Made by a program: the position numbers and the translations under genes. 64,000 nt of DNA from an uncultured SAR86 cluster bacterium (GTDB lineage Bacteria > Pseudomonadota > Gammaproteobacteria > Magnimaribacterales > D2472). The stretch is from positions 261,229-325,228 of the forward strand of contig CACEDS010000002.1 in NCBI GenBank assembly GCA_902558395.1. The letters run 5' to 3'. Under the pieces are notes generated by a model. It had not been told where the DNA came from and did no database searches. It saw only the letters and a list, made by a program, of their open reading frames with translations. Of the stretch, positions 1 through 64,000 are shown in pieces (position 1 is the first letter of the stretch; the number at the start of each line of letters is the position of its first letter).

Positions 1-255
1 ACCAATAAAACTCCAAAAAGGATATTTAAAGGTGGCTGGTTTATTTTTTTCGACAAAAAAATGGCCTATCCATGCAAACCCATATCCAGCTAATAATGAA
101 TACAGCAAATACATCAGATCAAAGGTCATAAAAAACCTTATGTAAAGATAAATAGCTATAGTAGTTCCAATAAAATGTAATAATTTTGTTGTTTTGTTGC
201 TATGCTCGCTTAAATAGTAAGGATAGAAATCTTTAAAATTTGTGTATCTTTCCAT
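1..255 (-). CDS. DUF962 (Mpo1-like) membrane protein, 3' end cut by the window edge
   Basis: This open frame is not in the ORF track because it runs off the left edge. I translated 85 codons from the ATG at 255; it is preceded by a strong GGGGGA ribosome-binding site. It begins MERYTNFKDFYPYYLSEHSN, followed by a hydrophobic segment, then GYGFAWIGHFFVEKNKPATF. The FYPYYLSEHSN and GHFFVEKNKPATF blocks are typical of the DUF962 family, small membrane proteins related to yeast Mpo1. Family members are usually about 100 residues or more, so only a short C-terminal piece is missing. The cellular role in bacteria is not established. Confidence 0.85.
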   Translation of the reverse strand, partial: MERYTNFKDFYPYYLSEHSNKTTKLLHFIGTTIAIYLYIRFFMTFDLMYLLYSLLAGYGFAWIGHFFVEKNKPATFKYPFWSFIG

Positions 256-355
256 ATTAGTCCCCCAAGTGAACTATAAAGATAACCTTAATTTATCTTG
301 GAAACAATATTAAAGACTATTAAAAGATGCTAATTAATTTTTCAATTTTAAGCAG

Positions 356-375
356 GCGCTGCCTTCAAGCAGCGC
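356..375. terminator. GC-rich stem-loop with a T-run on the plus-strand side
   Basis: GCGCTGC (356-362) and GCAGCGC (369-375) form a perfect 7-bp stem with a 6-base loop. On the plus strand it is followed by TTCTTTTTTTTA, a textbook intrinsic terminator, but no plus-strand gene lies upstream. It sits right after the minus-strand gene that ends at 385, where the following bases (CTGCTTAAAATT) are only weakly T-rich. It most likely terminates that gene and perhaps blocks antisense transcription. Direction is uncertain. Confidence 0.55.
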
Positions 376-384
376 TTCTTTTTT

Positions 385-999
385 TTATTTAGGTGCTGAC
401 TCTGGTTGGAAATCGTAATAACCATTAACTGGAATCATAAGATGAACATAAGGCGTACCCTTGAACATCACATATGGAGCTCCTGTTGTATAGTTAGTAG
501 ATTGGCCATCCATTGAAGACGGGTCTTTTGGCATCAACATTAAATGGGCACCGGATTCAATAAAATGCTTATGTCCTGCATCTTTTTGCCCATCAGTGTA
601 AGGCTTAAAATTGTCTACGCCCAAATCACCATGGAGCATCCAGATCCAACCATCTCCATCTAATTCTGGTTTAGTGTTGGATTTGTATGCATTCGCCCAA
701 GCAACAGCATTCTTATCTGAGCATGCAGCTGCAGATTCATGCGGGTCTTTAAAGCCATCTTTTGGCATAGGCATAAAAGGCTCACATCTCCATCCATTTG
801 TGCCCTCTCTCAATACTTTTCCTGAAGCCCCAATAACAGTAGCATGGTCTCCAATAAATGCAGGCGCAGCTGATGTGTAAGCTTTTATCTCCCAGTCCTC
901 TGAGTTACCCATACCGCCATGACTATGAGATCCATGATCTCCAGCGGTTAGGCTGATTGAAGTAAATAAAAATAATACTCCTAATAATTTGTTTTTCAT
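385..999 (-). CDS. secreted hypothetical protein
   Basis: I chose the start at 999 (MKNKLLGVLFLF) instead of the ORF-track start at 1011, because the GGGGGGA ribosome-binding site lies inside the first four track codons, at correct distance from the internal ATG. The 204-residue protein begins with a signal peptide (hydrophobic to about residue 19, SLTAG) and then a His/Gly-rich stretch (DHGSHSHGG). The rest is rich in Trp, Pro and Met, with two Cys (WRCEPF, AACSDK) that could pair in the periplasm. I recognise no domain. It is a single gene bounded by a stem-loop at its 3' end. Confidence 0.8.
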   Translation of the reverse strand: MKNKLLGVLFLFTSISLTAGDHGSHSHGGMGNSEDWEIKAYTSAAPAFIGDHATVIGASGKVLREGTNGWRCEPFMPMPKDGFKDPHESAAACSDKNAVAWANAYKSNTKPELDGDGWIWMLHGDLGVDNFKPYTDGQKDAGHKHFIESGAHLMLMPKDPSSMDGQSTNYTTGAPYVMFKGTPYVHLMIPVNGYYDFQPESAPK

Positions 1000-1089
1000 G
1001 ATTCCCCCCATGTATTTAAATTACTTTCAATATAGTTATAACATCATGTGTGGTCTAATAAAAATATAAAATTTATATTTATTATTTAG

Positions 1090-1641
1090 CTACTCTAATG
1101 AGAGTAATGCTTTAATTAGGTTGGACTCTAATAAATTTTTAGAAAGACACTTTCTGTAAGGCTCAGCTCCGTATGCTGGTGTTCCGACTAAAATTAATTT
1201 GGATTCATTAGTTGCAAAATCCCATCTCGTTCCCGTTTCAATAGATGTAAATTGATAATTTGAAATAATCTCTATTTCTGAAGAATTATTAAACGGGATT
1301 GCCTCAATAGTTGTTTCAATAGTCAATGATGATTCAAAAATTCTTTCAATATAATTAACATACAGTTCGTCATTCATTTTTCCACAATTTATATAGTCTT
1401 GGATATTTTTTGGATTAATTACAAAGGATGCTTTTTTATTACTTTTTTCAAAGTTAATCTGTTGATTATCTAAAAGATTAATCTTTGATGCCCTTGACCA
1501 GAACTCATTGACTTCAAGATTTATATAAAACTTGTTATTAAAAAATTCTTTTTCAGCAGGGGGTGTGTATTTATTTTCTTGAAGTGGCTCCTGACATGAA
1601 AATACTAATATAGTGCATATGACTAAATATATTTTTGGCAT
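1090..1641 (-). CDS. hypothetical lipoprotein
   Basis: The 183-residue product starts with a short signal peptide ending LVFSC-QE, which fits a lipobox, so it is probably a lipid-anchored periplasmic or outer-membrane protein. The remainder is a soluble, Asn/Glu-rich chain with no family I can name; two further Cys (INCGK, YRKCLS) could form a disulfide. The start lies 2 bases after the stop of the serine hydrolase gene, so the two are almost certainly co-transcribed and translationally coupled. Confidence 0.75.
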   Translation of the reverse strand: MPKIYLVICTILVFSCQEPLQENKYTPPAEKEFFNNKFYINLEVNEFWSRASKINLLDNQQINFEKSNKKASFVINPKNIQDYINCGKMNDELYVNYIERIFESSLTIETTIEAIPFNNSSEIEIISNYQFTSIETGTRWDFATNESKLILVGTPAYGAEPYRKCLSKNLLESNLIKALLSLE

Positions 1642-1643
1642 TT

Positions 1644-2840
1644 TTAATCAATACTTTTTGCTATAGCTCTAAACATGGCCACATGAGCTGCCTTTGAATA
1701 TTCTTTTTCAGCAGTAAATCTATGATTTGATGAGGTTTTTGCAACTACAACATTTTTTAAAGGGTCTATGTATATATATTGGTTGTAAACTCCTGAAGCA
1801 GTATAGTCTGTATCAGGAAACCCGGGCACCCACCACTGCAATCCATACCCCCACGGAGAGGATGAAAAATCGTGTTCTCCTGGTATCAAATGTGGAGCAT
1901 CTGTTTGATGTGATGCATCAACCCAGCTTGATGGAACAATATTTTCTCCATTCCATTGGCCTCTATTTGCATATAAAAGTCCAAACTTTGCGTAATCTCT
2001 TAAGGTTGCGTTAAGGCCGCCGAGAGCCATTTCAACACCGTCATTATCAACAATAAAATAGGCTTCATCTTCCATTCCAATTTTATTCCAAAGCTTTTCA
2101 TACAAGTAGTCTTTTAGTGACATACCCGTTACTTCAGCAAGCAGGAAGCCCAAGATTTGTGTATCAATACTTACATAATGATGAAAAGTTCCTGGTTCCT
2201 TCTCTCTTTCAAGGGTTTTAGCAAAACCTCTAAAAGAAGAACCTTTAGCAATAGTTCTTCCAAACCTATTTATATCAGAGTTTGGATCAGCGTAATCTTC
2301 ATTCCATTTAACTCCTGAAGACATCTGTAATATATCTTTAATGCGCACGCCCTCATACCCAGTCCCATTAAAGTCTGGTAAATATTTTGTGATTGGATCT
2401 TCAATGCTATCTATTAATCCATCTTGATGAGCTATTCCCACCAAAGCAGAGACAAATGATTTAGTTACTGAAAAAGCTATATGTTGGCTTGTTGGACTAT
2501 TACCATTCCAATAATTTTCATATAGCAAATTACCGTTGTGCAAAACCATAAGTCCATCTGTTTTAAAATGTGATAAACCTTCCTCAAGATTCCTTTCTTG
2601 TCCTTCAAAATAGTAAGTAGCTGGAAGATCAAAATCCCGTCTTGGAAAAGAATGAGGATTATTAGAAGATGGTATAGGCTCTGAAACTTGAAATATTTTA
2701 TCTATGTTAATAAAGTTGCTTGCGATTTTGTCTTCGTTATATAAGTTTGCAAGCTTATAAAGTCTAGTAACTTTCGGTCCATAAAAAGCTGCGAGAATAA
2801 CTAGCAGAATGGAAATGCAAATAAGAACTGTTTTAGTCAT
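1644..2840 (-). CDS. beta-lactamase-fold serine hydrolase (class C/EstB type)
   Basis: A 398-residue protein with one N-terminal membrane segment (about residues 4-22), which should anchor a periplasmic domain. The beta-lactamase/transpeptidase-like fold is shown by FSVTKSF (the Ser-x-x-Lys active site), HYVSIDTQILG (the Tyr-containing second motif) and the C-terminal ASGVYNQYIYIDP block. Family members include esterases, D-aminopeptidases and penicillin-binding-protein-like enzymes; sequence alone does not give the substrate and it need not confer drug resistance. It leads a two-gene unit with the lipoprotein behind it. Confidence 0.88.
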   Translation of the reverse strand: MTKTVLICISILLVILAAFYGPKVTRLYKLANLYNEDKIASNFINIDKIFQVSEPIPSSNNPHSFPRRDFDLPATYYFEGQERNLEEGLSHFKTDGLMVLHNGNLLYENYWNGNSPTSQHIAFSVTKSFVSALVGIAHQDGLIDSIEDPITKYLPDFNGTGYEGVRIKDILQMSSGVKWNEDYADPNSDINRFGRTIAKGSSFRGFAKTLEREKEPGTFHHYVSIDTQILGFLLAEVTGMSLKDYLYEKLWNKIGMEDEAYFIVDNDGVEMALGGLNATLRDYAKFGLLYANRGQWNGENIVPSSWVDASHQTDAPHLIPGEHDFSSSPWGYGLQWWVPGFPDTDYTASGVYNQYIYIDPLKNVVVAKTSSNHRFTAEKEYSKAAHVAMFRAIAKSID

Positions 2841-2881
2841 TTGTTTAAATTATTCCAAGTCTAGACAAGATAATAATAGCC

Positions 2882-3289
2882 CTATTCTCTCGGGAGTCTG
2901 AACATGGTGCAGACTTTATTTCCTGAAGGGTCAAGCAAATATGCCAAATACATTTTTACTCCTCCACCCTCTCGAACTCCAGGTGGCTCACATAATTCTG
3001 GGTCTAGGCCTCCTACTTTTTTTCCTGCCTCATACCATTCATTAACCATCTCTTCACTTGATGCATTGAAACCTATCGTTGCACCATTACCATGAGATGC
3101 TTCTTTGTTATTTATAGGCTGAGAAATAATGAAGCTATTTTGATTATTTACAAAATATATATATCTTGTGTGGCCATCGTGGTTTAAAGATAATTTTCCT
3201 GGTCTTGCTCCTAAGACAGAAAGAGTAGCATCATAAAAAGCTTTAGACTCTTCAATATCGTTGGCGCCTAACATTACATGACTAAACAT
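2882..3289 (-). CDS. VOC (glyoxalase/bleomycin-resistance fold) family protein
   Basis: At 135 residues this is one VOC module. It opens MFSHVMLGANDIEESKAFYD, the standard first strand and helix in which His4 is a likely metal ligand. It continues with YIYFVNNQNSFII and ends YLAYLLDPSGNKVCTMFR, where a family-typical DPSGN turn precedes the last strand. VOC proteins bind a divalent metal and act as lyases, dioxygenases or isomerases, so the reaction cannot be assigned. It follows the methyltransferase gene by 14 bases on the same strand, suggesting one transcript. Confidence 0.88.
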   Translation of the reverse strand: MFSHVMLGANDIEESKAFYDATLSVLGARPGKLSLNHDGHTRYIYFVNNQNSFIISQPINNKEASHGNGATIGFNASSEEMVNEWYEAGKKVGGLDPELCEPPGVREGGGVKMYLAYLLDPSGNKVCTMFRLPRE

Positions 3290-3303
3290 ATAAATCTCCC
3301 CAA

Positions 3304-3945
3304 TTAATTTTTATTAAATAATACTACGTCTTTAGCAATAATTTCACAATTCCAATCTCTTTGTTTAGCTATAACCTCAAAAGTTTTTTCAGCATAAAAT
3401 ACAACATGAGTTGGATCTCTTCTATAGTGCCATGAATCGAAAGCATCATGAGACGTCAAAAAGCATGTCATCACACCAAGCCATCCGTCTTTTTTAAGCA
3501 ATGTATTTATAAGGTCAAATTCTTTTTTTGGATTAAAGAAATGTTCAGCTGTTTCAGTACACGTTATAAAGTCATATGTTTTAGAGAAGATTTCTTTATT
3601 GGGGAAAAAGAATGGATCGTATAAATCTATTAGATATTTATTCTTTGTGAATATATCTGCTAGGGCTGGCCCATGACCACAACCAAAATCTAAACCCTTT
3701 GCATTTGGATTAATTTTATCCATTAAAGGACTCGAAAGTTTAGACAAAAAATTCCTATAGCCTTCATCCTCAATAATATTTTCATGCTCTAAATATCTTT
3801 TCTTTTCAGAGTCCTGGTCAATATAATGTTTTTTGTCTAAAAACCTGGCTCCGCATGAATTACAGTGCCAGTAATTTAAACTATCAGATGTCTGAAATGA
3901 CTCGACTAGATTACTACTACATACTATACAGTCTTGGATATTCAT
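3304..3945 (-). CDS. class I SAM-dependent methyltransferase with N-terminal zinc ribbon
   Basis: The 213-residue protein starts with two Cys pairs, DCIVC and WHCNSC, that look like a small zinc-binding knuckle (residues 6-33). It then has the Rossmann methyltransferase core: GLDFGCGHGPALADIF is motif I binding S-adenosylmethionine, and TCTETAEHFFNP resembles motif II of the Methyltransf_23 family. Relatives often methylate sugars, lipids or quinone-like compounds. No partner gene nearby identifies the substrate. It is transcribed away from the helicase gene. Confidence 0.85.
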   Translation of the reverse strand: MNIQDCIVCSSNLVESFQTSDSLNYWHCNSCGARFLDKKHYIDQDSEKKRYLEHENIIEDEGYRNFLSKLSSPLMDKINPNAKGLDFGCGHGPALADIFTKNKYLIDLYDPFFFPNKEIFSKTYDFITCTETAEHFFNPKKEFDLINTLLKKDGWLGVMTCFLTSHDAFDSWHYRRDPTHVVFYAEKTFEVIAKQRDWNCEIIAKDVVLFNKN

Positions 3946-4047
3946 TTATAACTTTGATGCTTTAACGAATTATATAGGCTCTCAAAAGAGTTGTTTTTTT
4001 ATCATATAATCTTACATCCAATCATGCCAAAAAATACTTTTTAATAA

Positions 4048-5364
4048 ATGAAAGACTCCAATATCAAAGATGAGCTAAAAAATTTTGATAACACCTTAGA
4101 TCAAATTCTTGAGCTTCTAAATTCTGATACTCAACAATTCATTTACCTCACAGGAGCAGCTGGAACTGGCAAAACCACATTAATTGAAAGGGTCCTTGAT
4201 GAAAATAATCTTAAAAAGATGGTTGTAGCTCCAACAGGGGTTGCTGCGCTTAATATTGGAGGGAGTACAATTAATTCTGCTTTTAGAATAGGCTTTGATA
4301 TTTTCCCTCAAATTCAAGAGTCTAATGACCCAAGATTTAAAAAATTACTTAAAAAACTAGAGTTACTAATTATTGATGAAATCTCTATGGTTAGGGCTCC
4401 AATGCTTGATGTTATATCCGAAACTTTGAAACTACATAGAAACTCTTCAGAGCCCTTTGGCGGCATTCATGTTTTGGCATGTGGAGATCTTTTTCAACTT
4501 CCTCCAGTAGTAAAAGATAATGAGATTGACGCTATTGATGAAAGATATGAGTCTGTATATTTTTTTAGCTCCAATAGCTTTAAAGAAATAGAGGCTCCAG
4601 CTTTTTTTGAGCTCACATATTCTTTTAGGCAAAGTGAGGATGAAGACTTTTATTCTTTACTGAACAATATACGACTAGGAGAGAATCTTTCAGAAACTAT
4701 AAATAAAATAAATAGGAGATGCTTTAATCCAGAGTTTGAAAATGAATCTTCATTAATAATCACAACTAGAAAGTATAGGGCGGACCAAATTAATGAGGCA
4801 ATGCTGAACGAAATAGATGGCCCTGCTACCTCTGCAAAATCTGAAGAGCTTGGAGAGCTTAATGATAACGATCTTCCTGCGCCAAGAAATCTTAGAATAA
4901 AAAAAGATGCAAAAGTGATGTTTATTAAAAATGATAGTGAGGGAAGATGGGTAAATGGAACTATTGGGGTGGTCACAAACTGTTCTGATAAAAAGGGAAA
5001 GTTTTTAAGGGTACAAGTTGGAGACGAAATATTTAAGGTTAAAAGAGAAGAGTGGAATAAGATTAAGTATGTATATGACGAATATAATGATGAAATGGAA
5101 GAAGAAATAGTTTCATCTTTTAAACAGTTTCCATTAAAACTTGGTTGGGCTGTAACTATTCATAAGGCACAAGGCTTAACTTTAGAGAGTTGTTCAATTG
5201 ACCTTGGTAATGGAGCTTTTGCTACAGGTCAAACATATGTAGCTCTAAGTAGATGCAAAACTCTTGATTCAGTTAACTTATACCAAGAACTTAAAGAAAG
5301 AGATGCATTGGTAGACCCAGCAATAAAAGATTTCCATAAAGAAAACTTTAATTCTTCGGCTTGA
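4048..5364 (+). CDS. PIF1-like superfamily 1 DNA helicase
   Basis: The 438-residue ATPase has the superfamily 1 helicase motifs in order: Walker A GAAGTGKTTLI (about residues 36-46), Walker B LLIIDEISMV, the Q-containing CGDLFQLPPV, the arginine motif LTYSFRQ, an SH3-like insertion, and the C-terminal TIHKAQGLTLES and YVALSRCKTL motifs. These place it in the PIF1/RecD-like 5'-3' helicase group. No nuclease domain is present, so a role in unwinding during repair or replication is the general expectation. No good ribosome-binding site precedes this ATG. Its last codons overlap the convergent small gene at 5348-5515. Confidence 0.9.
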   Translation: MKDSNIKDELKNFDNTLDQILELLNSDTQQFIYLTGAAGTGKTTLIERVLDENNLKKMVVAPTGVAALNIGGSTINSAFRIGFDIFPQIQESNDPRFKKLLKKLELLIIDEISMVRAPMLDVISETLKLHRNSSEPFGGIHVLACGDLFQLPPVVKDNEIDAIDERYESVYFFSSNSFKEIEAPAFFELTYSFRQSEDEDFYSLLNNIRLGENLSETINKINRRCFNPEFENESSLIITTRKYRADQINEAMLNEIDGPATSAKSEELGELNDNDLPAPRNLRIKKDAKVMFIKNDSEGRWVNGTIGVVTNCSDKKGKFLRVQVGDEIFKVKREEWNKIKYVYDEYNDEMEEEIVSSFKQFPLKLGWAVTIHKAQGLTLESCSIDLGNGAFATGQTYVALSRCKTLDSVNLYQELKERDALVDPAIKDFHKENFNSSA

Positions 5365-5515
5365 TTCTCCTTAAGTAGAGAATACCAAATAACATAGTAT
5401 AAATAATGGCCTGAGTTTTGCCGTGAGGAGATTTTGAAATAAGATTTTTATATACAAAGCATTCTACAAAATGAATAAGAAACCAGGCAAAAACCAGGTA
5501 GGCAAAAATTTCCAT
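5348..5515 (-). CDS. 55-residue membrane protein, DUF1145-like
   Basis: Too short for the ORF track. I translated it from the ATG at 5515: MEIFAYLVFAWFLIHFVECF, then a polar stretch with KSPHGKTQAI, then a second hydrophobic segment IIYTMLFGILYLRRIK. Two short membrane segments joined by a basic loop, with the FGILYL ending, resemble the DUF1145 (YhhL-like) proteins; that match is from memory and tentative. The start lies 2 bases after the stop of the psiE-like gene, and the TAAGGATG junction supports coupled translation. Its 3' end overlaps the convergent helicase gene by 17 bases. Confidence 0.7.
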   Translation of the reverse strand: MEIFAYLVFAWFLIHFVECFVYKNLISKSPHGKTQAIIYTMLFGILYLRRIKPKN

Positions 5516-5517
5516 CC

Positions 5518-5949
5518 TTAATTTTCTGGACTCTTGTCTTCAGCGAATTCTTTTTTCTTTTCGAGACTAACTTTGTCCTTAAGGCTCATAATATATGCAG
5601 CTGCAGCCAATATAAGAACAGCACTTGCCTCTCCTATTAGCATAAGAGCATCCATCTCTTTTCCCTGCATGACAATCAATCTGCATAGGGCAGTTATAGC
5701 AATAATTATCGGCAAGGTTACAGGTATTCTGTTAGTGCTATAAAAAGCCCCTACCATGCCTATAATTTCTACATAGATAAATAGCAAAAATAAATCTGCT
5801 AATAATATCTCTCTTGCTTCGAACATTTGAAACAAATACTGAGCAGCAGCAATACATGTTGCTATTCCTATAATTGCTAAAAGCACCTTTTCACTTGTAA
5901 CTGTAGTCCAATGAAGGTTTTTATCAGAAAAAGGTAATTTAAGTTTCAT
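5518..5949 (-). CDS. PsiE-family inner membrane protein
   Basis: The 143-residue protein has four predicted membrane helices: LLAIIGIATCIAAAQYLF, ILLADLFLLFIYVEIIGMV, PIIIAITALCRLIVM and IGEASAVLILAAAAYIM. It ends in a charged tail. The YVEIIGMV and IPVTLPIIIAITALCRLI blocks are characteristic of the phosphate-starvation-inducible PsiE family. The molecular function of PsiE is not known, and I see no PHO-box-like promoter to support phosphate control here. A 55-residue membrane protein gene follows within 2 bases. Confidence 0.85.
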   Translation of the reverse strand: MKLKLPFSDKNLHWTTVTSEKVLLAIIGIATCIAAAQYLFQMFEAREILLADLFLLFIYVEIIGMVGAFYSTNRIPVTLPIIIAITALCRLIVMQGKEMDALMLIGEASAVLILAAAAYIMSLKDKVSLEKKKEFAEDKSPEN

Positions 5950-5996
5950 GCTTTTAGAATACTTAAACTTTATCTACTAGTCTAGTTTCGAATTAA

Positions 5997-6365
5997 TTAA
6001 GCAAGCTCTGCTTCTAAGAGGATAGACTTTGGTAATTGAAAGGCTCCTCTTTTTATTTGCCATGACTTTTCAATGTCTTCTATCTTTAAATCGCCATAAA
6101 GATGAGCAAAAAATCCCTTTCTCTTGCTGTCTCCATCGGTCGGCTCGTATTTTAAATTAGATTCTATTTTTCTCATGCAAGGCAAAAGCAATATTACTTC
6201 TTCATGGTCGGAAAAGTATAGTTCTAGGCTTGCAGCTAATTGATTGGCATTTGAAAAATGAATGAAACCATCTTTTTTATCTAAATCTGTATTTATATAT
6301 CCTATTTTTTGGGCATCATCCCATTCTCTAATACTCAAGATTTTATAAACGTTTTGATATTTCAT
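5997..6365 (-). CDS. DUF952 family protein
   Basis: A 122-residue soluble protein with the DUF952 pattern: an opening YKILSIREWDDAQ, the conserved DGFIHFSNANQL motif with its His, and a FFAHLYGDL block followed by KSWQIKRGAFQLP near the end. DUF952 proteins resemble ADP-ribosyltransferase-like folds and are widespread, but their biochemical activity has not been fixed. The gene stands alone between the psiE-like gene and the divergently transcribed nitroreductase. Confidence 0.88.
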   Translation of the reverse strand: MKYQNVYKILSIREWDDAQKIGYINTDLDKKDGFIHFSNANQLAASLELYFSDHEEVILLLPCMRKIESNLKYEPTDGDSKRKGFFAHLYGDLKIEDIEKSWQIKRGAFQLPKSILLEAELA

Positions 6366-6446
6366 TTCTTATCATTGTATACATAAAAATGAGCGTGTTA
6401 AAAAATACTGAAATATGCCAAAATCAAAAAAATAAAAAATATTATT

Positions 6447-7127
6447 ATGAAATTTAAAGAATTTGCTGAATCAAGAAAAAGCGTAAGAGGCTTCTTAGAT
6501 AAACCTGTCCCAAAAGAGTTAATCGATGAAATTATTGATGCTGCCAAATGGGCTCCAACTTCATATAACACTCAAACTTGGCATATTCATGCAGTTGCTG
6601 GTGATGTGTTAAATAAAATAAGGGAGGGTAATATTGAAGAAACAATGGCTGGTAAGCCCCATGTTAGAGACTTTCCTTATAAAGAAGAATATGAGGGTGT
6701 TCATAGACAAAATCAAATCGATGTTGCTATTCAACTTTTCGAGGCCATGGGAATTGAGAGAGACGATAAAGAACAACGCATGGATTGGATGTTGAGAGGC
6801 TTTAGACAATTTGATGCACCGGTCTCACTAGTACTTACTTATGATAAATATTTAGAACCAGCAGCAATCAGTCAATTTGGTCTGGGATCATTAGCTTATG
6901 GAATTGTCTTAGCTGCATGGGAGAGAGGAATAGGTTGCGTTATTAATGGTCAAGGAATTATGCAGTCTCATGTTGTTCGAGAACACGCTCAAATACCTGA
7001 CGATCAAAATATAATGATTTGTATAGCTATGGGTTTTCCTGACGAGGACTTCCCGGCAAACCACGTCCGCTCAGTAAGAGCTGATAATAGTGATTTTGTA
7101 AAATATATAGGTTTTGAAGATAGCTAA
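6447..7127 (+). CDS. nitroreductase family protein
   Basis: At 226 residues this is a full-length flavin nitroreductase-like protein. The N-terminus SRKSVRGFLDKPVPKELI with KWAPTSYNTQTW forms the FMN-binding pattern of the family, where the Arg-Ser-x-Arg element contacts the phosphate. GLGSLAYGIVLAAWERGIG and AMGFPDEDFPAN are the usual later blocks. These enzymes are FMN-dependent, NAD(P)H-using reductases of nitro compounds, quinones or enones; the physiological substrate is unknown. The 3' end overlaps the convergent SRPBCC gene by 4 bases. Confidence 0.9.
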   Translation: MKFKEFAESRKSVRGFLDKPVPKELIDEIIDAAKWAPTSYNTQTWHIHAVAGDVLNKIREGNIEETMAGKPHVRDFPYKEEYEGVHRQNQIDVAIQLFEAMGIERDDKEQRMDWMLRGFRQFDAPVSLVLTYDKYLEPAAISQFGLGSLAYGIVLAAWERGIGCVINGQGIMQSHVVREHAQIPDDQNIMICIAMGFPDEDFPANHVRSVRADNSDFVKYIGFEDS

Positions 7128-7516
7128 GATTCATCTAAAACTTTTCTAAGTCCGCTTATTGAAATCAACATTCCTTGGTGAATAGCATCTGCAAATATCT
7201 CTGGGTCGATTTCAGTTGTCCAGTCCAGCAAACACTTATTGCCAGTTACTTCAGAAATTTTAATAGTTGCCAGATGATGATTTATTGGTGCCATTGTCTC
7301 TACTGCCGAATATTGAAGCTCCATAGACTCATTGTCTAGCTTAATAATACGCTCTTTAATTTTTCCCATTCCTGCCATTTCAAATACTCTGCAGTCACCA
7401 TCCATCTCAATATCATCAACAGTATCTATCCAGTCGCATCGAGTTACATCAGATAGAATTTCCCATAAATTATTAGCTGCTGAATTAAATACTGCTTCTT
7501 CTTTTAAAATCTTCAA
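7124..7516 (-). CDS. SRPBCC (START-like/polyketide cyclase-type) protein
   Basis: The 130-residue sequence fits the helix-grip fold: the opening EEAVFNSAANNLWEILSDV and WIDTVDDIEM, a central run of alternating strands, and a C-terminal helix GMLISISGLRKVL that would close a ligand cavity. Such proteins bind lipids, sterols or polyketides, or act as cyclases. It is the last gene of a three-gene operon; its ATG overlaps the stop of the sterol-desaturase-like gene by 4 bases. That context suggests it handles a hydrophobic compound made by its neighbours, which is an inference. Confidence 0.82.
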   Translation of the reverse strand: MKILKEEAVFNSAANNLWEILSDVTRCDWIDTVDDIEMDGDCRVFEMAGMGKIKERIIKLDNESMELQYSAVETMAPINHHLATIKISEVTGNKCLLDWTTEIDPEIFADAIHQGMLISISGLRKVLDES

Positions 7517-8358
7517 AACATCTCCTTGCTTCTAGTATTGGGCGGGCCAAAAAATAAATACAAAGCCTGTGAAATACTTTTTGATTGTTTAATGTCATCT
7601 ATAATTGCTTTCCATCCCATGAAAGTTATTGTCACTGGATTGAATGTATTTACATTATTTACTAGTCCATATCTTACTGATTCTTTTTCAAGTTCGAAGG
7701 TTCCAAACATTCTGTCCCAGATTATTAAAAGATTTCCATAGTTTTTATCTATGTATTGCTCATTAGATCCATGATGAACTCTGTGGTGCGAGGGGGTATT
7801 AAAAATCCATTCTAAAGGTCCTAGCTTATAAATAATTTGAGTGTGTCCAACAATCCCCCAAAGAGTGCTTATAACTCCTGCAACAGCAATAATTGTTGGA
7901 TCTAATCCAATCAGTGGCAACATAATAAAAAAAGGTATTTTTGAAATAGGTCCAAACCATGCTTGCCTAAAAGATACTGCAAAGTTCATCTCTTCGCTTG
8001 AGTGATGACTCATATGAATTGCCCAAAGAAATCTAACCCTGTGTGACATTCGATGATAAATGTAAAAAACAAAATCAATTAAGATAAAAGTCAGGACCCA
8101 GTTGGCCCACAAAGGCATGCTTTGGAATATATCAAAAAGCTTGAATTGGAAAACATAAAAATGAAGAGCTAGCGTTAAACCTTTAAAAGCATAAACCATA
8201 GCAATATTACCGAGAAGCAAGCCAATAGTGCATAAAGTATCGCCTTTGTTGTAATAAGATTTTTTATCCCAACTGGAAGCTAAAACTTCAACCAATATCA
8301 TAAAGAGAACTATTGGTACTCCTACTGCGTATACTTGGTTATAAGTTATATCTGTCAT
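7513..8358 (-). CDS. sterol desaturase/fatty acid hydroxylase superfamily protein
   Basis: A 281-residue integral membrane protein with several hydrophobic segments and the three His clusters that bind a di-iron centre in this superfamily: HRMSH, HMSHHSSEEMN and HHRVHHG. Members hydroxylate or desaturate sterols, carotenoids or fatty acyl chains using oxygen. Both ends overlap neighbours by 4 bases (VOC gene upstream, SRPBCC gene downstream), so the three are translationally coupled. The real substrate is unknown. Confidence 0.9.
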   Translation of the reverse strand: MTDITYNQVYAVGVPIVLFMILVEVLASSWDKKSYYNKGDTLCTIGLLLGNIAMVYAFKGLTLALHFYVFQFKLFDIFQSMPLWANWVLTFILIDFVFYIYHRMSHRVRFLWAIHMSHHSSEEMNFAVSFRQAWFGPISKIPFFIMLPLIGLDPTIIAVAGVISTLWGIVGHTQIIYKLGPLEWIFNTPSHHRVHHGSNEQYIDKNYGNLLIIWDRMFGTFELEKESVRYGLVNNVNTFNPVTITFMGWKAIIDDIKQSKSISQALYLFFGPPNTRSKEMF

Positions 8359-9194
8359 GTGTGCTGTATCAACAAGGTTGGCACATTGTGTGTATGAGAT
8401 TTTATAGTTGCAACCATCGTATTTTCTTTAATGCCTTTTTTAACAGGCGTAATTTCTACCCCTGCTTTTTCAAGTCTTTTATGAGCTTCTTCAATATTGT
8501 CAACTTCCCATGATAGACCCCATAATGAATCTTTTGGCTCCTCGTCATTTGTCTTTTCTATAACTTCAATTGTTGTTTTGTTCAAACGAAAAAATAACAT
8601 TCTGCTTTTCCATTCATCAACAAATTTATCCAATGCAAGTCTGATATTAAAAACATCTTTATAGACATTGATAAATCCATCTGCATCGTTTGTATTTATT
8701 ACAACATGATCTAACTTATTAACCATTGAGGATTCAAATCTATCTACTATTGGCAAGGTTCCTTCAGTATGTTCAATCAAAAAAGAAAAAATTCCTCTGG
8801 TCAGTTCTGGTGGTAAAAATAAATTCTTCCACTTTCTAATTTTATTATTCTTAAAATTAGAGCCCTCTCCATTTGAAATGTCTCCTAAGAGATAGCCTTT
8901 GTCTGAAAGTGTTTGATGTGTTTCTTTTAAATTATCTGTTCCAAAAACTATTCCTATTAAGCCTTCTCCAGTTTCTTGAAGAGCATGATTAACTAACATT
9001 GATCCCAAGCCATCACCTTTGGCTGCTAGAAGTTCAAAATAGGTATTATTAAAATTGAATAAAACATTTTCAGTTCCATATTCTTCATGCGCCCCTTTCC
9101 ATACTGGGTCTGCTCCAAAGACTTTAGAATAATTTTTTTCAGCTTCATCAATGTCTGATACGGCTACTATTAAATGATCTAAGGCACTAATCAT
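8355..9194 (-). CDS. two-domain VOC family protein (glyoxalase-like)
   Basis: At 279 residues this protein holds two VOC half-barrels. The first opens LDHLIVAVSDIDEAEKNYSK, and the second starts near residue 160 with KLDHVVINTNDADGFINVYK. Each LDHx start carries the His expected to bind metal; FNNTYFELLA and TTIEVIEKTN supply candidate Glu ligands. The layout resembles extradiol-dioxygenase or glyoxalase-like two-module proteins. It is the first gene of the operon with the hydroxylase-like and SRPBCC genes, which hints at processing of an aromatic or lipid compound. No substrate can be named. Confidence 0.85.
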   Translation of the reverse strand: MISALDHLIVAVSDIDEAEKNYSKVFGADPVWKGAHEEYGTENVLFNFNNTYFELLAAKGDGLGSMLVNHALQETGEGLIGIVFGTDNLKETHQTLSDKGYLLGDISNGEGSNFKNNKIRKWKNLFLPPELTRGIFSFLIEHTEGTLPIVDRFESSMVNKLDHVVINTNDADGFINVYKDVFNIRLALDKFVDEWKSRMLFFRLNKTTIEVIEKTNDEEPKDSLWGLSWEVDNIEEAHKRLEKAGVEITPVKKGIKENTMVATIKSHTHNVPTLLIQHT

Positions 9195-9208
9195 AATTAA
9201 TAATATTC

Positions 9209-11554
9209 TTAAAACCCATTATCTGAAAGTTCTTCATCTAATGCTTTTATACGTAGCTCAATAAATTTACTTATTGAAATGTCTTTATCATCGCAAAGAT
9301 TGCTTGAGTCAATGGCATCAATTGCCTGAGGGTTGTAAGTTACCTCGCATCCTCCAGGAAGAGCCGCCTCTGTTTGATTTATTGTATCTCTAACAAGGTT
9401 ATTTCTAGAATATAATGCTTGAGATACTTCGCCCCATTGCAAATAATTATCAATAATAAATCTTACATGCTCATACAATAAGTCTTTATTGCTATCATCA
9501 GAAAAAACTATTTCCCATAATACTGGACTAATATCTCCAAGCTCTCTTGATGCCCAATCAACTTTATTATTTGCGGGAAAAGCAAAAGTGCCAGTTATAT
9601 CTCTAAAAGCAGCAGCCCATTCAGGTGTGCCCCATGCAAGCGGATGATGATCTCTAAATGTAAAGTCAAAGTCATTTGGCATATATATCCACTTTTCAGT
9701 TAAAGGATTAAAATAAAGATAATAGTTGTTCGCAACTCTTACATAGTGATCAACGGCTCCAATAACTATTTCTGCTGCTTGGGCCTTAATAAACCCATCA
9801 ACATCAAATTGATCTGACAATGATGATGCACTAGGATTAGTTTGAACAAACCTAATAAAATCTTGTAATAGCATTCTTCCTTCATCAATACTCTTTTTTT
9901 TCGACTTTAGATCATAGTTTGGTTTATAAGGCTTAAACTGAGATTCTTCCCCACCATCATTAATATCTGAATTTACAAAAGAAGGGTTTAGATAATTAGC
10001 TGATCCAAGCCATTCTTCTCTCGATTCGGGGTCGGACTTTTCAACCCCAATTTGACAGAAGTCTTTGTCTATATATTTATCAGACTCTTCATAGAACACA
10101 CAAAGGGGATTTATTTCTTCCGATCCAGCTAAATCACCGCCACCAATTTTGAACAAAAAGCCGTTTTTACCAAAAAACCTTTTCAGGAATGGCTTATCTA
10201 CTTGCTCAACCATTTGAAAAACACCCATGTTATAAGTTATTGGTAAGGTTTTACCAAAATAATCCCCATCACCATTAATTACCAACTCTATGTTGGCATG
10301 AGCTACTCTAGATAGCGGTATTCCGTAAGAATTTAAAATATCATGAGCCAAAAGCTCTCTTTGGTATGAAGGGTCGTCTCTGTTATATCTAAAAAATATT
10401 TTTTCCAGTCCCATAAATTCTCTATCATCATTTTCAGGAACTTCTGCCAAATCTTTTCCAACTCTTGACCAACAAGGATGGCCTTCTACAGCGGCGGGAA
10501 AACCAGAATTGTCTATACATGAATATACTCCCTCATCTTCATCAAATTTTTCATCGAATTTTAATGAAAAGCTAAACCTTCGAGGCCTTGGATCCCAGTT
10601 TCCATCTGAATCATTGTACTCTTCTGGCCATTGTCGACTTGTATTACCTTTCATTTTAAAACCAACATTATTCAGAGCTTCTATCACATTTCCTGATGCG
10701 TCTATATATTCAAAATCGACTTGTCTGTATACTTCGCTATGACTCCAAGTATTCCACTCTGTAACATTGCCATTAGCATCTCCAGTCTTATAGTTTGCTC
10801 TCTCAGTGTCTAACACAAATCTTTGCCACTCATCAATTGACATTGTTAGACGAATTTTATGCATCCTATCAAGTAAAAATAAGCCCGCAGATTCATCTTG
10901 CTGACAGTCCACTTTTATAACAATATCTTCAGCCTCAATCACCCCCTCAGATAAATCTAAAGAACATTCTTGTCGTGCTGGGTCTCTATCAACCTTCACT
11001 TCAAATGAAAAACCAGTTTCAATACCGTCTTTATATAAATGAACTCCATTAGAATCAATTGTGATAATTTCTTCTGAATCTGAACATTCATCATTATCTT
11101 CAGTTACAAAACAGGCAGCTAATTCAAAATCCATATTTCTGTACTCATCCATGTTTTCTAAGTCAAAACTTATAAAAAATATTGGTGGGGTAACAGAAAA
11201 AGATAAAGGGCCAAGGCTTGCTTGATTTTCGCCATCCGTTACAGTAATTGTAAAAGTGTATGAGCTGCCTAAACTTTCTTCCGGTGCTGTGCCATTTAAG
11301 GAACCTGTTGAAAGATCAAAGGAAAGCCAGTCAGGCTTTTCGGATATGCTAAATGTTAAAGTGTCTCCATTACTGTCAAAAGTTGTTGGTGTAAAAGAAA
11401 AAGTCTCGCCCACTCTTATGTCAGAAATTGTTCCAGAAATTGTCGGTGGGTAGTTAATATCTAGCTGAAGTTGATCAGAGCCGCCGCCGCCACCACCGCC
11501 GCATGAGTATAAAAATAATATTAAAATAAAGGGCGATATTACTTTAATTTTCAT
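9209..11554 (-). CDS. CotH-kinase family lipoprotein with N-terminal Ig/cadherin-like domain
   Basis: The 781-residue product begins with a signal peptide and lipobox FLYSC followed by a seven-glycine linker, so it is likely an exported lipoprotein on a flexible tether. Residues about 35-120 form an Ig/cadherin-like repeat (PTTFDSNGDTLTFSISEKP and a GSLNGTAP turn). From about residue 230 onward, the IRLTMSIDEWQRFV block, KMKGNTSRQWP and YMPNDFDFTFRDH match the CotH kinase domain, known in spore coat protein CotH to phosphorylate proteins. The target here is unknown; surface or extracellular action is expected. Confidence 0.85.
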   Translation of the reverse strand: MKIKVISPFILILFLYSCGGGGGGGSDQLQLDINYPPTISGTISDIRVGETFSFTPTTFDSNGDTLTFSISEKPDWLSFDLSTGSLNGTAPEESLGSSYTFTITVTDGENQASLGPLSFSVTPPIFFISFDLENMDEYRNMDFELAACFVTEDNDECSDSEEIITIDSNGVHLYKDGIETGFSFEVKVDRDPARQECSLDLSEGVIEAEDIVIKVDCQQDESAGLFLLDRMHKIRLTMSIDEWQRFVLDTERANYKTGDANGNVTEWNTWSHSEVYRQVDFEYIDASGNVIEALNNVGFKMKGNTSRQWPEEYNDSDGNWDPRPRRFSFSLKFDEKFDEDEGVYSCIDNSGFPAAVEGHPCWSRVGKDLAEVPENDDREFMGLEKIFFRYNRDDPSYQRELLAHDILNSYGIPLSRVAHANIELVINGDGDYFGKTLPITYNMGVFQMVEQVDKPFLKRFFGKNGFLFKIGGGDLAGSEEINPLCVFYEESDKYIDKDFCQIGVEKSDPESREEWLGSANYLNPSFVNSDINDGGEESQFKPYKPNYDLKSKKKSIDEGRMLLQDFIRFVQTNPSASSLSDQFDVDGFIKAQAAEIVIGAVDHYVRVANNYYLYFNPLTEKWIYMPNDFDFTFRDHHPLAWGTPEWAAAFRDITGTFAFPANNKVDWASRELGDISPVLWEIVFSDDSNKDLLYEHVRFIIDNYLQWGEVSQALYSRNNLVRDTINQTEAALPGGCEVTYNPQAIDAIDSSNLCDDKDISISKFIELRIKALDEELSDNGF

Positions 11555-11616
11555 TTAAAGGGCCTTGGTAAATATAAGCCACTTATTAAAAGCAGCTTAT
11601 ATAGCTTTGATAAAAT

Positions 11617-12039
11617 TTATTTAACAGGATATATGTCTAAATCAATATTGCCTGTTAGAACATCCATGGTTCCCTGAACATAATTGATACCATCAGTCAC
11701 ACTATCGACTGACTTCATATTGAAGACGCTTCCGTCTCTAGTCCAAACACCCATTAATATTCCAGCCTGAAGCTGTCCGTCAGGGCTCATGCCTCTTCCA
11801 TGTCCTTTCCAGGTACCTGAATTTGGAATATATGGATTTTGTGTAAATGTGTAAGAAACATAAACTTTGCCATACTGTCCTACATCTGCTGCAGCACTTG
11901 ATGCATTAACAGTTACTTCATTTTCACCAACAGTCATCGAGTCAATTTTAAATTTGCCCTCAAAATGATTGCCGCTTACTTCAAATGCATGAGCTCCAAC
12001 TGACAAGACTAAAGCTAAAGCAAAAAAATATTTTTTCAT
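11617..12039 (-). CDS. secreted hypothetical protein
   Basis: A 140-residue protein with a clear signal peptide (MKKYFFALALVLSVGAHA-FE) and a mature part rich in Gly, Thr and Val with alternating hydrophobic residues. This suggests a small all-beta periplasmic or outer-membrane protein. No Cys remain in the mature chain. I do not recognise the family. A ribosome-binding site GGGAGAAG lies just before the ATG. It stands alone, with a 112-base AT-rich gap upstream. Confidence 0.75.
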   Translation of the reverse strand: MKKYFFALALVLSVGAHAFEVSGNHFEGKFKIDSMTVGENEVTVNASSAAADVGQYGKVYVSYTFTQNPYIPNSGTWKGHGRGMSPDGQLQAGILMGVWTRDGSVFNMKSVDSVTDGINYVQGTMDVLTGNIDLDIYPVK

Positions 12040-12151
12040 TTTCTTCTCCCAAGAATTTGTTTAAATTAAATTATATAGGGCAAAAAAAACATATGTGTTT
12101 TTGTAAGAAGAATTATCTACAAATAATATAACTATTTTGTTTTAAATATTT

Positions 12152-12490
12152 TTAATCTTCTTCTTTATTTTCTTTATTAATTTCGATTTTTATTTGAACA
12201 TCTACATCTTCTAAAGCTTCTAGGGCTTCTTCTAAACCTTCTTCTAAGCCATCCAATACCTCTGAGCTCACATCCTCTAAATCTAGACCTTTAATAATAT
12301 CCATGTTTTGCAAAACATCTATACTATGAATATCTTTTGCATCAGGCAGGTCGCCTTCTTTAAAATCTGACTTTATAATCATATGTTTTTTCATAGTCTT
12401 TTCTTTTGTTGGTTTAACATAATCATCAAAAAGAATAGCGCCCCCAATTAAAGATCCTAAAATTAAAGCTTGTATATATTTCTCGTTCAT
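12152..12490 (-). CDS. small acidic membrane-anchored hypothetical protein
   Basis: The 112-residue protein has one N-terminal hydrophobic segment (ALILGSLIGGAILF). A short basic stretch follows, then a very acidic tail with repeated Leu-Glu-Glu/Asp patterns such as DGLEEGLEEALEALEDVDV, which should form an amphipathic helix. An AAGGAGAT ribosome-binding site precedes the ATG. I know no family for it. The composition resembles an adaptor or chaperone-like tail, but that is only a description of charge. Confidence 0.7.
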   Translation of the reverse strand: MNEKYIQALILGSLIGGAILFDDYVKPTKEKTMKKHMIIKSDFKEGDLPDAKDIHSIDVLQNMDIIKGLDLEDVSSEVLDGLEEGLEEALEALEDVDVQIKIEINKENKEED

Positions 12491-12552
12491 AATTTTTTAT
12501 CTCCTTCTTAAATAACTAGACAACGAAGACACAAAGAAGTTCCTAATATCTG

Positions 12553-13524
12553 CTAAAGATTATTTAAACTTTGAACTAATTCCCGATTTTCAAATTCTTT
12601 TAAGTAATCTAATGATTTAAGATTGTCCTCTAATTGCTTGATGTTTGATGCACCTAGAATTACCGTTGAAACATTTATATTTAAAAGGCACCAAGCTATG
12701 GCAAGTTTTACAGGATCTAAATCATGGTCTTTAGCAATACCAATATATTTAGAAACCTTTTGCATTCTTTCTTGACCTCTATCTGATTCAATCATATGTC
12801 TTCTTAACCATTCATAACCTTTAAGTGAGGCTCTCGAACCATCCGGCACACCCTCTAAATACTTTCCGGTTAAAGCGCCTGATGCAAGAGGAGACCAGGT
12901 TGTTGTCCCCATTTTATATTTCTCAAAAATAGTTTTATATTCAACTTCGAATCTTTCCCGATCCAATAAATTGTACTGAGGCTGCTCCATTGTTGGGGGC
13001 GTGAGATTGTTTCCTATTGCAAATTCATAGGCATAGTTAATCTCTTCTGCGGTCCATTCAGATGTGCCCCAGTATAAAATTTTTCCTTGGGTTATAAGAT
13101 TGTGCATTGCCCACACGGTTTCTTCAATCGGTGTATCAGGATCTGCTCTATGACAGAAATATAGATCTAAATAATCAACCTGTAGTCTTTGAAGGGCCTG
13201 GTTGCATGCCTCTGTTACATGCTTTCTACATAAACCCATTTGAGTTGGAAGTGGGTTATCGTGAGCCCCAAAGAAAACTTTTGAACTTACACAATAGGAG
13301 TCTCTTGATCTACCTAAGCTTTTAAGAGCTTCCCCCATTACGATTTCTGACATGCCTCTTTCATAACCTTCTGCATTGTCAAAAAAATTAACTCCTGCAT
13401 CTAGGCACATTCCAAACATTCTTTCTGCAAGCTTAGAATCTACCTGCTTGTGAAAAGTTACCCAAGAACCAAATGAAAGAGCAGAAACTTTTAAACCTGA
13501 CTTTCCAAGATTTCTATATTGCAT
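12553..13524 (-). CDS. aldo/keto reductase (Kv-beta/YghZ type)
   Basis: At 323 residues this is a complete (beta/alpha)8 aldo/keto reductase. It opens MQYRNLGKSGLKVSALSFGS. The catalytic tetrad appears as Asp and Tyr in FFDNAEGYERG, Lys in VSSKVFFG and His in YFCHRADPDTP. The C-terminal NADPH-binding block ILGASNIKQLEDN is also present. The overall pattern is that of the potassium-channel-beta/YghZ group, which reduces aldehydes and methylglyoxal-like compounds. Eight bases separate it from the methyltransferase gene upstream on the same strand. Confidence 0.9.
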   Translation of the reverse strand: MQYRNLGKSGLKVSALSFGSWVTFHKQVDSKLAERMFGMCLDAGVNFFDNAEGYERGMSEIVMGEALKSLGRSRDSYCVSSKVFFGAHDNPLPTQMGLCRKHVTEACNQALQRLQVDYLDLYFCHRADPDTPIEETVWAMHNLITQGKILYWGTSEWTAEEINYAYEFAIGNNLTPPTMEQPQYNLLDRERFEVEYKTIFEKYKMGTTTWSPLASGALTGKYLEGVPDGSRASLKGYEWLRRHMIESDRGQERMQKVSKYIGIAKDHDLDPVKLAIAWCLLNINVSTVILGASNIKQLEDNLKSLDYLKEFENRELVQSLNNL

Positions 13525-13532
13525 ATCAATAC

Positions 13533-14315
13533 CTATGGCTTTTTAAATAGAAGGGTCATTCTGTCACTCTCGCCTATTGATAAATATTTATCTTTATCGA
13601 TATCTTTAAGCCTTAAACTTGGTGGCAAGGTCCAAACACCCTTTGGATGATCTTTTGTATCTTTTGCGTTAGCATTTATTTCTGATTTTGCTACAAGAAT
13701 AAACCCATGTTTTTCTGCAATTTTAATCGCATGCTCTTCGGTAACATAACCGCTTCTTTTCATATCATCCATGGAAGTTCCAGGATTTGCTCTATGTTCT
13801 ACAATCCCAAATAATCCACCAGGTTTTAGCGCCTTGAAGCTATTTGAAAATATTAAATCCATTTGTGGCCCTAGCCAATTATGAAGATTTCTAAATGTTA
13901 AAACCGCATCTACGCTTCCTTCCTTTGCAAGTTCTGAGCTTAAGTTAACTATATAAACATTGTCATACATGGATTTTTCAATAATTTTTTTTTCGAACCT
14001 TTCTCGACTTTTTCTAAAATATTCTCTTTTAGAGTCTTTATCAAAATGAGCGGCTATTACTACTCCTGGATTATGAATATAATTTGCAAGAATTTCTGTA
14101 TACCACCCCCCTCCAGGAGATAGTTCAACAACTCTCATATCTGGTTGTATTTGAAAAAAGGTTAATGTTTTTGCAGGATTTCTGTATTCATCACGAGCAA
14201 TGTTTTTAGGACTTCTATCCTCGCTTTGAATCGCAGCCATAAGATCATGGGCTGAGCTAATTGATGAAAAAGAAAATAAAAAACTTAAAGATAACAAACT
14301 TATTAATTTATTCAT
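13533..14315 (-). CDS. exported predicted methyltransferase (COG4798-like)
   Basis: The 260-residue protein carries a signal peptide (SLSFLFSFSSISSAHD) and then a methyltransferase fold. RVVELSPGGGWYTEIL is motif I, TFRNLHNW follows, and GGLFGIVEHRANPG is a later family block. Exported SAM-fold proteins of this kind (COG4798) are common in marine and other proteobacteria, although SAM is not expected in the periplasm. The real ligand is therefore unclear. It is followed closely by the aldo/keto reductase gene and is divergent from the small-gene group starting at 14463. Confidence 0.82.
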   Translation of the reverse strand: MNKLISLLSLSFLFSFSSISSAHDLMAAIQSEDRSPKNIARDEYRNPAKTLTFFQIQPDMRVVELSPGGGWYTEILANYIHNPGVVIAAHFDKDSKREYFRKSRERFEKKIIEKSMYDNVYIVNLSSELAKEGSVDAVLTFRNLHNWLGPQMDLIFSNSFKALKPGGLFGIVEHRANPGTSMDDMKRSGYVTEEHAIKIAEKHGFILVAKSEINANAKDTKDHPKGVWTLPPSLRLKDIDKDKYLSIGESDRMTLLFKKP

Positions 14316-14462
14316 CCATTAATTCTAAACTCAATTGAGCATTTTTAAAAATAATTAAATGTAACCTTTACTTCTCATGTTAAAGGTGGTAAGTTTGCGT
14401 TACATTTAATATAAGATGCAGCTAAAGCTGTTGAAAAATTTGTGAAAAAATAGGAGAAAGTT

Positions 14463-14858
14463 ATGGGACCAGAAATAGTAATACCCGCATTGGGAATAAT
14501 AGCAGGAATAAGTGTTCCGTTGGGAGTATTCGTTTGGCTATATTTAGAAAGTAAGGATAAAAATAAAACAATTTTAGAGATATCTAAAAACATAGACGAC
14601 CCATCAAAGCTCGAAGGCTTAATAGGCTTGCTCGATGAAAGAAAAAAAGAACCGATTGATTATAGAAGAAGTGGTGTTGTAACAATTTTTGTTGGAATTG
14701 GTCTCTTTCTTTTTGGTGTTTTCTTTTTAGGGAATATCTTAAAAGGCGTTGGAGCACTAGTAGCAGCTATTGGTATTGGCCAAATTATTGCTGGTTATCT
14801 TTACCCAAATACAAGTGAAGAAATTACAAATGCAGTAGATGCATTCGAAAAAAAATAA
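14463..14858 (+). CDS. DUF6249-like membrane protein
   Basis: A 131-residue protein with an N-terminal helix (IPALGIIAGISVPLGVFVWLYL), a cytoplasmic charged loop (SKDKNKTILEISKN) and two further hydrophobic segments (VVTIFVGIGLFLFGVFFL and VGALVAAIGIGQIIAGYLY). The arrangement resembles DUF6249 membrane proteins. An AGGAGA ribosome-binding site sits 5 bases before the ATG. It is the first of four small plus-strand genes that include an XRE regulator. The C-terminal DAFEKK mirrors the SFEKNG ending of the next protein. Confidence 0.75.
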   Translation: MGPEIVIPALGIIAGISVPLGVFVWLYLESKDKNKTILEISKNIDDPSKLEGLIGLLDERKKEPIDYRRSGVVTIFVGIGLFLFGVFFLGNILKGVGALVAAIGIGQIIAGYLYPNTSEEITNAVDAFEKK

Positions 14859-14871
14859 CGTGATTTAGTTA

Positions 14872-15117
14872 ATGAAAAAATATTTCAAAATACATTCATA
14901 CCTAGTAAGTGTTGGGGTTGGTTTTTTAAACTTCTATTTTCTGTTTTATTTATGGGAGATATCTTGGGAGATAAGTTTTGTAATTGCGTTTCTTCTGGGC
15001 CATCTTGCTGGCAATGGGTTAGATATCTATGCAGGAAAGATATCTCAAGCTGAGTTAGAGGCAAAAGAAGCAAAAGAAATTTCCAAGACTATAGATAGCT
15101 TTGAAAAAAATGGGTAA
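14872..15117 (+). CDS. 81-residue membrane protein, hypothetical
   Basis: Two hydrophobic segments (YLVSVGVGFLNFYFLFYLW and ISFVIAFLLGHLAGNGLDIY) are followed by an amphipathic, charged tail with SQAELEAKEAKEISKTIDSF. The tail has the same TIDSFEK-type ending as the protein before it, suggesting they interact or arose from one another. It starts 13 bases after the previous stop, and its last codons overlap the start of the XRE regulator, so all three are probably one transcript. I know no family name. Confidence 0.7.
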   Translation: MKKYFKIHSYLVSVGVGFLNFYFLFYLWEISWEISFVIAFLLGHLAGNGLDIYAGKISQAELEAKEAKEISKTIDSFEKNG

Positions 15118-15325
15118 GCATCATAAAAATCTCTTAAATAATCTTGAAGAATTGAGAAAATCAGCTGGTCTTACTCAGCAAGATCTGTCTGAGAGTGCCG
15201 AGGTTTCAAGAAAAAGTATTAATGCTATTGAAAATGGGATCTATGTCCCCTCGACAGTCTTAGCCTTAAAAATTGCAAATACTTTAAACTGCAAAGTTGA
15301 AGATATATTTAAGCTTCCACTATAA
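15110..15325 (+). CDS. small XRE-family transcriptional regulator
   Basis: A helix-turn-helix protein of about 71 residues: LEELRKSAGLTQQDLSESAEVSRKSINAIENG, followed by YVPSTVLALKIANTLNCKVEDIF. This is the compact Cro/XRE type that often autoregulates membrane-protein operons. I use the ATG at 15110, which overlaps the previous gene's TAA (ATGGGTAA); the track start at 15101 is an in-frame TTG three codons earlier and remains possible. Its position inside a run of tiny membrane proteins suggests it controls them. Confidence 0.87.
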   Translation: MGKHHKNLLNNLEELRKSAGLTQQDLSESAEVSRKSINAIENGIYVPSTVLALKIANTLNCKVEDIFKLPL

Positions 15326-15353
15326 CCATTTCAAACTAAAGAGGAAAAATCTA

Positions 15354-15512
15354 ATGAATAATAATAAAAAAAATTTTAACAATTCAGGCACCATGATTGG
15401 TGTTGGTACTGCTATAGGGGCTGCGGTTTTTGCTGCAACAGGTGAAGCAACCTGGATAGCGGTGGGCGTTGCAATCGGTGCAGCATTAAGTTGGAACAAA
15501 CCAAAAAAATAA
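15354..15512 (+). CDS. 52-residue glycine-zipper-like membrane peptide
   Basis: The track ORF begins upstream at 15297, inside the regulator, but a GAGG ribosome-binding site at 15341-15344 points to the ATG at 15354. The product is MNNNKKNFNNSG followed by MIGVGTAIGAAVFAATG and WIAVGVAIGAALSW. That is two short Gly/Ala-rich helices of the kind that pack in membranes, and a basic end NKPKK. It is the last gene of the 14463-15512 group. No function can be assigned. Confidence 0.7.
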   Translation: MNNNKKNFNNSGTMIGVGTAIGAAVFAATGEATWIAVGVAIGAALSWNKPKK

Positions 15513-15520
15513 TAAATTAT

Positions 15521-15634
15521 TTAAGATTTACGATTTATTAATTTAAATATTGGGGCTCTTAATCCTTTTAAAAAATATTCTATTTCTTTGAATTTTCCCT
15601 TGTTATATCCGCTGTCTTTTCTTTTTCTGCCCAT
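15521..15634 (-). CDS. 37-residue basic small protein (possible)
   Basis: Too short for the ORF track. From the ATG at 15634 it reads MGRKRKDSGYNKGKFKEIEY, then FLKGLRAPIFKLINRKS. It is strongly basic and free of membrane segments. It lies 16 bases downstream of the 15651-16007 gene on the same strand, consistent with an operon, but the ribosome-binding site is weak. Compositionally it looks like a real peptide, but conservation would have to decide. Confidence 0.4.
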   Translation of the reverse strand: MGRKRKDSGYNKGKFKEIEYFLKGLRAPIFKLINRKS

Positions 15635-15650
15635 AGCCCAAGTAATAAAA

Positions 15651-16007
15651 TTAAAAAATTAAAAAATAACCAAGCATTAACAAAGGCGCATATAAATATA
15701 AAAATTTACTTATATATTCTTCAAATATTGTCTTGGCTGAGGCTTGCATATAAATTTCTGTATTAAAGGCTCTTGATTTAATACAAAGATACCAAAGTTT
15801 TATGTTTGGTATAAATAAGTATAGAAGTACTAAAATTATGTATGCCCCTATAATTCCGTTGTCTAAAAGTGTTGTAAAAAGATCAAATAAATTATTTCTA
15901 ATATTTCCAGAAAATAAACTACCAAATAAGATTAGATGAAACGGTAATATTGTTACAAGACTTATTAATATTTTGAAAAGTTGGGCAGGCTTATTAAGAT
16001 CTATCAT
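15651..16007 (-). CDS. membrane protein of unknown function
   Basis: A 118-residue protein with about three hydrophobic segments: LFKILISLVTILPFHLILFG, GIIGAYIILVLLYLFIP and FLYLYAPLLMLGYFLIF. No charged motif or Cys cluster identifies a family. A TATAAT sequence lies only three bases before the ATG on the minus strand, so either the transcript has almost no leader or the -10 match is accidental. It belongs to a stretch of small hypothetical genes between 14.4 and 17 kb. Confidence 0.65.
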   Translation of the reverse strand: MIDLNKPAQLFKILISLVTILPFHLILFGSLFSGNIRNNLFDLFTTLLDNGIIGAYIILVLLYLFIPNIKLWYLCIKSRAFNTEIYMQASAKTIFEEYISKFLYLYAPLLMLGYFLIF

Positions 16008-16072
16008 TAAATTATAAGCACGGTAATACTCTGGTAATTTTTACAAAGTAAACTTGAATTTATTTAGCTATT

Positions 16073-16120
16073 TTACTTAGCGCAACAAGTGCACTCACAG
16101 CAACTACAACAATCACACAT
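16073..16120 (-). CDS. 15-residue cysteine-rich micropeptide (possible)
   Basis: The minus strand reads ATG TGT GAT TGT TGT AGT and onward to a TAA, giving MCDCCSCCECTCCAK, eight Cys in 15 residues. There is no ribosome-binding site. A TATAAT (16127-16132) lies 6 bases before the ATG, so a transcript starting at the -10-defined site would be leaderless. Cys spacing of the CxCCxCC type could bind metal. Such a short frame could arise by chance, and the confidence is low because conservation cannot be tested here. Confidence 0.3.
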   Translation of the reverse strand: MCDCCSCCECTCCAK

Positions 16121-16158
16121 AAGGAAATTATATGCTAAAAAAAGTAAATTTTACTAAT

Positions 16159-16944
16159 TTACTGGGACAAGGCCTCGTTACAGGCATTAAAAAGATTTAT
16201 GTAGTAGTTCATATCTTCTTGGGTATGTCTCTTGTTATAAACATAAAAAATTATATTTTTCTGATTAGATTCAATATTAATTTGTTTTTTTCCCTTTTCT
16301 AGGCCTTGATTAAGAAGGTTTATAAATTTATTTGATAATAAATAATCTAAATCATCATTATCAGTGAAACAGTAATAATTGGCCTTAGGAAAATTTTTAT
16401 TTTTGTTAAAAGAGTAATTTCTTTGATTTTTAGCTCCCAAGTACTTTATTAGTCTCCTTGCGTTAGCATTTGAAAATAGTTTTTCTATTAGATTTTTTTT
16501 CTTTATAAAAAAATTTGGAAGCTCTTTTCTGAGCTTAAATAAAAAAACTTGAGTGTGATACGTTGAACTTCCATTTCCTGTTTGAACAACTCTTTGTGTT
16601 GTAATAATTTTAGGTTGGCAATTATCTATTGGATCAAGAAAATTAAATGGTGGTTCCGTGCTAATTAACTTCATTGAGAAAAAGTCTAAAAAAAGATCTA
16701 TGGTTTTCTTGTCAGGATTCTCATAAAATTCATAACTATTTTTTTTAGCATAATCTTGGAGATCACCAGTTCGTTGTTTTTTTTTATACCGCTTGTAGGT
16801 CATAAATGGAATAAAGAAACCTAATGCGATAACAAGCATATGAAATTGTGAAATTTCAATGTCTAAATATACAAGAGTAAATATTAGTAGAGAGAATACA
16901 CCAAGAAATATTGCAGAAAATTTTTGTTCGTTGAATGGTTTGAT
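16159..16944 (-). CDS. membrane-anchored hypothetical protein, probable ATC start
   Basis: The track gives 226 residues from the ATG at 16839, but that ATG has no ribosome-binding site. The frame stays open for 35 further codons upstream, to ATC at 16944. That ATC is preceded by AGGAG at a 6-base spacing, right after an in-frame TAG. No ATG, GTG or TTG lies between. The longer form (about 261 residues) adds a second membrane helix (FSAIFLGVFSLLIFTLVYL) ahead of MLVIALGFFIPFM. A charged cytoplasmic domain with RVVQTGNGSSTYHTQVFLF follows. No known family. If ATC is not used, the start is 16839. Confidence 0.65.
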   Translation of the reverse strand: MKPFNEQKFSAIFLGVFSLLIFTLVYLDIEISQFHMLVIALGFFIPFMTYKRYKKKQRTGDLQDYAKKNSYEFYENPDKKTIDLFLDFFSMKLISTEPPFNFLDPIDNCQPKIITTQRVVQTGNGSSTYHTQVFLFKLRKELPNFFIKKKNLIEKLFSNANARRLIKYLGAKNQRNYSFNKNKNFPKANYYCFTDNDDLDYLLSNKFINLLNQGLEKGKKQINIESNQKNIIFYVYNKRHTQEDMNYYINLFNACNEALSQ

Positions 16945-17042
16945 TTTTTTCTCCTACTCAAATATTAAAATATATGGTGAAACTTTCAAGAAATTATATG
17001 TATAAAAAAAATTTATATTTTTATTGAGAATATATAGAAATT

Positions 17043-18506
17043 TTATTGATCAGAGCCGTTTTCAATTATTCTTATGTAGGTCTTGATGCCGTTTAAAAAG
17101 TCTACTTTTTTTATTCTTTCATTGGTTCCATGTATTCCACTGATCTCATTAGACGATATAAGAAAAGGATTAAATCTATATGAATTTTTAGCAACTTTTG
17201 CATAATGTTTAGAATCGGACCCTCCAACCATAAGTCCTGGCACCACAATAACGTCGTGATATATTTCTTTAACAGAATCACTAATTGCCAGATATCCTTT
17301 ATCAGTCCAACTAGAAATATTGCTGGCTAACTTAGCGTTTCCAACTTGATGAATTTCTATATTTTCACTGTCAATAAATTTGGTAACGTGATCTATAACA
17401 TCCCCTACATTGTCTCTTGGGTGTAGCCTAAAATTAACAATACCAATAGCCTCATTGCTTAAAACATTAGCCCTATCACTTGCAGACAGCATTGTTAGGG
17501 CTGTTGTGGTTCTTAAAACTGCATTCATTGAAGGGCTTTTAGATAAATAACTGTTTATTAAAGGCTCAAATAACCAAAGATTGGCGAACAATACTTTGTT
17601 TTTAAAGGTCATATGCCTGCTAACTTCGTTGAAAAGCTCCAAAGAAACCCCGTCAAGCTTTCCTGGCATAGGGTTTTCTTCAAGCTTGACCAAAGCATTA
17701 GCTAAATATCCCACAGATGATTTTGATGCTGGCATTGAAGAGTGTCCGCCTAGAGATTTTCCAATAACCTTTAGTGTTAGCCCACCTTTTTCAGCAACAT
17801 TTATCATTGCAACAGGTTTATTAATTCCCGGAATAATATTTTCAAGCAAGAAAGATCCCTCGTCCAAAGTCCACTCAAGTCTAATATTTTCATTAATAAA
17901 ATATTCTGTTATTTTGGCAGCACCTCTTTCTCCGCCAATTTCTTCATCATGACCAAAACTAAAATAAATTGTTCTTTCTGGAGAAAAATTATTTTTCAAC
18001 AGATAACTTATGGCCTCTAAAATTGCGATTACACCGCTCTTGTCATCTAGCGCACCTCTGCCCCAAATATATTCATCATCCACTTTTCCATGAAATGGGT
18101 TTTCTTTCCATGTTTGATTTGCGTTTAAGCCTACTGGCACTACATCATAATGACCAGTTAATAAAATAGGGTTTAAATTATTGTTTACGCCTTCCCATTT
18201 TAGTAGCAGACTTTTGCCTAAATATTTACTTTCTAGCTCTTCAAATATTAAAAAATATTCATCTTCAAGCCAATCTAAGAATCTTTGGAACTCTTTATAA
18301 TCAAATTTCGTATAGTCCGGATGAGAGATGGTTTTAAATTCAATCGACTTAGAAAGATTTTCTATTGATTTCACTTCATCCAAAATAATGCTGTTATAAG
18401 TGCGTATTTGCTCAATATTTGGTTGATGGAAAATTGCTCTTAATAAAATAAAAGAGATTAAGAATACTAATGCTGCTATTGAGTATTTATAAATTTTATC
18501 TTTCAT
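17043..18506 (-). CDS. M20-family metallopeptidase (carboxypeptidase S/PM20D1-like)
   Basis: The 487-residue protein has an N-terminal membrane segment (IAALVFLISFILLRAIF) and then the M20 dizinc peptidase domain. LTGHYDVVPV holds a zinc His and catalytic Asp, WGRGALDDKSG the bridging Asp, FGHDEEIGGERGA the catalytic and zinc Glu pair, and HGTNERI the C-terminal zinc His. A dimerisation domain lies between. Length and motifs resemble yeast carboxypeptidase S and PM20D1, which cleave peptides or N-acyl amino acids. It overlaps the DoxX gene by 4 bases in an operon. Confidence 0.9.
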   Translation of the reverse strand: MKDKIYKYSIAALVFLISFILLRAIFHQPNIEQIRTYNSIILDEVKSIENLSKSIEFKTISHPDYTKFDYKEFQRFLDWLEDEYFLIFEELESKYLGKSLLLKWEGVNNNLNPILLTGHYDVVPVGLNANQTWKENPFHGKVDDEYIWGRGALDDKSGVIAILEAISYLLKNNFSPERTIYFSFGHDEEIGGERGAAKITEYFINENIRLEWTLDEGSFLLENIIPGINKPVAMINVAEKGGLTLKVIGKSLGGHSSMPASKSSVGYLANALVKLEENPMPGKLDGVSLELFNEVSRHMTFKNKVLFANLWLFEPLINSYLSKSPSMNAVLRTTTALTMLSASDRANVLSNEAIGIVNFRLHPRDNVGDVIDHVTKFIDSENIEIHQVGNAKLASNISSWTDKGYLAISDSVKEIYHDVIVVPGLMVGGSDSKHYAKVAKNSYRFNPFLISSNEISGIHGTNERIKKVDFLNGIKTYIRIIENGSDQ

Positions 18507-18895
18507 CTGTCTTTCTTTGAAGGTTCTTTGATATTAAGGGCGGCTAAAAGCAACAAGCCGGCAAAAATACCTAGGTTTTTAAAAAAATTTTGCGCCTCGC
18601 GATCAGCACTAACACCGTCATAGACATTCCAAAAGTCATGTAAGTTTATATTTATTAAAATAATCATAAAAGCAAAGCCAACAGAACAAATAACCACATG
18701 CTTGTTTAATAATAAGCTAATGCCCCCAAAAACTTGGACCATGCCAGATATTGCTAATAAAACTGGAACCATTTTCATATTATGCGTTTCCATCAAGGCA
18801 AGGCTTGAATCCCAAGCTAAAAACTTACCTATTCCCGGAATTAAAAAATATAATCCAAGAAACGATCTTCCAATATGTATTAATAATGATCTCAT
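18503..18895 (-). CDS. DoxX family membrane protein
   Basis: A 130-residue protein with four hydrophobic helices. The opening IGRSFLGLYFLIPGIGKFLAW and MKMVPVLLAISGMVQVFGGISLLL follow the DoxX pattern, in which a small four-helix membrane protein often serves as a partner in redox or thiosulfate metabolism. No oxidase partner is adjacent. It overlaps the peptidase gene downstream and the 74-residue membrane protein gene upstream by 4 bases each, so the three form one coupled operon. Confidence 0.85.
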   Translation of the reverse strand: MRSLLIHIGRSFLGLYFLIPGIGKFLAWDSSLALMETHNMKMVPVLLAISGMVQVFGGISLLLNKHVVICSVGFAFMIILININLHDFWNVYDGVSADREAQNFFKNLGIFAGLLLLAALNIKEPSKKDR

Positions 18896-19116
18896 TTGCC
18901 TTTATTTTTTAGTCTTTGATATAAAGATATTGAGCCTTTTAAAAACCAAACAACAACTAGACCCCACCAAAGCACAAAAAACCAGTCATTTTTGTTTGTA
19001 CCATTCCACTCCAACCATTCAAACAAAAAACTTTCTACCAACAGGTCAAATGAAAGAAGAGCAAAAAAACCAAAAACCCAAATTAAAAAAAAATTAAGAT
19101 TGCTTAATTTATTCAT
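18892..19116 (-). CDS. 74-residue membrane protein, hypothetical
   Basis: Two hydrophobic stretches (LNFFLIWVFGFFALLSFDLLV and WFFVLWWGLVVVWFL) are separated by a Trp-rich loop (LFEWLEWNGTNKNDW), with a basic C-terminus. It is the first gene of the operon with DoxX and the M20 peptidase, joined by a 4-base overlap. No family recognised. Confidence 0.7.
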   Translation of the reverse strand: MNKLSNLNFFLIWVFGFFALLSFDLLVESFLFEWLEWNGTNKNDWFFVLWWGLVVVWFLKGSISLYQRLKNKGK

Positions 19117-19200
19117 AAACTTTTAAAAACAAATTACTCAACTGCTTCAAAGTAGAATTAACCCAGTCATTGATTATCATTTTTTTAATATTATTTTGTA

Positions 19201-19488
19201 TTAAGTTATTAGCTTGGGAATTATTCCTAGTTGAGCAAGAATACCAAAAATAATTAACAATATAATACTGGAGATTATTTTAAGATTCTTCTTTTGAATC
19301 CATTCTAATAAGTTATCTATAAGTTTTCTTATCCATTTATCTGCTTTATCGACCCATGTAATAGCTTTTCTTGTCCATGAGTCAGTCACATCGATTAATG
19401 AAAGAAAAATTGCTCCGATTACAAGCCACGCAAAGCCATTAAGAATCATATCGATTAGCCAGCCTAAAATCACCCAATTTATTTCCAT
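19201..19488 (-). CDS. 95-residue membrane protein, hypothetical
   Basis: Hydrophobic helices at each end (GWLIDMILNGFAWLVIGAIFLSLI and IISSIILLIIFGILAQLGIIP) flank an amphipathic Trp/Lys-rich middle (WTRKAITWVDKADKWIRK). That middle is likely to lie along the membrane surface. No Cys or catalytic motif. It lies just outside the outermost clear glmS-end copy (19516-19533), so it may be cargo of one more, older cassette. Function unknown. Confidence 0.65.
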   Translation of the reverse strand: MEINWVILGWLIDMILNGFAWLVIGAIFLSLIDVTDSWTRKAITWVDKADKWIRKLIDNLLEWIQKKNLKIISSIILLIIFGILAQLGIIPKLIT

Positions 19489-19515
19489 TATTAAGCCTTA
19501 AAAACTAATCTTAAT

Positions 19516-19553
19516 TTACTCCACCGTAACTGACTATTTTTAAACAGTGATTT
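19516..19553 (-). repeat. glmS-end copy 6 (outermost clear copy) with adjoining right-end repeat
   Basis: On the minus strand TCAGTTACGGTGGAGTAA encodes SVTVE-stop (core 19516-19533). It is preceded by a 5-base spacer ending in the stop triplet TAG and by a perfect AAATCACTGTTTAAA (19539-19553). It differs from the living glmS end only at third codon positions. With the copy at 20057 it brackets the lipoprotein cassette between two exact, oppositely oriented 15-mers. Confidence 0.85.
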
Positions 19554-19567
19554 AATTCTAACACTAT

Positions 19568-20026
19568 TTATTCTTTTGATTTTTTAGCATCATAAAAAAT
19601 TACATCATGCCCTTTTTTTTCAAGGCATTTCTCAAGACCAGAATATTCTCTAAACTCCTTTGTTGCATTTGTAACAAAAATTGTTGAACCTCCTAAGACG
19701 CCTCCCACAGTTCCTGCTGCGACATAAATAGGCGCAAAAACTCCACTTGCAGTGGCAATTGTATAAAGTCCACCTAATGCTAAATAAGATCCAAAACCAA
19801 TACCAACTTTTGAAAATCTATTTGCTCTATTGTTAGATGTTTTTATACATTCATCTAACTCATTCTCAAAAGCATATAGATCTGTATCAGATGACCTTTT
19901 TACATATACAGGCGTATTGACTAACTGTGAGTACTCTTCAGCATCAGGTTTTACATTGATAGTATTGGAAACACATGAGGATAAAACAAATATAAATAGA
20001 AAAAAAAATAGGCCCTTATTTTGCAT
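19568..20026 (-). CDS. lipoprotein with glycine-zipper-like hydrophobic segment (cassette cargo)
   Basis: The 152-residue protein has a lipoprotein signal peptide ending VLSSC-VS. Further on lie an acidic helix with a second Cys (LDECIKTSN), a Gly/Ala-rich hydrophobic stretch (VGIGFGSYLALGG and GTVGGVLGGSTIFV) and a Lys-rich C-terminus. Glycine-zipper lipoproteins are common in gammaproteobacteria, but I recognise no specific family. It is the sole cargo of the cassette between the glmS-end copies at 19516 and 20057. It starts 15 bases inside the left repeat. Confidence 0.75.
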   Translation of the reverse strand: MQNKGLFFFLFIFVLSSCVSNTINVKPDAEEYSQLVNTPVYVKRSSDTDLYAFENELDECIKTSNNRANRFSKVGIGFGSYLALGGLYTIATASGVFAPIYVAAGTVGGVLGGSTIFVTNATKEFREYSGLEKCLEKKGHDVIFYDAKKSKE

Positions 20027-20040
20027 AATTTTCTATTTCT

Positions 20041-20074
20041 AAATCACTGTTTAAAATTACTCCACCGTGACGGA
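20041..20074 (-). repeat. glmS-end copy 5 with adjoining left-end repeat
   Basis: Minus-strand TCCGTCACGGTGGAGTAA (20057-20074) encodes SVTVE-stop using GC-ending codons. One base later comes a perfect TTTAAACAGTGATTT (20041-20055 on the plus strand as AAATCACTGTTTAAA). Upstream the frame stays open as MITTRRKQ-SVTVE, unlike other displaced copies that meet a stop at once. The codon choice matches the GC-rich sulfotransferase cassette just upstream, suggesting both came from the same donor. Confidence 0.85.
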
Positions 20075-20099
20075 TTGTTTTCGTCGTGTCGTGATCATG

Positions 20100-20798
20100 C
20101 TAACGCTCGTAACCCATTGCATCGAACTCGATCCTGCAGTTCTTATATATTTGGTCCTTTACTTTCTGCGACAACAGCTCGGATGCAGGCCTTCTGTTAG
20201 TTCGGAATTCGTGTTTGGTTTGTGGATAGTGCGCGATAATATCAAATTCAAGCCTGTCGCCGAGGGTCGCGAGGTCTTCCTGCATATTGTCAAAATTGAC
20301 AATGAAATCGACAATAGGTTTTTCACCGTCTGAATAGGTTGGGTAACTGACGTAATGCTTCTTCTTCAGAACACGCTCAAGCTCCTTGTCAAAACTCCAG
20401 TTCTTTTTTCCGCGCGCCCGATAATAGATATGCGATACAACCTTTTCGTACGGATGCCTTTCGATCGAAAAAGTGAAGTAATCATCGTAAGTTTTTTTGC
20501 CGACGTACTCGCGAATCGCAACAGCCGGCATATGATTGAAAAACTTGCCACGGCGTCTGGCGCGTAAAAATTTCATCTTGCGTGCCTTTATCATATCGCG
20601 ATATCGCTGCTCTCCAAGACCACCGTAGTTCTGAGGTAACGTGCCGCCCATGTCCAGCCTGACGAGTTCGTCTTCAAACGATATCGGAGTGATGATGTCA
20701 TCGGGACCACAGACTTGGCTCAGACTAACCTCCATGCTTGTGCCCGAGGTTTTACGGGTCTTTACGAAAATAAACTTCTTTGCGTGGCTAACGATCAT
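20100..20798 (-). CDS. sulfotransferase family protein (cassette cargo)
   Basis: The 232-residue protein begins IVSHAKKFIFVKTRKTSGTSMEVSL; KTRKTSGTS is the 5'-phosphosulfate-binding loop that grips the PAPS donor. Later FSIERHPYEKVVSHIY gives the 3'-phosphate-binding Ser and Arg. It fits the Sulfotransfer_2-like group that adds sulfate to sugars or lipids, so a surface glycan is a likely target. Its ATG overlaps the end of the second sulfotransferase gene by 11 bases. Local GC is far above that of the neighbours: 32 of 60 bases in 20641-20700. Confidence 0.87.
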   Translation of the reverse strand: MIVSHAKKFIFVKTRKTSGTSMEVSLSQVCGPDDIITPISFEDELVRLDMGGTLPQNYGGLGEQRYRDMIKARKMKFLRARRRGKFFNHMPAVAIREYVGKKTYDDYFTFSIERHPYEKVVSHIYYRARGKKNWSFDKELERVLKKKHYVSYPTYSDGEKPIVDFIVNFDNMQEDLATLGDRLEFDIIAHYPQTKHEFRTNRRPASELLSQKVKDQIYKNCRIEFDAMGYER

Positions 20799-21591
20799 TG
20801 GTTGCTCTGCTGATTCGACTAAGTCCTTTCTTGCGTCGATAGATAGCTATTTTTCTCGAAGCATCAATGGATTGCGAAATTCTCTGCCAAAAACGTTTTT
20901 TTTCCGGATACCAACTGTTAGATTTATCCGGTAAAACGCCGTCCAAAATAACTTCCCAATCCGGCGATGATTCGTATCCACAACCGACCAGATCTGATGT
21001 CATTGTGCCATGGATTGCCTGCTGTTGAACGATGCGACCGAGATGTTTTCGCCAGACACCGACACTGGTCGGTCCAATAGGACGGACGCCACGCATTGCA
21101 ACCTTTGACTTTTCAGACACTTGCGCGTATTCATGGTACTCAGAAAATTTGTGTTGTTTCTCAAGCCATGGAAATTTTGCAGTGATTTGGCTTTGTGTGG
21201 CGTCAGGGTTATTTACGAAATCCTCGTACCGGATATTGAGAAAACGATCGTGGCCGAACAATGGGCGTGCACAGGCATGCAATTCACGCCAAAGCCTAAT
21301 GTTCGAGTAGTACATATCCTCGCTCTTACCGTGCCGGCTAACGATGACATCACGCGGATCGCGCGTTACGTAAATGACATAGAGATTAGGATCGTCGATG
21401 ACTCCTGGCATGTACAACGTATCTTTGGGTCGTTTCGTGATAACCACATCGTTGTTTTTTGCGGTTACGAGGTGAAAGCGAATCTCATGGTCATAATGCT
21501 TGTTTGTCCGAAAACAGGTGACCATCGCCTGGTGCAAGAGAGTAGTACCGGATCGCGGCGAGCAGGCAACAATGTGAATGTGCTTAAACAG
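20788..21591 (-). CDS. sulfotransferase, probable CTG start (cassette cargo)
   Basis: The track starts at a TTG (21537) inside the cofactor site. Extending the frame 18 codons upstream to CTG at 21591 recovers FKHIHIVACSPRSGTTLLHQ, where SPRSGTTLL is the 5'-phosphosulfate-binding loop. IYVTRDPRDVIVSRHGK is the 3'-phosphate motif. An in-frame TGA lies two codons above the CTG, and AGGGAG sits 7 bases before it, so CTG initiation is the simplest reading. A one-base frameshift joining an upstream TTG is the alternative. The product has about 267 residues. GC is 33 of 60 bases in 21001-21060, unlike the flanking AT-rich genes. Confidence 0.8.
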   Translation of the reverse strand: MFKHIHIVACSPRSGTTLLHQAMVTCFRTNKHYDHEIRFHLVTAKNNDVVITKRPKDTLYMPGVIDDPNLYVIYVTRDPRDVIVSRHGKSEDMYYSNIRLWRELHACARPLFGHDRFLNIRYEDFVNNPDATQSQITAKFPWLEKQHKFSEYHEYAQVSEKSKVAMRGVRPIGPTSVGVWRKHLGRIVQQQAIHGTMTSDLVGCGYESSPDWEVILDGVLPDKSNSWYPEKKRFWQRISQSIDASRKIAIYRRKKGLSRISRATNDR

Positions 21592-21643
21592 ACGTCAACT
21601 CCCTAGTGCGCCGTCGAGGGCCGAATACTTCTTTTGGTAAAAA

Positions 21644-21666
21644 TCATTCGACTGTAAACGATTAAG
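21644..21666 (-). repeat. glmS-end copy 4, partly diverged
   Basis: Minus-strand TCGTTTACAGTCGAATGA (21644-21661) reads SFTVE-stop: one Val-to-Phe change, TGA instead of TAA, otherwise third-position changes. Upstream CTTAA meets it exactly as in the copy at 22928, and before that AAATTTGGTTTACC is a decayed form of the AAATCACTGTTTAAA repeat. It marks the border between the GC-rich sulfotransferase cassette and the AT-rich esterase-like lipoprotein cassette. Confidence 0.7.
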
Positions 21667-21676
21667 GTAAACCAAA

Positions 21677-22834
21677 TTATTGTTGTTTGTAATTTTGGTC
21701 ATGTAGATTCATTATATTTTCAGCGATTGTATGTAAGTCAGTATTAAAACCTGTGTCGGCGTCATTGGTTCTTAAGTTAACTCCATATAACCCATTCAAC
21801 CATATTAGCGCTCCTGTGTTAATAACAATTTCACCTTGATGTCCCTTTGTATCTGTAAATATTGAATCATCATAAGAACCAAATAAAGAAATATCATCAA
21901 GCAATAAATTATTTTCATACTGATCAACCAAATCAAATGTTGCCCACCCCGTTGGCAGAGTAAATATTTCTGTTGAAGGGTATAATTCGCGCAACTGATC
22001 AATGACTGACTTGTGTGTGATATCGCTAACCACATCTTCATAAACATCTCTTATATTGTTATACCCAAAACCTTCTGCTCTTTGCTGCCAGTCTGCTGGA
22101 AAATCTATAGGTGGAATGGATATAAATATTTTTATGTTAGGGTTATTTTGCAAGGCATAATCTATCCATTCTGTAAAACCTGATAAAGGATTAGTTTCAT
22201 TGAAATACCAGGTCATCCCAAGAATTTCGATATTTCCAGAGTCTAGAATTTGTTTGATTTCAGTATTTGTATCTTCATCTGTCCATAACCCAATTGGGGT
22301 GCCGTTATCACCACCCCTGAAAACAAGATTATCTCTGTGTTCTAAAAAGTCTGCATCTAGTGCTAATTCGCTGAATCTTTCAGCGTAAGGTCTAAAAAAA
22401 CTATTACCCATAAGCAACATATTTGATCCACCCATACCCTCAAGAACATCATTAATGGAGACTATTATTCCAAGTGATGAGGATAACAAACCATCTGATG
22501 CGATTATGGTTACTTCATAAATATTATCTTGATTACTGTCTTGTGGATTTTCATAGTCTGGAGGCGAAATAAAAGATAGTTCTCCAGATACACTCCCTAT
22601 CGTCATTAATACTGAGTCAGAACCTTCGATGGAATAAGTTATATTGTCACCCTCGGCATCTGTTGCTTGAATGGTAGTTATCTCAGTGGTGTTTTCATCA
22701 ATTGCAAAATCAATTAAACCTATTAATTGAGGTGCTGTATTTACTTGTTCGGGTGTCTCACTGTTGCTTCCTCCGCCGCCACACCCTAAAAGAGTAGTCA
22801 GCAGAATAATTAGATATCCGTAGTTTTGTTTCAT
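21677..22834 (-). CDS. lipoprotein with cadherin-like repeat and SGNH-like domain (cassette cargo)
   Basis: The 385-residue protein has a lipobox TLLGC followed by four Gly, then a cadherin-like repeat at about residues 30-130 (DAEGDNITYSIEG, DGLLSSSLGIIVSINDV). The C-terminal domain opens LLMGNSFFRPYAERF, resembling the nucleophile region of SGNH hydrolases; a DTKGHQGEI block may hold the late His. Esterase or glycan-deacetylase activity is possible but not shown. It is the only cargo between the copies at 21644 and 22928, and shares the lipobox-polyglycine-Ig/cadherin plan with the CotH lipoprotein at 9209. Confidence 0.75.
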   Translation of the reverse strand: MKQNYGYLIILLTTLLGCGGGGSNSETPEQVNTAPQLIGLIDFAIDENTTEITTIQATDAEGDNITYSIEGSDSVLMTIGSVSGELSFISPPDYENPQDSNQDNIYEVTIIASDGLLSSSLGIIVSINDVLEGMGGSNMLLMGNSFFRPYAERFSELALDADFLEHRDNLVFRGGDNGTPIGLWTDEDTNTEIKQILDSGNIEILGMTWYFNETNPLSGFTEWIDYALQNNPNIKIFISIPPIDFPADWQQRAEGFGYNNIRDVYEDVVSDITHKSVIDQLRELYPSTEIFTLPTGWATFDLVDQYENNLLLDDISLFGSYDDSIFTDTKGHQGEIVINTGALIWLNGLYGVNLRTNDADTGFNTDLHTIAENIMNLHDQNYKQQ

Positions 22835-22927
22835 ATGTATTTTTATAAACTATGTATTAAATATAGACTTTTATTTTTATTAATAGTTCAACACTTAGTA
22901 ATTTTTGATTAACCGAGAAACCTTTCT

Positions 22928-22965
22928 TTATTCAACAGTAACTGATTAAGTTTAAACAGTGATTT
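22928..22965 (-). repeat. glmS-end copy 3 with adjoining right-end repeat
   Basis: Minus-strand TCAGTTACTGTTGAATAA (22928-22945) encodes SVTVE-stop. It follows CTTAA and a perfect AAATCACTGTTTAAA (22951-22965). The reverse complement of this end, GATTAAGTTTAAACAGTGAT, matches GAGTAAGTTTAAACAGTGAT at the living glmS end with a single mismatch, so the two form long inverted repeats around the 22.9-24.1 kb segment. Confidence 0.87.
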
Positions 22966-23066
22966 GACTCCAACCCCTTTGTATTCAACTTCTTCATATC
23001 TTTCATTTTCGTTTAGAAACACTTCTTCTTGCTAATACTTGGTGGATAACAACTAGTTTTAAAGAT

Positions 23067-23480
23067 TTATTGGATTATCTCCTGAAAACTAAATTGTATT
23101 TTATCACCATAGTTTGAATTGATATTTGATTTGTTCAAATCTAGGATTTCTTCGGATTGATCGAGGATATTTTTAGCATCATCTATTGTTATAGATTCTA
23201 TTTTTGCTGCCCATTCCTCAAGAGCACTAAATTCTTCTGATATTTTTTCAGAAATTGCTTCGTCATAACCCATAAAATAATTTGCAATTGGATCAGCATC
23301 TTCATCAGAAAGATCTAGATCAATATATGTTCCAAAAAGATTATTGCCTTCTTTCGAAATAAGATTCACGGTAATCCAAAATTCCATACCTGGAGAATGA
23401 TATTCTATGTTTGGGTCATCAAGCATTTTTCCTTTAGCATATTCTAATGCGACACCTAATACCTTTTCTTTTATGTTCAT
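23067..23480 (-). CDS. acidic hypothetical protein (cassette cargo)
   Basis: The 137-residue soluble protein is strongly acidic (DLSDEDADPI, EEFSALEEWAAKIES) with no signal peptide, membrane segment or Cys apart from none seen. Helical patterns dominate its C-terminal half. I do not recognise a family; acidity and size resemble immunity or anti-toxin-like proteins, but nothing else supports that. It is the sole full-length cargo between the copies at 22928 and 23526. The ATG is followed by a clean frame, and TTGAGGT lies about 9 bases upstream. Confidence 0.7.
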   Translation of the reverse strand: MNIKEKVLGVALEYAKGKMLDDPNIEYHSPGMEFWITVNLISKEGNNLFGTYIDLDLSDEDADPIANYFMGYDEAISEKISEEFSALEEWAAKIESITIDDAKNILDQSEEILDLNKSNINSNYGDKIQFSFQEIIQ

Positions 23481-23509
23481 ATTAATACCTCAATTTATTT
23501 AATTATATT

Positions 23510-23542
23510 AAATCACTTTTTAAAATTACTCCGCGTAACGGA
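23510..23542 (-). repeat. glmS-end copy 2, decayed by a one-base deletion
   Basis: Minus-strand TCCGTTACGCGGAGTAA (23526-23542) is one base short of an SVTVE-stop frame. One base later TTTAAAAAGTGATTT (23510-23524) is the left-end repeat with one mismatch. The preceding triplet is TAG, as in other displaced copies. Its codons (TCC, GTT, ACG) are unlike those of the living glmS, so it is not a recent local duplicate. Confidence 0.8.
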
Positions 23543-23596
23543 CTAAGTCTGTAAGACAATTTGATTCTCCTCTTTAGAATCGTGTTTCTTAGTCAT
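23543..23596 (-). pseudogene. 17-codon outward-facing gene start cut at the cassette border
   Basis: A strong GGAGG ribosome-binding site lies 7 bases before an ATG at 23596 that opens MTKKHDSKEENQIVLQT and then stops at a TAG directly touching glmS-end copy 2. A good start signal with so short a frame looks like the 5' fragment of a gene truncated when the cassette formed, rather than a working peptide. A small peptide gene is the alternative. Confidence 0.35.
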
Positions 23597-23710
23597 AGTC
23601 TGTCCTCCACGTTCCAAATATAACATCTTTTCGGTTTGACCTTTAGGTATGACATATCCTTTTTTCTTCTATAAGATAACTTTAAATGGAAAGTTTCCTC
23701 AAAGAAGATT

Positions 23711-24052
23711 ATGAAATATAAAAGACCTAAGCATCAATTAGAAGATACGATAGCATCAACAGTGATGTTGACTGCTCTTGGGTATTTTCTATGGAGAATT
23801 ATAAGGTTTCTTTTTTGGGATTTTTTTATTTACTCTTATTACTTCATTTATTACTCACTTTATTACATCATTTTTATTCCCTATAAATATTTAATTTTTA
23901 TTCCTTTAATTTGGTTAATCGGATTACTTTTCCCAAAAACAATTAAAGATCTAGAATCAATAATCAAGAAACTTAAAAATAATATAGAACAATTCAAAGA
24001 AAATTTGAAAACCGCATGGGAGAAATTCAAAAAAAATATTGCCATAAGGTAA
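23711..24052 (+). CDS. membrane protein with C-terminal coiled coil (cassette cargo)
   Basis: The 113-residue protein has an N-terminal basic stretch. Aromatic-rich hydrophobic helices follow (ASTVMLTALGYFLWRIIRFLFW, FFIYSYYFIYYSLYYIIFIP and YLIFIPLIWLIGLLFP), then a Lys/Glu-rich amphipathic tail (LESIIKKLKNNIEQFKENLK) that should form a coiled coil on the cytoplasmic side. No family recognised. It is the only cargo gene on the plus strand in the array, facing glmS, and the only full-length gene of the cassette nearest glmS. Confidence 0.65.
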   Translation: MKYKRPKHQLEDTIASTVMLTALGYFLWRIIRFLFWDFFIYSYYFIYYSLYYIIFIPYKYLIFIPLIWLIGLLFPKTIKDLESIIKKLKNNIEQFKENLKTAWEKFKKNIAIR

Positions 24053-24070
24053 ATTAACGGGAGAATTATT

Positions 24071-24106
24071 ATGGATAAACAGTGTATGGGTTTGAGTAGA
24101 GTTTAA
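24071..24106 (+). pseudogene. 11-codon gene start ending inside the cassette repeat
   Basis: GGGAG seven bases before an ATG at 24071 opens MDKQCMGLSRV, and the stop TAA lies in the first bases of the repeat beside the living glmS end. Like the fragment at 23543-23596 it has a good start signal and reads outward into a cassette end. It is either a truncated gene or a very short peptide. Confidence 0.25.
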
Positions 24107-24138
24107 ATCACTGTTTAAACTTACTCTACAGTCACTGA
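24105..24138 (-). repeat. living glmS 3' end with adjoining left-end repeat (integration site)
   Basis: Minus-strand TCAGTGACTGTAGAGTAA (24121-24138) is the actual end of glmS, preceded in frame by NLAK. One base after the stop is a perfect TTTAAACAGTGATTT (24105-24119), followed by AAACTC. This is the active edge of the array: the next element would be expected to integrate here. The position lies at the locality known as attTn7 in other bacteria. Confidence 0.87.
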
Positions 24139-25947
24139 TTTAGCTAGATTCCTTGGCTGATCAATATCTGTTCCTCTTAGAAGTGCAACTTCGTATGAAA
24201 GAATTTGTAATGGAATGTTATAAACAATTGGTGTCATAAAGAAATCACATTCAGGCATGTGAAGTAATTTACCAGACTTAACATCCATATTTACTGAAGG
24301 ATCGGCAAATACGTAAAGAGTGCCCCCTCTAGCCTTAACCTCTTCTAAGTTAGAAATTAATTTTTCTGCTATTTCGCTTTCTGGTGCCAGCGCTATAACA
24401 GGCATATTTTCATCTATTAATGCAAGCGGGCCATGTTTTAGCTCTCCAGCAGGATATGCTTCAGCATGGATATAAGAAATCTCTTTAAGTTTAAGCGCGC
24501 CTTCTTTGGCGATAGGGTAGAAGATACCTCTACCTAAAAATAAAGCATTTTCTTTATTGGCAATGCTTGGAGCTATCTGAACCATTTGCTCTTTTGTGTT
24601 AAGAGCTTCTGTAATAGTTTCTGGAAGCAATCTTAATGCTTGAACAATTCTTCCCCTAAGTTTTGGGTTTAGCCCTCTGCTTTTTGCAAGTGATAATGCA
24701 AGCAGCATTAGTCCTGCCAATTGAGTTGTAAAAGCTTTAGTTGAAGCAACACCTATTTCAGGACCCGCATTGGTAAATAGTGAAAAGTCTGACTCTCTAG
24801 CTAAAGAGCTCGTAGGTACGTTACAAATGGTAAGGGTAGAGAGATAGTCTTTTTCTTTTGCATAGTTTAATGCAGCTAACGTATCAGCTGTTTCACCTGA
24901 TTGAGAAATAGTAATTAATAATGCATTTTCATCTACATGAGGATTCCTGTATCTATACTCACTGGCATAATCAATTTGGCACGGAAGTTCGGCTATTGAC
25001 GAAAACCAATTTGCAGCCACTCTCCCTGCATGTAGACTTGTTCCACAAGCAACTATTTGAATACGTCTTGCTTTTGAGAATATTTCGTTGGAACCTAAAC
25101 CAAAGATATTATCTAAAACGTCCTCACCCCCTATTCTTCCCTCTATTGTTTTTGAAACAGCTTCAGGTTGTTCGTATATTTCTTTTTCCATATAGTGCCT
25201 GTAATCACCCTTTGAGGTGGCTTGAGCTGAAATATCTATATGTGTAATTTCTCTTTTGGCTTCGTTTTTGGATTCATCAAAGATTTTATAACTATTTGCA
25301 GAGATCTCTGCCACATCACCATCTTCTAAAAAAATAAAATCATTGGTTTGTTGAGCTATAGCAAGCGGATCTGAAGCTGCAAACATTTCATCAGTTCCAA
25401 TCCCTATTAATAGAGGTGATTTGTTTCTTGCTATAACCAAATTAGTACTATCTTTTATATCAATAGCTGCGATTGCATATGCTCCTTCAAGTTTTTCTTT
25501 TGCTGAATACATTGCATCAATCATTGACTGACCTTGGTTGATATATAGATCAAGCATATGAGCGATTAGCTCTGAGTCTGTTTGAGAGATAAATTCATAG
25601 CCGTCTTTCTTAAGGCCTTCTCTGAGTTCAACATAATTTTCAATAATGCCGTTATGAACAATATAAACCGAATCTTGAGACTTGTGGGGATGAGCATTAA
25701 TCTCTGATGGCTCTCCATGGGTTGCCCACCTTGTGTGAGCAATGCCCAATTTACTTTTTGGTTTTTCAGCAATCATTTTTTCTTCTAAAAGCTGAACTTT
25801 TCCAAGGGTTCTAAGATGGGCTATGCTGTCATTTTTATGCAGAGCGATTCCTGCTGAGTCATATCCTCTATATTCCATTTTGTGGAGTCCTTGGACTAAG
25901 AGCTTTCCAACATTTCTATTTGAAGCAGCAGCTATAATTCCACACAT
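24121..25947 (-). CDS. glmS: glutamine-fructose-6-phosphate aminotransferase (isomerizing)
   Basis: At 608 residues this is full length. Cys2 of MCGIIAA becomes the N-terminal nucleophile of the glutaminase domain (residues 2-240; TRWATHG and NGIIENY are the substrate loops). Two SIS sugar-isomerase domains follow (ACGTSLHAGRVAANWF, SQSGETADTLAAL, EISYIHAEAYPAGELKHGP). It makes glucosamine-6-phosphate for cell-wall and LPS synthesis. The gene starts 2 bases after glmU ends, so they form one operon. Its final codons are the target copied through the downstream cassette array. Confidence 0.98.
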   Translation of the reverse strand: MCGIIAAASNRNVGKLLVQGLHKMEYRGYDSAGIALHKNDSIAHLRTLGKVQLLEEKMIAEKPKSKLGIAHTRWATHGEPSEINAHPHKSQDSVYIVHNGIIENYVELREGLKKDGYEFISQTDSELIAHMLDLYINQGQSMIDAMYSAKEKLEGAYAIAAIDIKDSTNLVIARNKSPLLIGIGTDEMFAASDPLAIAQQTNDFIFLEDGDVAEISANSYKIFDESKNEAKREITHIDISAQATSKGDYRHYMEKEIYEQPEAVSKTIEGRIGGEDVLDNIFGLGSNEIFSKARRIQIVACGTSLHAGRVAANWFSSIAELPCQIDYASEYRYRNPHVDENALLITISQSGETADTLAALNYAKEKDYLSTLTICNVPTSSLARESDFSLFTNAGPEIGVASTKAFTTQLAGLMLLALSLAKSRGLNPKLRGRIVQALRLLPETITEALNTKEQMVQIAPSIANKENALFLGRGIFYPIAKEGALKLKEISYIHAEAYPAGELKHGPLALIDENMPVIALAPESEIAEKLISNLEEVKARGGTLYVFADPSVNMDVKSGKLLHMPECDFFMTPIVYNIPLQILSYEVALLRGTDIDQPRNLAKSVTVE

Positions 25948-25949
25948 TA

Positions 25950-27305
25950 TTAATCCTTTTTCTTAGACCAGTTTTCTTTATTAGCTTGTTTTGATCTTCC
26001 GACACCAAGCGCTCCATCTGGAACATCTTTTGTAATAACTGATCCAGCAGCAACGGTTGAATTTGATCCAACTGTAACTGGGGCAACGAGTGATGTATTG
26101 CTTCCAATAAAACTTTCATCGCCAATGGTTGTTTTGTGTTTGTTGGTACCATCATAATTACAAGTAATTGTTCCGGCTCCAATATTTGTTGATGTGCCAA
26201 CTTCCGTGTCGCCAAGATAGGTAAAATGATTTGCTTTTGAGCCACTCCCCAGCGTTGAATTCTTAGTTTCTACAAAATTGCCTACTTTGGCTGAATTTTC
26301 AATATTGCTTCCTTCTCTTAGTCTTGCATAAGGTCCTATCACACAGCCCTCACCAACTGTGGCGCTGTCTAGGTGAGAAAAAGCCTCTATCCTTGAATTA
26401 TTTCCAATGGTTGCGTTTTTTAAAATTGTATTAGGGCCAATATGAACGTTATCACCCAAAGTAACATTACCCTCTAGTATAACGTTGACATCAATTAGAC
26501 AGTCTTTGCCTGCAACAACCTCTCCTCTTATATCAAGCCTCGCTGGGTCAGCGACTGTAACACCTTTATTTATAAGCTCTTCTGCTTTCATTGCCCTATA
26601 TATTCCTTCTAGCTGAGCCAACTCAGCTTTGCTATTTGCACCTTTAACTTCGTCGTTGGATGCATTGTATGTTTTAATTTTAAACCCTTTGTTGCTTATT
26701 ATGGAAACTAAATCAGTTAAATAAAATTCTCCTGCAGCATTATTATTGTCTAGTTTGGCTAATCCTTCGTCGATAAGCTCTTTTTGCCCACAAAGTACTC
26801 CGGTGAATATTTCTTTTATTTTTTTTTCATCAGCTGAGGCATCTTTTTCTTCGACTATTGCCAATGCATTGCCTGAATCGTCTTTTTTTACCCTGCCGTA
26901 TCCATATGGGTCTTCTAATATAGTAGTTAATATAGATAGTCCATCATCTGAGCTATTTATTAGCTCTTCAAGGGTCTCTTTTTTTATAAGAGGGACATCG
27001 CCGTAGAGAACTAAAACTTTAGCGCCATCTTCAACCTTGGTTATTCCACACTTCACTGCGTCTCCTGTCCCAATTGGTTTTGGTTGATCTGCTGTAGAGA
27101 TCTCAAGATTATAGGTCTTAGATTCTTTTATAACCGAATCCTTGTTAAAGCCGACAACTAATGTAATTTTTGGACTTATTGATCCTGCTGTAAAACATAT
27201 TTTTTCGAGCATAGAAGTTCCCCCAATCCTTTGAAGAACTTTTGCTCTATTTGATTTCATTCTTGAGCCCTCTCCGGCTGCAAGAACTATAGTATGAATG
27301 TCCAC
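25950..27305 (-). CDS. glmU: bifunctional GlcN-1-P acetyltransferase/GlcNAc-1-P uridyltransferase
   Basis: The 451-residue protein has the N-terminal pyrophosphorylase domain (LAAGEGSRMKS nucleotide loop, KPIGTGDAV, VLYGDVPLI). The C-terminal left-handed beta-helix of hexapeptide repeats begins near residue 250 (VNVILEGNVTLGDNVHIGPN, VGNFVETKNS, YLGDTEVG) and supplies acetyl transfer. It makes UDP-GlcNAc from the glucosamine phosphate pathway that begins with GlmS, encoded directly after it. Length is normal for gammaproteobacteria. Confidence 0.98.
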   Translation of the reverse strand: MDIHTIVLAAGEGSRMKSNRAKVLQRIGGTSMLEKICFTAGSISPKITLVVGFNKDSVIKESKTYNLEISTADQPKPIGTGDAVKCGITKVEDGAKVLVLYGDVPLIKKETLEELINSSDDGLSILTTILEDPYGYGRVKKDDSGNALAIVEEKDASADEKKIKEIFTGVLCGQKELIDEGLAKLDNNNAAGEFYLTDLVSIISNKGFKIKTYNASNDEVKGANSKAELAQLEGIYRAMKAEELINKGVTVADPARLDIRGEVVAGKDCLIDVNVILEGNVTLGDNVHIGPNTILKNATIGNNSRIEAFSHLDSATVGEGCVIGPYARLREGSNIENSAKVGNFVETKNSTLGSGSKANHFTYLGDTEVGTSTNIGAGTITCNYDGTNKHKTTIGDESFIGSNTSLVAPVTVGSNSTVAAGSVITKDVPDGALGVGRSKQANKENWSKKKD

Positions 27306-27330
27306 AGTTATATAAGGTTAAATAGATACC

Positions 27331-27744
27331 TTACTGGTTTTTGCGTAATTTTTGAATAGTTTTTAATCTCGCTACAGCTTCAGCTAGCTGGGCAGATGCT
27401 TTTGCATAATCAAGGCTGGCGTCTTTATTTGCTAATTCTTGTTCGGCCGCCTCTTTGGCTTTAATTGCCTCAGACTCATCAAGACTATCAGCTCTTTCTG
27501 CTGTATCAGATAAAACTGTTACAAGGTCTGGCTGTACTTCTAAAAAGCCACCGGAGCAGAAGAATGCCTCTTCTTCAGAGCCGTTTTGTACTCTTACAGG
27601 ACCAGCAGCTAAGCCGGTTAGTAAAGGTGTGTGGCCAGGAGCTATACCAAGTTCGCCAAGAGTTCCTGTCGCATAAACCATGGTAGCTTCGCCGGAATAT
27701 ATTTCTTCACTTGAAGAAACTATGTTGATCTTGATAGTGCTCAT
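27331..27744 (-). CDS. atpC: ATP synthase F1 epsilon subunit
   Basis: A 137-residue protein with the N-terminal beta-sandwich (INIVSSSEEIYSGEATMVYA, GELGIAPGHTPLLTGL) and a C-terminal helical hairpin rich in Ala/Glu/Lys. It forms part of the central stalk and can inhibit hydrolysis. It is the last gene of the atp operon, 1 base after atpD, with glmU 25 bases downstream. Confidence 0.97.
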   Translation of the reverse strand: MSTIKINIVSSSEEIYSGEATMVYATGTLGELGIAPGHTPLLTGLAAGPVRVQNGSEEEAFFCSGGFLEVQPDLVTVLSDTAERADSLDESEAIKAKEAAEQELANKDASLDYAKASAQLAEAVARLKTIQKLRKNQ

Positions 27745-27745
27745 T

Positions 27746-30017
<2,272 letters not shown>

Positions 30018-30025
30018 TTTTTATC

Positions 30026-31570
30026 TTAAAAGGTTTGTGTTTTTTTAAAATCTTCAACAAGTTCTTTGAATTGATTTTCAATATCATCATTCCAGTCACC
30101 TGTTGTATTGATTTGTTGTTCAAGCTCACCCTTCTCAGATGTTAAATATCCATGAAGAGCTTCTTCGAAATCAAGAATTTTTTCTACTTCAACATCAGCC
30201 ATATAACCCCTGTCAGCTGCGAACAGGCTTAGTGCTTGTTGGGCAACGCTCATAGGTGCATATTGCTTTTGCTTTAAAAGTTCAGTAAATGCTTTACCGT
30301 TAGCAAGCTGTTGTTTTGTGGCATCATCAAGGTCTGATGCAAATTGAGAGAATGCTGCTAGCTCACGATATTGAGCCAATGCAGTTCTAACCCCACCTGC
30401 TAGTTTTTTCATAATTTTTGTTTGTGCAGAACCACCAACCCTTGAAACGGAGAGACCTGGGTTGATAGCTGGTCTGACACCTGAATTAAATAACTCAGTT
30501 TCTAGATATATTTGACCGTCAGTAATAGAAATCACGTTTGTTGGAACAAATGCTGATACATCCCCGGCCAAAGTCTCAATAATTGGTAAGGCTGTTAAAG
30601 ATCCTGTTTTGCCCTTAACTTTTCCACCTGTTATTTGTTCAACATAATCAGCGTTAACTCTTGCAGCTCTTTCTAAAAGTCTTGAATGCAAATAGAAGAC
30701 ATCACCAGGATATGCTTCTCTTCCTGGAGGCCTTTTAAGTAGAAGTGATACCTGTCTGTAAGCGACGGCTTGTTTTGATAGGTCGTCATATACGATTAGA
30801 GCATCTTCGCCCTTATCTCTAAAATATTCACCCATTGTGCAACCTGCGTATGCTGAGAGGTATTGCATTGGAGCTGGGTCTGCAGCGGTAGCTGAAACTA
30901 CAATTGTGTGTTCCATTGCTCCATACTCCTCAAGCTTTCTAACAACGTTCGCCACTGTTGATTGTTTTTGGCCTATAGCAACATAGATACATTTAATACC
31001 TGTTCCTTTTTGGTTGATTATTGCATCAACAGCAACAGCGGTTTTCCCTGTTTGTCTATCTCCAATAATAAGCTCTCTTTGGCCTCTTCCGATTGGCACC
31101 ATGGCGTCAACAGCTTTTAATCCAATTTGAACAGGCTGGTCAACTGACTGTCGAGCAATAACACCGGGGGCAACAACCTCAACTGGCATATTTTTCTCAG
31201 CTTTTATTTCACCCTTGCCGTCTATTGGTGTTCCTAAGGTGTTCACAACCCTTCCAAGAAGAGCCTCACCAACTGGAACTTCTAGGACTTTTCCAGTACA
31301 AACTGCTTTTTGTCCTTCAATAATTTCTAGGTAGTCTCCCAGCACAACAGCACCAACCGAATCCTGTTCAAGGTTTAAGGCCATGCCTTTGGTTCCGTTA
31401 TCAAATTCAATAACCTCACCATACATAACATCACCCATGCCATGTATTCTTACAATACCGTCGGAAACGCTAACCACGATTCCTTCGTTTTTTCTTTCAG
31501 CGGAAAGATCAAGACCGGCGATTTTCTCTTTTAATACGCTGGAAATTTCTGATGGATTTAATTGACTCAT
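30026..31570 (-). CDS. atpA: ATP synthase F1 alpha subunit
   Basis: Full length at 514 residues. [13 protein letters not shown] is the noncatalytic P-loop, [21 protein letters not shown] follows, and [18 protein letters not shown] supplies the arginine that reaches into the neighbouring beta active site. The N-terminal beta-barrel has [17 protein letters not shown]. It is 9 bases downstream of atpH. Confidence 0.98.
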
Positions 31571-31579
31571 GTTTTCACC

Positions 31580-32116
31580 TTAAAAATTTAATTGGTTTAC
31601 AAGCTTGTTAACCTTCCCTCTAATGGAAAGATCTAAAGTTTCGTCGCCTATCTTTATTGATAAGCCGCCCATTATGTTTGGGTCTTTTGAAAAAGAAATG
31701 TTGGCATCATTGCCATAAGTAGCTTTTATTTTTTCTTCTATGTGTTCTTTAGTAGAATCACTTGGATCAACGGCGACAAAAACCTCAACTGATTTTTGTT
31801 TTTTATGTTGCTCAAGTAAATCTTGATAGATAGAAAAAATAGGTTCAAGAAGATTTAATCGTTTGTTTTCAGCCAATATTGAAAGGAGTTTTTTTGACGT
31901 TTCTGAAATGCTGTCATCAAACAATTTAACCAAGATATCTACAATCTCTTGTCTGGATAATGTTGGGTTCTCAATAGTATTTATAACCCCATCTTCTAAA
32001 GAAGCTACAGCCATAGTATTTAATTCAACGGCCATATCCTCTAAAGTATTAGACTCAATTGCTGAAGCAAACAATGCTTTTGCATATGGTCTGGCTAATG
32101 GGGTTAGTTCTATCAT
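31580..32116 (-). CDS. atpH: ATP synthase F1 delta subunit
   Basis: At 178 residues it has the N-terminal helical bundle (LARPYAKALFASAIESNTLE) that caps F1 and a C-terminal part ending IMGGLSIKIGDETLDLSIRGKVNKL, the family signature. It joins F1 to the peripheral stalk b subunit, whose gene ends 3 bases upstream. Confidence 0.95.
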   Translation of the reverse strand: MIELTPLARPYAKALFASAIESNTLEDMAVELNTMAVASLEDGVINTIENPTLSRQEIVDILVKLFDDSISETSKKLLSILAENKRLNLLEPIFSIYQDLLEQHKKQKSVEVFVAVDPSDSTKEHIEEKIKATYGNDANISFSKDPNIMGGLSIKIGDETLDLSIRGKVNKLVNQLNF

Positions 32117-32119
32117 ATT

Positions 32120-32590
32120 TTATAGTTCCTCGGCAGCTTTCTTTAAAATAGCTTCGTGCTTTTCTTTTGAAACCTCGTCACCAAGAATTTTTTGAGTTGT
32201 TTCGATAATAATATCTGACATTTGCTGTCTTAGTTCTTCTTTTGCCTTGTTGGTCTCGTTTTCTATATTGGTTGCAGCAGCAGTCAATATTTTTTCGGCC
32301 TCAGCTTCAGCCTTTGAAGACGCATCGTTAACTATTTGAGAAGCTCTGTTGTTAGCTTTTTCAAGAATCTCAGCTGCGTCTGCTTTTGCTTTGTCTAACT
32401 CTTTGTCAAAAGCAAGTTTTGCTTCTTCTAAAGAATCATCAGCTTTTTTTGCAGCCTCAAGACCGTCAGATATCTTTTTTTCTCTTTCTTGCATTGTTGC
32501 CAATATTGGGGGGTATACATACCTCCAACATATGGCCACAAAAACTATCATTACGACAGCTTGTGCAAGTAAGGTTGCGTTTATGTTCAT
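32120..32590 (-). CDS. atpF: ATP synthase F0 b subunit
   Basis: The 156-residue protein begins MNINATLLAQAVVMIVFVAI, one membrane helix, followed by WRYVYPPIL and then a long charged, Ala-rich coiled coil. This is the peripheral-stalk b subunit that holds F1 against rotation. It lies between atpE and atpH as in other gammaproteobacteria. Confidence 0.96.
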   Translation of the reverse strand: MNINATLLAQAVVMIVFVAICWRYVYPPILATMQEREKKISDGLEAAKKADDSLEEAKLAFDKELDKAKADAAEILEKANNRASQIVNDASSKAEAEAEKILTAAATNIENETNKAKEELRQQMSDIIIETTQKILGDEVSKEKHEAILKKAAEEL

Positions 32591-32611
32591 ATCTAATTAA
32601 CTAATTATTTT

Positions 32612-34116
<1,505 letters not shown>

Positions 34117-34148
34117 AAGATCGTATTTTGTATAATTTGTTGCGGTGA

Positions 34149-34177
34149 ATTATAGAAATATATGGTCTTATAAACAA
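34149..34177 (-). promoter_or_regulatory. probable sigma-70 promoter of the atp operon
   Basis: On the minus strand TTGTTT (34172-34177) and TATAAT (34149-34154) are separated by exactly 17 bases, 32 bases before the atpI ATG. The -10 box is perfect; the -35 matches three of six positions. The same TTGTTT-17-TATAAT form occurs before coxB. Confidence 0.65.
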
Positions 34178-34211
34178 GTTGTTTTGTTCTTAAATTGAAA
34201 ATTTTTTACAG

Positions 34212-35051
34212 TCAGTTTTTTAGTTTAGAAATTATAGATTCAAGCTCATCTTTGGTGTTGTAATTAATAACAACCTTGCCTGATTTTTTGTTTTTAGCCT
34301 CTATCTCAACCTTGTGGCCAAAGTTTTCAGACATTTCCTCTTCAACAATTAAAAGATCTCTATCTTTTGTCTTGGTTTGAGGTTTTTTATTGGTTTTTTT
34401 TGAGGACAACCCTGCTAAATCTTTTACTGTAAGTTTATTTTTCACAATATTGTTTGCTGCTTTTTCGGCCTCTAATGGATCCATTGATGCTAGAAGTTTT
34501 GCGTGCCCTTTTTCAATTTTCCCAGAAGAAAGCATATCCAAAACCTTTGCGGGCAAAGACAGCAACCTTAAAGAGTTTGCAATTGTGCTTCTAGCTTTAC
34601 CTGTTGAGGCCGCAACCTCATCCTGGGTTAAACCAAACTCTCTTTTCAGTCTGTCATAGCCCCTTGCTTCTTCAACTGCGTTAAGGTCTTCCCTTTGAAG
34701 GTTTTCTATTAAGGCCGACTCTAGGGCGTCTTTGTCTTGTTTTTGATCGATTAATGTAGGAATTGTTTTAAGGCCGGCGTTTTTTGAAGCCCTCAACCTT
34801 CTTTCTCCCGCTATAACCTCATATTTGTTTAGTCCAACCTCTCTAACAAGAATTGGTGATAGCACTCCGTGGTTTTTTATAGAGTTTGTTAACTCTAAGA
34901 GTTTTTCTTCGTCAAAATTTGTTCTTGGTTGAAATCTTCCTGGGTTAATATCTTCAACAGGTAACTCTTTAACGCTTTTTTGGTTGTTGTTAGTGTTTTG
35001 GCCCAACAGAGCGTCGAGCCCTTTATTTAAAATTTTGTTTTCTTCAGACAT
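34212..35051 (-). CDS. parB: chromosome partitioning protein ParB
   Basis: At 279 residues: an N-terminal NKGLDALLGQ motif, the ParB/Srx CTPase domain (DINPGRFQPR, GVLSPILVRE, YEVIAGERRLRASKNAG with its GERR box), a helix-turn-helix (LTQDEVAASTGKARSTIANSLRLL) that reads parS, and a C-terminal dimer domain. It loads on parS and works with ParA to segregate origins. It overlaps parA by 8 bases. A likely parS lies in recF, 10 kb away. Confidence 0.96.
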   Translation of the reverse strand: MSEENKILNKGLDALLGQNTNNNQKSVKELPVEDINPGRFQPRTNFDEEKLLELTNSIKNHGVLSPILVREVGLNKYEVIAGERRLRASKNAGLKTIPTLIDQKQDKDALESALIENLQREDLNAVEEARGYDRLKREFGLTQDEVAASTGKARSTIANSLRLLSLPAKVLDMLSSGKIEKGHAKLLASMDPLEAEKAANNIVKNKLTVKDLAGLSSKKTNKKPQTKTKDRDLLIVEEEMSENFGHKVEIEAKNKKSGKVVINYNTKDELESIISKLKN

Positions 35052-35805
35052 ATTCCACCTTTCTTATTAACTCTCCAGCAAGTGCTAAGTAAGCCTTTGC
35101 ACCATAAGAGGTTGGCATGTATTTAACACCAGACACGCCGTGGCTTGGGGCCTCGGCTAGCTTTATGTTTCTGGGTATAAGAGTGTTGAAAACTAAGTTT
35201 GAAAAATGCTTTTCTAGCTCATCAGACACTTCTTTGGCAAGGTTGTTTCTCATATCCACCATTGTTCTTATTATCCCCAAAACCCTATTAGATGTCAGGT
35301 TTTTGTCGGAAAGGGTTTGTATTGTTTGCATTAATCCAGCAACACCCTCTAAAGAATAGTATTCGCATTGAAGGGGGATAAGGGTTCCCGATGCTGCAAA
35401 CAGGGCTTCTATCGTGAGCTGGTTTAGTGTTGGTGGTGTGTCTATTATTGTATAGTCGAACTCATTGTCTATTTTTTTTAATTCTGTTGATAAAAAATTT
35501 TGTTTGTTGTTTTCTCTTATTCCCACATCAAGCGCTATGAGGTTTTGGTCTCCTGGTAAGACTTTGTAGTTATCTGATGTGTTGTATATGCACTCTTTGA
35601 TGGGTGTATTATTGAAAAAAAGGTCATACAAGGTGTTTGGTTTTTCTTCTTTTATTCCTGTTGCTGTTGTGGCATTCCCCTGTGGATCAAGGTCAATGAG
35701 CAAAACCTTTCTTTTGGTTGCAGCAAGACTTGAGGCAAGGTTTACCGCTGTGGTTGTTTTTCCAACACCGCCTTTTTGGTTTGCTATTGCTATAACCTTA
35801 TTCAC
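35044..35805 (-). CDS. parA: chromosome partitioning ATPase ParA
   Basis: The 253-residue protein has the deviant Walker A KGGVGKTTTAVNL, LIDLDPQGNATT and YTIIDTPPTLNQLT, the Soj-type ParA set. It binds DNA nonspecifically as an ATP dimer and is released by ParB. It lies between rsmG and parB with 8-base overlaps on both sides, the usual order near the origin. Confidence 0.97.
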   Translation of the reverse strand: MNKVIAIANQKGGVGKTTTAVNLASSLAATKRKVLLIDLDPQGNATTATGIKEEKPNTLYDLFFNNTPIKECIYNTSDNYKVLPGDQNLIALDVGIRENNKQNFLSTELKKIDNEFDYTIIDTPPTLNQLTIEALFAASGTLIPLQCEYYSLEGVAGLMQTIQTLSDKNLTSNRVLGIIRTMVDMRNNLAKEVSDELEKHFSNLVFNTLIPRNIKLAEAPSHGVSGVKYMPTSYGAKAYLALAGELIRKVEYV

Positions 35806-36385
35806 TTTTTCTTATCTCTAATAGGTGTCTTTCATATTTTTTGTTATCTAGTTTGATTATTTCATACTTATATTTGTTTGTGTCTATTGTTGCTAGCTCT
35901 TCTGTGATTTTTTCTTTTTTTCCTTTAAGCAAAACATATTTGCCACCATCATAAAGATTGTTCTCTGTGAGCTCTAATATGTTTGTGGTAGAAGAAAATG
36001 CTCTTGCTGTTATAAGGGTATATGAACCAAGGCTGTTGTTTTTACTAATAACTGTATTTAAAACTTTTGCGTTTTTTAATCCCAAAAGGTCGATTGTTTT
36101 GTTTAAGAAGTAGCACTTTTTTTTACTTTTTTCTAAAAGATGAATTTCGCACATCGGCTTAAGGATGGCTATAATTATTCCTGGAAAGCCTCCTCCAGAA
36201 CCAAGATCTAATATTTTGTCTGAGTTGTTGATTTTTTGTAGAACGGGCAAACAATCATATACATCTTTTTCATAAACCTCTTTGGTTGACTCTCTTACAA
36301 AAATATTGTGTTTTTTGTTGAAAGCTAGGGCTTCATTTACAAATTGTTCTACTTTTTCTGCTTCAGCTTTGTTTTTTTCATGCAT
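35798..36385 (-). CDS. rsmG: 16S rRNA (guanine527-N7)-methyltransferase
   Basis: At 195 residues the protein has the SAM motif ILDLGSGGGFPGIIIAIL. It also has LLEKSKKKCYFLNKTIDLLGL and TARAFSST, which are typical of RsmG (GidB). It methylates G527 in the 530 loop of 16S rRNA. It is coupled by 8-base overlaps to mnmG and parA. Confidence 0.96.
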   Translation of the reverse strand: MHEKNKAEAEKVEQFVNEALAFNKKHNIFVRESTKEVYEKDVYDCLPVLQKINNSDKILDLGSGGGFPGIIIAILKPMCEIHLLEKSKKKCYFLNKTIDLLGLKNAKVLNTVISKNNSLGSYTLITARAFSSTTNILELTENNLYDGGKYVLLKGKKEKITEELATIDTNKYKYEIIKLDNKKYERHLLEIRKSE

Positions 36386-38225
36386 TGAGTTTTTCCAACT
36401 CTTGTTTTTTTATGCTTATCAGAATCAGGTTTATGGCGGCTGGTGTTACTCCTTCTATTTGTGAAGCTGATCCAATTGTTTCTGGTTGAGATTTTGTTAG
36501 TTTTTCTACCACCTCATTCGAAAGTCCTGATATTTCTTTGTAATTTATTGATGGGGGTATTTTTTTGTTGTTTTGTTTTTTGTTTTTATTTATTTCTCTG
36601 GTTTGTTTTTCTATATAGCCTTTATATTTTATTTCTGTTGAGGCTCTTTTAAAAAAAGCTTCTTCTTCTTTGTTAAGTTTAATAAGGTTGTTTTCGTCAA
36701 CATCTGGTCTTGCCAATATTAAAGATATGCTTCTTTTTTCATCAAGCGAAACAGTTTGTTGTTCTTTGTTTGTGAAGGATGATATTTTTGTTTTGTCTAA
36801 TCTGGTTTTAACGAACTCTGCGTATTGTTTCTCTTTGTTTACAAAGGATGTGTTTCTTTCTTCTGAAATAATACCAAGGTCAAAAGCTTTGCTTAACAGC
36901 CTTTGTTCAGCGTTATTTTGTGAGAGTAAAAGCCTGTGTTCTGCCCTGCTTGTAAACATTCTATAGGGTTCTGTTATTCCATGTGTGGTTAGGTCATCTA
37001 TTAAGACCCCTATATACGCTTCTTCTCTTTGAAGAATAAAGTCAGGTTTTTTTTGAATAGCCTGAGCGGCGTTTAGGCCAGCAACAAGGCCTTGGGCGGC
37101 TGCTTCCTCATACCCGGTTGTTCCGTTAATTTGTCCAGCTAAATAAAAATCATTAAAGTATTTGGTTTCAAGGGTTTTTTTGTTTGTCCTGGGGTCAACA
37201 AAATCATATTCAACAGCGTATCCAAATTCTGTAATTTCACACTGCTCCATTCCTTTTATTGTGTGGATAAAATCTTCTTGAGCCTTTTTGGGAAGGCTTG
37301 TTGATATTCCGTTTGGGTATACGAGGTCAACCCCAATACCCTCAGGCTCAATAAAAATTTGGTGGCTGTCTTTGTGACTAAATTTAAATACTTTATCTTC
37401 TATGGATGGGCAATACCTAGGGCCAATTCCTGAGATGTTTCCAGAATACATTGCAGACAGGTGGGTGTTGTCAGATATTATTTGGTGTGTTGTTTTGTTG
37501 GTTCTTGTTATAAAACATGATAATTGTTCTTGGTGTTTTTTAACCTCGCCTGTTAATGACATAAATGGAGTAGGTGTCTCGCCCGGTTGTTCATCCATAA
37601 CAGACAGGTCTAACGTAGACATTTTCACTCTTGCCGGGGTTCCTGTTTTAAGCCGTCCCATTGGAAGCTTTAACTCGTAAAGTTTCTTGGATAGAGGTAT
37701 AGCAGAATCATCCCCAACTCTTCCACCAGAAGAAACTTCCGATCCTGTGTACATTAAACCGTTCAAAAATGTGCCAGTAGTAAGAATCGTCTTCTTTCCA
37801 TAAATTTTTTTATTTTTTGTTATAACCCCTTTGACTGATTCTTGTTCAACGATTAGGTCCTCAACCTCTTCTTCAAAAATATTAATGCTAGTTGAATTTA
37901 ATATCTTTTGAATGGCTTTTTTATAAAGATCTCTATCACACTGGACCCTTAGGGCTTGGACAGCATCTCCTTTTCTTGTATTCAAAGTTCTGTATTGAAT
38001 GCCGGACATGTCTGTTGCAATCGGCATAATACCGCCCATTGCATCAATCTCTCTAACTATATGCGATTTACCAAGGCCTCCTATAGCTGGGTTGCATGAC
38101 ATCTGACCAATTTTACTTTTTTCAAAAGTTACAAGTGCACAAGAAAGGCCGCTTCTGTATACAGCGTATGCAGCCTCTACTCCAGCATGACCGCCTCCAA
38201 CAACTACTACATCAAACTTATCCAT
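36378..38225 (-). CDS. mnmG: tRNA uridine-34 carboxymethylaminomethyl synthesis enzyme MnmG
   Basis: Full length (615 residues). VVVGGGHAGVEAA binds FAD; SCNPAIGGLGKSHIVREIDA, TTGTFLNGLMY and LAGQINGTTGYEEAAAQGL are signature blocks. It works with MnmE to modify the wobble uridine of several tRNAs. The gene leads the rsmG-parA-parB series. Its plus-strand complement is visibly T/G-rich, in contrast to mnmE next door. Confidence 0.98.
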   Translation of the reverse strand: MDKFDVVVVGGGHAGVEAAYAVYRSGLSCALVTFEKSKIGQMSCNPAIGGLGKSHIVREIDAMGGIMPIATDMSGIQYRTLNTRKGDAVQALRVQCDRDLYKKAIQKILNSTSINIFEEEVEDLIVEQESVKGVITKNKKIYGKKTILTTGTFLNGLMYTGSEVSSGGRVGDDSAIPLSKKLYELKLPMGRLKTGTPARVKMSTLDLSVMDEQPGETPTPFMSLTGEVKKHQEQLSCFITRTNKTTHQIISDNTHLSAMYSGNISGIGPRYCPSIEDKVFKFSHKDSHQIFIEPEGIGVDLVYPNGISTSLPKKAQEDFIHTIKGMEQCEITEFGYAVEYDFVDPRTNKKTLETKYFNDFYLAGQINGTTGYEEAAAQGLVAGLNAAQAIQKKPDFILQREEAYIGVLIDDLTTHGITEPYRMFTSRAEHRLLLSQNNAEQRLLSKAFDLGIISEERNTSFVNKEKQYAEFVKTRLDKTKISSFTNKEQQTVSLDEKRSISLILARPDVDENNLIKLNKEEEAFFKRASTEIKYKGYIEKQTREINKNKKQNNKKIPPSINYKEISGLSNEVVEKLTKSQPETIGSASQIEGVTPAAINLILISIKKQELEKLNA

Positions 38226-38362
38226 ATAATAATAAAACCAATAATATCTATATTATATACTTACTGTTAATTCTATTAGTGCCTAAAGGATTTGTTAATA
38301 AGTGCCTTTTACGCCCTTATTAAAACAAAAATATGATTTAACAAACTATGTTTAACCCTGTT

Positions 38363-38384
38363 AAAAAACTAGAGACACATCTCT
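38363..38384 (-). terminator. weak intrinsic terminator after mnmE
   Basis: On the minus strand AGAGA-TGTG-TCTCT forms a 5-bp hairpin followed by AG and TTTTTT, about 55 bases beyond the mnmE stop. The stem is short, so termination may be incomplete. Confidence 0.35.
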
Positions 38385-38392
38385 CAACAACC

Positions 38393-38401
38393 TGTGAATA
38401 A
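38393..38401 (-). promoter_or_regulatory. DnaA box
   Basis: The minus strand reads TTATTCACA, a perfect match to the TTATNCACA DnaA-box consensus, in the gap between mnmE and mnmG. A single box by itself does not prove an origin. Confidence 0.5.
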
Positions 38402-38439
38402 AAAAAAGAGTTAAAAAACATTAACAATTTAATAACAAC

Positions 38440-39756
38440 TTATTTACCAATACAAAAAGAGCTAAAAATATCACCAAGCAAAGAGTCTGACATTTTAACA
38501 CCTATTATTTCGTTTAAATCACCCCTAGCCAACTTTAAATCTTCTGCTATAAGCTCAAGCCCACCATCCTCACTAAGTTTTAAAAGCGCATTTTCAAGAT
38601 GATTAATAGAAGATTGAAAAAGCCCAATATGCCTATCTCTTACTAAATACATATAGTCTCCAGAAATATCTGACTTAAACGCTTTAGAGATAAGTTTCTT
38701 AAGGCCGTCAAAACCCTCACCGGTTTTAGCTGATACCATGCAGTCAAAAACACCCTCCCTCACAACATGACCCAAATCTGTTTTGTTATAAACTTTTAAA
38801 TATTTTTTTTCTTTAGAAAGCTCAGCAAATCTATCTAATATAGACCCTTCATCAGAGTCAAAAATACCAACCACCAGATCAACATTATTTAATTGCTCTA
38901 ATGCAAACCGCATTCCTTTTGACTCAACAACATCATCCGTCTCTCTTAAGCCAGCTGTATCAGATATAGAAAAAGAAGCCTCATTATAAAAAATTTCAGA
39001 CTCAACAAGGTCTCTTGTTGTGCCAGGTTTCTCAGAAACAAGAGCCCTCTCAAAACCAAGTAATCTATTAAACACAGAAGATTTACCAGAGTTTACAGGA
39101 CCTACAAACATAACCTTATTTTTTGCAGAGTGATTTTTTTTATTCAAACAACCCCCAACAAAAAGCTTAAAATTTTCAACAAGAAGGGATAGCTCGTTTG
39201 GTAGAGATGAATCAAAAAAGCTTTCCCCCTCATCAGAAAAATCAATTTCACCCTCAACCCTAACACGAAGGTTGTTTATAACATCTGAGAAACTCAAAAC
39301 CTTTTCTGTAAAATCGCCCGAAAGGGTGTTTGAAGATAGAACCACCCCATCTTGATCATGACTATCAATTAAATCAACAACAGCCTCTGCCTCTGCAAGA
39401 CTAATCTTGTTATTTAAAAAGGCTCTTTTGGTAAACTCGCCAGGGGGAGCCTCATCAAAACCCAAAGACTTAAAAATATCAACCAGCATAGACATAACAC
39501 CCAACCCGCCATGGGCATACACCTCAAAAGAATCTTCCCCTGTATAACTATCTGGACCCTTAAAAGAAATAATGCCAACACGGTCAACAATATCACCAGA
39601 CTTGTTTTTAATAGACCTTAAATAAAACTTTTTATTTTTCTCTAATGGAGAACCAGTAAGCTCAGGAATTTTTGAAAGGCAACCAGGACCAGATACCCTA
39701 AAGATACATATTGCCGATTTTGCAGGGGGCGTGGCTAGCGCAAAAACCACAGACAC
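38440..39756 (-). CDS. mnmE: tRNA modification GTPase MnmE
   Basis: The 438-residue protein is slightly shorter than usual (about 450). The N-terminal tetrahydrofolate-binding domain has TPPAKSAICIFRVSGP and DSYTGEDSFEVYAHGG. The G domain has P-loop GPVNSGKSS (the usual first proline is shifted), DTAGLRET and NKTD. The C-terminus ends FSSFCIGK with the catalytic-type Cys. It partners MnmG. It lies 5 bases after yidC. Confidence 0.96.
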   Translation of the reverse strand: MSVVFALATPPAKSAICIFRVSGPGCLSKIPELTGSPLEKNKKFYLRSIKNKSGDIVDRVGIISFKGPDSYTGEDSFEVYAHGGLGVMSMLVDIFKSLGFDEAPPGEFTKRAFLNNKISLAEAEAVVDLIDSHDQDGVVLSSNTLSGDFTEKVLSFSDVINNLRVRVEGEIDFSDEGESFFDSSLPNELSLLVENFKLFVGGCLNKKNHSAKNKVMFVGPVNSGKSSVFNRLLGFERALVSEKPGTTRDLVESEIFYNEASFSISDTAGLRETDDVVESKGMRFALEQLNNVDLVVGIFDSDEGSILDRFAELSKEKKYLKVYNKTDLGHVVREGVFDCMVSAKTGEGFDGLKKLISKAFKSDISGDYMYLVRDRHIGLFQSSINHLENALLKLSEDGGLELIAEDLKLARGDLNEIIGVKMSDSLLGDIFSSFCIGK

Positions 39757-39761
39757 TAAAA

Positions 39762-41318
39762 CTAACCCCCGGAACCGACCTGAGTGTCACCCAAAACACC
39801 ATGTTTTTTATATAAATATCTTTGTTGACCAAGAGAAACACCTGAATTTATTACAGAGTAAAGACATAGAGCGGCAGGAAAAACAAAAAAGAATATGGAG
39901 AAAACAACAGGCATATATTTAATTACTTGTTGCTGCATTGGGTCCTGAGAAGGGGGTGCAGGACTAAGCTTTTGTGTGGAAAACATAATTAAACCAAACA
40001 AAACAGGAAGAATAAAAAGAGGGTCTGGAACAGACAAATCAGACATCCAAAAAATAGACGCATGCCTCAGCTCAACCATCTCTCTTAACGCAAAAAAGAA
40101 ACCAATAAAAAAAGGCATTTGAGCCAAGATTGGTAAACAACCACCCAAAGGATTAACTTTTTCTGTTTTGTATAATTTCATCATTTCTTGTGAAAGCTTT
40201 TGCCTGTCATCACCATACCTGTCTTGAAGCTCCTTCATTTTTGGGCCAACCTTTCTCATATTGCCCATAGATACAAACCCTTTTGCTGTTACAGGAAACA
40301 ACACAAGCTTTAAAATAAAAGTGAAAATAATTATTGAGAGAGCCCAGTTGTCAACAAACCCATTAATTAGATCTAAAAACCAAACCATGGGCTGCGATAT
40401 AAACCAAAACCAACCCATATCTATAGAGAGCTCTAAATTTTCTGCCCTCTCAGCCAAATCTTTTCTAACTTTTGGTCCAATAAAAACACGGTGAGAGTGC
40501 TTATATACAAGGTTTGAGGCCTCCCCTTTTTCAACGGTATACCCCATTCTATAAACACCAGAATCAGCGGGATGAGCAAAGAAGTTATAAATATTATCTT
40601 CCGAGCCAATAAGAGCAGCAAAAAAATATTTTTGTATAAAAGAAACCCAACCAGAACGAGAAAGATAAGAGATAGATTCATCAATACCTCTCAACCTGGT
40701 TGTTTCATACGGGTCTTGGTCGGTGCTAAACGCGACTCCTTGATAAGAGCTATTATTCATCATCCCGCCTTGGAGCCATGATGTTTTTAAATCTAAAGAC
40801 CTGCCCTCTGTTCTATAAAGAGCAGCAAAAGCCTTTCCAGAAGAACCAAGTGATGTGGTGTCAGTAATTAAAAGCTCATATGTCTCAGGCAAAAAAGTGA
40901 ACTCTTTTGTTAAATCCCCATCTTCTGTTTTTAAAACCACAGAGTTGTTGTTATAACTATGAAGTACATAATTAGGGGCCTTACCAGTAAAACCGGTTTT
41001 TAAATAATACCTAAACGGGCTTGTGTTTGATGAGCCAAAAACCCTTACCCCAGGTGAACCTTCAATATTTTCTACCCCATACTTTTTAAGCCTAGATTCA
41101 ACAACAGAACCAGTGGATGTTGATATTTTTATTCTTAATTCATCATTTTCAAGATAAACAAAACTCCCACCATCTGTAACCTGGGAGGTGGCAGCCTCCA
41201 TGTCTGCTACCCTAAGCTGTTCTATCTCAGAGAGTTTTTGGTTTTCAGAGTTCCACTCATAAAACAAAGCCATTGAGAGAACAACAATAACCCCTAGATA
41301 AACTTTTCTTAAATTCAT
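39762..41318 (-). CDS. yidC: membrane protein insertase YidC
   Basis: At 518 residues this has the N-terminal helix, a large periplasmic beta domain (about residues 40-320), and the five-helix insertase core: WALSIIIFTFILKLVLFPV, KMKELQDRYGDDRQKLSQEM and FFIGFFFALREMVELRHASI. It inserts membrane proteins such as the F0 c subunit encoded nearby. It overlaps rnpA by 4 bases; yidD, usual between them, is missing. Confidence 0.97.
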   Translation of the reverse strand: MNLRKVYLGVIVVLSMALFYEWNSENQKLSEIEQLRVADMEAATSQVTDGGSFVYLENDELRIKISTSTGSVVESRLKKYGVENIEGSPGVRVFGSSNTSPFRYYLKTGFTGKAPNYVLHSYNNNSVVLKTEDGDLTKEFTFLPETYELLITDTTSLGSSGKAFAALYRTEGRSLDLKTSWLQGGMMNNSSYQGVAFSTDQDPYETTRLRGIDESISYLSRSGWVSFIQKYFFAALIGSEDNIYNFFAHPADSGVYRMGYTVEKGEASNLVYKHSHRVFIGPKVRKDLAERAENLELSIDMGWFWFISQPMVWFLDLINGFVDNWALSIIIFTFILKLVLFPVTAKGFVSMGNMRKVGPKMKELQDRYGDDRQKLSQEMMKLYKTEKVNPLGGCLPILAQMPFFIGFFFALREMVELRHASIFWMSDLSVPDPLFILPVLFGLIMFSTQKLSPAPPSQDPMQQQVIKYMPVVFSIFFFVFPAALCLYSVINSGVSLGQQRYLYKKHGVLGDTQVGSGG

Positions 41319-41617
41319 TTTTTAACCTTATTATGAATTGATGATTTTACAGCGTTAACTATCTCAACAGAAGCCTCTTTGAAACTTAATTCAGCAAAAG
41401 GCTCATAGGCAACAAACACAAAAGAGCCGTTGTTAAAAAAAAGATGATTGTTTTTAAAAATTTCTTTTACCCTTCTCTTAATTTTATTTCTCGTAACAGC
41501 AAGCTTAAAATTTTTTTTAGACACAACTATTCGCAGATCTGTTTTACCATCCTCGACAAAAAAAATTCTTAAATTTTTAGAACTATGAAAGTGTTTTGAA
41601 AGCGAAGGGGCTCGCAA
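41315..41617 (-). CDS. rnpA: ribonuclease P protein component
   Basis: The 100-residue basic protein starts at a TTG three bases after the rpmH stop, which explains the lack of its own ribosome-binding site. It has the RnpA core LRIVVSKKNFKLAVTRNKIKRRVKEIF, where the RNxxKRxxxE box contacts the catalytic RNA. The N-terminal helix is shorter than in many relatives. It matures tRNA 5' ends. Confidence 0.94.
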   Translation of the reverse strand: MRAPSLSKHFHSSKNLRIFFVEDGKTDLRIVVSKKNFKLAVTRNKIKRRVKEIFKNNHLFFNNGSFVFVAYEPFAELSFKEASVEIVNAVKSSIHNKVKK

Positions 41618-41620
41618 GTT

Positions 41621-41755
41621 CTAGGCAGTTAAAACCTTGCGGCCTTTTTTTCTTCTGTTAGACAGTATTGCTCTGCCTGCCTTGGTAGCCATTCTTGCTC
41701 TAAAGCCATGAGTTCTGCTTCTTTTTAAAGTGCTTGGTTGAAATGTTCTTTTCAT
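41621..41755 (-). CDS. rpmH: 50S ribosomal protein L34
   Basis: Too short for the ORF track: 44 codons reading [20 protein letters not shown], then [20 protein letters not shown] and VLTA. This is an unmistakable L34. It sits at the head of the rpmH-rnpA-yidC-mnmE series beside the dnaA control region. Confidence 0.97.
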
Positions 41756-41937
41756 AATTTACTACCTGTAAAAATAGTGGCGCATTATAGCCCATAAATT
41801 AAAAGATTTCATAGAATTTTAAAAAAACTAAAATAAGTTTTTTATATACAAGTTATCCACAGAAAATTCATTAACTTATCCTGTAGATATCTTGTTAGTT
41901 TTTTCGTAGACTAGTTGTCTATTAGGAGGAACTAGGA
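41756..41937. other. rpmH-dnaA divergent control region and candidate oriC
   Basis: These 182 AT-rich bases separate diverging rpmH and dnaA, the place where Pseudomonas-type chromosomes keep oriC. It holds a perfect DnaA box (41853-41861) and a near match TTATCCTGT about 15 bases on. Long A/T stretches at 41800-41850 could be the unwinding element. Only one consensus box is clear, fewer than most known origins, so the boxes may instead serve dnaA autoregulation. Confidence 0.5.
41853..41861 (+). promoter_or_regulatory. DnaA box
   Basis: TTATCCACA matches the strongest DnaA-box sequence exactly and lies 77 bases before the dnaA start codon. It could control dnaA transcription, replication initiation or both. 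Confidence 0.75.
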
Positions 41938-43233
41938 TTGGAATTTTGGAATAAATGCTCGGAGAAACTTGAAAACAAGCTCTCACAAGAAGATTTTAAC
42001 ACCTGGATCAGACCCCTTAAAGGCAATTTAAATAAAAATACTTTAGAAATAGTTGCACCTAATGATTTTATTCTCAACTACGTAGAAACAAACCTCTCAG
42101 ATGAAATCATGGAAATGATTAAATCACAATCAAAAAAAGACATAAGTCTGGTTTTTAAAACATTAACAAAGGAAACATTTGTTGATAAATATAGTAATAA
42201 TAATAAATCTGAAGACACCAAACTAGTTCCATCTTATGTTTTTGATACCTTTGTTGAGGGTAAATCAAATCATGTGGCTCTGGCAGCATCAAAACAGGTT
42301 GCCTTAAACCCAAAGGGTGATTACAACCCATTATTCATTTATGGTGGTGTTGGCCTTGGTAAGACCCACTTAATGCACGCTGTTGGAAACGAGATCCTTA
42401 AAAACGAACCAAATAAAAGAATTGTTTATGTTCACTCAGAAAAGTTTGTGTCTGATATGGTTAAAGCGCTTCAACTTGGAGCTATGAACGAATTTAAATC
42501 TTTTTATAGAAACGCTGATGCCCTTTTAATCGATGACATACAGTTTTTTGCAGGAAAAGAGCAGTCACAAGAAGAATTCTTTCATACATTCAACGCTTTA
42601 TTAGATAGAAACAATCAAATGATACTCACCTGTGACAAATACCCAAAAGAAATTGATGGTTTAGAGGAAAGACTGAAATCAAGGCTTGGTTGGGGGTTGC
42701 CTGTAATTATTGATCCACCCGAGCTAGAAACTAGAGCTGCGGTACTTCTACAAAAAGCATCTTCAATGGGTGTTTCTCTACCAAATGACTGCGCAATATA
42801 TATTGCACAAAGAATAAGGTCAAACATAAGGGAGCTCGAAGGCGCCCTTAAAAGAGTTGTTGCCAATGCAAAGTTTACCAATCAGCAAATAGACCTTGCT
42901 CTTGTTAAAGATGCCCTTAAAGATCTTTTTGTAATTTCTGCAAAAATGGTGAGTATTGAAAATATACAAAAGACAGTGGCCGAGTATTACAACATCAAGC
43001 TTTCAGACCTTTTGTCTAAAAGAAGAAGTCGCTCTATAACAAGACCAAGACAGCTTGCTATGGCTTTAACAAAAGAGCTTACAAGGCACAGCCTTCCAGA
43101 AATAGGCGAAGCTTTTAACGGAAGGGACCACACCACAGTCTTGCATGCATGTAAAAAAATTGCGGAACTTAGAAAAGAAAGCCCTTCGCATGAAGAGGAT
43201 TATAGAAACTTAACAAGAGCACTAACCAATTAA
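41938..43233 (+). CDS. dnaA: chromosomal replication initiator protein DnaA
   Basis: The 431-residue protein starts with TTG, supported by AGGAGG eight bases upstream. Domain I is WNKCSEKLENKLSQEDFNTW; the linker is short. The AAA+ domain has GGVGLGKTHLMHAVGN (Walker A) and LLIDDIQFFAGKE (Walker B). The C-terminal domain IV ends with the DNA-reading motif NGRDHTTVLHACKKI. Shorter than E. coli DnaA (467), mainly through the linker. dnaN follows after 2 bases. Confidence 0.98.
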   Translation: MEFWNKCSEKLENKLSQEDFNTWIRPLKGNLNKNTLEIVAPNDFILNYVETNLSDEIMEMIKSQSKKDISLVFKTLTKETFVDKYSNNNKSEDTKLVPSYVFDTFVEGKSNHVALAASKQVALNPKGDYNPLFIYGGVGLGKTHLMHAVGNEILKNEPNKRIVYVHSEKFVSDMVKALQLGAMNEFKSFYRNADALLIDDIQFFAGKEQSQEEFFHTFNALLDRNNQMILTCDKYPKEIDGLEERLKSRLGWGLPVIIDPPELETRAAVLLQKASSMGVSLPNDCAIYIAQRIRSNIRELEGALKRVVANAKFTNQQIDLALVKDALKDLFVISAKMVSIENIQKTVAEYYNIKLSDLLSKRRSRSITRPRQLAMALTKELTRHSLPEIGEAFNGRDHTTVLHACKKIAELRKESPSHEEDYRNLTRALTN

Positions 43234-43235
43234 AT

Positions 43236-44339
43236 ATGGACTTTTATATTACCAAAGAAGAGATAGTTTCATCTCTGAATGCAACACTTGGTGTTGTAGA
43301 AAAACGTCAAACACTCCCAATCCTTGCAAACGTTCTTTTTGAGGTTGATGAATCGACCTTAAGACTCACAGCAACAGATTTAGAATCTGAAATATCAACT
43401 ATTTCAACAATATCTAATTTTAAAAGCGGAGGAAGGACAACAGCTCCAGCAAAAAAACTCAGTGAGCTTTGTAGGTTGTTTAAAGAGGGAGATGAGATTC
43501 ATTTTTTTCTCGATGGAGACAATTTAAAGATTGAAACAAGCTCTGGTAAATATAATTTATCTACATTGCCAAGTGAAGATTTTCCTGTTTTTGAAAAAGA
43601 AGAGGGCGGAAACACTGTAAATATCACAGGACCAAACTTAAAGGCATTAATATACAAAACATCTTTTGCTATGGGCAATCAGGATTGGAGACATTACTTA
43701 AATGGTTTATATATTTCAGTTGAGGACAACGTAATCACAAGCGTGGCAACGGATGCACATAGATTAGCTCTAGCCACAGCGCCACTAAACGAGGGGGTTT
43801 CAGAACAAATTACTGGAATCGTTCCAAGAAAATCTATCAATGAAATAGGTAAGATTGTGAGCGATAGTAGCGAAAATATTTTATTACAACTAACACCTAA
43901 TTCTATTAATGTTAATGTTGCTGGCACCACCTTTTCTAGCAAATTAATTGAAGGTAAATTCCCAGATTATGAACAAGTGATTCCAAGCGGAGAAAGCTCA
44001 ACCCTCTCAATTAACAAGAAAGACCTCTCAGAAAGTCTTAGCAGAGTAAGTGTTCTTTCTAGTGAAAAGTTTAGAGGCGTAAGGATGATAACGTCAGAAA
44101 ACCAAATTAACATTTCTGCTAATAACCCGGAAAAAGAACAGGCAGAAGAAAGTATTAATTGTTCTTACGCTGGTGAAAGTATTGATATAGCATTTAATGT
44201 TAATTATATCCAAGAAATTTTATCTTCAATTGATGGTGAAAGTGTTGAGGTACACTTTTTTGGTTCTGATAAGAGCTGCCTCATCACAAACCCAGGTTCA
44301 GATGACTTTAAATATGTTGTGATGCCATTATTAATTTAA
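43236..44339 (+). CDS. dnaN: DNA polymerase III beta sliding clamp
   Basis: At 367 residues this is a complete three-domain clamp. Family blocks include EKRQTLPILANVLFEV, ATDLESEISTI, TDAHRLALAT and the very end VVMPLLI, in which the P-L/M motif forms part of the partner-binding pocket. It lies directly after dnaA and before recF in the classical order. Confidence 0.98.
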   Translation: MDFYITKEEIVSSLNATLGVVEKRQTLPILANVLFEVDESTLRLTATDLESEISTISTISNFKSGGRTTAPAKKLSELCRLFKEGDEIHFFLDGDNLKIETSSGKYNLSTLPSEDFPVFEKEEGGNTVNITGPNLKALIYKTSFAMGNQDWRHYLNGLYISVEDNVITSVATDAHRLALATAPLNEGVSEQITGIVPRKSINEIGKIVSDSSENILLQLTPNSINVNVAGTTFSSKLIEGKFPDYEQVIPSGESSTLSINKKDLSESLSRVSVLSSEKFRGVRMITSENQINISANNPEKEQAEESINCSYAGESIDIAFNVNYIQEILSSIDGESVEVHFFGSDKSCLITNPGSDDFKYVVMPLLI

Positions 44340-44376
44340 TTGCTTAAAATTAAATTTCTAGTTTTAATAAACTCAA

Positions 44377-48076
<3,700 letters not shown>

Positions 48077-48079
48077 TAT

Positions 48080-49441
48080 TTATTCATTTATGCATTTTAT
48101 TAAATAGTCTGGCAAAGCATCAATAGAAACTCTTTCTTGCTTCATGGTATCTCTATCTCTAACTGTAGCCGTATTGTCTTCCAAGCTCTCAAAATCAATA
48201 GTAATACACAGCGGTGTACCAATTTCATCATGTCTTCGATAGCCTTTACCTATATTACCTGTATTTTCTAAAACAACTCTCCCTATGTTTAAGCTTTGCA
48301 ATCTCTTTTTTAAATCAGAGGCTTTATTAACCAATTCAGCATTATTTTTTTTCAGCGGAATTACAGCGGCTTTTATGGGTGAAAGATGTGGTTTAAGCTT
48401 TAAAACAATTCTTTCTTTGCCCTCGCCCAAATCTTCAACGTTATATGCCTCATTCATGATCGCTAAAACACCCCTATCTACACCAGCAGAAGGCTCTATA
48501 ACATAAGGAACCACCCATTTCTTTGAATCTATGTCTTGAATTGCCAATCTTGTATTTGAATTATTATTTGGCATAACTTTGGCAGATATATTAAGTTCAT
48601 CCTGATTTTTTGTATGTGAACCTAAGTCAAAATCTGTTCTATTCGCTATACCCTCTAACTCTTCAAGCCCATGAGGAAACTTATACATAATATCAATTGT
48701 TCCCTTTGAGTAATGCGCTAACTCATCATCAGGTACGTCATAGAGCTCTATATTATCTTTTGGCACGCCTTGTTGCTCCCACCAATGTAGCCTCTTTTTA
48801 ACCCACTCTTTATGCCAATCTTCATCAGTTCCAGGCCTTACAAAAAACTCTAACTCCATTTGTTCAAATTCTCTAACCCTAAAAATAAAATTTCTAGGAG
48901 TTATTTCATTCCTAAACGCCTTACCTATCTGTGCAATGCCAAATGGTAAGGTTTTTGAAGAAGAATCAACAACATTTTTAAAATTTGTAAATATTTGTTG
49001 AGCAGTTTCAGGCCTAAGGTATGCAAAAGAAGAACCGTCTGATATCGGACCAACATTTGTCTTAAACATTAAATTAAAAGGCCTTGGCTCTGTTAAATCC
49101 TCAGAACCACAGTTTGGGCATATATTTTTGTCTAGTTGATCGGCTCTAAACCTGCTGTTACAAGATTTACAATCAACCATGGGATCAGAAAAAGTATCCT
49201 CATGGCCAGAATATTTAAGAACAGTCGGATTAGACAAAATAGAAGCATCTAAACCTTCAATATTATCGTTTTCATAGACCATAGACGACCACCAAGCACT
49301 TTTTAGGTTATTTTTTAGTTCTACACCTAAAGGGCCATAGTCATACATACCCTGCAATCCTCCATATATTTCCCCAGATTGAAAGATAAAACCTCTTCTT
49401 TTACACAAAGATACTAAATCATCCATTGTTTTTGCAGTCAA
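48080..49441 (-). CDS. glycyl-tRNA synthetase, alpha2 (single-chain) type
   Basis: The 453-residue class II synthetase opens [20 protein letters not shown] and [14 protein letters not shown]. It has zinc-ribbon Cys pairs ([17 protein letters not shown]), the motif 2 region [25 protein letters not shown] and a C-terminal anticodon-binding domain ([13 protein letters not shown]). This is the archaeal/eukaryote/Gram-positive type, not the two-subunit GlyQ-GlyS common in gammaproteobacteria, yet it sits exactly where Pseudomonas has glyQ-glyS. It charges tRNA-Gly. Confidence 0.93.
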
Positions 49442-49570
49442 AGCATTCTCCTAATCCATAAAATGGAACATATGTCTAATTTAATATAAATAAACTATTT
49501 ATAAAAAATTAAATCTATAACTATAAAAATCAATTAAGATTATATATCAAACGCTGGATAAGTAATCACA

Positions 49571-50431
49571 ATGAAGCCTATATTTTACATAGTATCTCTA
49601 ATCCCAATATCTATAGTTAGAGCTGTTTTATCGACTATGTCTAAAACTGGTTTATATAAGCTATCAAATGCTTACAAAGTAACATTGCGAAATTTAAAGA
49701 TGAGCTATATAAACCTAAACCAAAACCAGCTTGAAAAACTTGCATTGGAAAGTTTTATAGAAACATTGGTAAGTGGCTATGAAACCATTCAGTCATGGAG
49801 TAGGCCAATTCATAATTCAGGAAAAAAGATATTTAGAGTAGAGAATAATTTTCTTCTTAATAAATATATTAACGATGGGAATGGTGTTGCCGTAATTGCG
49901 ATCCATAATAGAAGTGTAGATATGTTACTCAAATGGGTTAATACAAAAAGTGAAACAACCACACTTTATAAAAAAGTTAAAATTAAAGCGCTTGATCGTT
50001 TTGTAAAAAAACAAAGAGAAGGGAAAAGCAACAAGGTATATGAAACCAACATGAACGGAGTAAGAAAAATATTTCAAGCATTTAAAGCTGGAAAAACTAT
50101 ATGCATAGCTGCTGATCAAGTTCCACAAAGAGGCATGGGTGAATATGTAAAACTTTTTAATAACGATGCCTATACAACAACGCTAGCCTCATCAATGTTA
50201 TATAAAACAAAGAAACCTGGCGTATTTATTTGTCTTAACTCATTTGGCAATAATAGGCTTGGCATTACAATCAAACCCACAAAAAAAGGCATATATAAAG
50301 ATAGTGAGTACAAACTATCACTTAATAAAAGTATTGAAGAATTAATTAATATAAACCCAATAGATTATTCCTGGGAATACAAACGCTATAGAAGACCTCC
50401 ATCCGGAGAAAACCCATATTCAGACATCTAA
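49571..50431 (+). CDS. LpxL/HtrB-like lipid A acyltransferase
   Basis: The 286-residue protein has an N-terminal membrane anchor and the LpxL-family signature: VIAIHNRSVDMLLKWVN carries the His-x4-Asp catalytic pair, and ICIAADQVPQRGMGEYVKLF is the second conserved block. The end YSWEYKRYRRPP matches family members. It should add a secondary acyl chain to lipid A at the inner membrane, implying LPS. In Pseudomonas an htrB homologue occupies the same place. Confidence 0.9.
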   Translation: MKPIFYIVSLIPISIVRAVLSTMSKTGLYKLSNAYKVTLRNLKMSYINLNQNQLEKLALESFIETLVSGYETIQSWSRPIHNSGKKIFRVENNFLLNKYINDGNGVAVIAIHNRSVDMLLKWVNTKSETTTLYKKVKIKALDRFVKKQREGKSNKVYETNMNGVRKIFQAFKAGKTICIAADQVPQRGMGEYVKLFNNDAYTTTLASSMLYKTKKPGVFICLNSFGNNRLGITIKPTKKGIYKDSEYKLSLNKSIEELININPIDYSWEYKRYRRPPSGENPYSDI

Positions 50432-50432
50432 A

Positions 50433-51866
50433 TTATTTTTGCCAGAAGATTGGTGTGAATAAAACAAGAAGAGTAAAAATTTCAAGTCTTCCTAGTATCA
50501 TTGCAAAAGATAATATCCCCTTACCAACCGTCGAAACAGAATTATATGTTTGAGCAACCTCACCAAGACCGGGACCAAGATTATTTAAGCACGCACCAAT
50601 AGCTGAAAATGCCGATTGAAAATCAAGGCCTGTAGCAACCAGCCCTAATAACAAAATAATGAAAGATATTACGTATATTGAAAAGAAACCCCATACAGAT
50701 GCAGCAACATCATTTTCGACACTCTTAGTACCAATTTTCAAAGTTATAACAGCATTTGGATGAATCATTTTCTTGAGATTAATATATGCATAATTAATCA
50801 TTATGAGCACTCTCCAGGATTTAATACCTCCCCCAACGGAACCAGAACATGCTCCAATAAAAGCTCCAATCAAGAAAAGAAAACCTATTGATGGACTCCA
50901 CTGGTTTGTGTCACCTATTGAAAAACCTGTTGTAGTTACAATTGATACTGAGTGAAAAAGTAATTCTCTGATACTGGCTTGTTCCTGGGTTGAAATATAA
51001 TTCATTAAAACAGATAGCAAGAATATGATTGCCATTATTGAGATAAAGAATCTAAGTTCTGGATCATATAAATATTTAAGAGGTTTTTTCATATAAAAAG
51101 CAAAATAATGCAATGTGAAACTAAGTGCAGACAAAAGCATAAAAAATATACAAACAGCCTCAATCATTCCATTATTAAAGTAACCAATGCTCTGGTCATA
51201 TGTAGAAAAACCACCAATTGAGACAGTGCTTAAACTATGTGATATTGCATCAAATGCATTCATTCCTGCAAAGAAATAAAAAAGAGCACAACTGACAGTA
51301 AGTAAAAGATATATAAGCCACAAAGCTTGAGCTGTTTCCTTTATTCTTGGTGTTAGTTTTTGGTCATTCATGGCTCCAGGTATTTCTGTTTTATAAAGCT
51401 GACCACCTCCAATACCCAACAAAGGCATAACTGCAATAGCTAGAACTATTAAACCCATGCCGCCCATCCACTGAAGTAGCTGCCTGTAAAGCAACAATGA
51501 CTCGGGAAGGGTACTCAAATTTGATATTACAGTTGCGCCAGTAGTTGTTATACCAGACATTGATTCAAAAAAAGAATCAATAAAAGTCATGCCGCTTAAC
51601 ATAAATGGAATAGAGCCAGCAGATGACAACACAACCCAGAAAAGAGTTATTACCAAGAAACCATCTTTATGGCTCATATCTTCAACAGTATTCCTTGATA
51701 TTAACCACCCAATGAAGCCAACTATAAAAACAATCAAAAATGTAATAACAAAGACTGACATGGCTCCGTCTTCATAAATTAGAGATGTAATTATTGGAAA
51801 TATAAATGAAGTGCTAAAAAACATCACCAAGATGCTGAATAGCTTTAATAAAGGCTTCAGGTTCAT
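50433..51866 (-). CDS. trkH: Trk potassium uptake protein TrkH/TrkG
   Basis: At 477 residues with about ten membrane helices; the four P-loop segments include SGITTTGATVI, STVSIGGFSTYD, SIVTTTGFSIGD and CLNNLGPGLG, each with the Gly of the K+ filter. It forms the K+ channel gated by TrkA, whose gene ends four bases upstream. It converges on the lpxL-like gene with a 1-base gap. Confidence 0.96.
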   Translation of the reverse strand: MNLKPLLKLFSILVMFFSTSFIFPIITSLIYEDGAMSVFVITFLIVFIVGFIGWLISRNTVEDMSHKDGFLVITLFWVVLSSAGSIPFMLSGMTFIDSFFESMSGITTTGATVISNLSTLPESLLLYRQLLQWMGGMGLIVLAIAVMPLLGIGGGQLYKTEIPGAMNDQKLTPRIKETAQALWLIYLLLTVSCALFYFFAGMNAFDAISHSLSTVSIGGFSTYDQSIGYFNNGMIEAVCIFFMLLSALSFTLHYFAFYMKKPLKYLYDPELRFFISIMAIIFLLSVLMNYISTQEQASIRELLFHSVSIVTTTGFSIGDTNQWSPSIGFLFLIGAFIGACSGSVGGGIKSWRVLIMINYAYINLKKMIHPNAVITLKIGTKSVENDVAASVWGFFSIYVISFIILLLGLVATGLDFQSAFSAIGACLNNLGPGLGEVAQTYNSVSTVGKGILSFAMILGRLEIFTLLVLFTPIFWQK

Positions 51867-51870
51867 TGGC

Positions 51871-53220
51871 TTATTTAAAAAGCACCTCTACTTCATTAAT
51901 TTTGTTTTTATCAGATAAAAAAATTACCAAGTGATCGTTAAGTGTTAATTCAACACTTGAGCTTGGCATTATAAGCTCACCATGTCTTATAATTGCTGCA
52001 ATTGCTGTTCCCTCGGGCAAAGGGATGTCTTTAATAGGTTTTCCAAACAAAGGTGAGGTAAATTCATTCGCATGAACAATGCCCTCAATAGCCTCTGCGC
52101 CTGTATTTACTTTTAAAATAACGTCTTGAGCTACATCACTTTCTCTAAGATCTTGAAGAACAGATGATACGGTAAGCCTGTAAGGCGCTATGTAAACATC
52201 AATGAAGCCAGGCACAAGACCTAAATAAGATGGGTTATTCAGTATAATCATGGTTTTCTTTGCACCCATTTTTTTAGCAAGCAGCGAAGACATGACATTT
52301 GTCTCGTCATCATCAGTTAAAGCACAAAATATATCAATATTTGCAATATTTTCACTTTTTAAAAGAGATTCATCTGTTGCTGAGCCATTTAGAACTATTG
52401 TTTTCTCTAATTCTTTTGATAATACCTTGCATCGCTCATTATTAGAGTCAATTAGCTTTACGTTATAGTCCTTTTCAATATCTTTTGCTAAAGAAAAGCC
52501 TACTTTTCCACCGCCCACAATCATAATTCTGGAATATTGCTCCTCATGGTCCCTAAATTCATCAACAATTGGCCCTATATTAGATTCAGACGATATAAAG
52601 TAGACCTCGTCATTCTCTTTAATAATAGTATCTCCTGAGGGTATAAAAGGATTTCCTTTTCTGTATATGGAGGCCACAAAAGCATCAATATCTGGCATAT
52701 CTTCTTTAATGCCTTTAAGCTCTCTTCCAACAAGCTTCCCTTTTTTCTTTGCCTTAACTGAAACTAGCTTAACTTTTCCATTAGCAAAACTTTCTATTTG
52801 ATTTGCTCCGGGATGATCTATTAACTCTTTTAAATGAGTTGTTATTTCATCTTCAGGGCTGATAGGTATATCAATAACCCCTTCACCAAATATATCTAGT
52901 TTTCCAAAGTAAGAGTTATCTCTGAAACGACATATAGTCTTTTTAACATCAAAGGCTTTTTTTGCAATTTGACAAGCAACGATATTCACTTCGTCGTTAG
53001 ATGTTACAGCAAGAACAATTGTGTCTTCATCAAGGCCAGATTTTTTTAATGTATTAAGATGAGAAGCAGACCCCTCAACAGTCATAATATCTAACTTATC
53101 TTCAAGCTCAGATAGTTTGTTTTTGTTTTCATCGACTATACAAACTTCATAGTTAGAATTAGATAAATTTCTTGCAAGACTGCTACCAATTCTTCCAGCA
53201 CCCAATATTACAATTTTCAT
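51871..53220 (-). CDS. trkA: Trk system potassium regulatory protein TrkA
   Basis: The 449-residue protein is a duplicated RCK module. The two NAD-binding Rossmann folds start KIVILGAGRIGSSLARNL and RIMIVGGGKVGFSLAKDI, each followed by a TrkA-C domain. It binds NAD(H)/ATP and gates TrkH. In relatives rsmB lies between trkA and fmt; here a 55-base gap replaces it. Confidence 0.97.
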   Translation of the reverse strand: MKIVILGAGRIGSSLARNLSNSNYEVCIVDENKNKLSELEDKLDIMTVEGSASHLNTLKKSGLDEDTIVLAVTSNDEVNIVACQIAKKAFDVKKTICRFRDNSYFGKLDIFGEGVIDIPISPEDEITTHLKELIDHPGANQIESFANGKVKLVSVKAKKKGKLVGRELKGIKEDMPDIDAFVASIYRKGNPFIPSGDTIIKENDEVYFISSESNIGPIVDEFRDHEEQYSRIMIVGGGKVGFSLAKDIEKDYNVKLIDSNNERCKVLSKELEKTIVLNGSATDESLLKSENIANIDIFCALTDDDETNVMSSLLAKKMGAKKTMIILNNPSYLGLVPGFIDVYIAPYRLTVSSVLQDLRESDVAQDVILKVNTGAEAIEGIVHANEFTSPLFGKPIKDIPLPEGTAIAAIIRHGELIMPSSSVELTLNDHLVIFLSDKNKINEVEVLFK

Positions 53221-53275
53221 ATTTGATAAATTAAACCTCTTTTAATGTAATTAAAAGACTTCCTGGTAAATTAAA

Positions 53276-54199
53276 TTATTTGATAAAGAACTCTTTATAC
53301 GAATTAAAAGCATCTGTTGAGCTTATAATATTTTTATTTGGAAATTGTAAGTGAGTAATTACTATTGTTTTATCTGCTGTTTTTGTTGTTAATCCTGATT
53401 TATCAAATTTAAAAATTTCATTTTCTAAACATGTATTATTTTTATCTAAAACGTACATCCCTTTAATTTTCACGATTGTATTCTTATGTTCAAATGCTAT
53501 ACCTGGCCACTCATAATATGCTCTAAATTTGTTATAAATTTCATCAGACGACATTTCAAAATTTATCAATGAATCTTGTTTAATAATTTTTTTACAATAA
53601 GTAGACGCTTCATTATTTTGCTTTAACAAGCCAAAATTATTTTGGTTAATGTTCGATAATACAGTGAATATATTTTCTATAGCCAAATTACATAAATCTT
53701 CTTCAAGTGTTACTTTGTTATGATCATTACGCACTTGCATTTCATATTTATCTATACAATCACCCTCATCTAATTTATTGTTCATTTTGATAAAAGTAAT
53801 ACCAGTTTTTTCATCACCATTCAAAAGACAAGACTGAATTGGAGATGCACCTCTGTATTTTGGAAGAAGTGAGTAGTGAACATTAATTGGCATCACCTTT
53901 GGGCTTGCCAACATCCAGTTTGGAAGTATTTTTCCATATGCTGCTACAACCAAAAAATCAAAGTCTAATTTTAATAGAGTTTCTTTAAATTCTGCTGAAT
54001 TCAAATCATCAGGCTTGAAGATCGGAAGGTTGGCCTCAAAAGCAGCAAGAGATACATGTGATTGTTTTATTTTATTACCTCTTTTTTGAGCTACATCTGG
54101 TTTTGTTATAACGCCGATAATATTGATGCGCTCATTGTTACACAATGATTGCAGCAGTTTGGCTGAGGGTTCGGGTGTTCCAGCAAATAAAATATTCAT
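53276..54199 (-). CDS. fmt: methionyl-tRNA formyltransferase
   Basis: At 307 residues: ILFAGTPEPSAKLL at the start, NVHYSLLPKYRGASPIQ with the catalytic Asn-His pair, TGITFIKMNNKLDEGD, and a C-terminal OB-like tRNA-binding domain. It formylates initiator Met-tRNA. It precedes the C-terminal partner gene fmt-def in the usual cluster; def lies 46 bases upstream. Confidence 0.97.
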   Translation of the reverse strand: MNILFAGTPEPSAKLLQSLCNNERINIIGVITKPDVAQKRGNKIKQSHVSLAAFEANLPIFKPDDLNSAEFKETLLKLDFDFLVVAAYGKILPNWMLASPKVMPINVHYSLLPKYRGASPIQSCLLNGDEKTGITFIKMNNKLDEGDCIDKYEMQVRNDHNKVTLEEDLCNLAIENIFTVLSNINQNNFGLLKQNNEASTYCKKIIKQDSLINFEMSSDEIYNKFRAYYEWPGIAFEHKNTIVKIKGMYVLDKNNTCLENEIFKFDKSGLTTKTADKTIVITHLQFPNKNIISSTDAFNSYKEFFIK

Positions 54200-54245
54200 A
54201 AAATCTCTTAAAATCTCTAAATTTCGCTTAAAATCACTTTATTTC

Positions 54246-54743
54246 TTACTTTGAAAGCTTTTTCCTAATTCTATCGCGTTTAATAGGACTTATATAATCA
54301 ACCATTAATTTACCTTCTAAATGGTCCATTTCATGTTGTATGCATATAGTTAGAAGCCCATCTGGAGTATCTTGGTGTAATTCACCCGATAGATCCTGCC
54401 ATTTAAGCTCTATTTTATCTGGTCTTATGATTTCTTCACTAAATCCCGGAACTGAAAGACACCCTTCTTCAAAAGATGCAAGTGATTCTTTATTTAATAT
54501 CTTGTATTCAGGATTAATAAAAACTCTTGGTTCATTCCTTTCTTCACTTAAATCCATAACTATTACACGGATATGCCTGTTTACTTGTGTTGCTGCAAGA
54601 CCAATTCCATTATCTTCATACATTGTATGAAGCATATCCTTAGTAAGTTTTTCTAGACTTTTGTCGAATTTTTCAACTTTTTTAGCAACAGTTCTCAGCC
54701 TTGGATCTGGAAATTTTAAAATTTTTAGTTTTTCTGCCATCAA
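54246..54743 (-). CDS. def: peptide deformylase
   Basis: The 165-residue metalloenzyme has all three signatures: [19 protein letters not shown] (Cys metal ligand) and [11 protein letters not shown] (HExxH). It removes the formyl group added through Fmt. [16 protein letters not shown] is the normal N-terminus, so the start may be the second Met. The gene is divergent from purE. Confidence 0.97.
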
Positions 54744-54814
54744 ATCACTATTTTTTTATATATTCCGCCATTATAATCTCTTTGTATTATTAACAACTAT
54801 TTATTTTAAAAATT

Positions 54815-55315
54815 ATGACTAATTCAACCACAGATGTAGCGATAATAATGGGTTCAGACTCTGATTTGCCCATTGTAGAAGCTAGTTTTGCTATTTTGGA
54901 CTCTTTTGGCGTTAAATACACAAAAAACGTGATGTCTGCGCACAGAACACCTCATGAGGTCATGGAATTGATTAAAACCTCTGAAAACAACGGATGTAAG
55001 GTATTTATAGCTGCTGCAGGTATGGCAGCCCACCTTGCTGGGGCTGTTGCAGCACACTCAACAAGGCCTGTTATAGGTATTCCTATAGAGTCAGGCGGAA
55101 TGGGCGGAATGGACTCTTTGCTATCAACAGCTATGATGCCTCCTGGTGTTCCAGTTGCTACAGTTGCTGTGGGGAAAGCTGGCGCAAAAAATAGCGCAAT
55201 TCTAGCAGTTCAGATTTTAGCTACTTCAGATGATGGCTTGGCAGCAAAACTTTCAGAATATAAAAGTAATATGCGTGACGAGGTTCTAAAAAAAGATCAG
55301 GCACTTAATTCTTAA
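54815..55315 (+). CDS. purE: N5-carboxyaminoimidazole ribonucleotide mutase
   Basis: At 166 residues it has IIMGSDSDLPIVEA, NVMSAHRTPHE (catalytic Ser and His) and AAAGMAAHLAGAVAAHS, the PurE class I pattern. It acts in the purine pathway after PurK, which is not encoded here. It occupies the place where relatives have lysM-dprA beside tsaC. tsaC starts at the very next base. Confidence 0.97.
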   Translation: MTNSTTDVAIIMGSDSDLPIVEASFAILDSFGVKYTKNVMSAHRTPHEVMELIKTSENNGCKVFIAAAGMAAHLAGAVAAHSTRPVIGIPIESGGMGGMDSLLSTAMMPPGVPVATVAVGKAGAKNSAILAVQILATSDDGLAAKLSEYKSNMRDEVLKKDQALNS

Positions 55316-55876
55316 TTGCATAAAAAATCATTAAATCTTTTATCTTCGGCCAATCATTTGGCTGAAGGTAAGATTTTAATTCATCCTACAGAAGGCATCT
55401 GGGGAATAGGTTGCGACGCACTTAACAAAAAAAGTTTTTTAAGAATATATGATCTTAAAAAAAGACCAAAAAATAAAAGTTTTATTTTATTAATAAATTC
55501 CCTCCATGCCGTCTCAAAATATATAAATCAACTATCAGCTGAGGAACTTAATTTTATTGATACAGTGTGGCCTGGACCAACGACATTGCTAATAGATTAT
55601 AACGAAAAATTGCCAGAGCATTTACAAAACGTAAGTGGCAAAATAGCACTAAGAGTGAGTAATCACTATCCTATAAAATCACTATTACAAGCATTTAATG
55701 GAATAATGGTTTCAACATCAGCAAATATTTCTGGGCAAGATAACTTAAATAATATTGATGAAATTATGAATGTTTTCAACGAGTCTGACGTAGCTTATTT
55801 TGATGATAAACTAGGCGATAATAATAAACCTTCAAGAATAATTGACCTTCAAACTAGAGCTGTAATTAGAGATTAA
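55316..55876 (+). CDS. tsaC: threonylcarbamoyl-AMP synthase
   Basis: The 186-residue YrdC-domain protein begins with TTG touching the purE stop. KILIHPTEGIWGIGCDAL, DLKKRPKNKSFILLI, VWPGPTTLLI and VSTSANISGQ are the nucleotide- and threonine-binding blocks. It makes the precursor of t6A in ANN-decoding tRNAs. It lies in the tsaC-hemF-aroE order of Pseudomonas, without qor. Confidence 0.95.
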   Translation: MHKKSLNLLSSANHLAEGKILIHPTEGIWGIGCDALNKKSFLRIYDLKKRPKNKSFILLINSLHAVSKYINQLSAEELNFIDTVWPGPTTLLIDYNEKLPEHLQNVSGKIALRVSNHYPIKSLLQAFNGIMVSTSANISGQDNLNNIDEIMNVFNESDVAYFDDKLGDNNKPSRIIDLQTRAVIRD

Positions 55877-55877
55877 T

Positions 55878-56783
55878 ATGATTAAAAATCTAGAAAAAAT
55901 ATTTACTGATTCTCAGTCAGAGATAATCAAATCATTTACTGATTTAGAAAAATCTAAAAACGCAAAGATTGTATGTGATTCATGGAAAAGGCCTGAGGGA
56001 GGTGGCGGCAAAACATTCATAATTCAAGGTGGTAATTTTTTTGATAATTGCGCAGTAAATTTTTCCTCCATTAAGGGAAAAAAACTTCCGAAAGCAGCTC
56101 TTGGAAACCTGATAACGAAATCTTCAAATTACGGATATCAAGCTATGGGCGTATCTGTTATATCACACCCAAAAAACCCCAATGTGCCAACCAGCCACAT
56201 GAACATTAGATTGTTTTGTATTTTAGACAAAAAAAATAATATTAAAGATTGGTGGTCAGGTGGTGGTTATGATTTAACACCTTTTCTGCCCTATAAAAGT
56301 GATTGTAAAAAATGGCACAAAGATGCAAAAACTTTTTTGGACGGATATAACAAAACTCTCTATAAAAAATTCTCAAAAAATTGTAATGAATACTTTTATA
56401 TACCTCACAGGAATGAAAGAAGGGGCATAGGAGGTATTTTTTTTGACAATTTTAAACAATTAGGCCTAGAAAAGACTCTGTTACTTTTGTCTGATACTGC
56501 CAGCCAATATAAAAATTCATACACAACACTTGCGAACCTTAGGAGACAAAAAAAATATACCAAGTCACAAAAAGATTTTCAGTTGTTGAGAAGAGGAAGA
56601 TATGCTGAGTTTAATCTTGTTTATGACAGGGGGACTGCATTTGGTCTTCAATCAAATGGAAGAATAGAGTCCATACTTGCATCATTGCCAAGCGATGTTA
56701 AATGGTCTTATAAAAAGACAAAAGAGCACGAAGCTATGGAGAAAAGATTACTAAAATTTATAGATACGGATTGGAATGTCTAA
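55878..56783 (+). CDS. hemF: oxygen-dependent coproporphyrinogen III oxidase
   Basis: At 301 residues it has the family blocks WKRPEGGGGKTFIIQGG, SGGGYDLTPFLPY, YIPHRNERRGIGGIFFDNF and FNLVYDRGTAFGLQSNGRIE. It converts coproporphyrinogen III to protoporphyrinogen IX with O2, feeding haem to the oxidase encoded downstream. The aroE start overlaps its end by 8 bases. Confidence 0.97.
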   Translation: MIKNLEKIFTDSQSEIIKSFTDLEKSKNAKIVCDSWKRPEGGGGKTFIIQGGNFFDNCAVNFSSIKGKKLPKAALGNLITKSSNYGYQAMGVSVISHPKNPNVPTSHMNIRLFCILDKKNNIKDWWSGGGYDLTPFLPYKSDCKKWHKDAKTFLDGYNKTLYKKFSKNCNEYFYIPHRNERRGIGGIFFDNFKQLGLEKTLLLLSDTASQYKNSYTTLANLRRQKKYTKSQKDFQLLRRGRYAEFNLVYDRGTAFGLQSNGRIESILASLPSDVKWSYKKTKEHEAMEKRLLKFIDTDWNV

Positions 56784-57591
56784 GATATTTAAATTAGGTG
56801 TTATTGGAAACCCCATTGAACATTCGTTGTCTCCTTTTATTCATTCAAGATTTGCTAGGAAGGAAGGACTTAATTTAGATTACAAAGCATATAGAGTAGA
56901 GCAAGGGGATTTTAATGATTTTATCTCCGAGTTTTTTTCAGATAAATATGCAAAGGGATTGAACGTTACCCTGCCATTAAAAAATCTTGCTGCAACAAAC
57001 ATTAAAGGCAGCATCAGTAATGAAGCAAAATTTATAAATGCAGTAAACACAATAATAAAAAAAGATAAGCAATTTTTCCTAGAATCAACTGATGGCTCAG
57101 GTTTTATTGATGACTTGCATAAAAAATCTATCAACCCTGAAGGAAAAAAAATATTGATTCTTGGTGCTGGCTCTGCTGTTGAAAGTATTTTATATAAACT
57201 ATACAACTCCAGACCTGAACATCTAACCATTATTAATAGAACGAAAGAAAAAGCAGAAATTCTTTGTGCAAATTATAAAAATCCAGAGGTTATTACAACT
57301 TGTATTAAAGACTCAAAGTATGATCTTGTTATTAATGGAAGTTCAGCGGGACTGACTGGTGAATTTTCTGCTCCATCTGACATACCAGTATCTCAGTCAA
57401 CTGTTTTTTACGACTTAAACTATTCACTAGCAAAAACCCCTTTTTGTGAGTGGGCCGAAGAATACTCTAATCAGGTTTATGATGGTATTGGAATGCTAGT
57501 TAATCAAGCAGCCCTATCATTCAATCACTGGTTTGGCACCATTCCTGAAACAAATTCAGTAATAAAAGATATTGAGGGCCTTTCAAAATGA
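56776..57591 (+). CDS. aroE: shikimate dehydrogenase (NADP+)
   Basis: The 271-residue protein has NPIEHSLSPFIHSRFA (shikimate Ser pair), GLNVTLPLKNLA (catalytic Lys), the NADP loop ILGAGSAVESIL (Ser replaces the usual second Gly), and DLNYSLAKTPF. GIGMLVNQAALSF closes it. It reduces 3-dehydroshikimate. It is tied to hemF and the yheV-like gene by overlaps. Confidence 0.96.
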   Translation: MSKIFKLGVIGNPIEHSLSPFIHSRFARKEGLNLDYKAYRVEQGDFNDFISEFFSDKYAKGLNVTLPLKNLAATNIKGSISNEAKFINAVNTIIKKDKQFFLESTDGSGFIDDLHKKSINPEGKKILILGAGSAVESILYKLYNSRPEHLTIINRTKEKAEILCANYKNPEVITTCIKDSKYDLVINGSSAGLTGEFSAPSDIPVSQSTVFYDLNYSLAKTPFCEWAEEYSNQVYDGIGMLVNQAALSFNHWFGTIPETNSVIKDIEGLSK

Positions 57592-57788
57592 AAAAAATGG
57601 TCCAATTCATAGCTGGGGCTAAATGTCCCAAATGTGGTGCTCAAGACACCATTGCTATCAATGCAGACAATGATCTAATTTATTGTGTAAAGTGTGACTT
57701 TTCAGAAGAAAGACCTAAGGCAGCAGCTGAGAAAAATGAGCTTATAAACGTCATAAATATGCAAGATTATAAAGCTTCTAAAAGCTAG
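57588..57788 (+). CDS. yheV: YheV-family zinc-ribbon protein
   Basis: The 66-residue protein has FIAGAKCPKCGAQDTIAI and YCVKCDFSEERP, two Cys pairs that form a zinc ribbon; the FIAGAKCP opening is the YheV (DUF2387) hallmark, largely a gammaproteobacterial family. The function is unknown. Its ATG overlaps the aroE stop by 4 bases. Confidence 0.88.
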   Translation: MKKMVQFIAGAKCPKCGAQDTIAINADNDLIYCVKCDFSEERPKAAAEKNELINVINMQDYKASKS

Positions 57789-57841
57789 TAAAAAAACCCA
57801 CAAAAAGATATCATATGCACCGAAAAAGTACGTACATAATT

Positions 57842-57870
57842 TTGTTTTAATTATAGATATACCTTATAAT
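57842..57870 (+). promoter_or_regulatory. probable sigma-70 promoter of the cytochrome oxidase operon
   Basis: TTGTTT (57842-57847), a 17-base spacer and a perfect TATAAT (57865-57870) lie about 50 bases before coxB. The same arrangement precedes atpI, suggesting a shared housekeeping promoter style. Confidence 0.6.
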
Positions 57871-57920
57871 CGCATATAACCAAATTTTATTTTGTAAAGC
57901 ACACACATAGGATAAAAAAG

Positions 57921-59066
57921 ATGTCTTTGAAATATTTTCATAATCTTCATTTAAAGATTTTTTCAGCATTGTTTGTTTTCGCATCTCCAATGCATGCAGA
58001 CTGGTTCGCCTTGAATATGACAAGAGGCGTAACTGACATTAGTAACGAGGTATTTGAACTGCATATGCTTATCTTTTGGATATGCGTAGTAATTGGCGTA
58101 GTTGTATTTAGCGTTATGTTCTATTCCATGTATGCACATACAAAGAAAAAAAATCCAGTAGCAGCTTCTTTTCATGAAAATCATAAGCTTGAAATAGCAT
58201 GGACCATAGTTCCTTTTTTGATTCTTATTGCTATGGCTGTTCCTGCTTCAAAGACCTTAGTAAAAATTTACGATGATGAAGCTGGAGATGTAAACATACA
58301 GGTTACTGGTTATCAGTGGAAATGGCAGTACAACTATCTTGAAGATGATATAAGTTTCTTTTCAAATCTCTCGACTGATATGGATGAGATTAACAATCTT
58401 GTTCCTAAAGGAGAGCACTACCTTCAAGAGGTAGACGAGATGGTCGTAATACCTGCTGGCAAAAAAGTAAGATTCTTGATTACAGCAAATGATGTAATTC
58501 ATTCGTGGTGGATGCCAGCTTTTGCAATTAAACAAGATGCAATACCAGGCTTCGTGAATACTGCTTGGACTAAAGTTGACAAGCCAGGTGTATATCGAGG
58601 CAAGTGTACTGAGCTATGTGGCAAGAATCATGGATTTATGCCTATTGTTGTAAAGGTGGTTGAACAAGAAGAGTACAACCAATGGGTAGACGAAAAAAAA
58701 CAAGCAGCTATTAAAATGGCAGAGCTCACTACGAAAGATTGGACAGCGCAAGAATTAGTTGAAAGAGGTGAAAGTGTATATGCAGTTAATTGTGTTGCAT
58801 GCCACCAAACAAACGGACAAGGTATTCCAGGAATATTTCCTGCATTAGCTGGTAGCGATATTGTTATGAACCAAAAAGATAAAAATATTGAGATATTGAT
58901 GGAAGGTGTTCAAGGAGCTGCAATGAATTCGTTTAGCTATTTATCCGAAGTAGAGCTGGCAGCTGTAATTACATATACCCGTCAGTCATGGGGAAATGCT
59001 GAAAACGGAGATGGCGAAATAGTAGTTCCCAAAGATATCGTAGATTATAAAAAACCAAAGATTTAA
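57921..59066 (+). CDS. coxB: cytochrome c oxidase subunit II with fused cytochrome c domain
   Basis: At 381 residues: a signal peptide, two membrane helices (LHMLIFWICVVIGVVVFSVMFY and AWTIVPFLILIAMAVPA), then the cupredoxin domain with the CuA site GKCTELCGKNHGFMP. A C-terminal cytochrome c domain has the haem site NCVACHQTNGQG and a late Met. The fusion makes this a caa3-like subunit that can accept electrons from c-type cytochromes. First gene of the oxidase operon. Confidence 0.97.
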   Translation: MSLKYFHNLHLKIFSALFVFASPMHADWFALNMTRGVTDISNEVFELHMLIFWICVVIGVVVFSVMFYSMYAHTKKKNPVAASFHENHKLEIAWTIVPFLILIAMAVPASKTLVKIYDDEAGDVNIQVTGYQWKWQYNYLEDDISFFSNLSTDMDEINNLVPKGEHYLQEVDEMVVIPAGKKVRFLITANDVIHSWWMPAFAIKQDAIPGFVNTAWTKVDKPGVYRGKCTELCGKNHGFMPIVVKVVEQEEYNQWVDEKKQAAIKMAELTTKDWTAQELVERGESVYAVNCVACHQTNGQGIPGIFPALAGSDIVMNQKDKNIEILMEGVQGAAMNSFSYLSEVELAAVITYTRQSWGNAENGDGEIVVPKDIVDYKKPKI

Positions 59067-59087
59067 TATTAAAGAGAGTAAGTAAAT

Positions 59088-60671
59088 ATGAGCGCAGTAA
59101 TAGAAAATCATCACGACGATCATCATCATGGTCCGGCAAAAGGCTTGACCAGATGGTTATACACAACTAACCATAAAGATATAGGTACTTTATATCTATG
59201 GTTTAGTTTTGCTATGTTCCTAATTGGCGGGGCAATGGCATTGGTTATAAGAGCTGAATTGTTTCAGCCGGGCATGCAAATAGTTGAACCAGAATTTTAT
59301 AATCAAATGATCACACTGCATGGGTTGATAATGATTTTTGGCGGTGTCATGCCAGCTTTTGTTGGCTTGGCAAACTGGCTAGTTCCAATGATGATTGGTG
59401 CCCCAGATATGGCTTTGCCAAGAATGAATAATTTAAGTTTTTGGATATTGCCTTTTGCTTTCTTTATTTTATTATCATCTTTGTTTATGGAGGGTGGAGC
59501 ACCTAACTTCGGTTGGACATTCTATGCACCTTTGTCAACAACTTATGCACCACCCAGTGTTACTTTCTTTATTTTCTCAGTTCATATAATGGGAGCCTCA
59601 TCAATTATGGGAGCTATTAATGTAGTAGTAACTATTATGAACATGAGAGCTCCGGGTGTTACGTTAATGAAAATGCCTTTGTTTGTATGGTCTTGGCTCA
59701 TAACAGCTTATTTATTAATAGCCGTTATGCCAGTACTTGCTGGTGCAGTAACCATGATGTTAATGGATATACATTTTGGAACCAGTTTCTTTAATGCAGC
59801 AGGTGGTGGTGATCCTGTTTTATTTCAACATATCTTCTGGTTCTTTGGTCACCCAGAGGTTTATATTATGATTCTGCCCGCCTTTGGAATTGTTTCTCAT
59901 ATAATTGAAACTTTTTCTAGGAAGCAGCTCTTTGGATATTCATCTATGGTTTGGGCGATGCTCTCGATTGCAATATTATCTTTTGTTGTTTGGGCTCATC
60001 ACATGTTTACTGTTGGTTTGCCTCTCGCAGCAGAGCTATTTTTTATGTGGGCAACAATGTTAATTGCTGTTCCAACGGGAGTTAAAGTTTTCAACTGGGT
60101 TGCAACGATGTTTAAAGGATCTCTTACATTTGAAACCCCAATGCTTTTTGCAATTGCATTTGTTGTTTTATTTACTATTGGTGGTTTATCAGGTCTGATG
60201 CTTGCTATAGTGCCGGCGGATTTCCAATATCACGACACATATTTTGTTGTAGCTCACTTCCACTATGTATTAGTTCCTGGAGCTATTTTCTCAATAATGG
60301 CAGCTGTCTATTATTGGATACCAAAATGGTCTGGAAATATGTACGATGAAAGATTGGGCAAACTTCATTTCTGGCTATCTTTTATTGGTGTTAATGTTAC
60401 CTTCTTCCCTCAGCACTTTATTGGGCTTGCAGGTATGCCTAGAAGATATCCAGATTACGCATTGCAATTTGCAGACTGGAACATGGTTTCTTCTGTTGGA
60501 GCTTTCTTGTTTGGTGTTTCTCAAATTTTATTCTTATTTATAGTTGTTAAGACTGTGATGGGCGGTAAAAAAGCAACTGATCAAGTTTGGGAAGGTGCAA
60601 GAGGTCTTGAGTGGACCGTTGCTTCACCTGCTCCTTATCATACATTTACAACGCCGCCAAAAGTTGATTAA
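59088..60671 (+). CDS. coxA: cytochrome c oxidase subunit I
   Basis: The 527-residue protein has twelve membrane helices. HGLIMIFGGVMPAF carries a low-spin haem His, WFFGHPEVYIMILPAFG the CuB His with its cross-linked Tyr, VWAHHMFTVGL two more CuB His, and VVAHFHYVLVPG the haem axial ligands. The N-terminal His/Asp-rich stretch (NHHDDHHHG) is unusual but not unique. It is the catalytic proton-pumping core. Confidence 0.98.
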   Translation: MSAVIENHHDDHHHGPAKGLTRWLYTTNHKDIGTLYLWFSFAMFLIGGAMALVIRAELFQPGMQIVEPEFYNQMITLHGLIMIFGGVMPAFVGLANWLVPMMIGAPDMALPRMNNLSFWILPFAFFILLSSLFMEGGAPNFGWTFYAPLSTTYAPPSVTFFIFSVHIMGASSIMGAINVVVTIMNMRAPGVTLMKMPLFVWSWLITAYLLIAVMPVLAGAVTMMLMDIHFGTSFFNAAGGGDPVLFQHIFWFFGHPEVYIMILPAFGIVSHIIETFSRKQLFGYSSMVWAMLSIAILSFVVWAHHMFTVGLPLAAELFFMWATMLIAVPTGVKVFNWVATMFKGSLTFETPMLFAIAFVVLFTIGGLSGLMLAIVPADFQYHDTYFVVAHFHYVLVPGAIFSIMAAVYYWIPKWSGNMYDERLGKLHFWLSFIGVNVTFFPQHFIGLAGMPRRYPDYALQFADWNMVSSVGAFLFGVSQILFLFIVVKTVMGGKKATDQVWEGARGLEWTVASPAPYHTFTTPPKVD

Positions 60672-61243
60672 TGAATCCTGAAGCCAAAAAAACATTAAGA
60701 CGACTGGTAATAGCTGTTCCGCTTATGTTTGCCTTTGGCTTTGCTCTGGTACCTCTATACAACGTTTTTTGTGAGGTCACTGGCATTAACGGAAAGGTCT
60801 TCCAATCAGATAATGCAGAAAAGCTGGTCATTGAAGATGGAAGGCCATTAGGACTTCAGTTCATCTCCACTAATAATGAAAATATGCCATGGACATTTAG
60901 ACCTTCTGAAGATGTTATGACCATTTCTACTGGTAAATACTATACAGCTACTTTTTATGTAAAAAACACTACAAATAAGACAATGACTGCTCAAGCAGTG
61001 CCAAGTGTTGCACCTTCAAACGCTGCAGCACACCTTAAGAAATTAGAGTGTTTCTGCTTTGAACAACAAGAGCTGAAGCCTGGTGAAGACGCATTACTTC
61101 CAGTTAGGTTGCTGGTCTCAGATGAGCTTCCTGAAAATATTGAAAACATAATTTTATCTTATACAATTTTTGATGTTACTGAGTATGATGATGAGGCAGT
61201 TGCCCAGCACATACACGAAGAACATCATGAAATGGAGCATTAA
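60671..61243 (+). CDS. ctaG: cytochrome c oxidase assembly protein CtaG (Cox11)
   Basis: At 190 residues it has one membrane anchor (LVIAVPLMFAFGFALVPLYNVFC) and the copper-binding LECFCFEQQELKPGED motif of Cox11. It delivers copper to CuB of subunit I. The start overlaps the coxA stop by one base, and coxC follows after 3 bases. Confidence 0.96.
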   Translation: MNPEAKKTLRRLVIAVPLMFAFGFALVPLYNVFCEVTGINGKVFQSDNAEKLVIEDGRPLGLQFISTNNENMPWTFRPSEDVMTISTGKYYTATFYVKNTTNKTMTAQAVPSVAPSNAAAHLKKLECFCFEQQELKPGEDALLPVRLLVSDELPENIENIILSYTIFDVTEYDDEAVAQHIHEEHHEMEH

Positions 61244-61246
61244 AAA

Positions 61247-62161
61247 ATGAGCGCACAAACTTATTACGTACCTGAACAAAGTAGATTCCCTATTTTCATG
61301 GCGTTATCTTTATTTTTATTGGTAATGGGTGCTAGTAGCACAATTAACAATCTTGATAATCCAGACAGCAACTCAGCTTATATTTTATATGCAGGATTTA
61401 TTTCACTATTTACAACATTATTTTTTTGGTTTCGACAGGTTATTAAAGAACACCTAGCAGGCTTAGATAGCAACCAACTAAAAACATCCTATGTTTATGG
61501 AATGGCTTGGTTTATTTTTTCAGAAGTTATGTTTTTTGCAGCTTTTTTTGGAGCATTGTTTTACGTAAGAAGCTTTGCAGTTCCATGGTTAAGTGGTGAA
61601 GGTGAAAATGGTGTTGGTATTTCTGCAATTGGTTTGTGGGAGGGCTTTGAATCCTCATGGCCTGTAATGACAACTCCAGACAAAGGTGCCGAATATGTAT
61701 TAGCAGAAAAAAGTATGGCTTGGCCTGGCTGGGGGCATGCATTAGAGTGGCTGCCACTATGGAATACAATTGTTTTGTTAAGTTCAAGTGTAACTGTTCA
61801 TTTTGCTCATATTGGTCTTAAAAACGGAGATAGAAAAAAGTTTAATCGTTTCTTAGGCATAACAGTTGGCTTAGCTTTAATTTTTGTTGGTCTTCAGGCT
61901 GCAGAGTACTATGAAGCTTACGCTCATTACGGTCTTACATTAAACTCAGGCATTTATGGCTCAACATTTTTTATGCTTACAGGCTTCCATGGCTTCCACG
62001 TAATGATGGGAGGCTTCATGCTTGCAGTTATGTTAGCTAGATCAGTTTTTGCTGGACACTTTGAAGATCACGATCATTTTGGATTTGAAGCAGCATCATG
62101 GTATTGGCATTTTGTTGATGTGGTCTGGGTAATGTTGTTTTTATTTGTTTATATACTGTAG
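61247..62161 (+). CDS. coxC: cytochrome c oxidase subunit III
   Basis: The 304-residue protein has seven membrane helices and the family blocks YGMAWFIFSEVMFFAAFFGA, TFFMLTGFHGFHVMMGG and SWYWHFVDVVWVMLF. It stabilises subunit I during turnover. An insertion of about 50 residues after helix three (ENGVGISAIGLWEGFESS...) is larger than in the mitochondrial protein but common in gammaproteobacteria. Confidence 0.97.
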   Translation: MSAQTYYVPEQSRFPIFMALSLFLLVMGASSTINNLDNPDSNSAYILYAGFISLFTTLFFWFRQVIKEHLAGLDSNQLKTSYVYGMAWFIFSEVMFFAAFFGALFYVRSFAVPWLSGEGENGVGISAIGLWEGFESSWPVMTTPDKGAEYVLAEKSMAWPGWGHALEWLPLWNTIVLLSSSVTVHFAHIGLKNGDRKKFNRFLGITVGLALIFVGLQAAEYYEAYAHYGLTLNSGIYGSTFFMLTGFHGFHVMMGGFMLAVMLARSVFAGHFEDHDHFGFEAASWYWHFVDVVWVMLFLFVYIL

Positions 62162-62164
62162 TAA

Positions 62165-62383
62165 TTAAGACTCATCCCAAGGAACTGTGTTGCCTAATTC
62201 ACCAGTTATTAAACCTATAGTTACAAGAATTACTAAAATGACAGCTAGCGTGACCCTAAAACCCAAGCTATAGACAGTTCTTTTACTATCTGGCTTGCCT
62301 TGGTCGACGATTAAAAAGTAAAGACCACTACCAAGTGATACCATTATCAAGAAGACATCTATATAAATTAGGGTTTTAATCAT
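62165..62383 (-). CDS. DUF2909 twin-transmembrane protein
   Basis: The 72-residue protein has two helices (IYIDVFLIMVSLGSGLYFLI and LAVILVILVTIGLITGEL) joined by VDQGKPDSKRTVYSLGFRVT, the DUF2909 pattern. The gene lies between coxC and SURF1 as in Pseudomonas, and like there it is on the opposite strand. It is likely tied to oxidase assembly by position only. Confidence 0.88.
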   Translation of the reverse strand: MIKTLIYIDVFLIMVSLGSGLYFLIVDQGKPDSKRTVYSLGFRVTLAVILVILVTIGLITGELGNTVPWDES

Positions 62384-62416
62384 GGTGCCATTTTAAAGCA
62401 ATTATGAATTTAATAT

Positions 62417-63118
62417 ATGAATTTTAAAAAATTTAATCCAGGAAAAAAAATAACTGTCTTTTTTATTTTTTTTGCTACAACTTTTTTTCTTCTTGGCCTG
62501 TGGCAAGTTGAAAGAGGCCATGAAAAATCAAATATAATCGAACAGTTTAATAATAATATTACAAAGACTCCCAAATCATTTTCAGAAGAATCTTCTAAAT
62601 GGGATAGAGTCACAGTCAAAGGAATCTGGGACGGGTCTAAGCAGGTCCTTGTTGATAATGTTATAAATTCTGGAATTGCTGGATATAAGGTTTTAACACC
62701 TTTACAGATCAGTGAAACAGAAATCTTTATATTGGTTGATCGTGGCTGGATTTCTCAAGGTAAATCTAGAGATACCTTGCCTAGAATTGATATCAAAGAT
62801 GAATATGTTGAAGTGGATGGAACTCTTGAAGATCCAGAGCTTGGCTTTGTATTGTCAGAAGATTTAGTTACTGATAATTGGCCTAAGGTTTCACAGACAA
62901 AAAACCTTGATATTTTGAGAAAAGAGTTTAGCGAGCAATTGTCTTCATATATTTTAGTTGCAGACCCTACATTAAAAAGCAGTCTTGCTTATATGAAAAT
63001 TGTTCCAAGCAATATGACGGCTGAAAAACATTTTGGATATGCCATTCAGTGGTTCACAATGTTTGTTGCATTATGTTTAATGTATTTATGGATAGGATTT
63101 AAAAAAAATGAAGAATAA
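62417..63118 (+). CDS. SURF1 family oxidase assembly protein
   Basis: At 233 residues it has a helix at each end (TVFFIFFATTFFLLGLWQVERG and IQWFTMFVALCLMYLWIGF) around a periplasmic domain. WDRVTVKGIWDGSKQVLVDN and ILVDRGWIS are the SURF1 hallmarks. It helps insert haem a into subunit I. The next gene overlaps it by 11 bases. Confidence 0.94.
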   Translation: MNFKKFNPGKKITVFFIFFATTFFLLGLWQVERGHEKSNIIEQFNNNITKTPKSFSEESSKWDRVTVKGIWDGSKQVLVDNVINSGIAGYKVLTPLQISETEIFILVDRGWISQGKSRDTLPRIDIKDEYVEVDGTLEDPELGFVLSEDLVTDNWPKVSQTKNLDILRKEFSEQLSSYILVADPTLKSSLAYMKIVPSNMTAEKHFGYAIQWFTMFVALCLMYLWIGFKKNEE

Positions 63119-63656
63119 GATATTTTTAGCAATTCTTTTATTAACACCAATTTTGGTAGTTACTTTTTCGTCTCTTTATTTTGTTTTGGGGTATTCCCCT
63201 GAAGGAACAAAAAACAACGGCGTATTTTTTAAAAGCTATTTTAATTTTGAGCAGTTTAACAATGTAAAAAATGAGAAGCTTATTGAGTTTGAAGATGGCA
63301 AGTGGGTTATGGGCGTATATATAACCGATATATCAAAGTCAAAAGAATCACTTTATTTAATGAGGCAGTTAAATGTTGCGCTTAATAGAGACATATACAA
63401 GCTTAAGCGTGTTGCTTTCTTTTCAAACCTTCAATTAAAAACTGAGATTGATGATTTAATCCAGGAATACCCAAGAACTGAATTGGTCAATGATAAAAAC
63501 GGCGTATTAATTAATGTACTTCAAAAAAACTCAACTCTGGATATGTTTCAAGAAAATCCTATTTTTATAATTGATCCCTACGGCAGGGCGGTAATGTATT
63601 TCAATCCTGGAACCGACCCAAAAAAAATTCTTAAAGACTTAAAGGTACTAATCTAA
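63108..63656 (+). CDS. membrane-anchored oxidase-assembly-associated protein
   Basis: The 182-residue protein has one N-terminal helix (IFLAILLLTPILVVTFSSLYF) and a periplasmic domain whose end IIDPYGRAVMYFNPGTDPKKILKDL resembles the C-terminus of SCO/thioredoxin-like proteins. No CxxxC copper motif is present, so it is not a true SCO. The same gene occurs between SURF1 and ctaA in Pseudomonas-type operons. Its stop overlaps the ctaA ATG (TAATG). Confidence 0.8.
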   Translation: MKNKIFLAILLLTPILVVTFSSLYFVLGYSPEGTKNNGVFFKSYFNFEQFNNVKNEKLIEFEDGKWVMGVYITDISKSKESLYLMRQLNVALNRDIYKLKRVAFFSNLQLKTEIDDLIQEYPRTELVNDKNGVLINVLQKNSTLDMFQENPIFIIDPYGRAVMYFNPGTDPKKILKDLKVLI

Positions 63657-64000
63657 TGAATAATATTAAAAATTTATCACTTTTTGGCATATGCTTAGCT
63701 TTTGTGGTGATTGCATTAGGAGCCTGGACCAGGCTTGTAGATGCGGGCCTTGGCTGTCCAGACTGGCCTGGATGTTATGGCTTTGTTGTTTTTCCAACCA
63801 ATGAAGCTGAGATAGCTTTAGCTGAGGCCAGATATCCAACATTTCCATATGACATAAACAAAGCAATCCCTGAAGTGGTGCATAGATACTTCGCAGCTGC
63901 CCTGGGCTTTTTAGCAATAATCATGGTTTATTATTCTTTTAAGCAAAATGAGAATAAAAATATTAGACGTTGGACAATAGGCTTGTTAATTTTTATTTGT
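63656..64000 (+). CDS. ctaA: haem A synthase CtaA (Cox15), 3' end cut by the window edge
   Basis: I translated 115 codons from the ATG at 63656. It starts MNNIKNLSLFGICLAFVVIA, then LGAWTRLVDAGLGCPDWPGC (the Cox15 Arg-Leu and Cys pattern) and VVHRYFAAALGF, with His as a likely haem ligand. The protein should be about 330 residues, so roughly two thirds is missing. It oxidises haem O to haem A for the oxidase encoded upstream. Confidence 0.95.
   Translation, partial: MNNIKNLSLFGICLAFVVIALGAWTRLVDAGLGCPDWPGCYGFVVFPTNEAEIALAEARYPTFPYDINKAIPEVVHRYFAAALGFLAIIMVYYSFKQNENKNIRRWTIGLLIFIC

Follow-up and report, generated by a model that had tools for sequence, protein, structure and literature searches.

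Our analysis indicated that the two sulfotransferase genes at 20075-21643 of the window (the whole stretch of 64,000 nucleotides of DNA from an uncultured SAR86 bacterium that was analysed) very probably make up a single cassette, part of an array that site-specific recombination has assembled at the 3′ end of glmS. This integron-like cassette system behind glmS has so far been unrecognised, and single genes are repeatedly swapped in and out of it. No paper on glmS cassette arrays was found in the open-access literature, subscription journals being outside the search. SAR86 bacteria are among the commonest of the surface ocean and have a streamlined genome (1.29 Mb for the SAR86-type genome of the window), and their routes of gene gain are poorly understood. 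An array that swaps one gene at a time at a single site would be a concrete and testable route of gene gain, with a cargo that includes genes for restriction-modification and for enzymes with a possible effect on the surface.

The array behind glmS

The host gene glmS (24121-25947, minus strand, 608 aa) ends in SVTVE-stop, and this coding end is the integration platform. Six glmS-end sequences, all on the minus strand, were found between 19516 and 24138. They give five cassettes with one or two genes each, bounded by 18-bp copies of the glmS end (SVTVE-stop), in an array that spans from glmS (24121) to the gene at 19201-19488.

The true glmS end is core A (TCAGTGACTGTAGAGTAA, 24121-24138), with the exchange at the AC 24132-24131. 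Cassette 1 (23536-24131) lies between cores A and B and has a gene on the plus strand (23711-24052) for a membrane-like protein of 113 aa. Core B (23526-23542) is degenerate and one base shorter. Cassette 2 (22939-23535), whose inverted arms are matched (arm score 14.5), has a gene of 137 aa on the minus strand (23067-23480) and is followed by core C (TCAGTTACTGTTGAATAA, 22928-22945). The gene of cassette 3 (21655-22938) is on the minus strand (21677-22834) and encodes a lipoprotein-like protein of 385 aa with a cadherin-like region, the cadherin match (E 2.5e-5) being below the Pfam cut-off. Core X (21644-21661), which is degenerate (TCGTTTACAGTCGAATGA), shares its right half with other copies of the sulfotransferase cassette. 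The sulfotransferase cassette itself is the fourth (20068-21654), and core D (TCCGTCACGGTGGAGTAA, 20057-20074) separates it from cassette 5 (19527-20067). This last cassette, which is also present in L088 and L114, has a gene on the minus strand (19568-20026) for a lipoprotein-like protein of 152 aa. Its arms are matched (TTTTAAACAGTGATTTA and TAAATCACTGTTTAAA, arm score 18), and its predicted circle junction is TAAATCACTGTTTAAAAATAGTCAGTTA joined to CGGTGGAGTAATTTTAAACAGTGATTTA. Core E (19516-19533) is the distal end of the array. The conserved resident gene beyond it (19201-19488, minus strand, MEINW..., 95 aa) closes the array in several relatives; in L033, L035, L043, L046, and L048 its start is again found behind the last core.

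A possible identity of the gene at 19568-20026 as an enterotoxin subunit was dismissed, as the weak NCBIfam match, of 18 bits where the cut-off is 500, is in all likelihood due to chance. There was no Rfam match in the array, and promoter-like sites were in no excess over chance there (12 versus 18 expected). Lipoprotein-like proteins with nearly the same N-terminus (MKxNYxYLIILxTxLxxCGGG) and partly different C-termini (cadherin-like, YHYH) occur in cassettes of different genomes, at 21677-22834 in the window, at 7357-8511 in L044, and at 2725-4395 in L098.

Similar arrays were found in relatives. A glmS match was present in all 41 related genomes, the protein being 84-96% identical in most relatives of the same genus. 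We examined 29 downstream stretches of SAR86-order genomes, that of the window included; at least one cassette between consecutive cores was found in 25 of them and at least two in 20, and the largest array had 11. The 256 cassette instances collected (some genomes were fetched twice) reduced to 184 distinct cassettes of 0.2-4 kb, with a median of 557 bp. In these 184, the largest ORF had the orientation of glmS in 143 and the opposite one in 19. Cassette order and neighbours vary between genomes.

The sulfotransferase cassette

Sulfotransferase 1 (20788-21591, minus strand) has about 267 aa and sulfotransferase 2 (20100-20798, minus strand) has 232 aa. Both proteins passed the Pfam cut-offs, for Sulfotransfer_2 at 20100-20798 (E 1.7e-5) and for Sulfotransfer_3 and Sulfotransfer_1 at 20788-21537 (PF03567, PF13469, and PF00685). 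PAPS-type motifs were read by eye in both, CSPRSGTT with RDPRDVIVSRHG and KTRKTSGTS with ERHPYEKVVSHIYY. Judged by these profiles and motifs, the two cargo proteins are PAPS-type sulfotransferases matching the PAPS-dependent families Sulfotransfer_1/2/3. The P-loop CSPRSGTT lies upstream of the TTG start given by the ORF lister; therefore a CTG start at 21591, behind GGGAG, is likely for sulfotransferase 1. Most copies seem to have CTG at this codon (21589-21591), L088 has ATG, and an in-frame TGA immediately before it is conserved. The start codon may be a non-standard or weakened one.

The stretch 20075-21643 has a G+C content of 0.467, versus a mean of 0.348 (sd 0.026, maximum 0.412) in the other 1,569-bp stretches of the window, an excess of about 4.6 sd. 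The 60-base lines at 20641-20700 and 21001-21060 contain 32 G+C each, the earlier count having been 32 and 33, and GC3 of the two sulfotransferase genes is 0.56 and 0.48, versus 0.17-0.31 in the adjoining genes checked. The initial annotation, which had described a GC-rich sulfotransferase pair amid AT-rich neighbours, was therefore right on both points. Its limits for the cassette were also good, as the right one (21643) abuts the degenerate glmS-end copy at 21644-21661, and the glmS-end copy that it had placed at 20057 is present at 20057-20074 on the minus strand (TCC GTC ACG GTG GAG TAA).

Near-identical copies of the cassette were found in eight other records (L088, L103, L106, L128, G007/L040, G012/L041, G022/L054, and G024/L047), with DNA identities of 96.8-98.8%; the copy in G024/L047 is a contig-end fragment of 327 bp. 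The glmS of these eight records, where available, was 66-80% identical to that of the window. All six copies measured, including that of the window, had a GC content of 0.44-0.47 in AT-rich loci (0.34-0.40). The 181 distinct cassettes longer than 150 bp had a mean GC of 0.329, and the only one of at least 0.44 was a truncated copy of the sulfotransferase cassette in L106. Because no other cassette reaches 0.44, the sulfotransferase cassette stands out from the pool, and a recent foreign origin is plausible for it. Its neighbours and its position in the array differ between genomes. On this comparison of copies, the cassette has recently spread horizontally, as a composition-foreign unit, between distant SAR86 relatives.

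The initial annotation had seen the pair as one cassette imported from a GC-rich donor together with the donor's own glmS end. The single unit of foreign composition, moved horizontally, has held; the glmS end has not, since it is the recombination site of an array whose cassettes are mostly AT-rich, exchanged at its centre, and not part of a donor gene. The GC-ending codons of the copy at 20057 had been taken as a sign of the donor. However, G/C occupies 59% of the five wobble positions in the glmS genes' own ends (57 ends) and 53% in the cassette copies (234 copies), and the left and right halves of the copy at 20057 belong to different cassettes. As glmS ends in these AT-rich hosts are already GC-rich at wobble positions, this copy is no pointer to a GC-rich donor. 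A one-off import of the pair from such a donor with its own glmS end is thus very improbable: its GC of 0.467 and GC3 of 0.48-0.56 would fit, but the same cassette is present at different array positions in at least eight other SAR86 records, and GC-ending codons are normal for glmS ends. One-off event aside, a GC-rich source of the cassette is possible. Homologues at the same place in other genomes, which the initial annotation had thought might be of host-like composition if its reading failed, do exist, yet they are equally GC-rich. We did not find the donor in the collections searched, where no close relative outside SAR86 appeared and the best match outside SAR86 had 35% identity, on a Roseobacter plasmid. 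No relatives of sulfotransferase 2 were found in phage records and viral contigs.

The sulfotransferase cassette has no matched arms, and its 5′ end varies between copies, apparently by small deletions. It may be partly disabled. Because of these two features another route is also conceivable, by which the cassette may have moved recently.

The recombination site and candidate enzymes

Comparison of the same cassette across neighbourhoods places strand exchange at the invariant AC of the core TCnGTnA/CnGTnGARTRR. In 72 pairs of contexts with only the downstream cassette in common, agreement was 0.18 at wobble position 5, which is the chance level, 0.71 at position 8, and 0.99 at position 14. 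In contexts that share only the upstream cassette (214 pairs), it was 0.72 at position 2, 0.58 at position 5, and 0.37 at position 8. Agreement switches between positions 5 and 8, and the exchange is therefore at the invariant AC. The core halves co-segregate with cassette ends. Target-site duplication as the origin of the flanking repeats was ruled out by this mapping, because the half-cores travel with the cassette ends.

The cassette ends carry complementary 17-bp arms centred on the AC. At 11-27 nt from the AC, complementarity in 181 cassettes exceeded that of re-paired controls with z of 3-11 at all positions but one, and it was found at shift 0 only (13.2 matches versus at most 7.2 at other shifts). 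At least 11 of 17 arm positions matched in 105 of the 181 cassettes, versus 17% of random pairs. The well-matched cassettes had 79 distinct arms, which ranged from GTTTGAACAGAGAATTA to ATTTGGTTGTACCAGTT. The recombination sites are thus kept in structure more than in sequence, as seen from the arm covariation (z up to 11), although common descent of some cassettes may account for part of this signal. Predicted folds of circle junctions had a mean of −15.7 kcal/mol, versus −10.5 for re-paired ends and −10.4 for the array junctions as found; in a circle, arms and core would form a palindrome capable of a hairpin. At least 11 of 17 positions matched in 64% of first cassettes versus 33% from the fifth on, and this somewhat better matching near glmS, in small numbers, would fit cassettes that enter beside glmS and decay afterwards.

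We propose the following mechanism, in which site-specific exchange at the glmS end is shown by the mapping above, and the circle, the hairpin recognition, the read-through expression, and the enzyme are inferred. A circular cassette intermediate would have a site made of a 22-bp core between two complementary arms of 17 bp, the core imitating the glmS end (TCnGTnA/CnGTnGARTRR). Strand exchange, by a recombinase that we suppose to recognise the folded (hairpin) site, would take place at the central AC, between the circle and either glmS or another core. From then on glmS would end in the codons and stop supplied by the incoming right half-core, and the left half-core would lie at the distal border of the cassette. 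Inserted cassettes follow glmS, mostly in its orientation, and would probably be expressed by read-through. A tyrosine recombinase acting in trans, in the manner of integrons, is our most likely candidate for the enzyme, though only tentatively.

In the genome of the window, the tyrosine recombinases found with NCBIfam were of the XerD and XerC types only (XerC with 330 bits, just below the cut-off of 335), and most relatives carry the same two. No IntI was found near glmS, and the integron-integrase model gave 155 and 114 bits with the two recombinases of the genome, versus a cut-off of 265. No integrase adjoins glmS or lies inside the cassettes in this genome, and among the cargo families listed there was no integrase, other recombinase, or transposase. 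A recombinase common to the non-SAR86 hosts of arrays was not evident; several of these genomes had not even XerC/XerD matches and therefore look incomplete. The question posed is which recombinase acts where only XerC and XerD are found.

The best geometric fit among the alternatives for the enzyme, though not for the array, is a serine recombinase of a visiting element, acting on double-stranded sites with AC as 2-bp central overlap. Serine recombinase sites are exchanged within 2 bp at the centre of a dyad, at a non-palindromic dinucleotide, and the exchange mapped here likewise lies within 2 bp at the dyad centre, at an invariant non-palindromic one. However, the serine recombinase domain (PF00239) was above the cut-off in only one of the 41 genomes with no convincing core beside it, and covarying arms of many unrelated sequences misfit one sequence-specific binding domain. 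We consider this enzyme unlikely. The 526-aa serine integrase of G006 was rejected as the enzyme, as there was no convincing core within 9 kb of it. Something other than a tyrosine recombinase in trans, a serine recombinase, or XerC/XerD is to be given the same low weight. An IS110 or Y1 enzyme from a visiting element is possible; IS110 (DEDD, PF01548) and Y1 (IS200/IS605-type, PF01797) matches were present in none of the 41 genomes, and reverse transcriptase (PF00078) was absent or rare in them.

A little less likely again is integration of the cassettes by the host XerC/XerD, which is also a rival for the enzyme and not for the array. At Xer sites, specific arms of 11 bp lie on either side of a central region of 6 bp. 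These two are the only recombinases found in nearly all genomes, but the SAR86 dif site (TTCGCATAATATATATTATGTTAAAT) resembles neither core nor arms, and identity of the core with dif was rejected. Xer-mobilised gene modules do exist, in the dif modules (pdif) of Acinetobacter, where small gene modules are likewise shuffled without an integrase of their own (PMC6449649). They use dif-like sites on plasmids, whereas the SAR86 site is derived from glmS.

Homologous recombination of the RecA type after DNA uptake, within the short cores or shared neighbouring cassettes, is improbable. A core does lie on both sides of every cassette, and cassettes with eroded arms, such as the sulfotransferase one, have still been shared recently. 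But 18 bp is short for RecA, the exchange occurs sharply at the central AC and is not spread over the 18 bp, and the dyad-symmetric arms around that AC call for a different cause. The least credible reading is a casposon- or Tn7-like transposon that has inverted repeats at its termini and duplicates a target of 18 bp. Such an element would account for inverted terminal arms, for gene-end repeats flanking each cassette, and for glmS, whose end is the target of Tn7, but not for core halves that travel with cassette ends, insertion inside the glmS coding end, and cargo with no transposase among the families listed.

Tn7 and Tn7-like transposons also insert at glmS, but the insertion point of Tn7 lies past the glmS stop, where a short target duplication is made. 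In the SAR86 arrays the exchange falls within the end of the coding sequence, and Tn7 genes were not seen. Genomic islands and tycheposons, as integrative elements, likewise use the 3′ end of a conserved gene as attachment site and rebuild it. They are large and have their own tyrosine recombinase, whereas the SAR86 cassettes are small and have none; a Methylopumilus/OM43 tycheposon that ends at glmS starts at a tRNA and carries xerD (PMC10872708).

The arrays resemble integrons, whose attC sites recombine as folded single strands (PMC2727003) and which likewise combine one exchange point with structure-conserved arms and a constant platform. Both have small co-oriented cassettes arrayed at one platform, and in both the site is poorly conserved in sequence with arms conserved as self-complementarity. 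However, the SAR86 genome has no IntI and no integrase beside the platform, which is the coding end of the essential glmS, and its site has dyad symmetry around the exchange point, each of the two cassette ends contributing a part. In attC, AAC/GTT R boxes are at the outer ends and recombination occurs at one of them, while in SAR86 the exchange is at the AC in GTNACNG at the dyad centre. Assignment to integrons was tested by IntI and attC (R′/R″ boxes), which define an integron; neither was found, and we therefore do not class the system as one. It is an evenly poised proposal that SAR86 and some other marine gammaproteobacteria have a separate class of gene-capture platform, with the coding end of an essential gene as attachment site, a dyad site with sequence-free arms whose fold is recognised by a recombinase for which such an action is not yet known, and the last glmS codons rewritten by each insertion. 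The array would then be the second case in nature, after integrons and independent of them, of cassettes captured through structure-conserved sites.

Distribution and cargo

A scan of named bacterial and archaeal genomes with one arm-core type gave 69 loci, mostly in SAR86 and also in Pseudohongiella, OM182, SAR92, Luminiphilus, Woeseia, and Porticoccaceae. The same strict arm-core pattern, searched in 369 genomes across the class, was found only in the genome of the window, and the system is therefore not general. In a scan of that whole genome, core sites were confined essentially to glmS. Of 19 arm hits in the 41 genomes, 16 were within arrays; one of the other three was examined and lies inside a long coding frame. 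Three pattern scans of viral contigs for the site gave no match. Arrays were also seen on contigs labelled SAR11, Woesearchaeota, Alphaproteobacteria, Vicinamibacterales, Gemmatimonadetes, and Verrucomicrobia (L077, L086, L111, L115, L125, and L135), and the few array contigs labelled as other phyla are probably mis-binned.

The cargo families listed were restriction enzymes and methylases, HNH nucleases, small membrane proteins (DUF805 among them), oxidoreductases, and proteins of no known function. With the restriction-modification genes carried by other cassettes, the array behind glmS has the look of a site at which defence genes are exchanged, and a defence theme is plausible for it in general but not for the sulfotransferase pair in particular. 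A change in surface sulfation under phage or predator selection, which the initial annotation had suggested for the pair, is a conjecture.

Restriction-modification parts in cassettes of L033-L060 and L069-L137 included MvaI/BcnI, DpnI-like, MrcB-like, YhcG-like, and HNH proteins, and C5 and N6/N4 methylases. The glmS at G003:C1:398488-400312 is interrupted by several stops in the assembly, possibly by sequence errors, and its cassettes look normal. On the reverse strand of L131, two cores lie 24 bp apart at 6552-6594, apparently a collapsed cassette or a tandem core, and this is a possible clue to excision errors.
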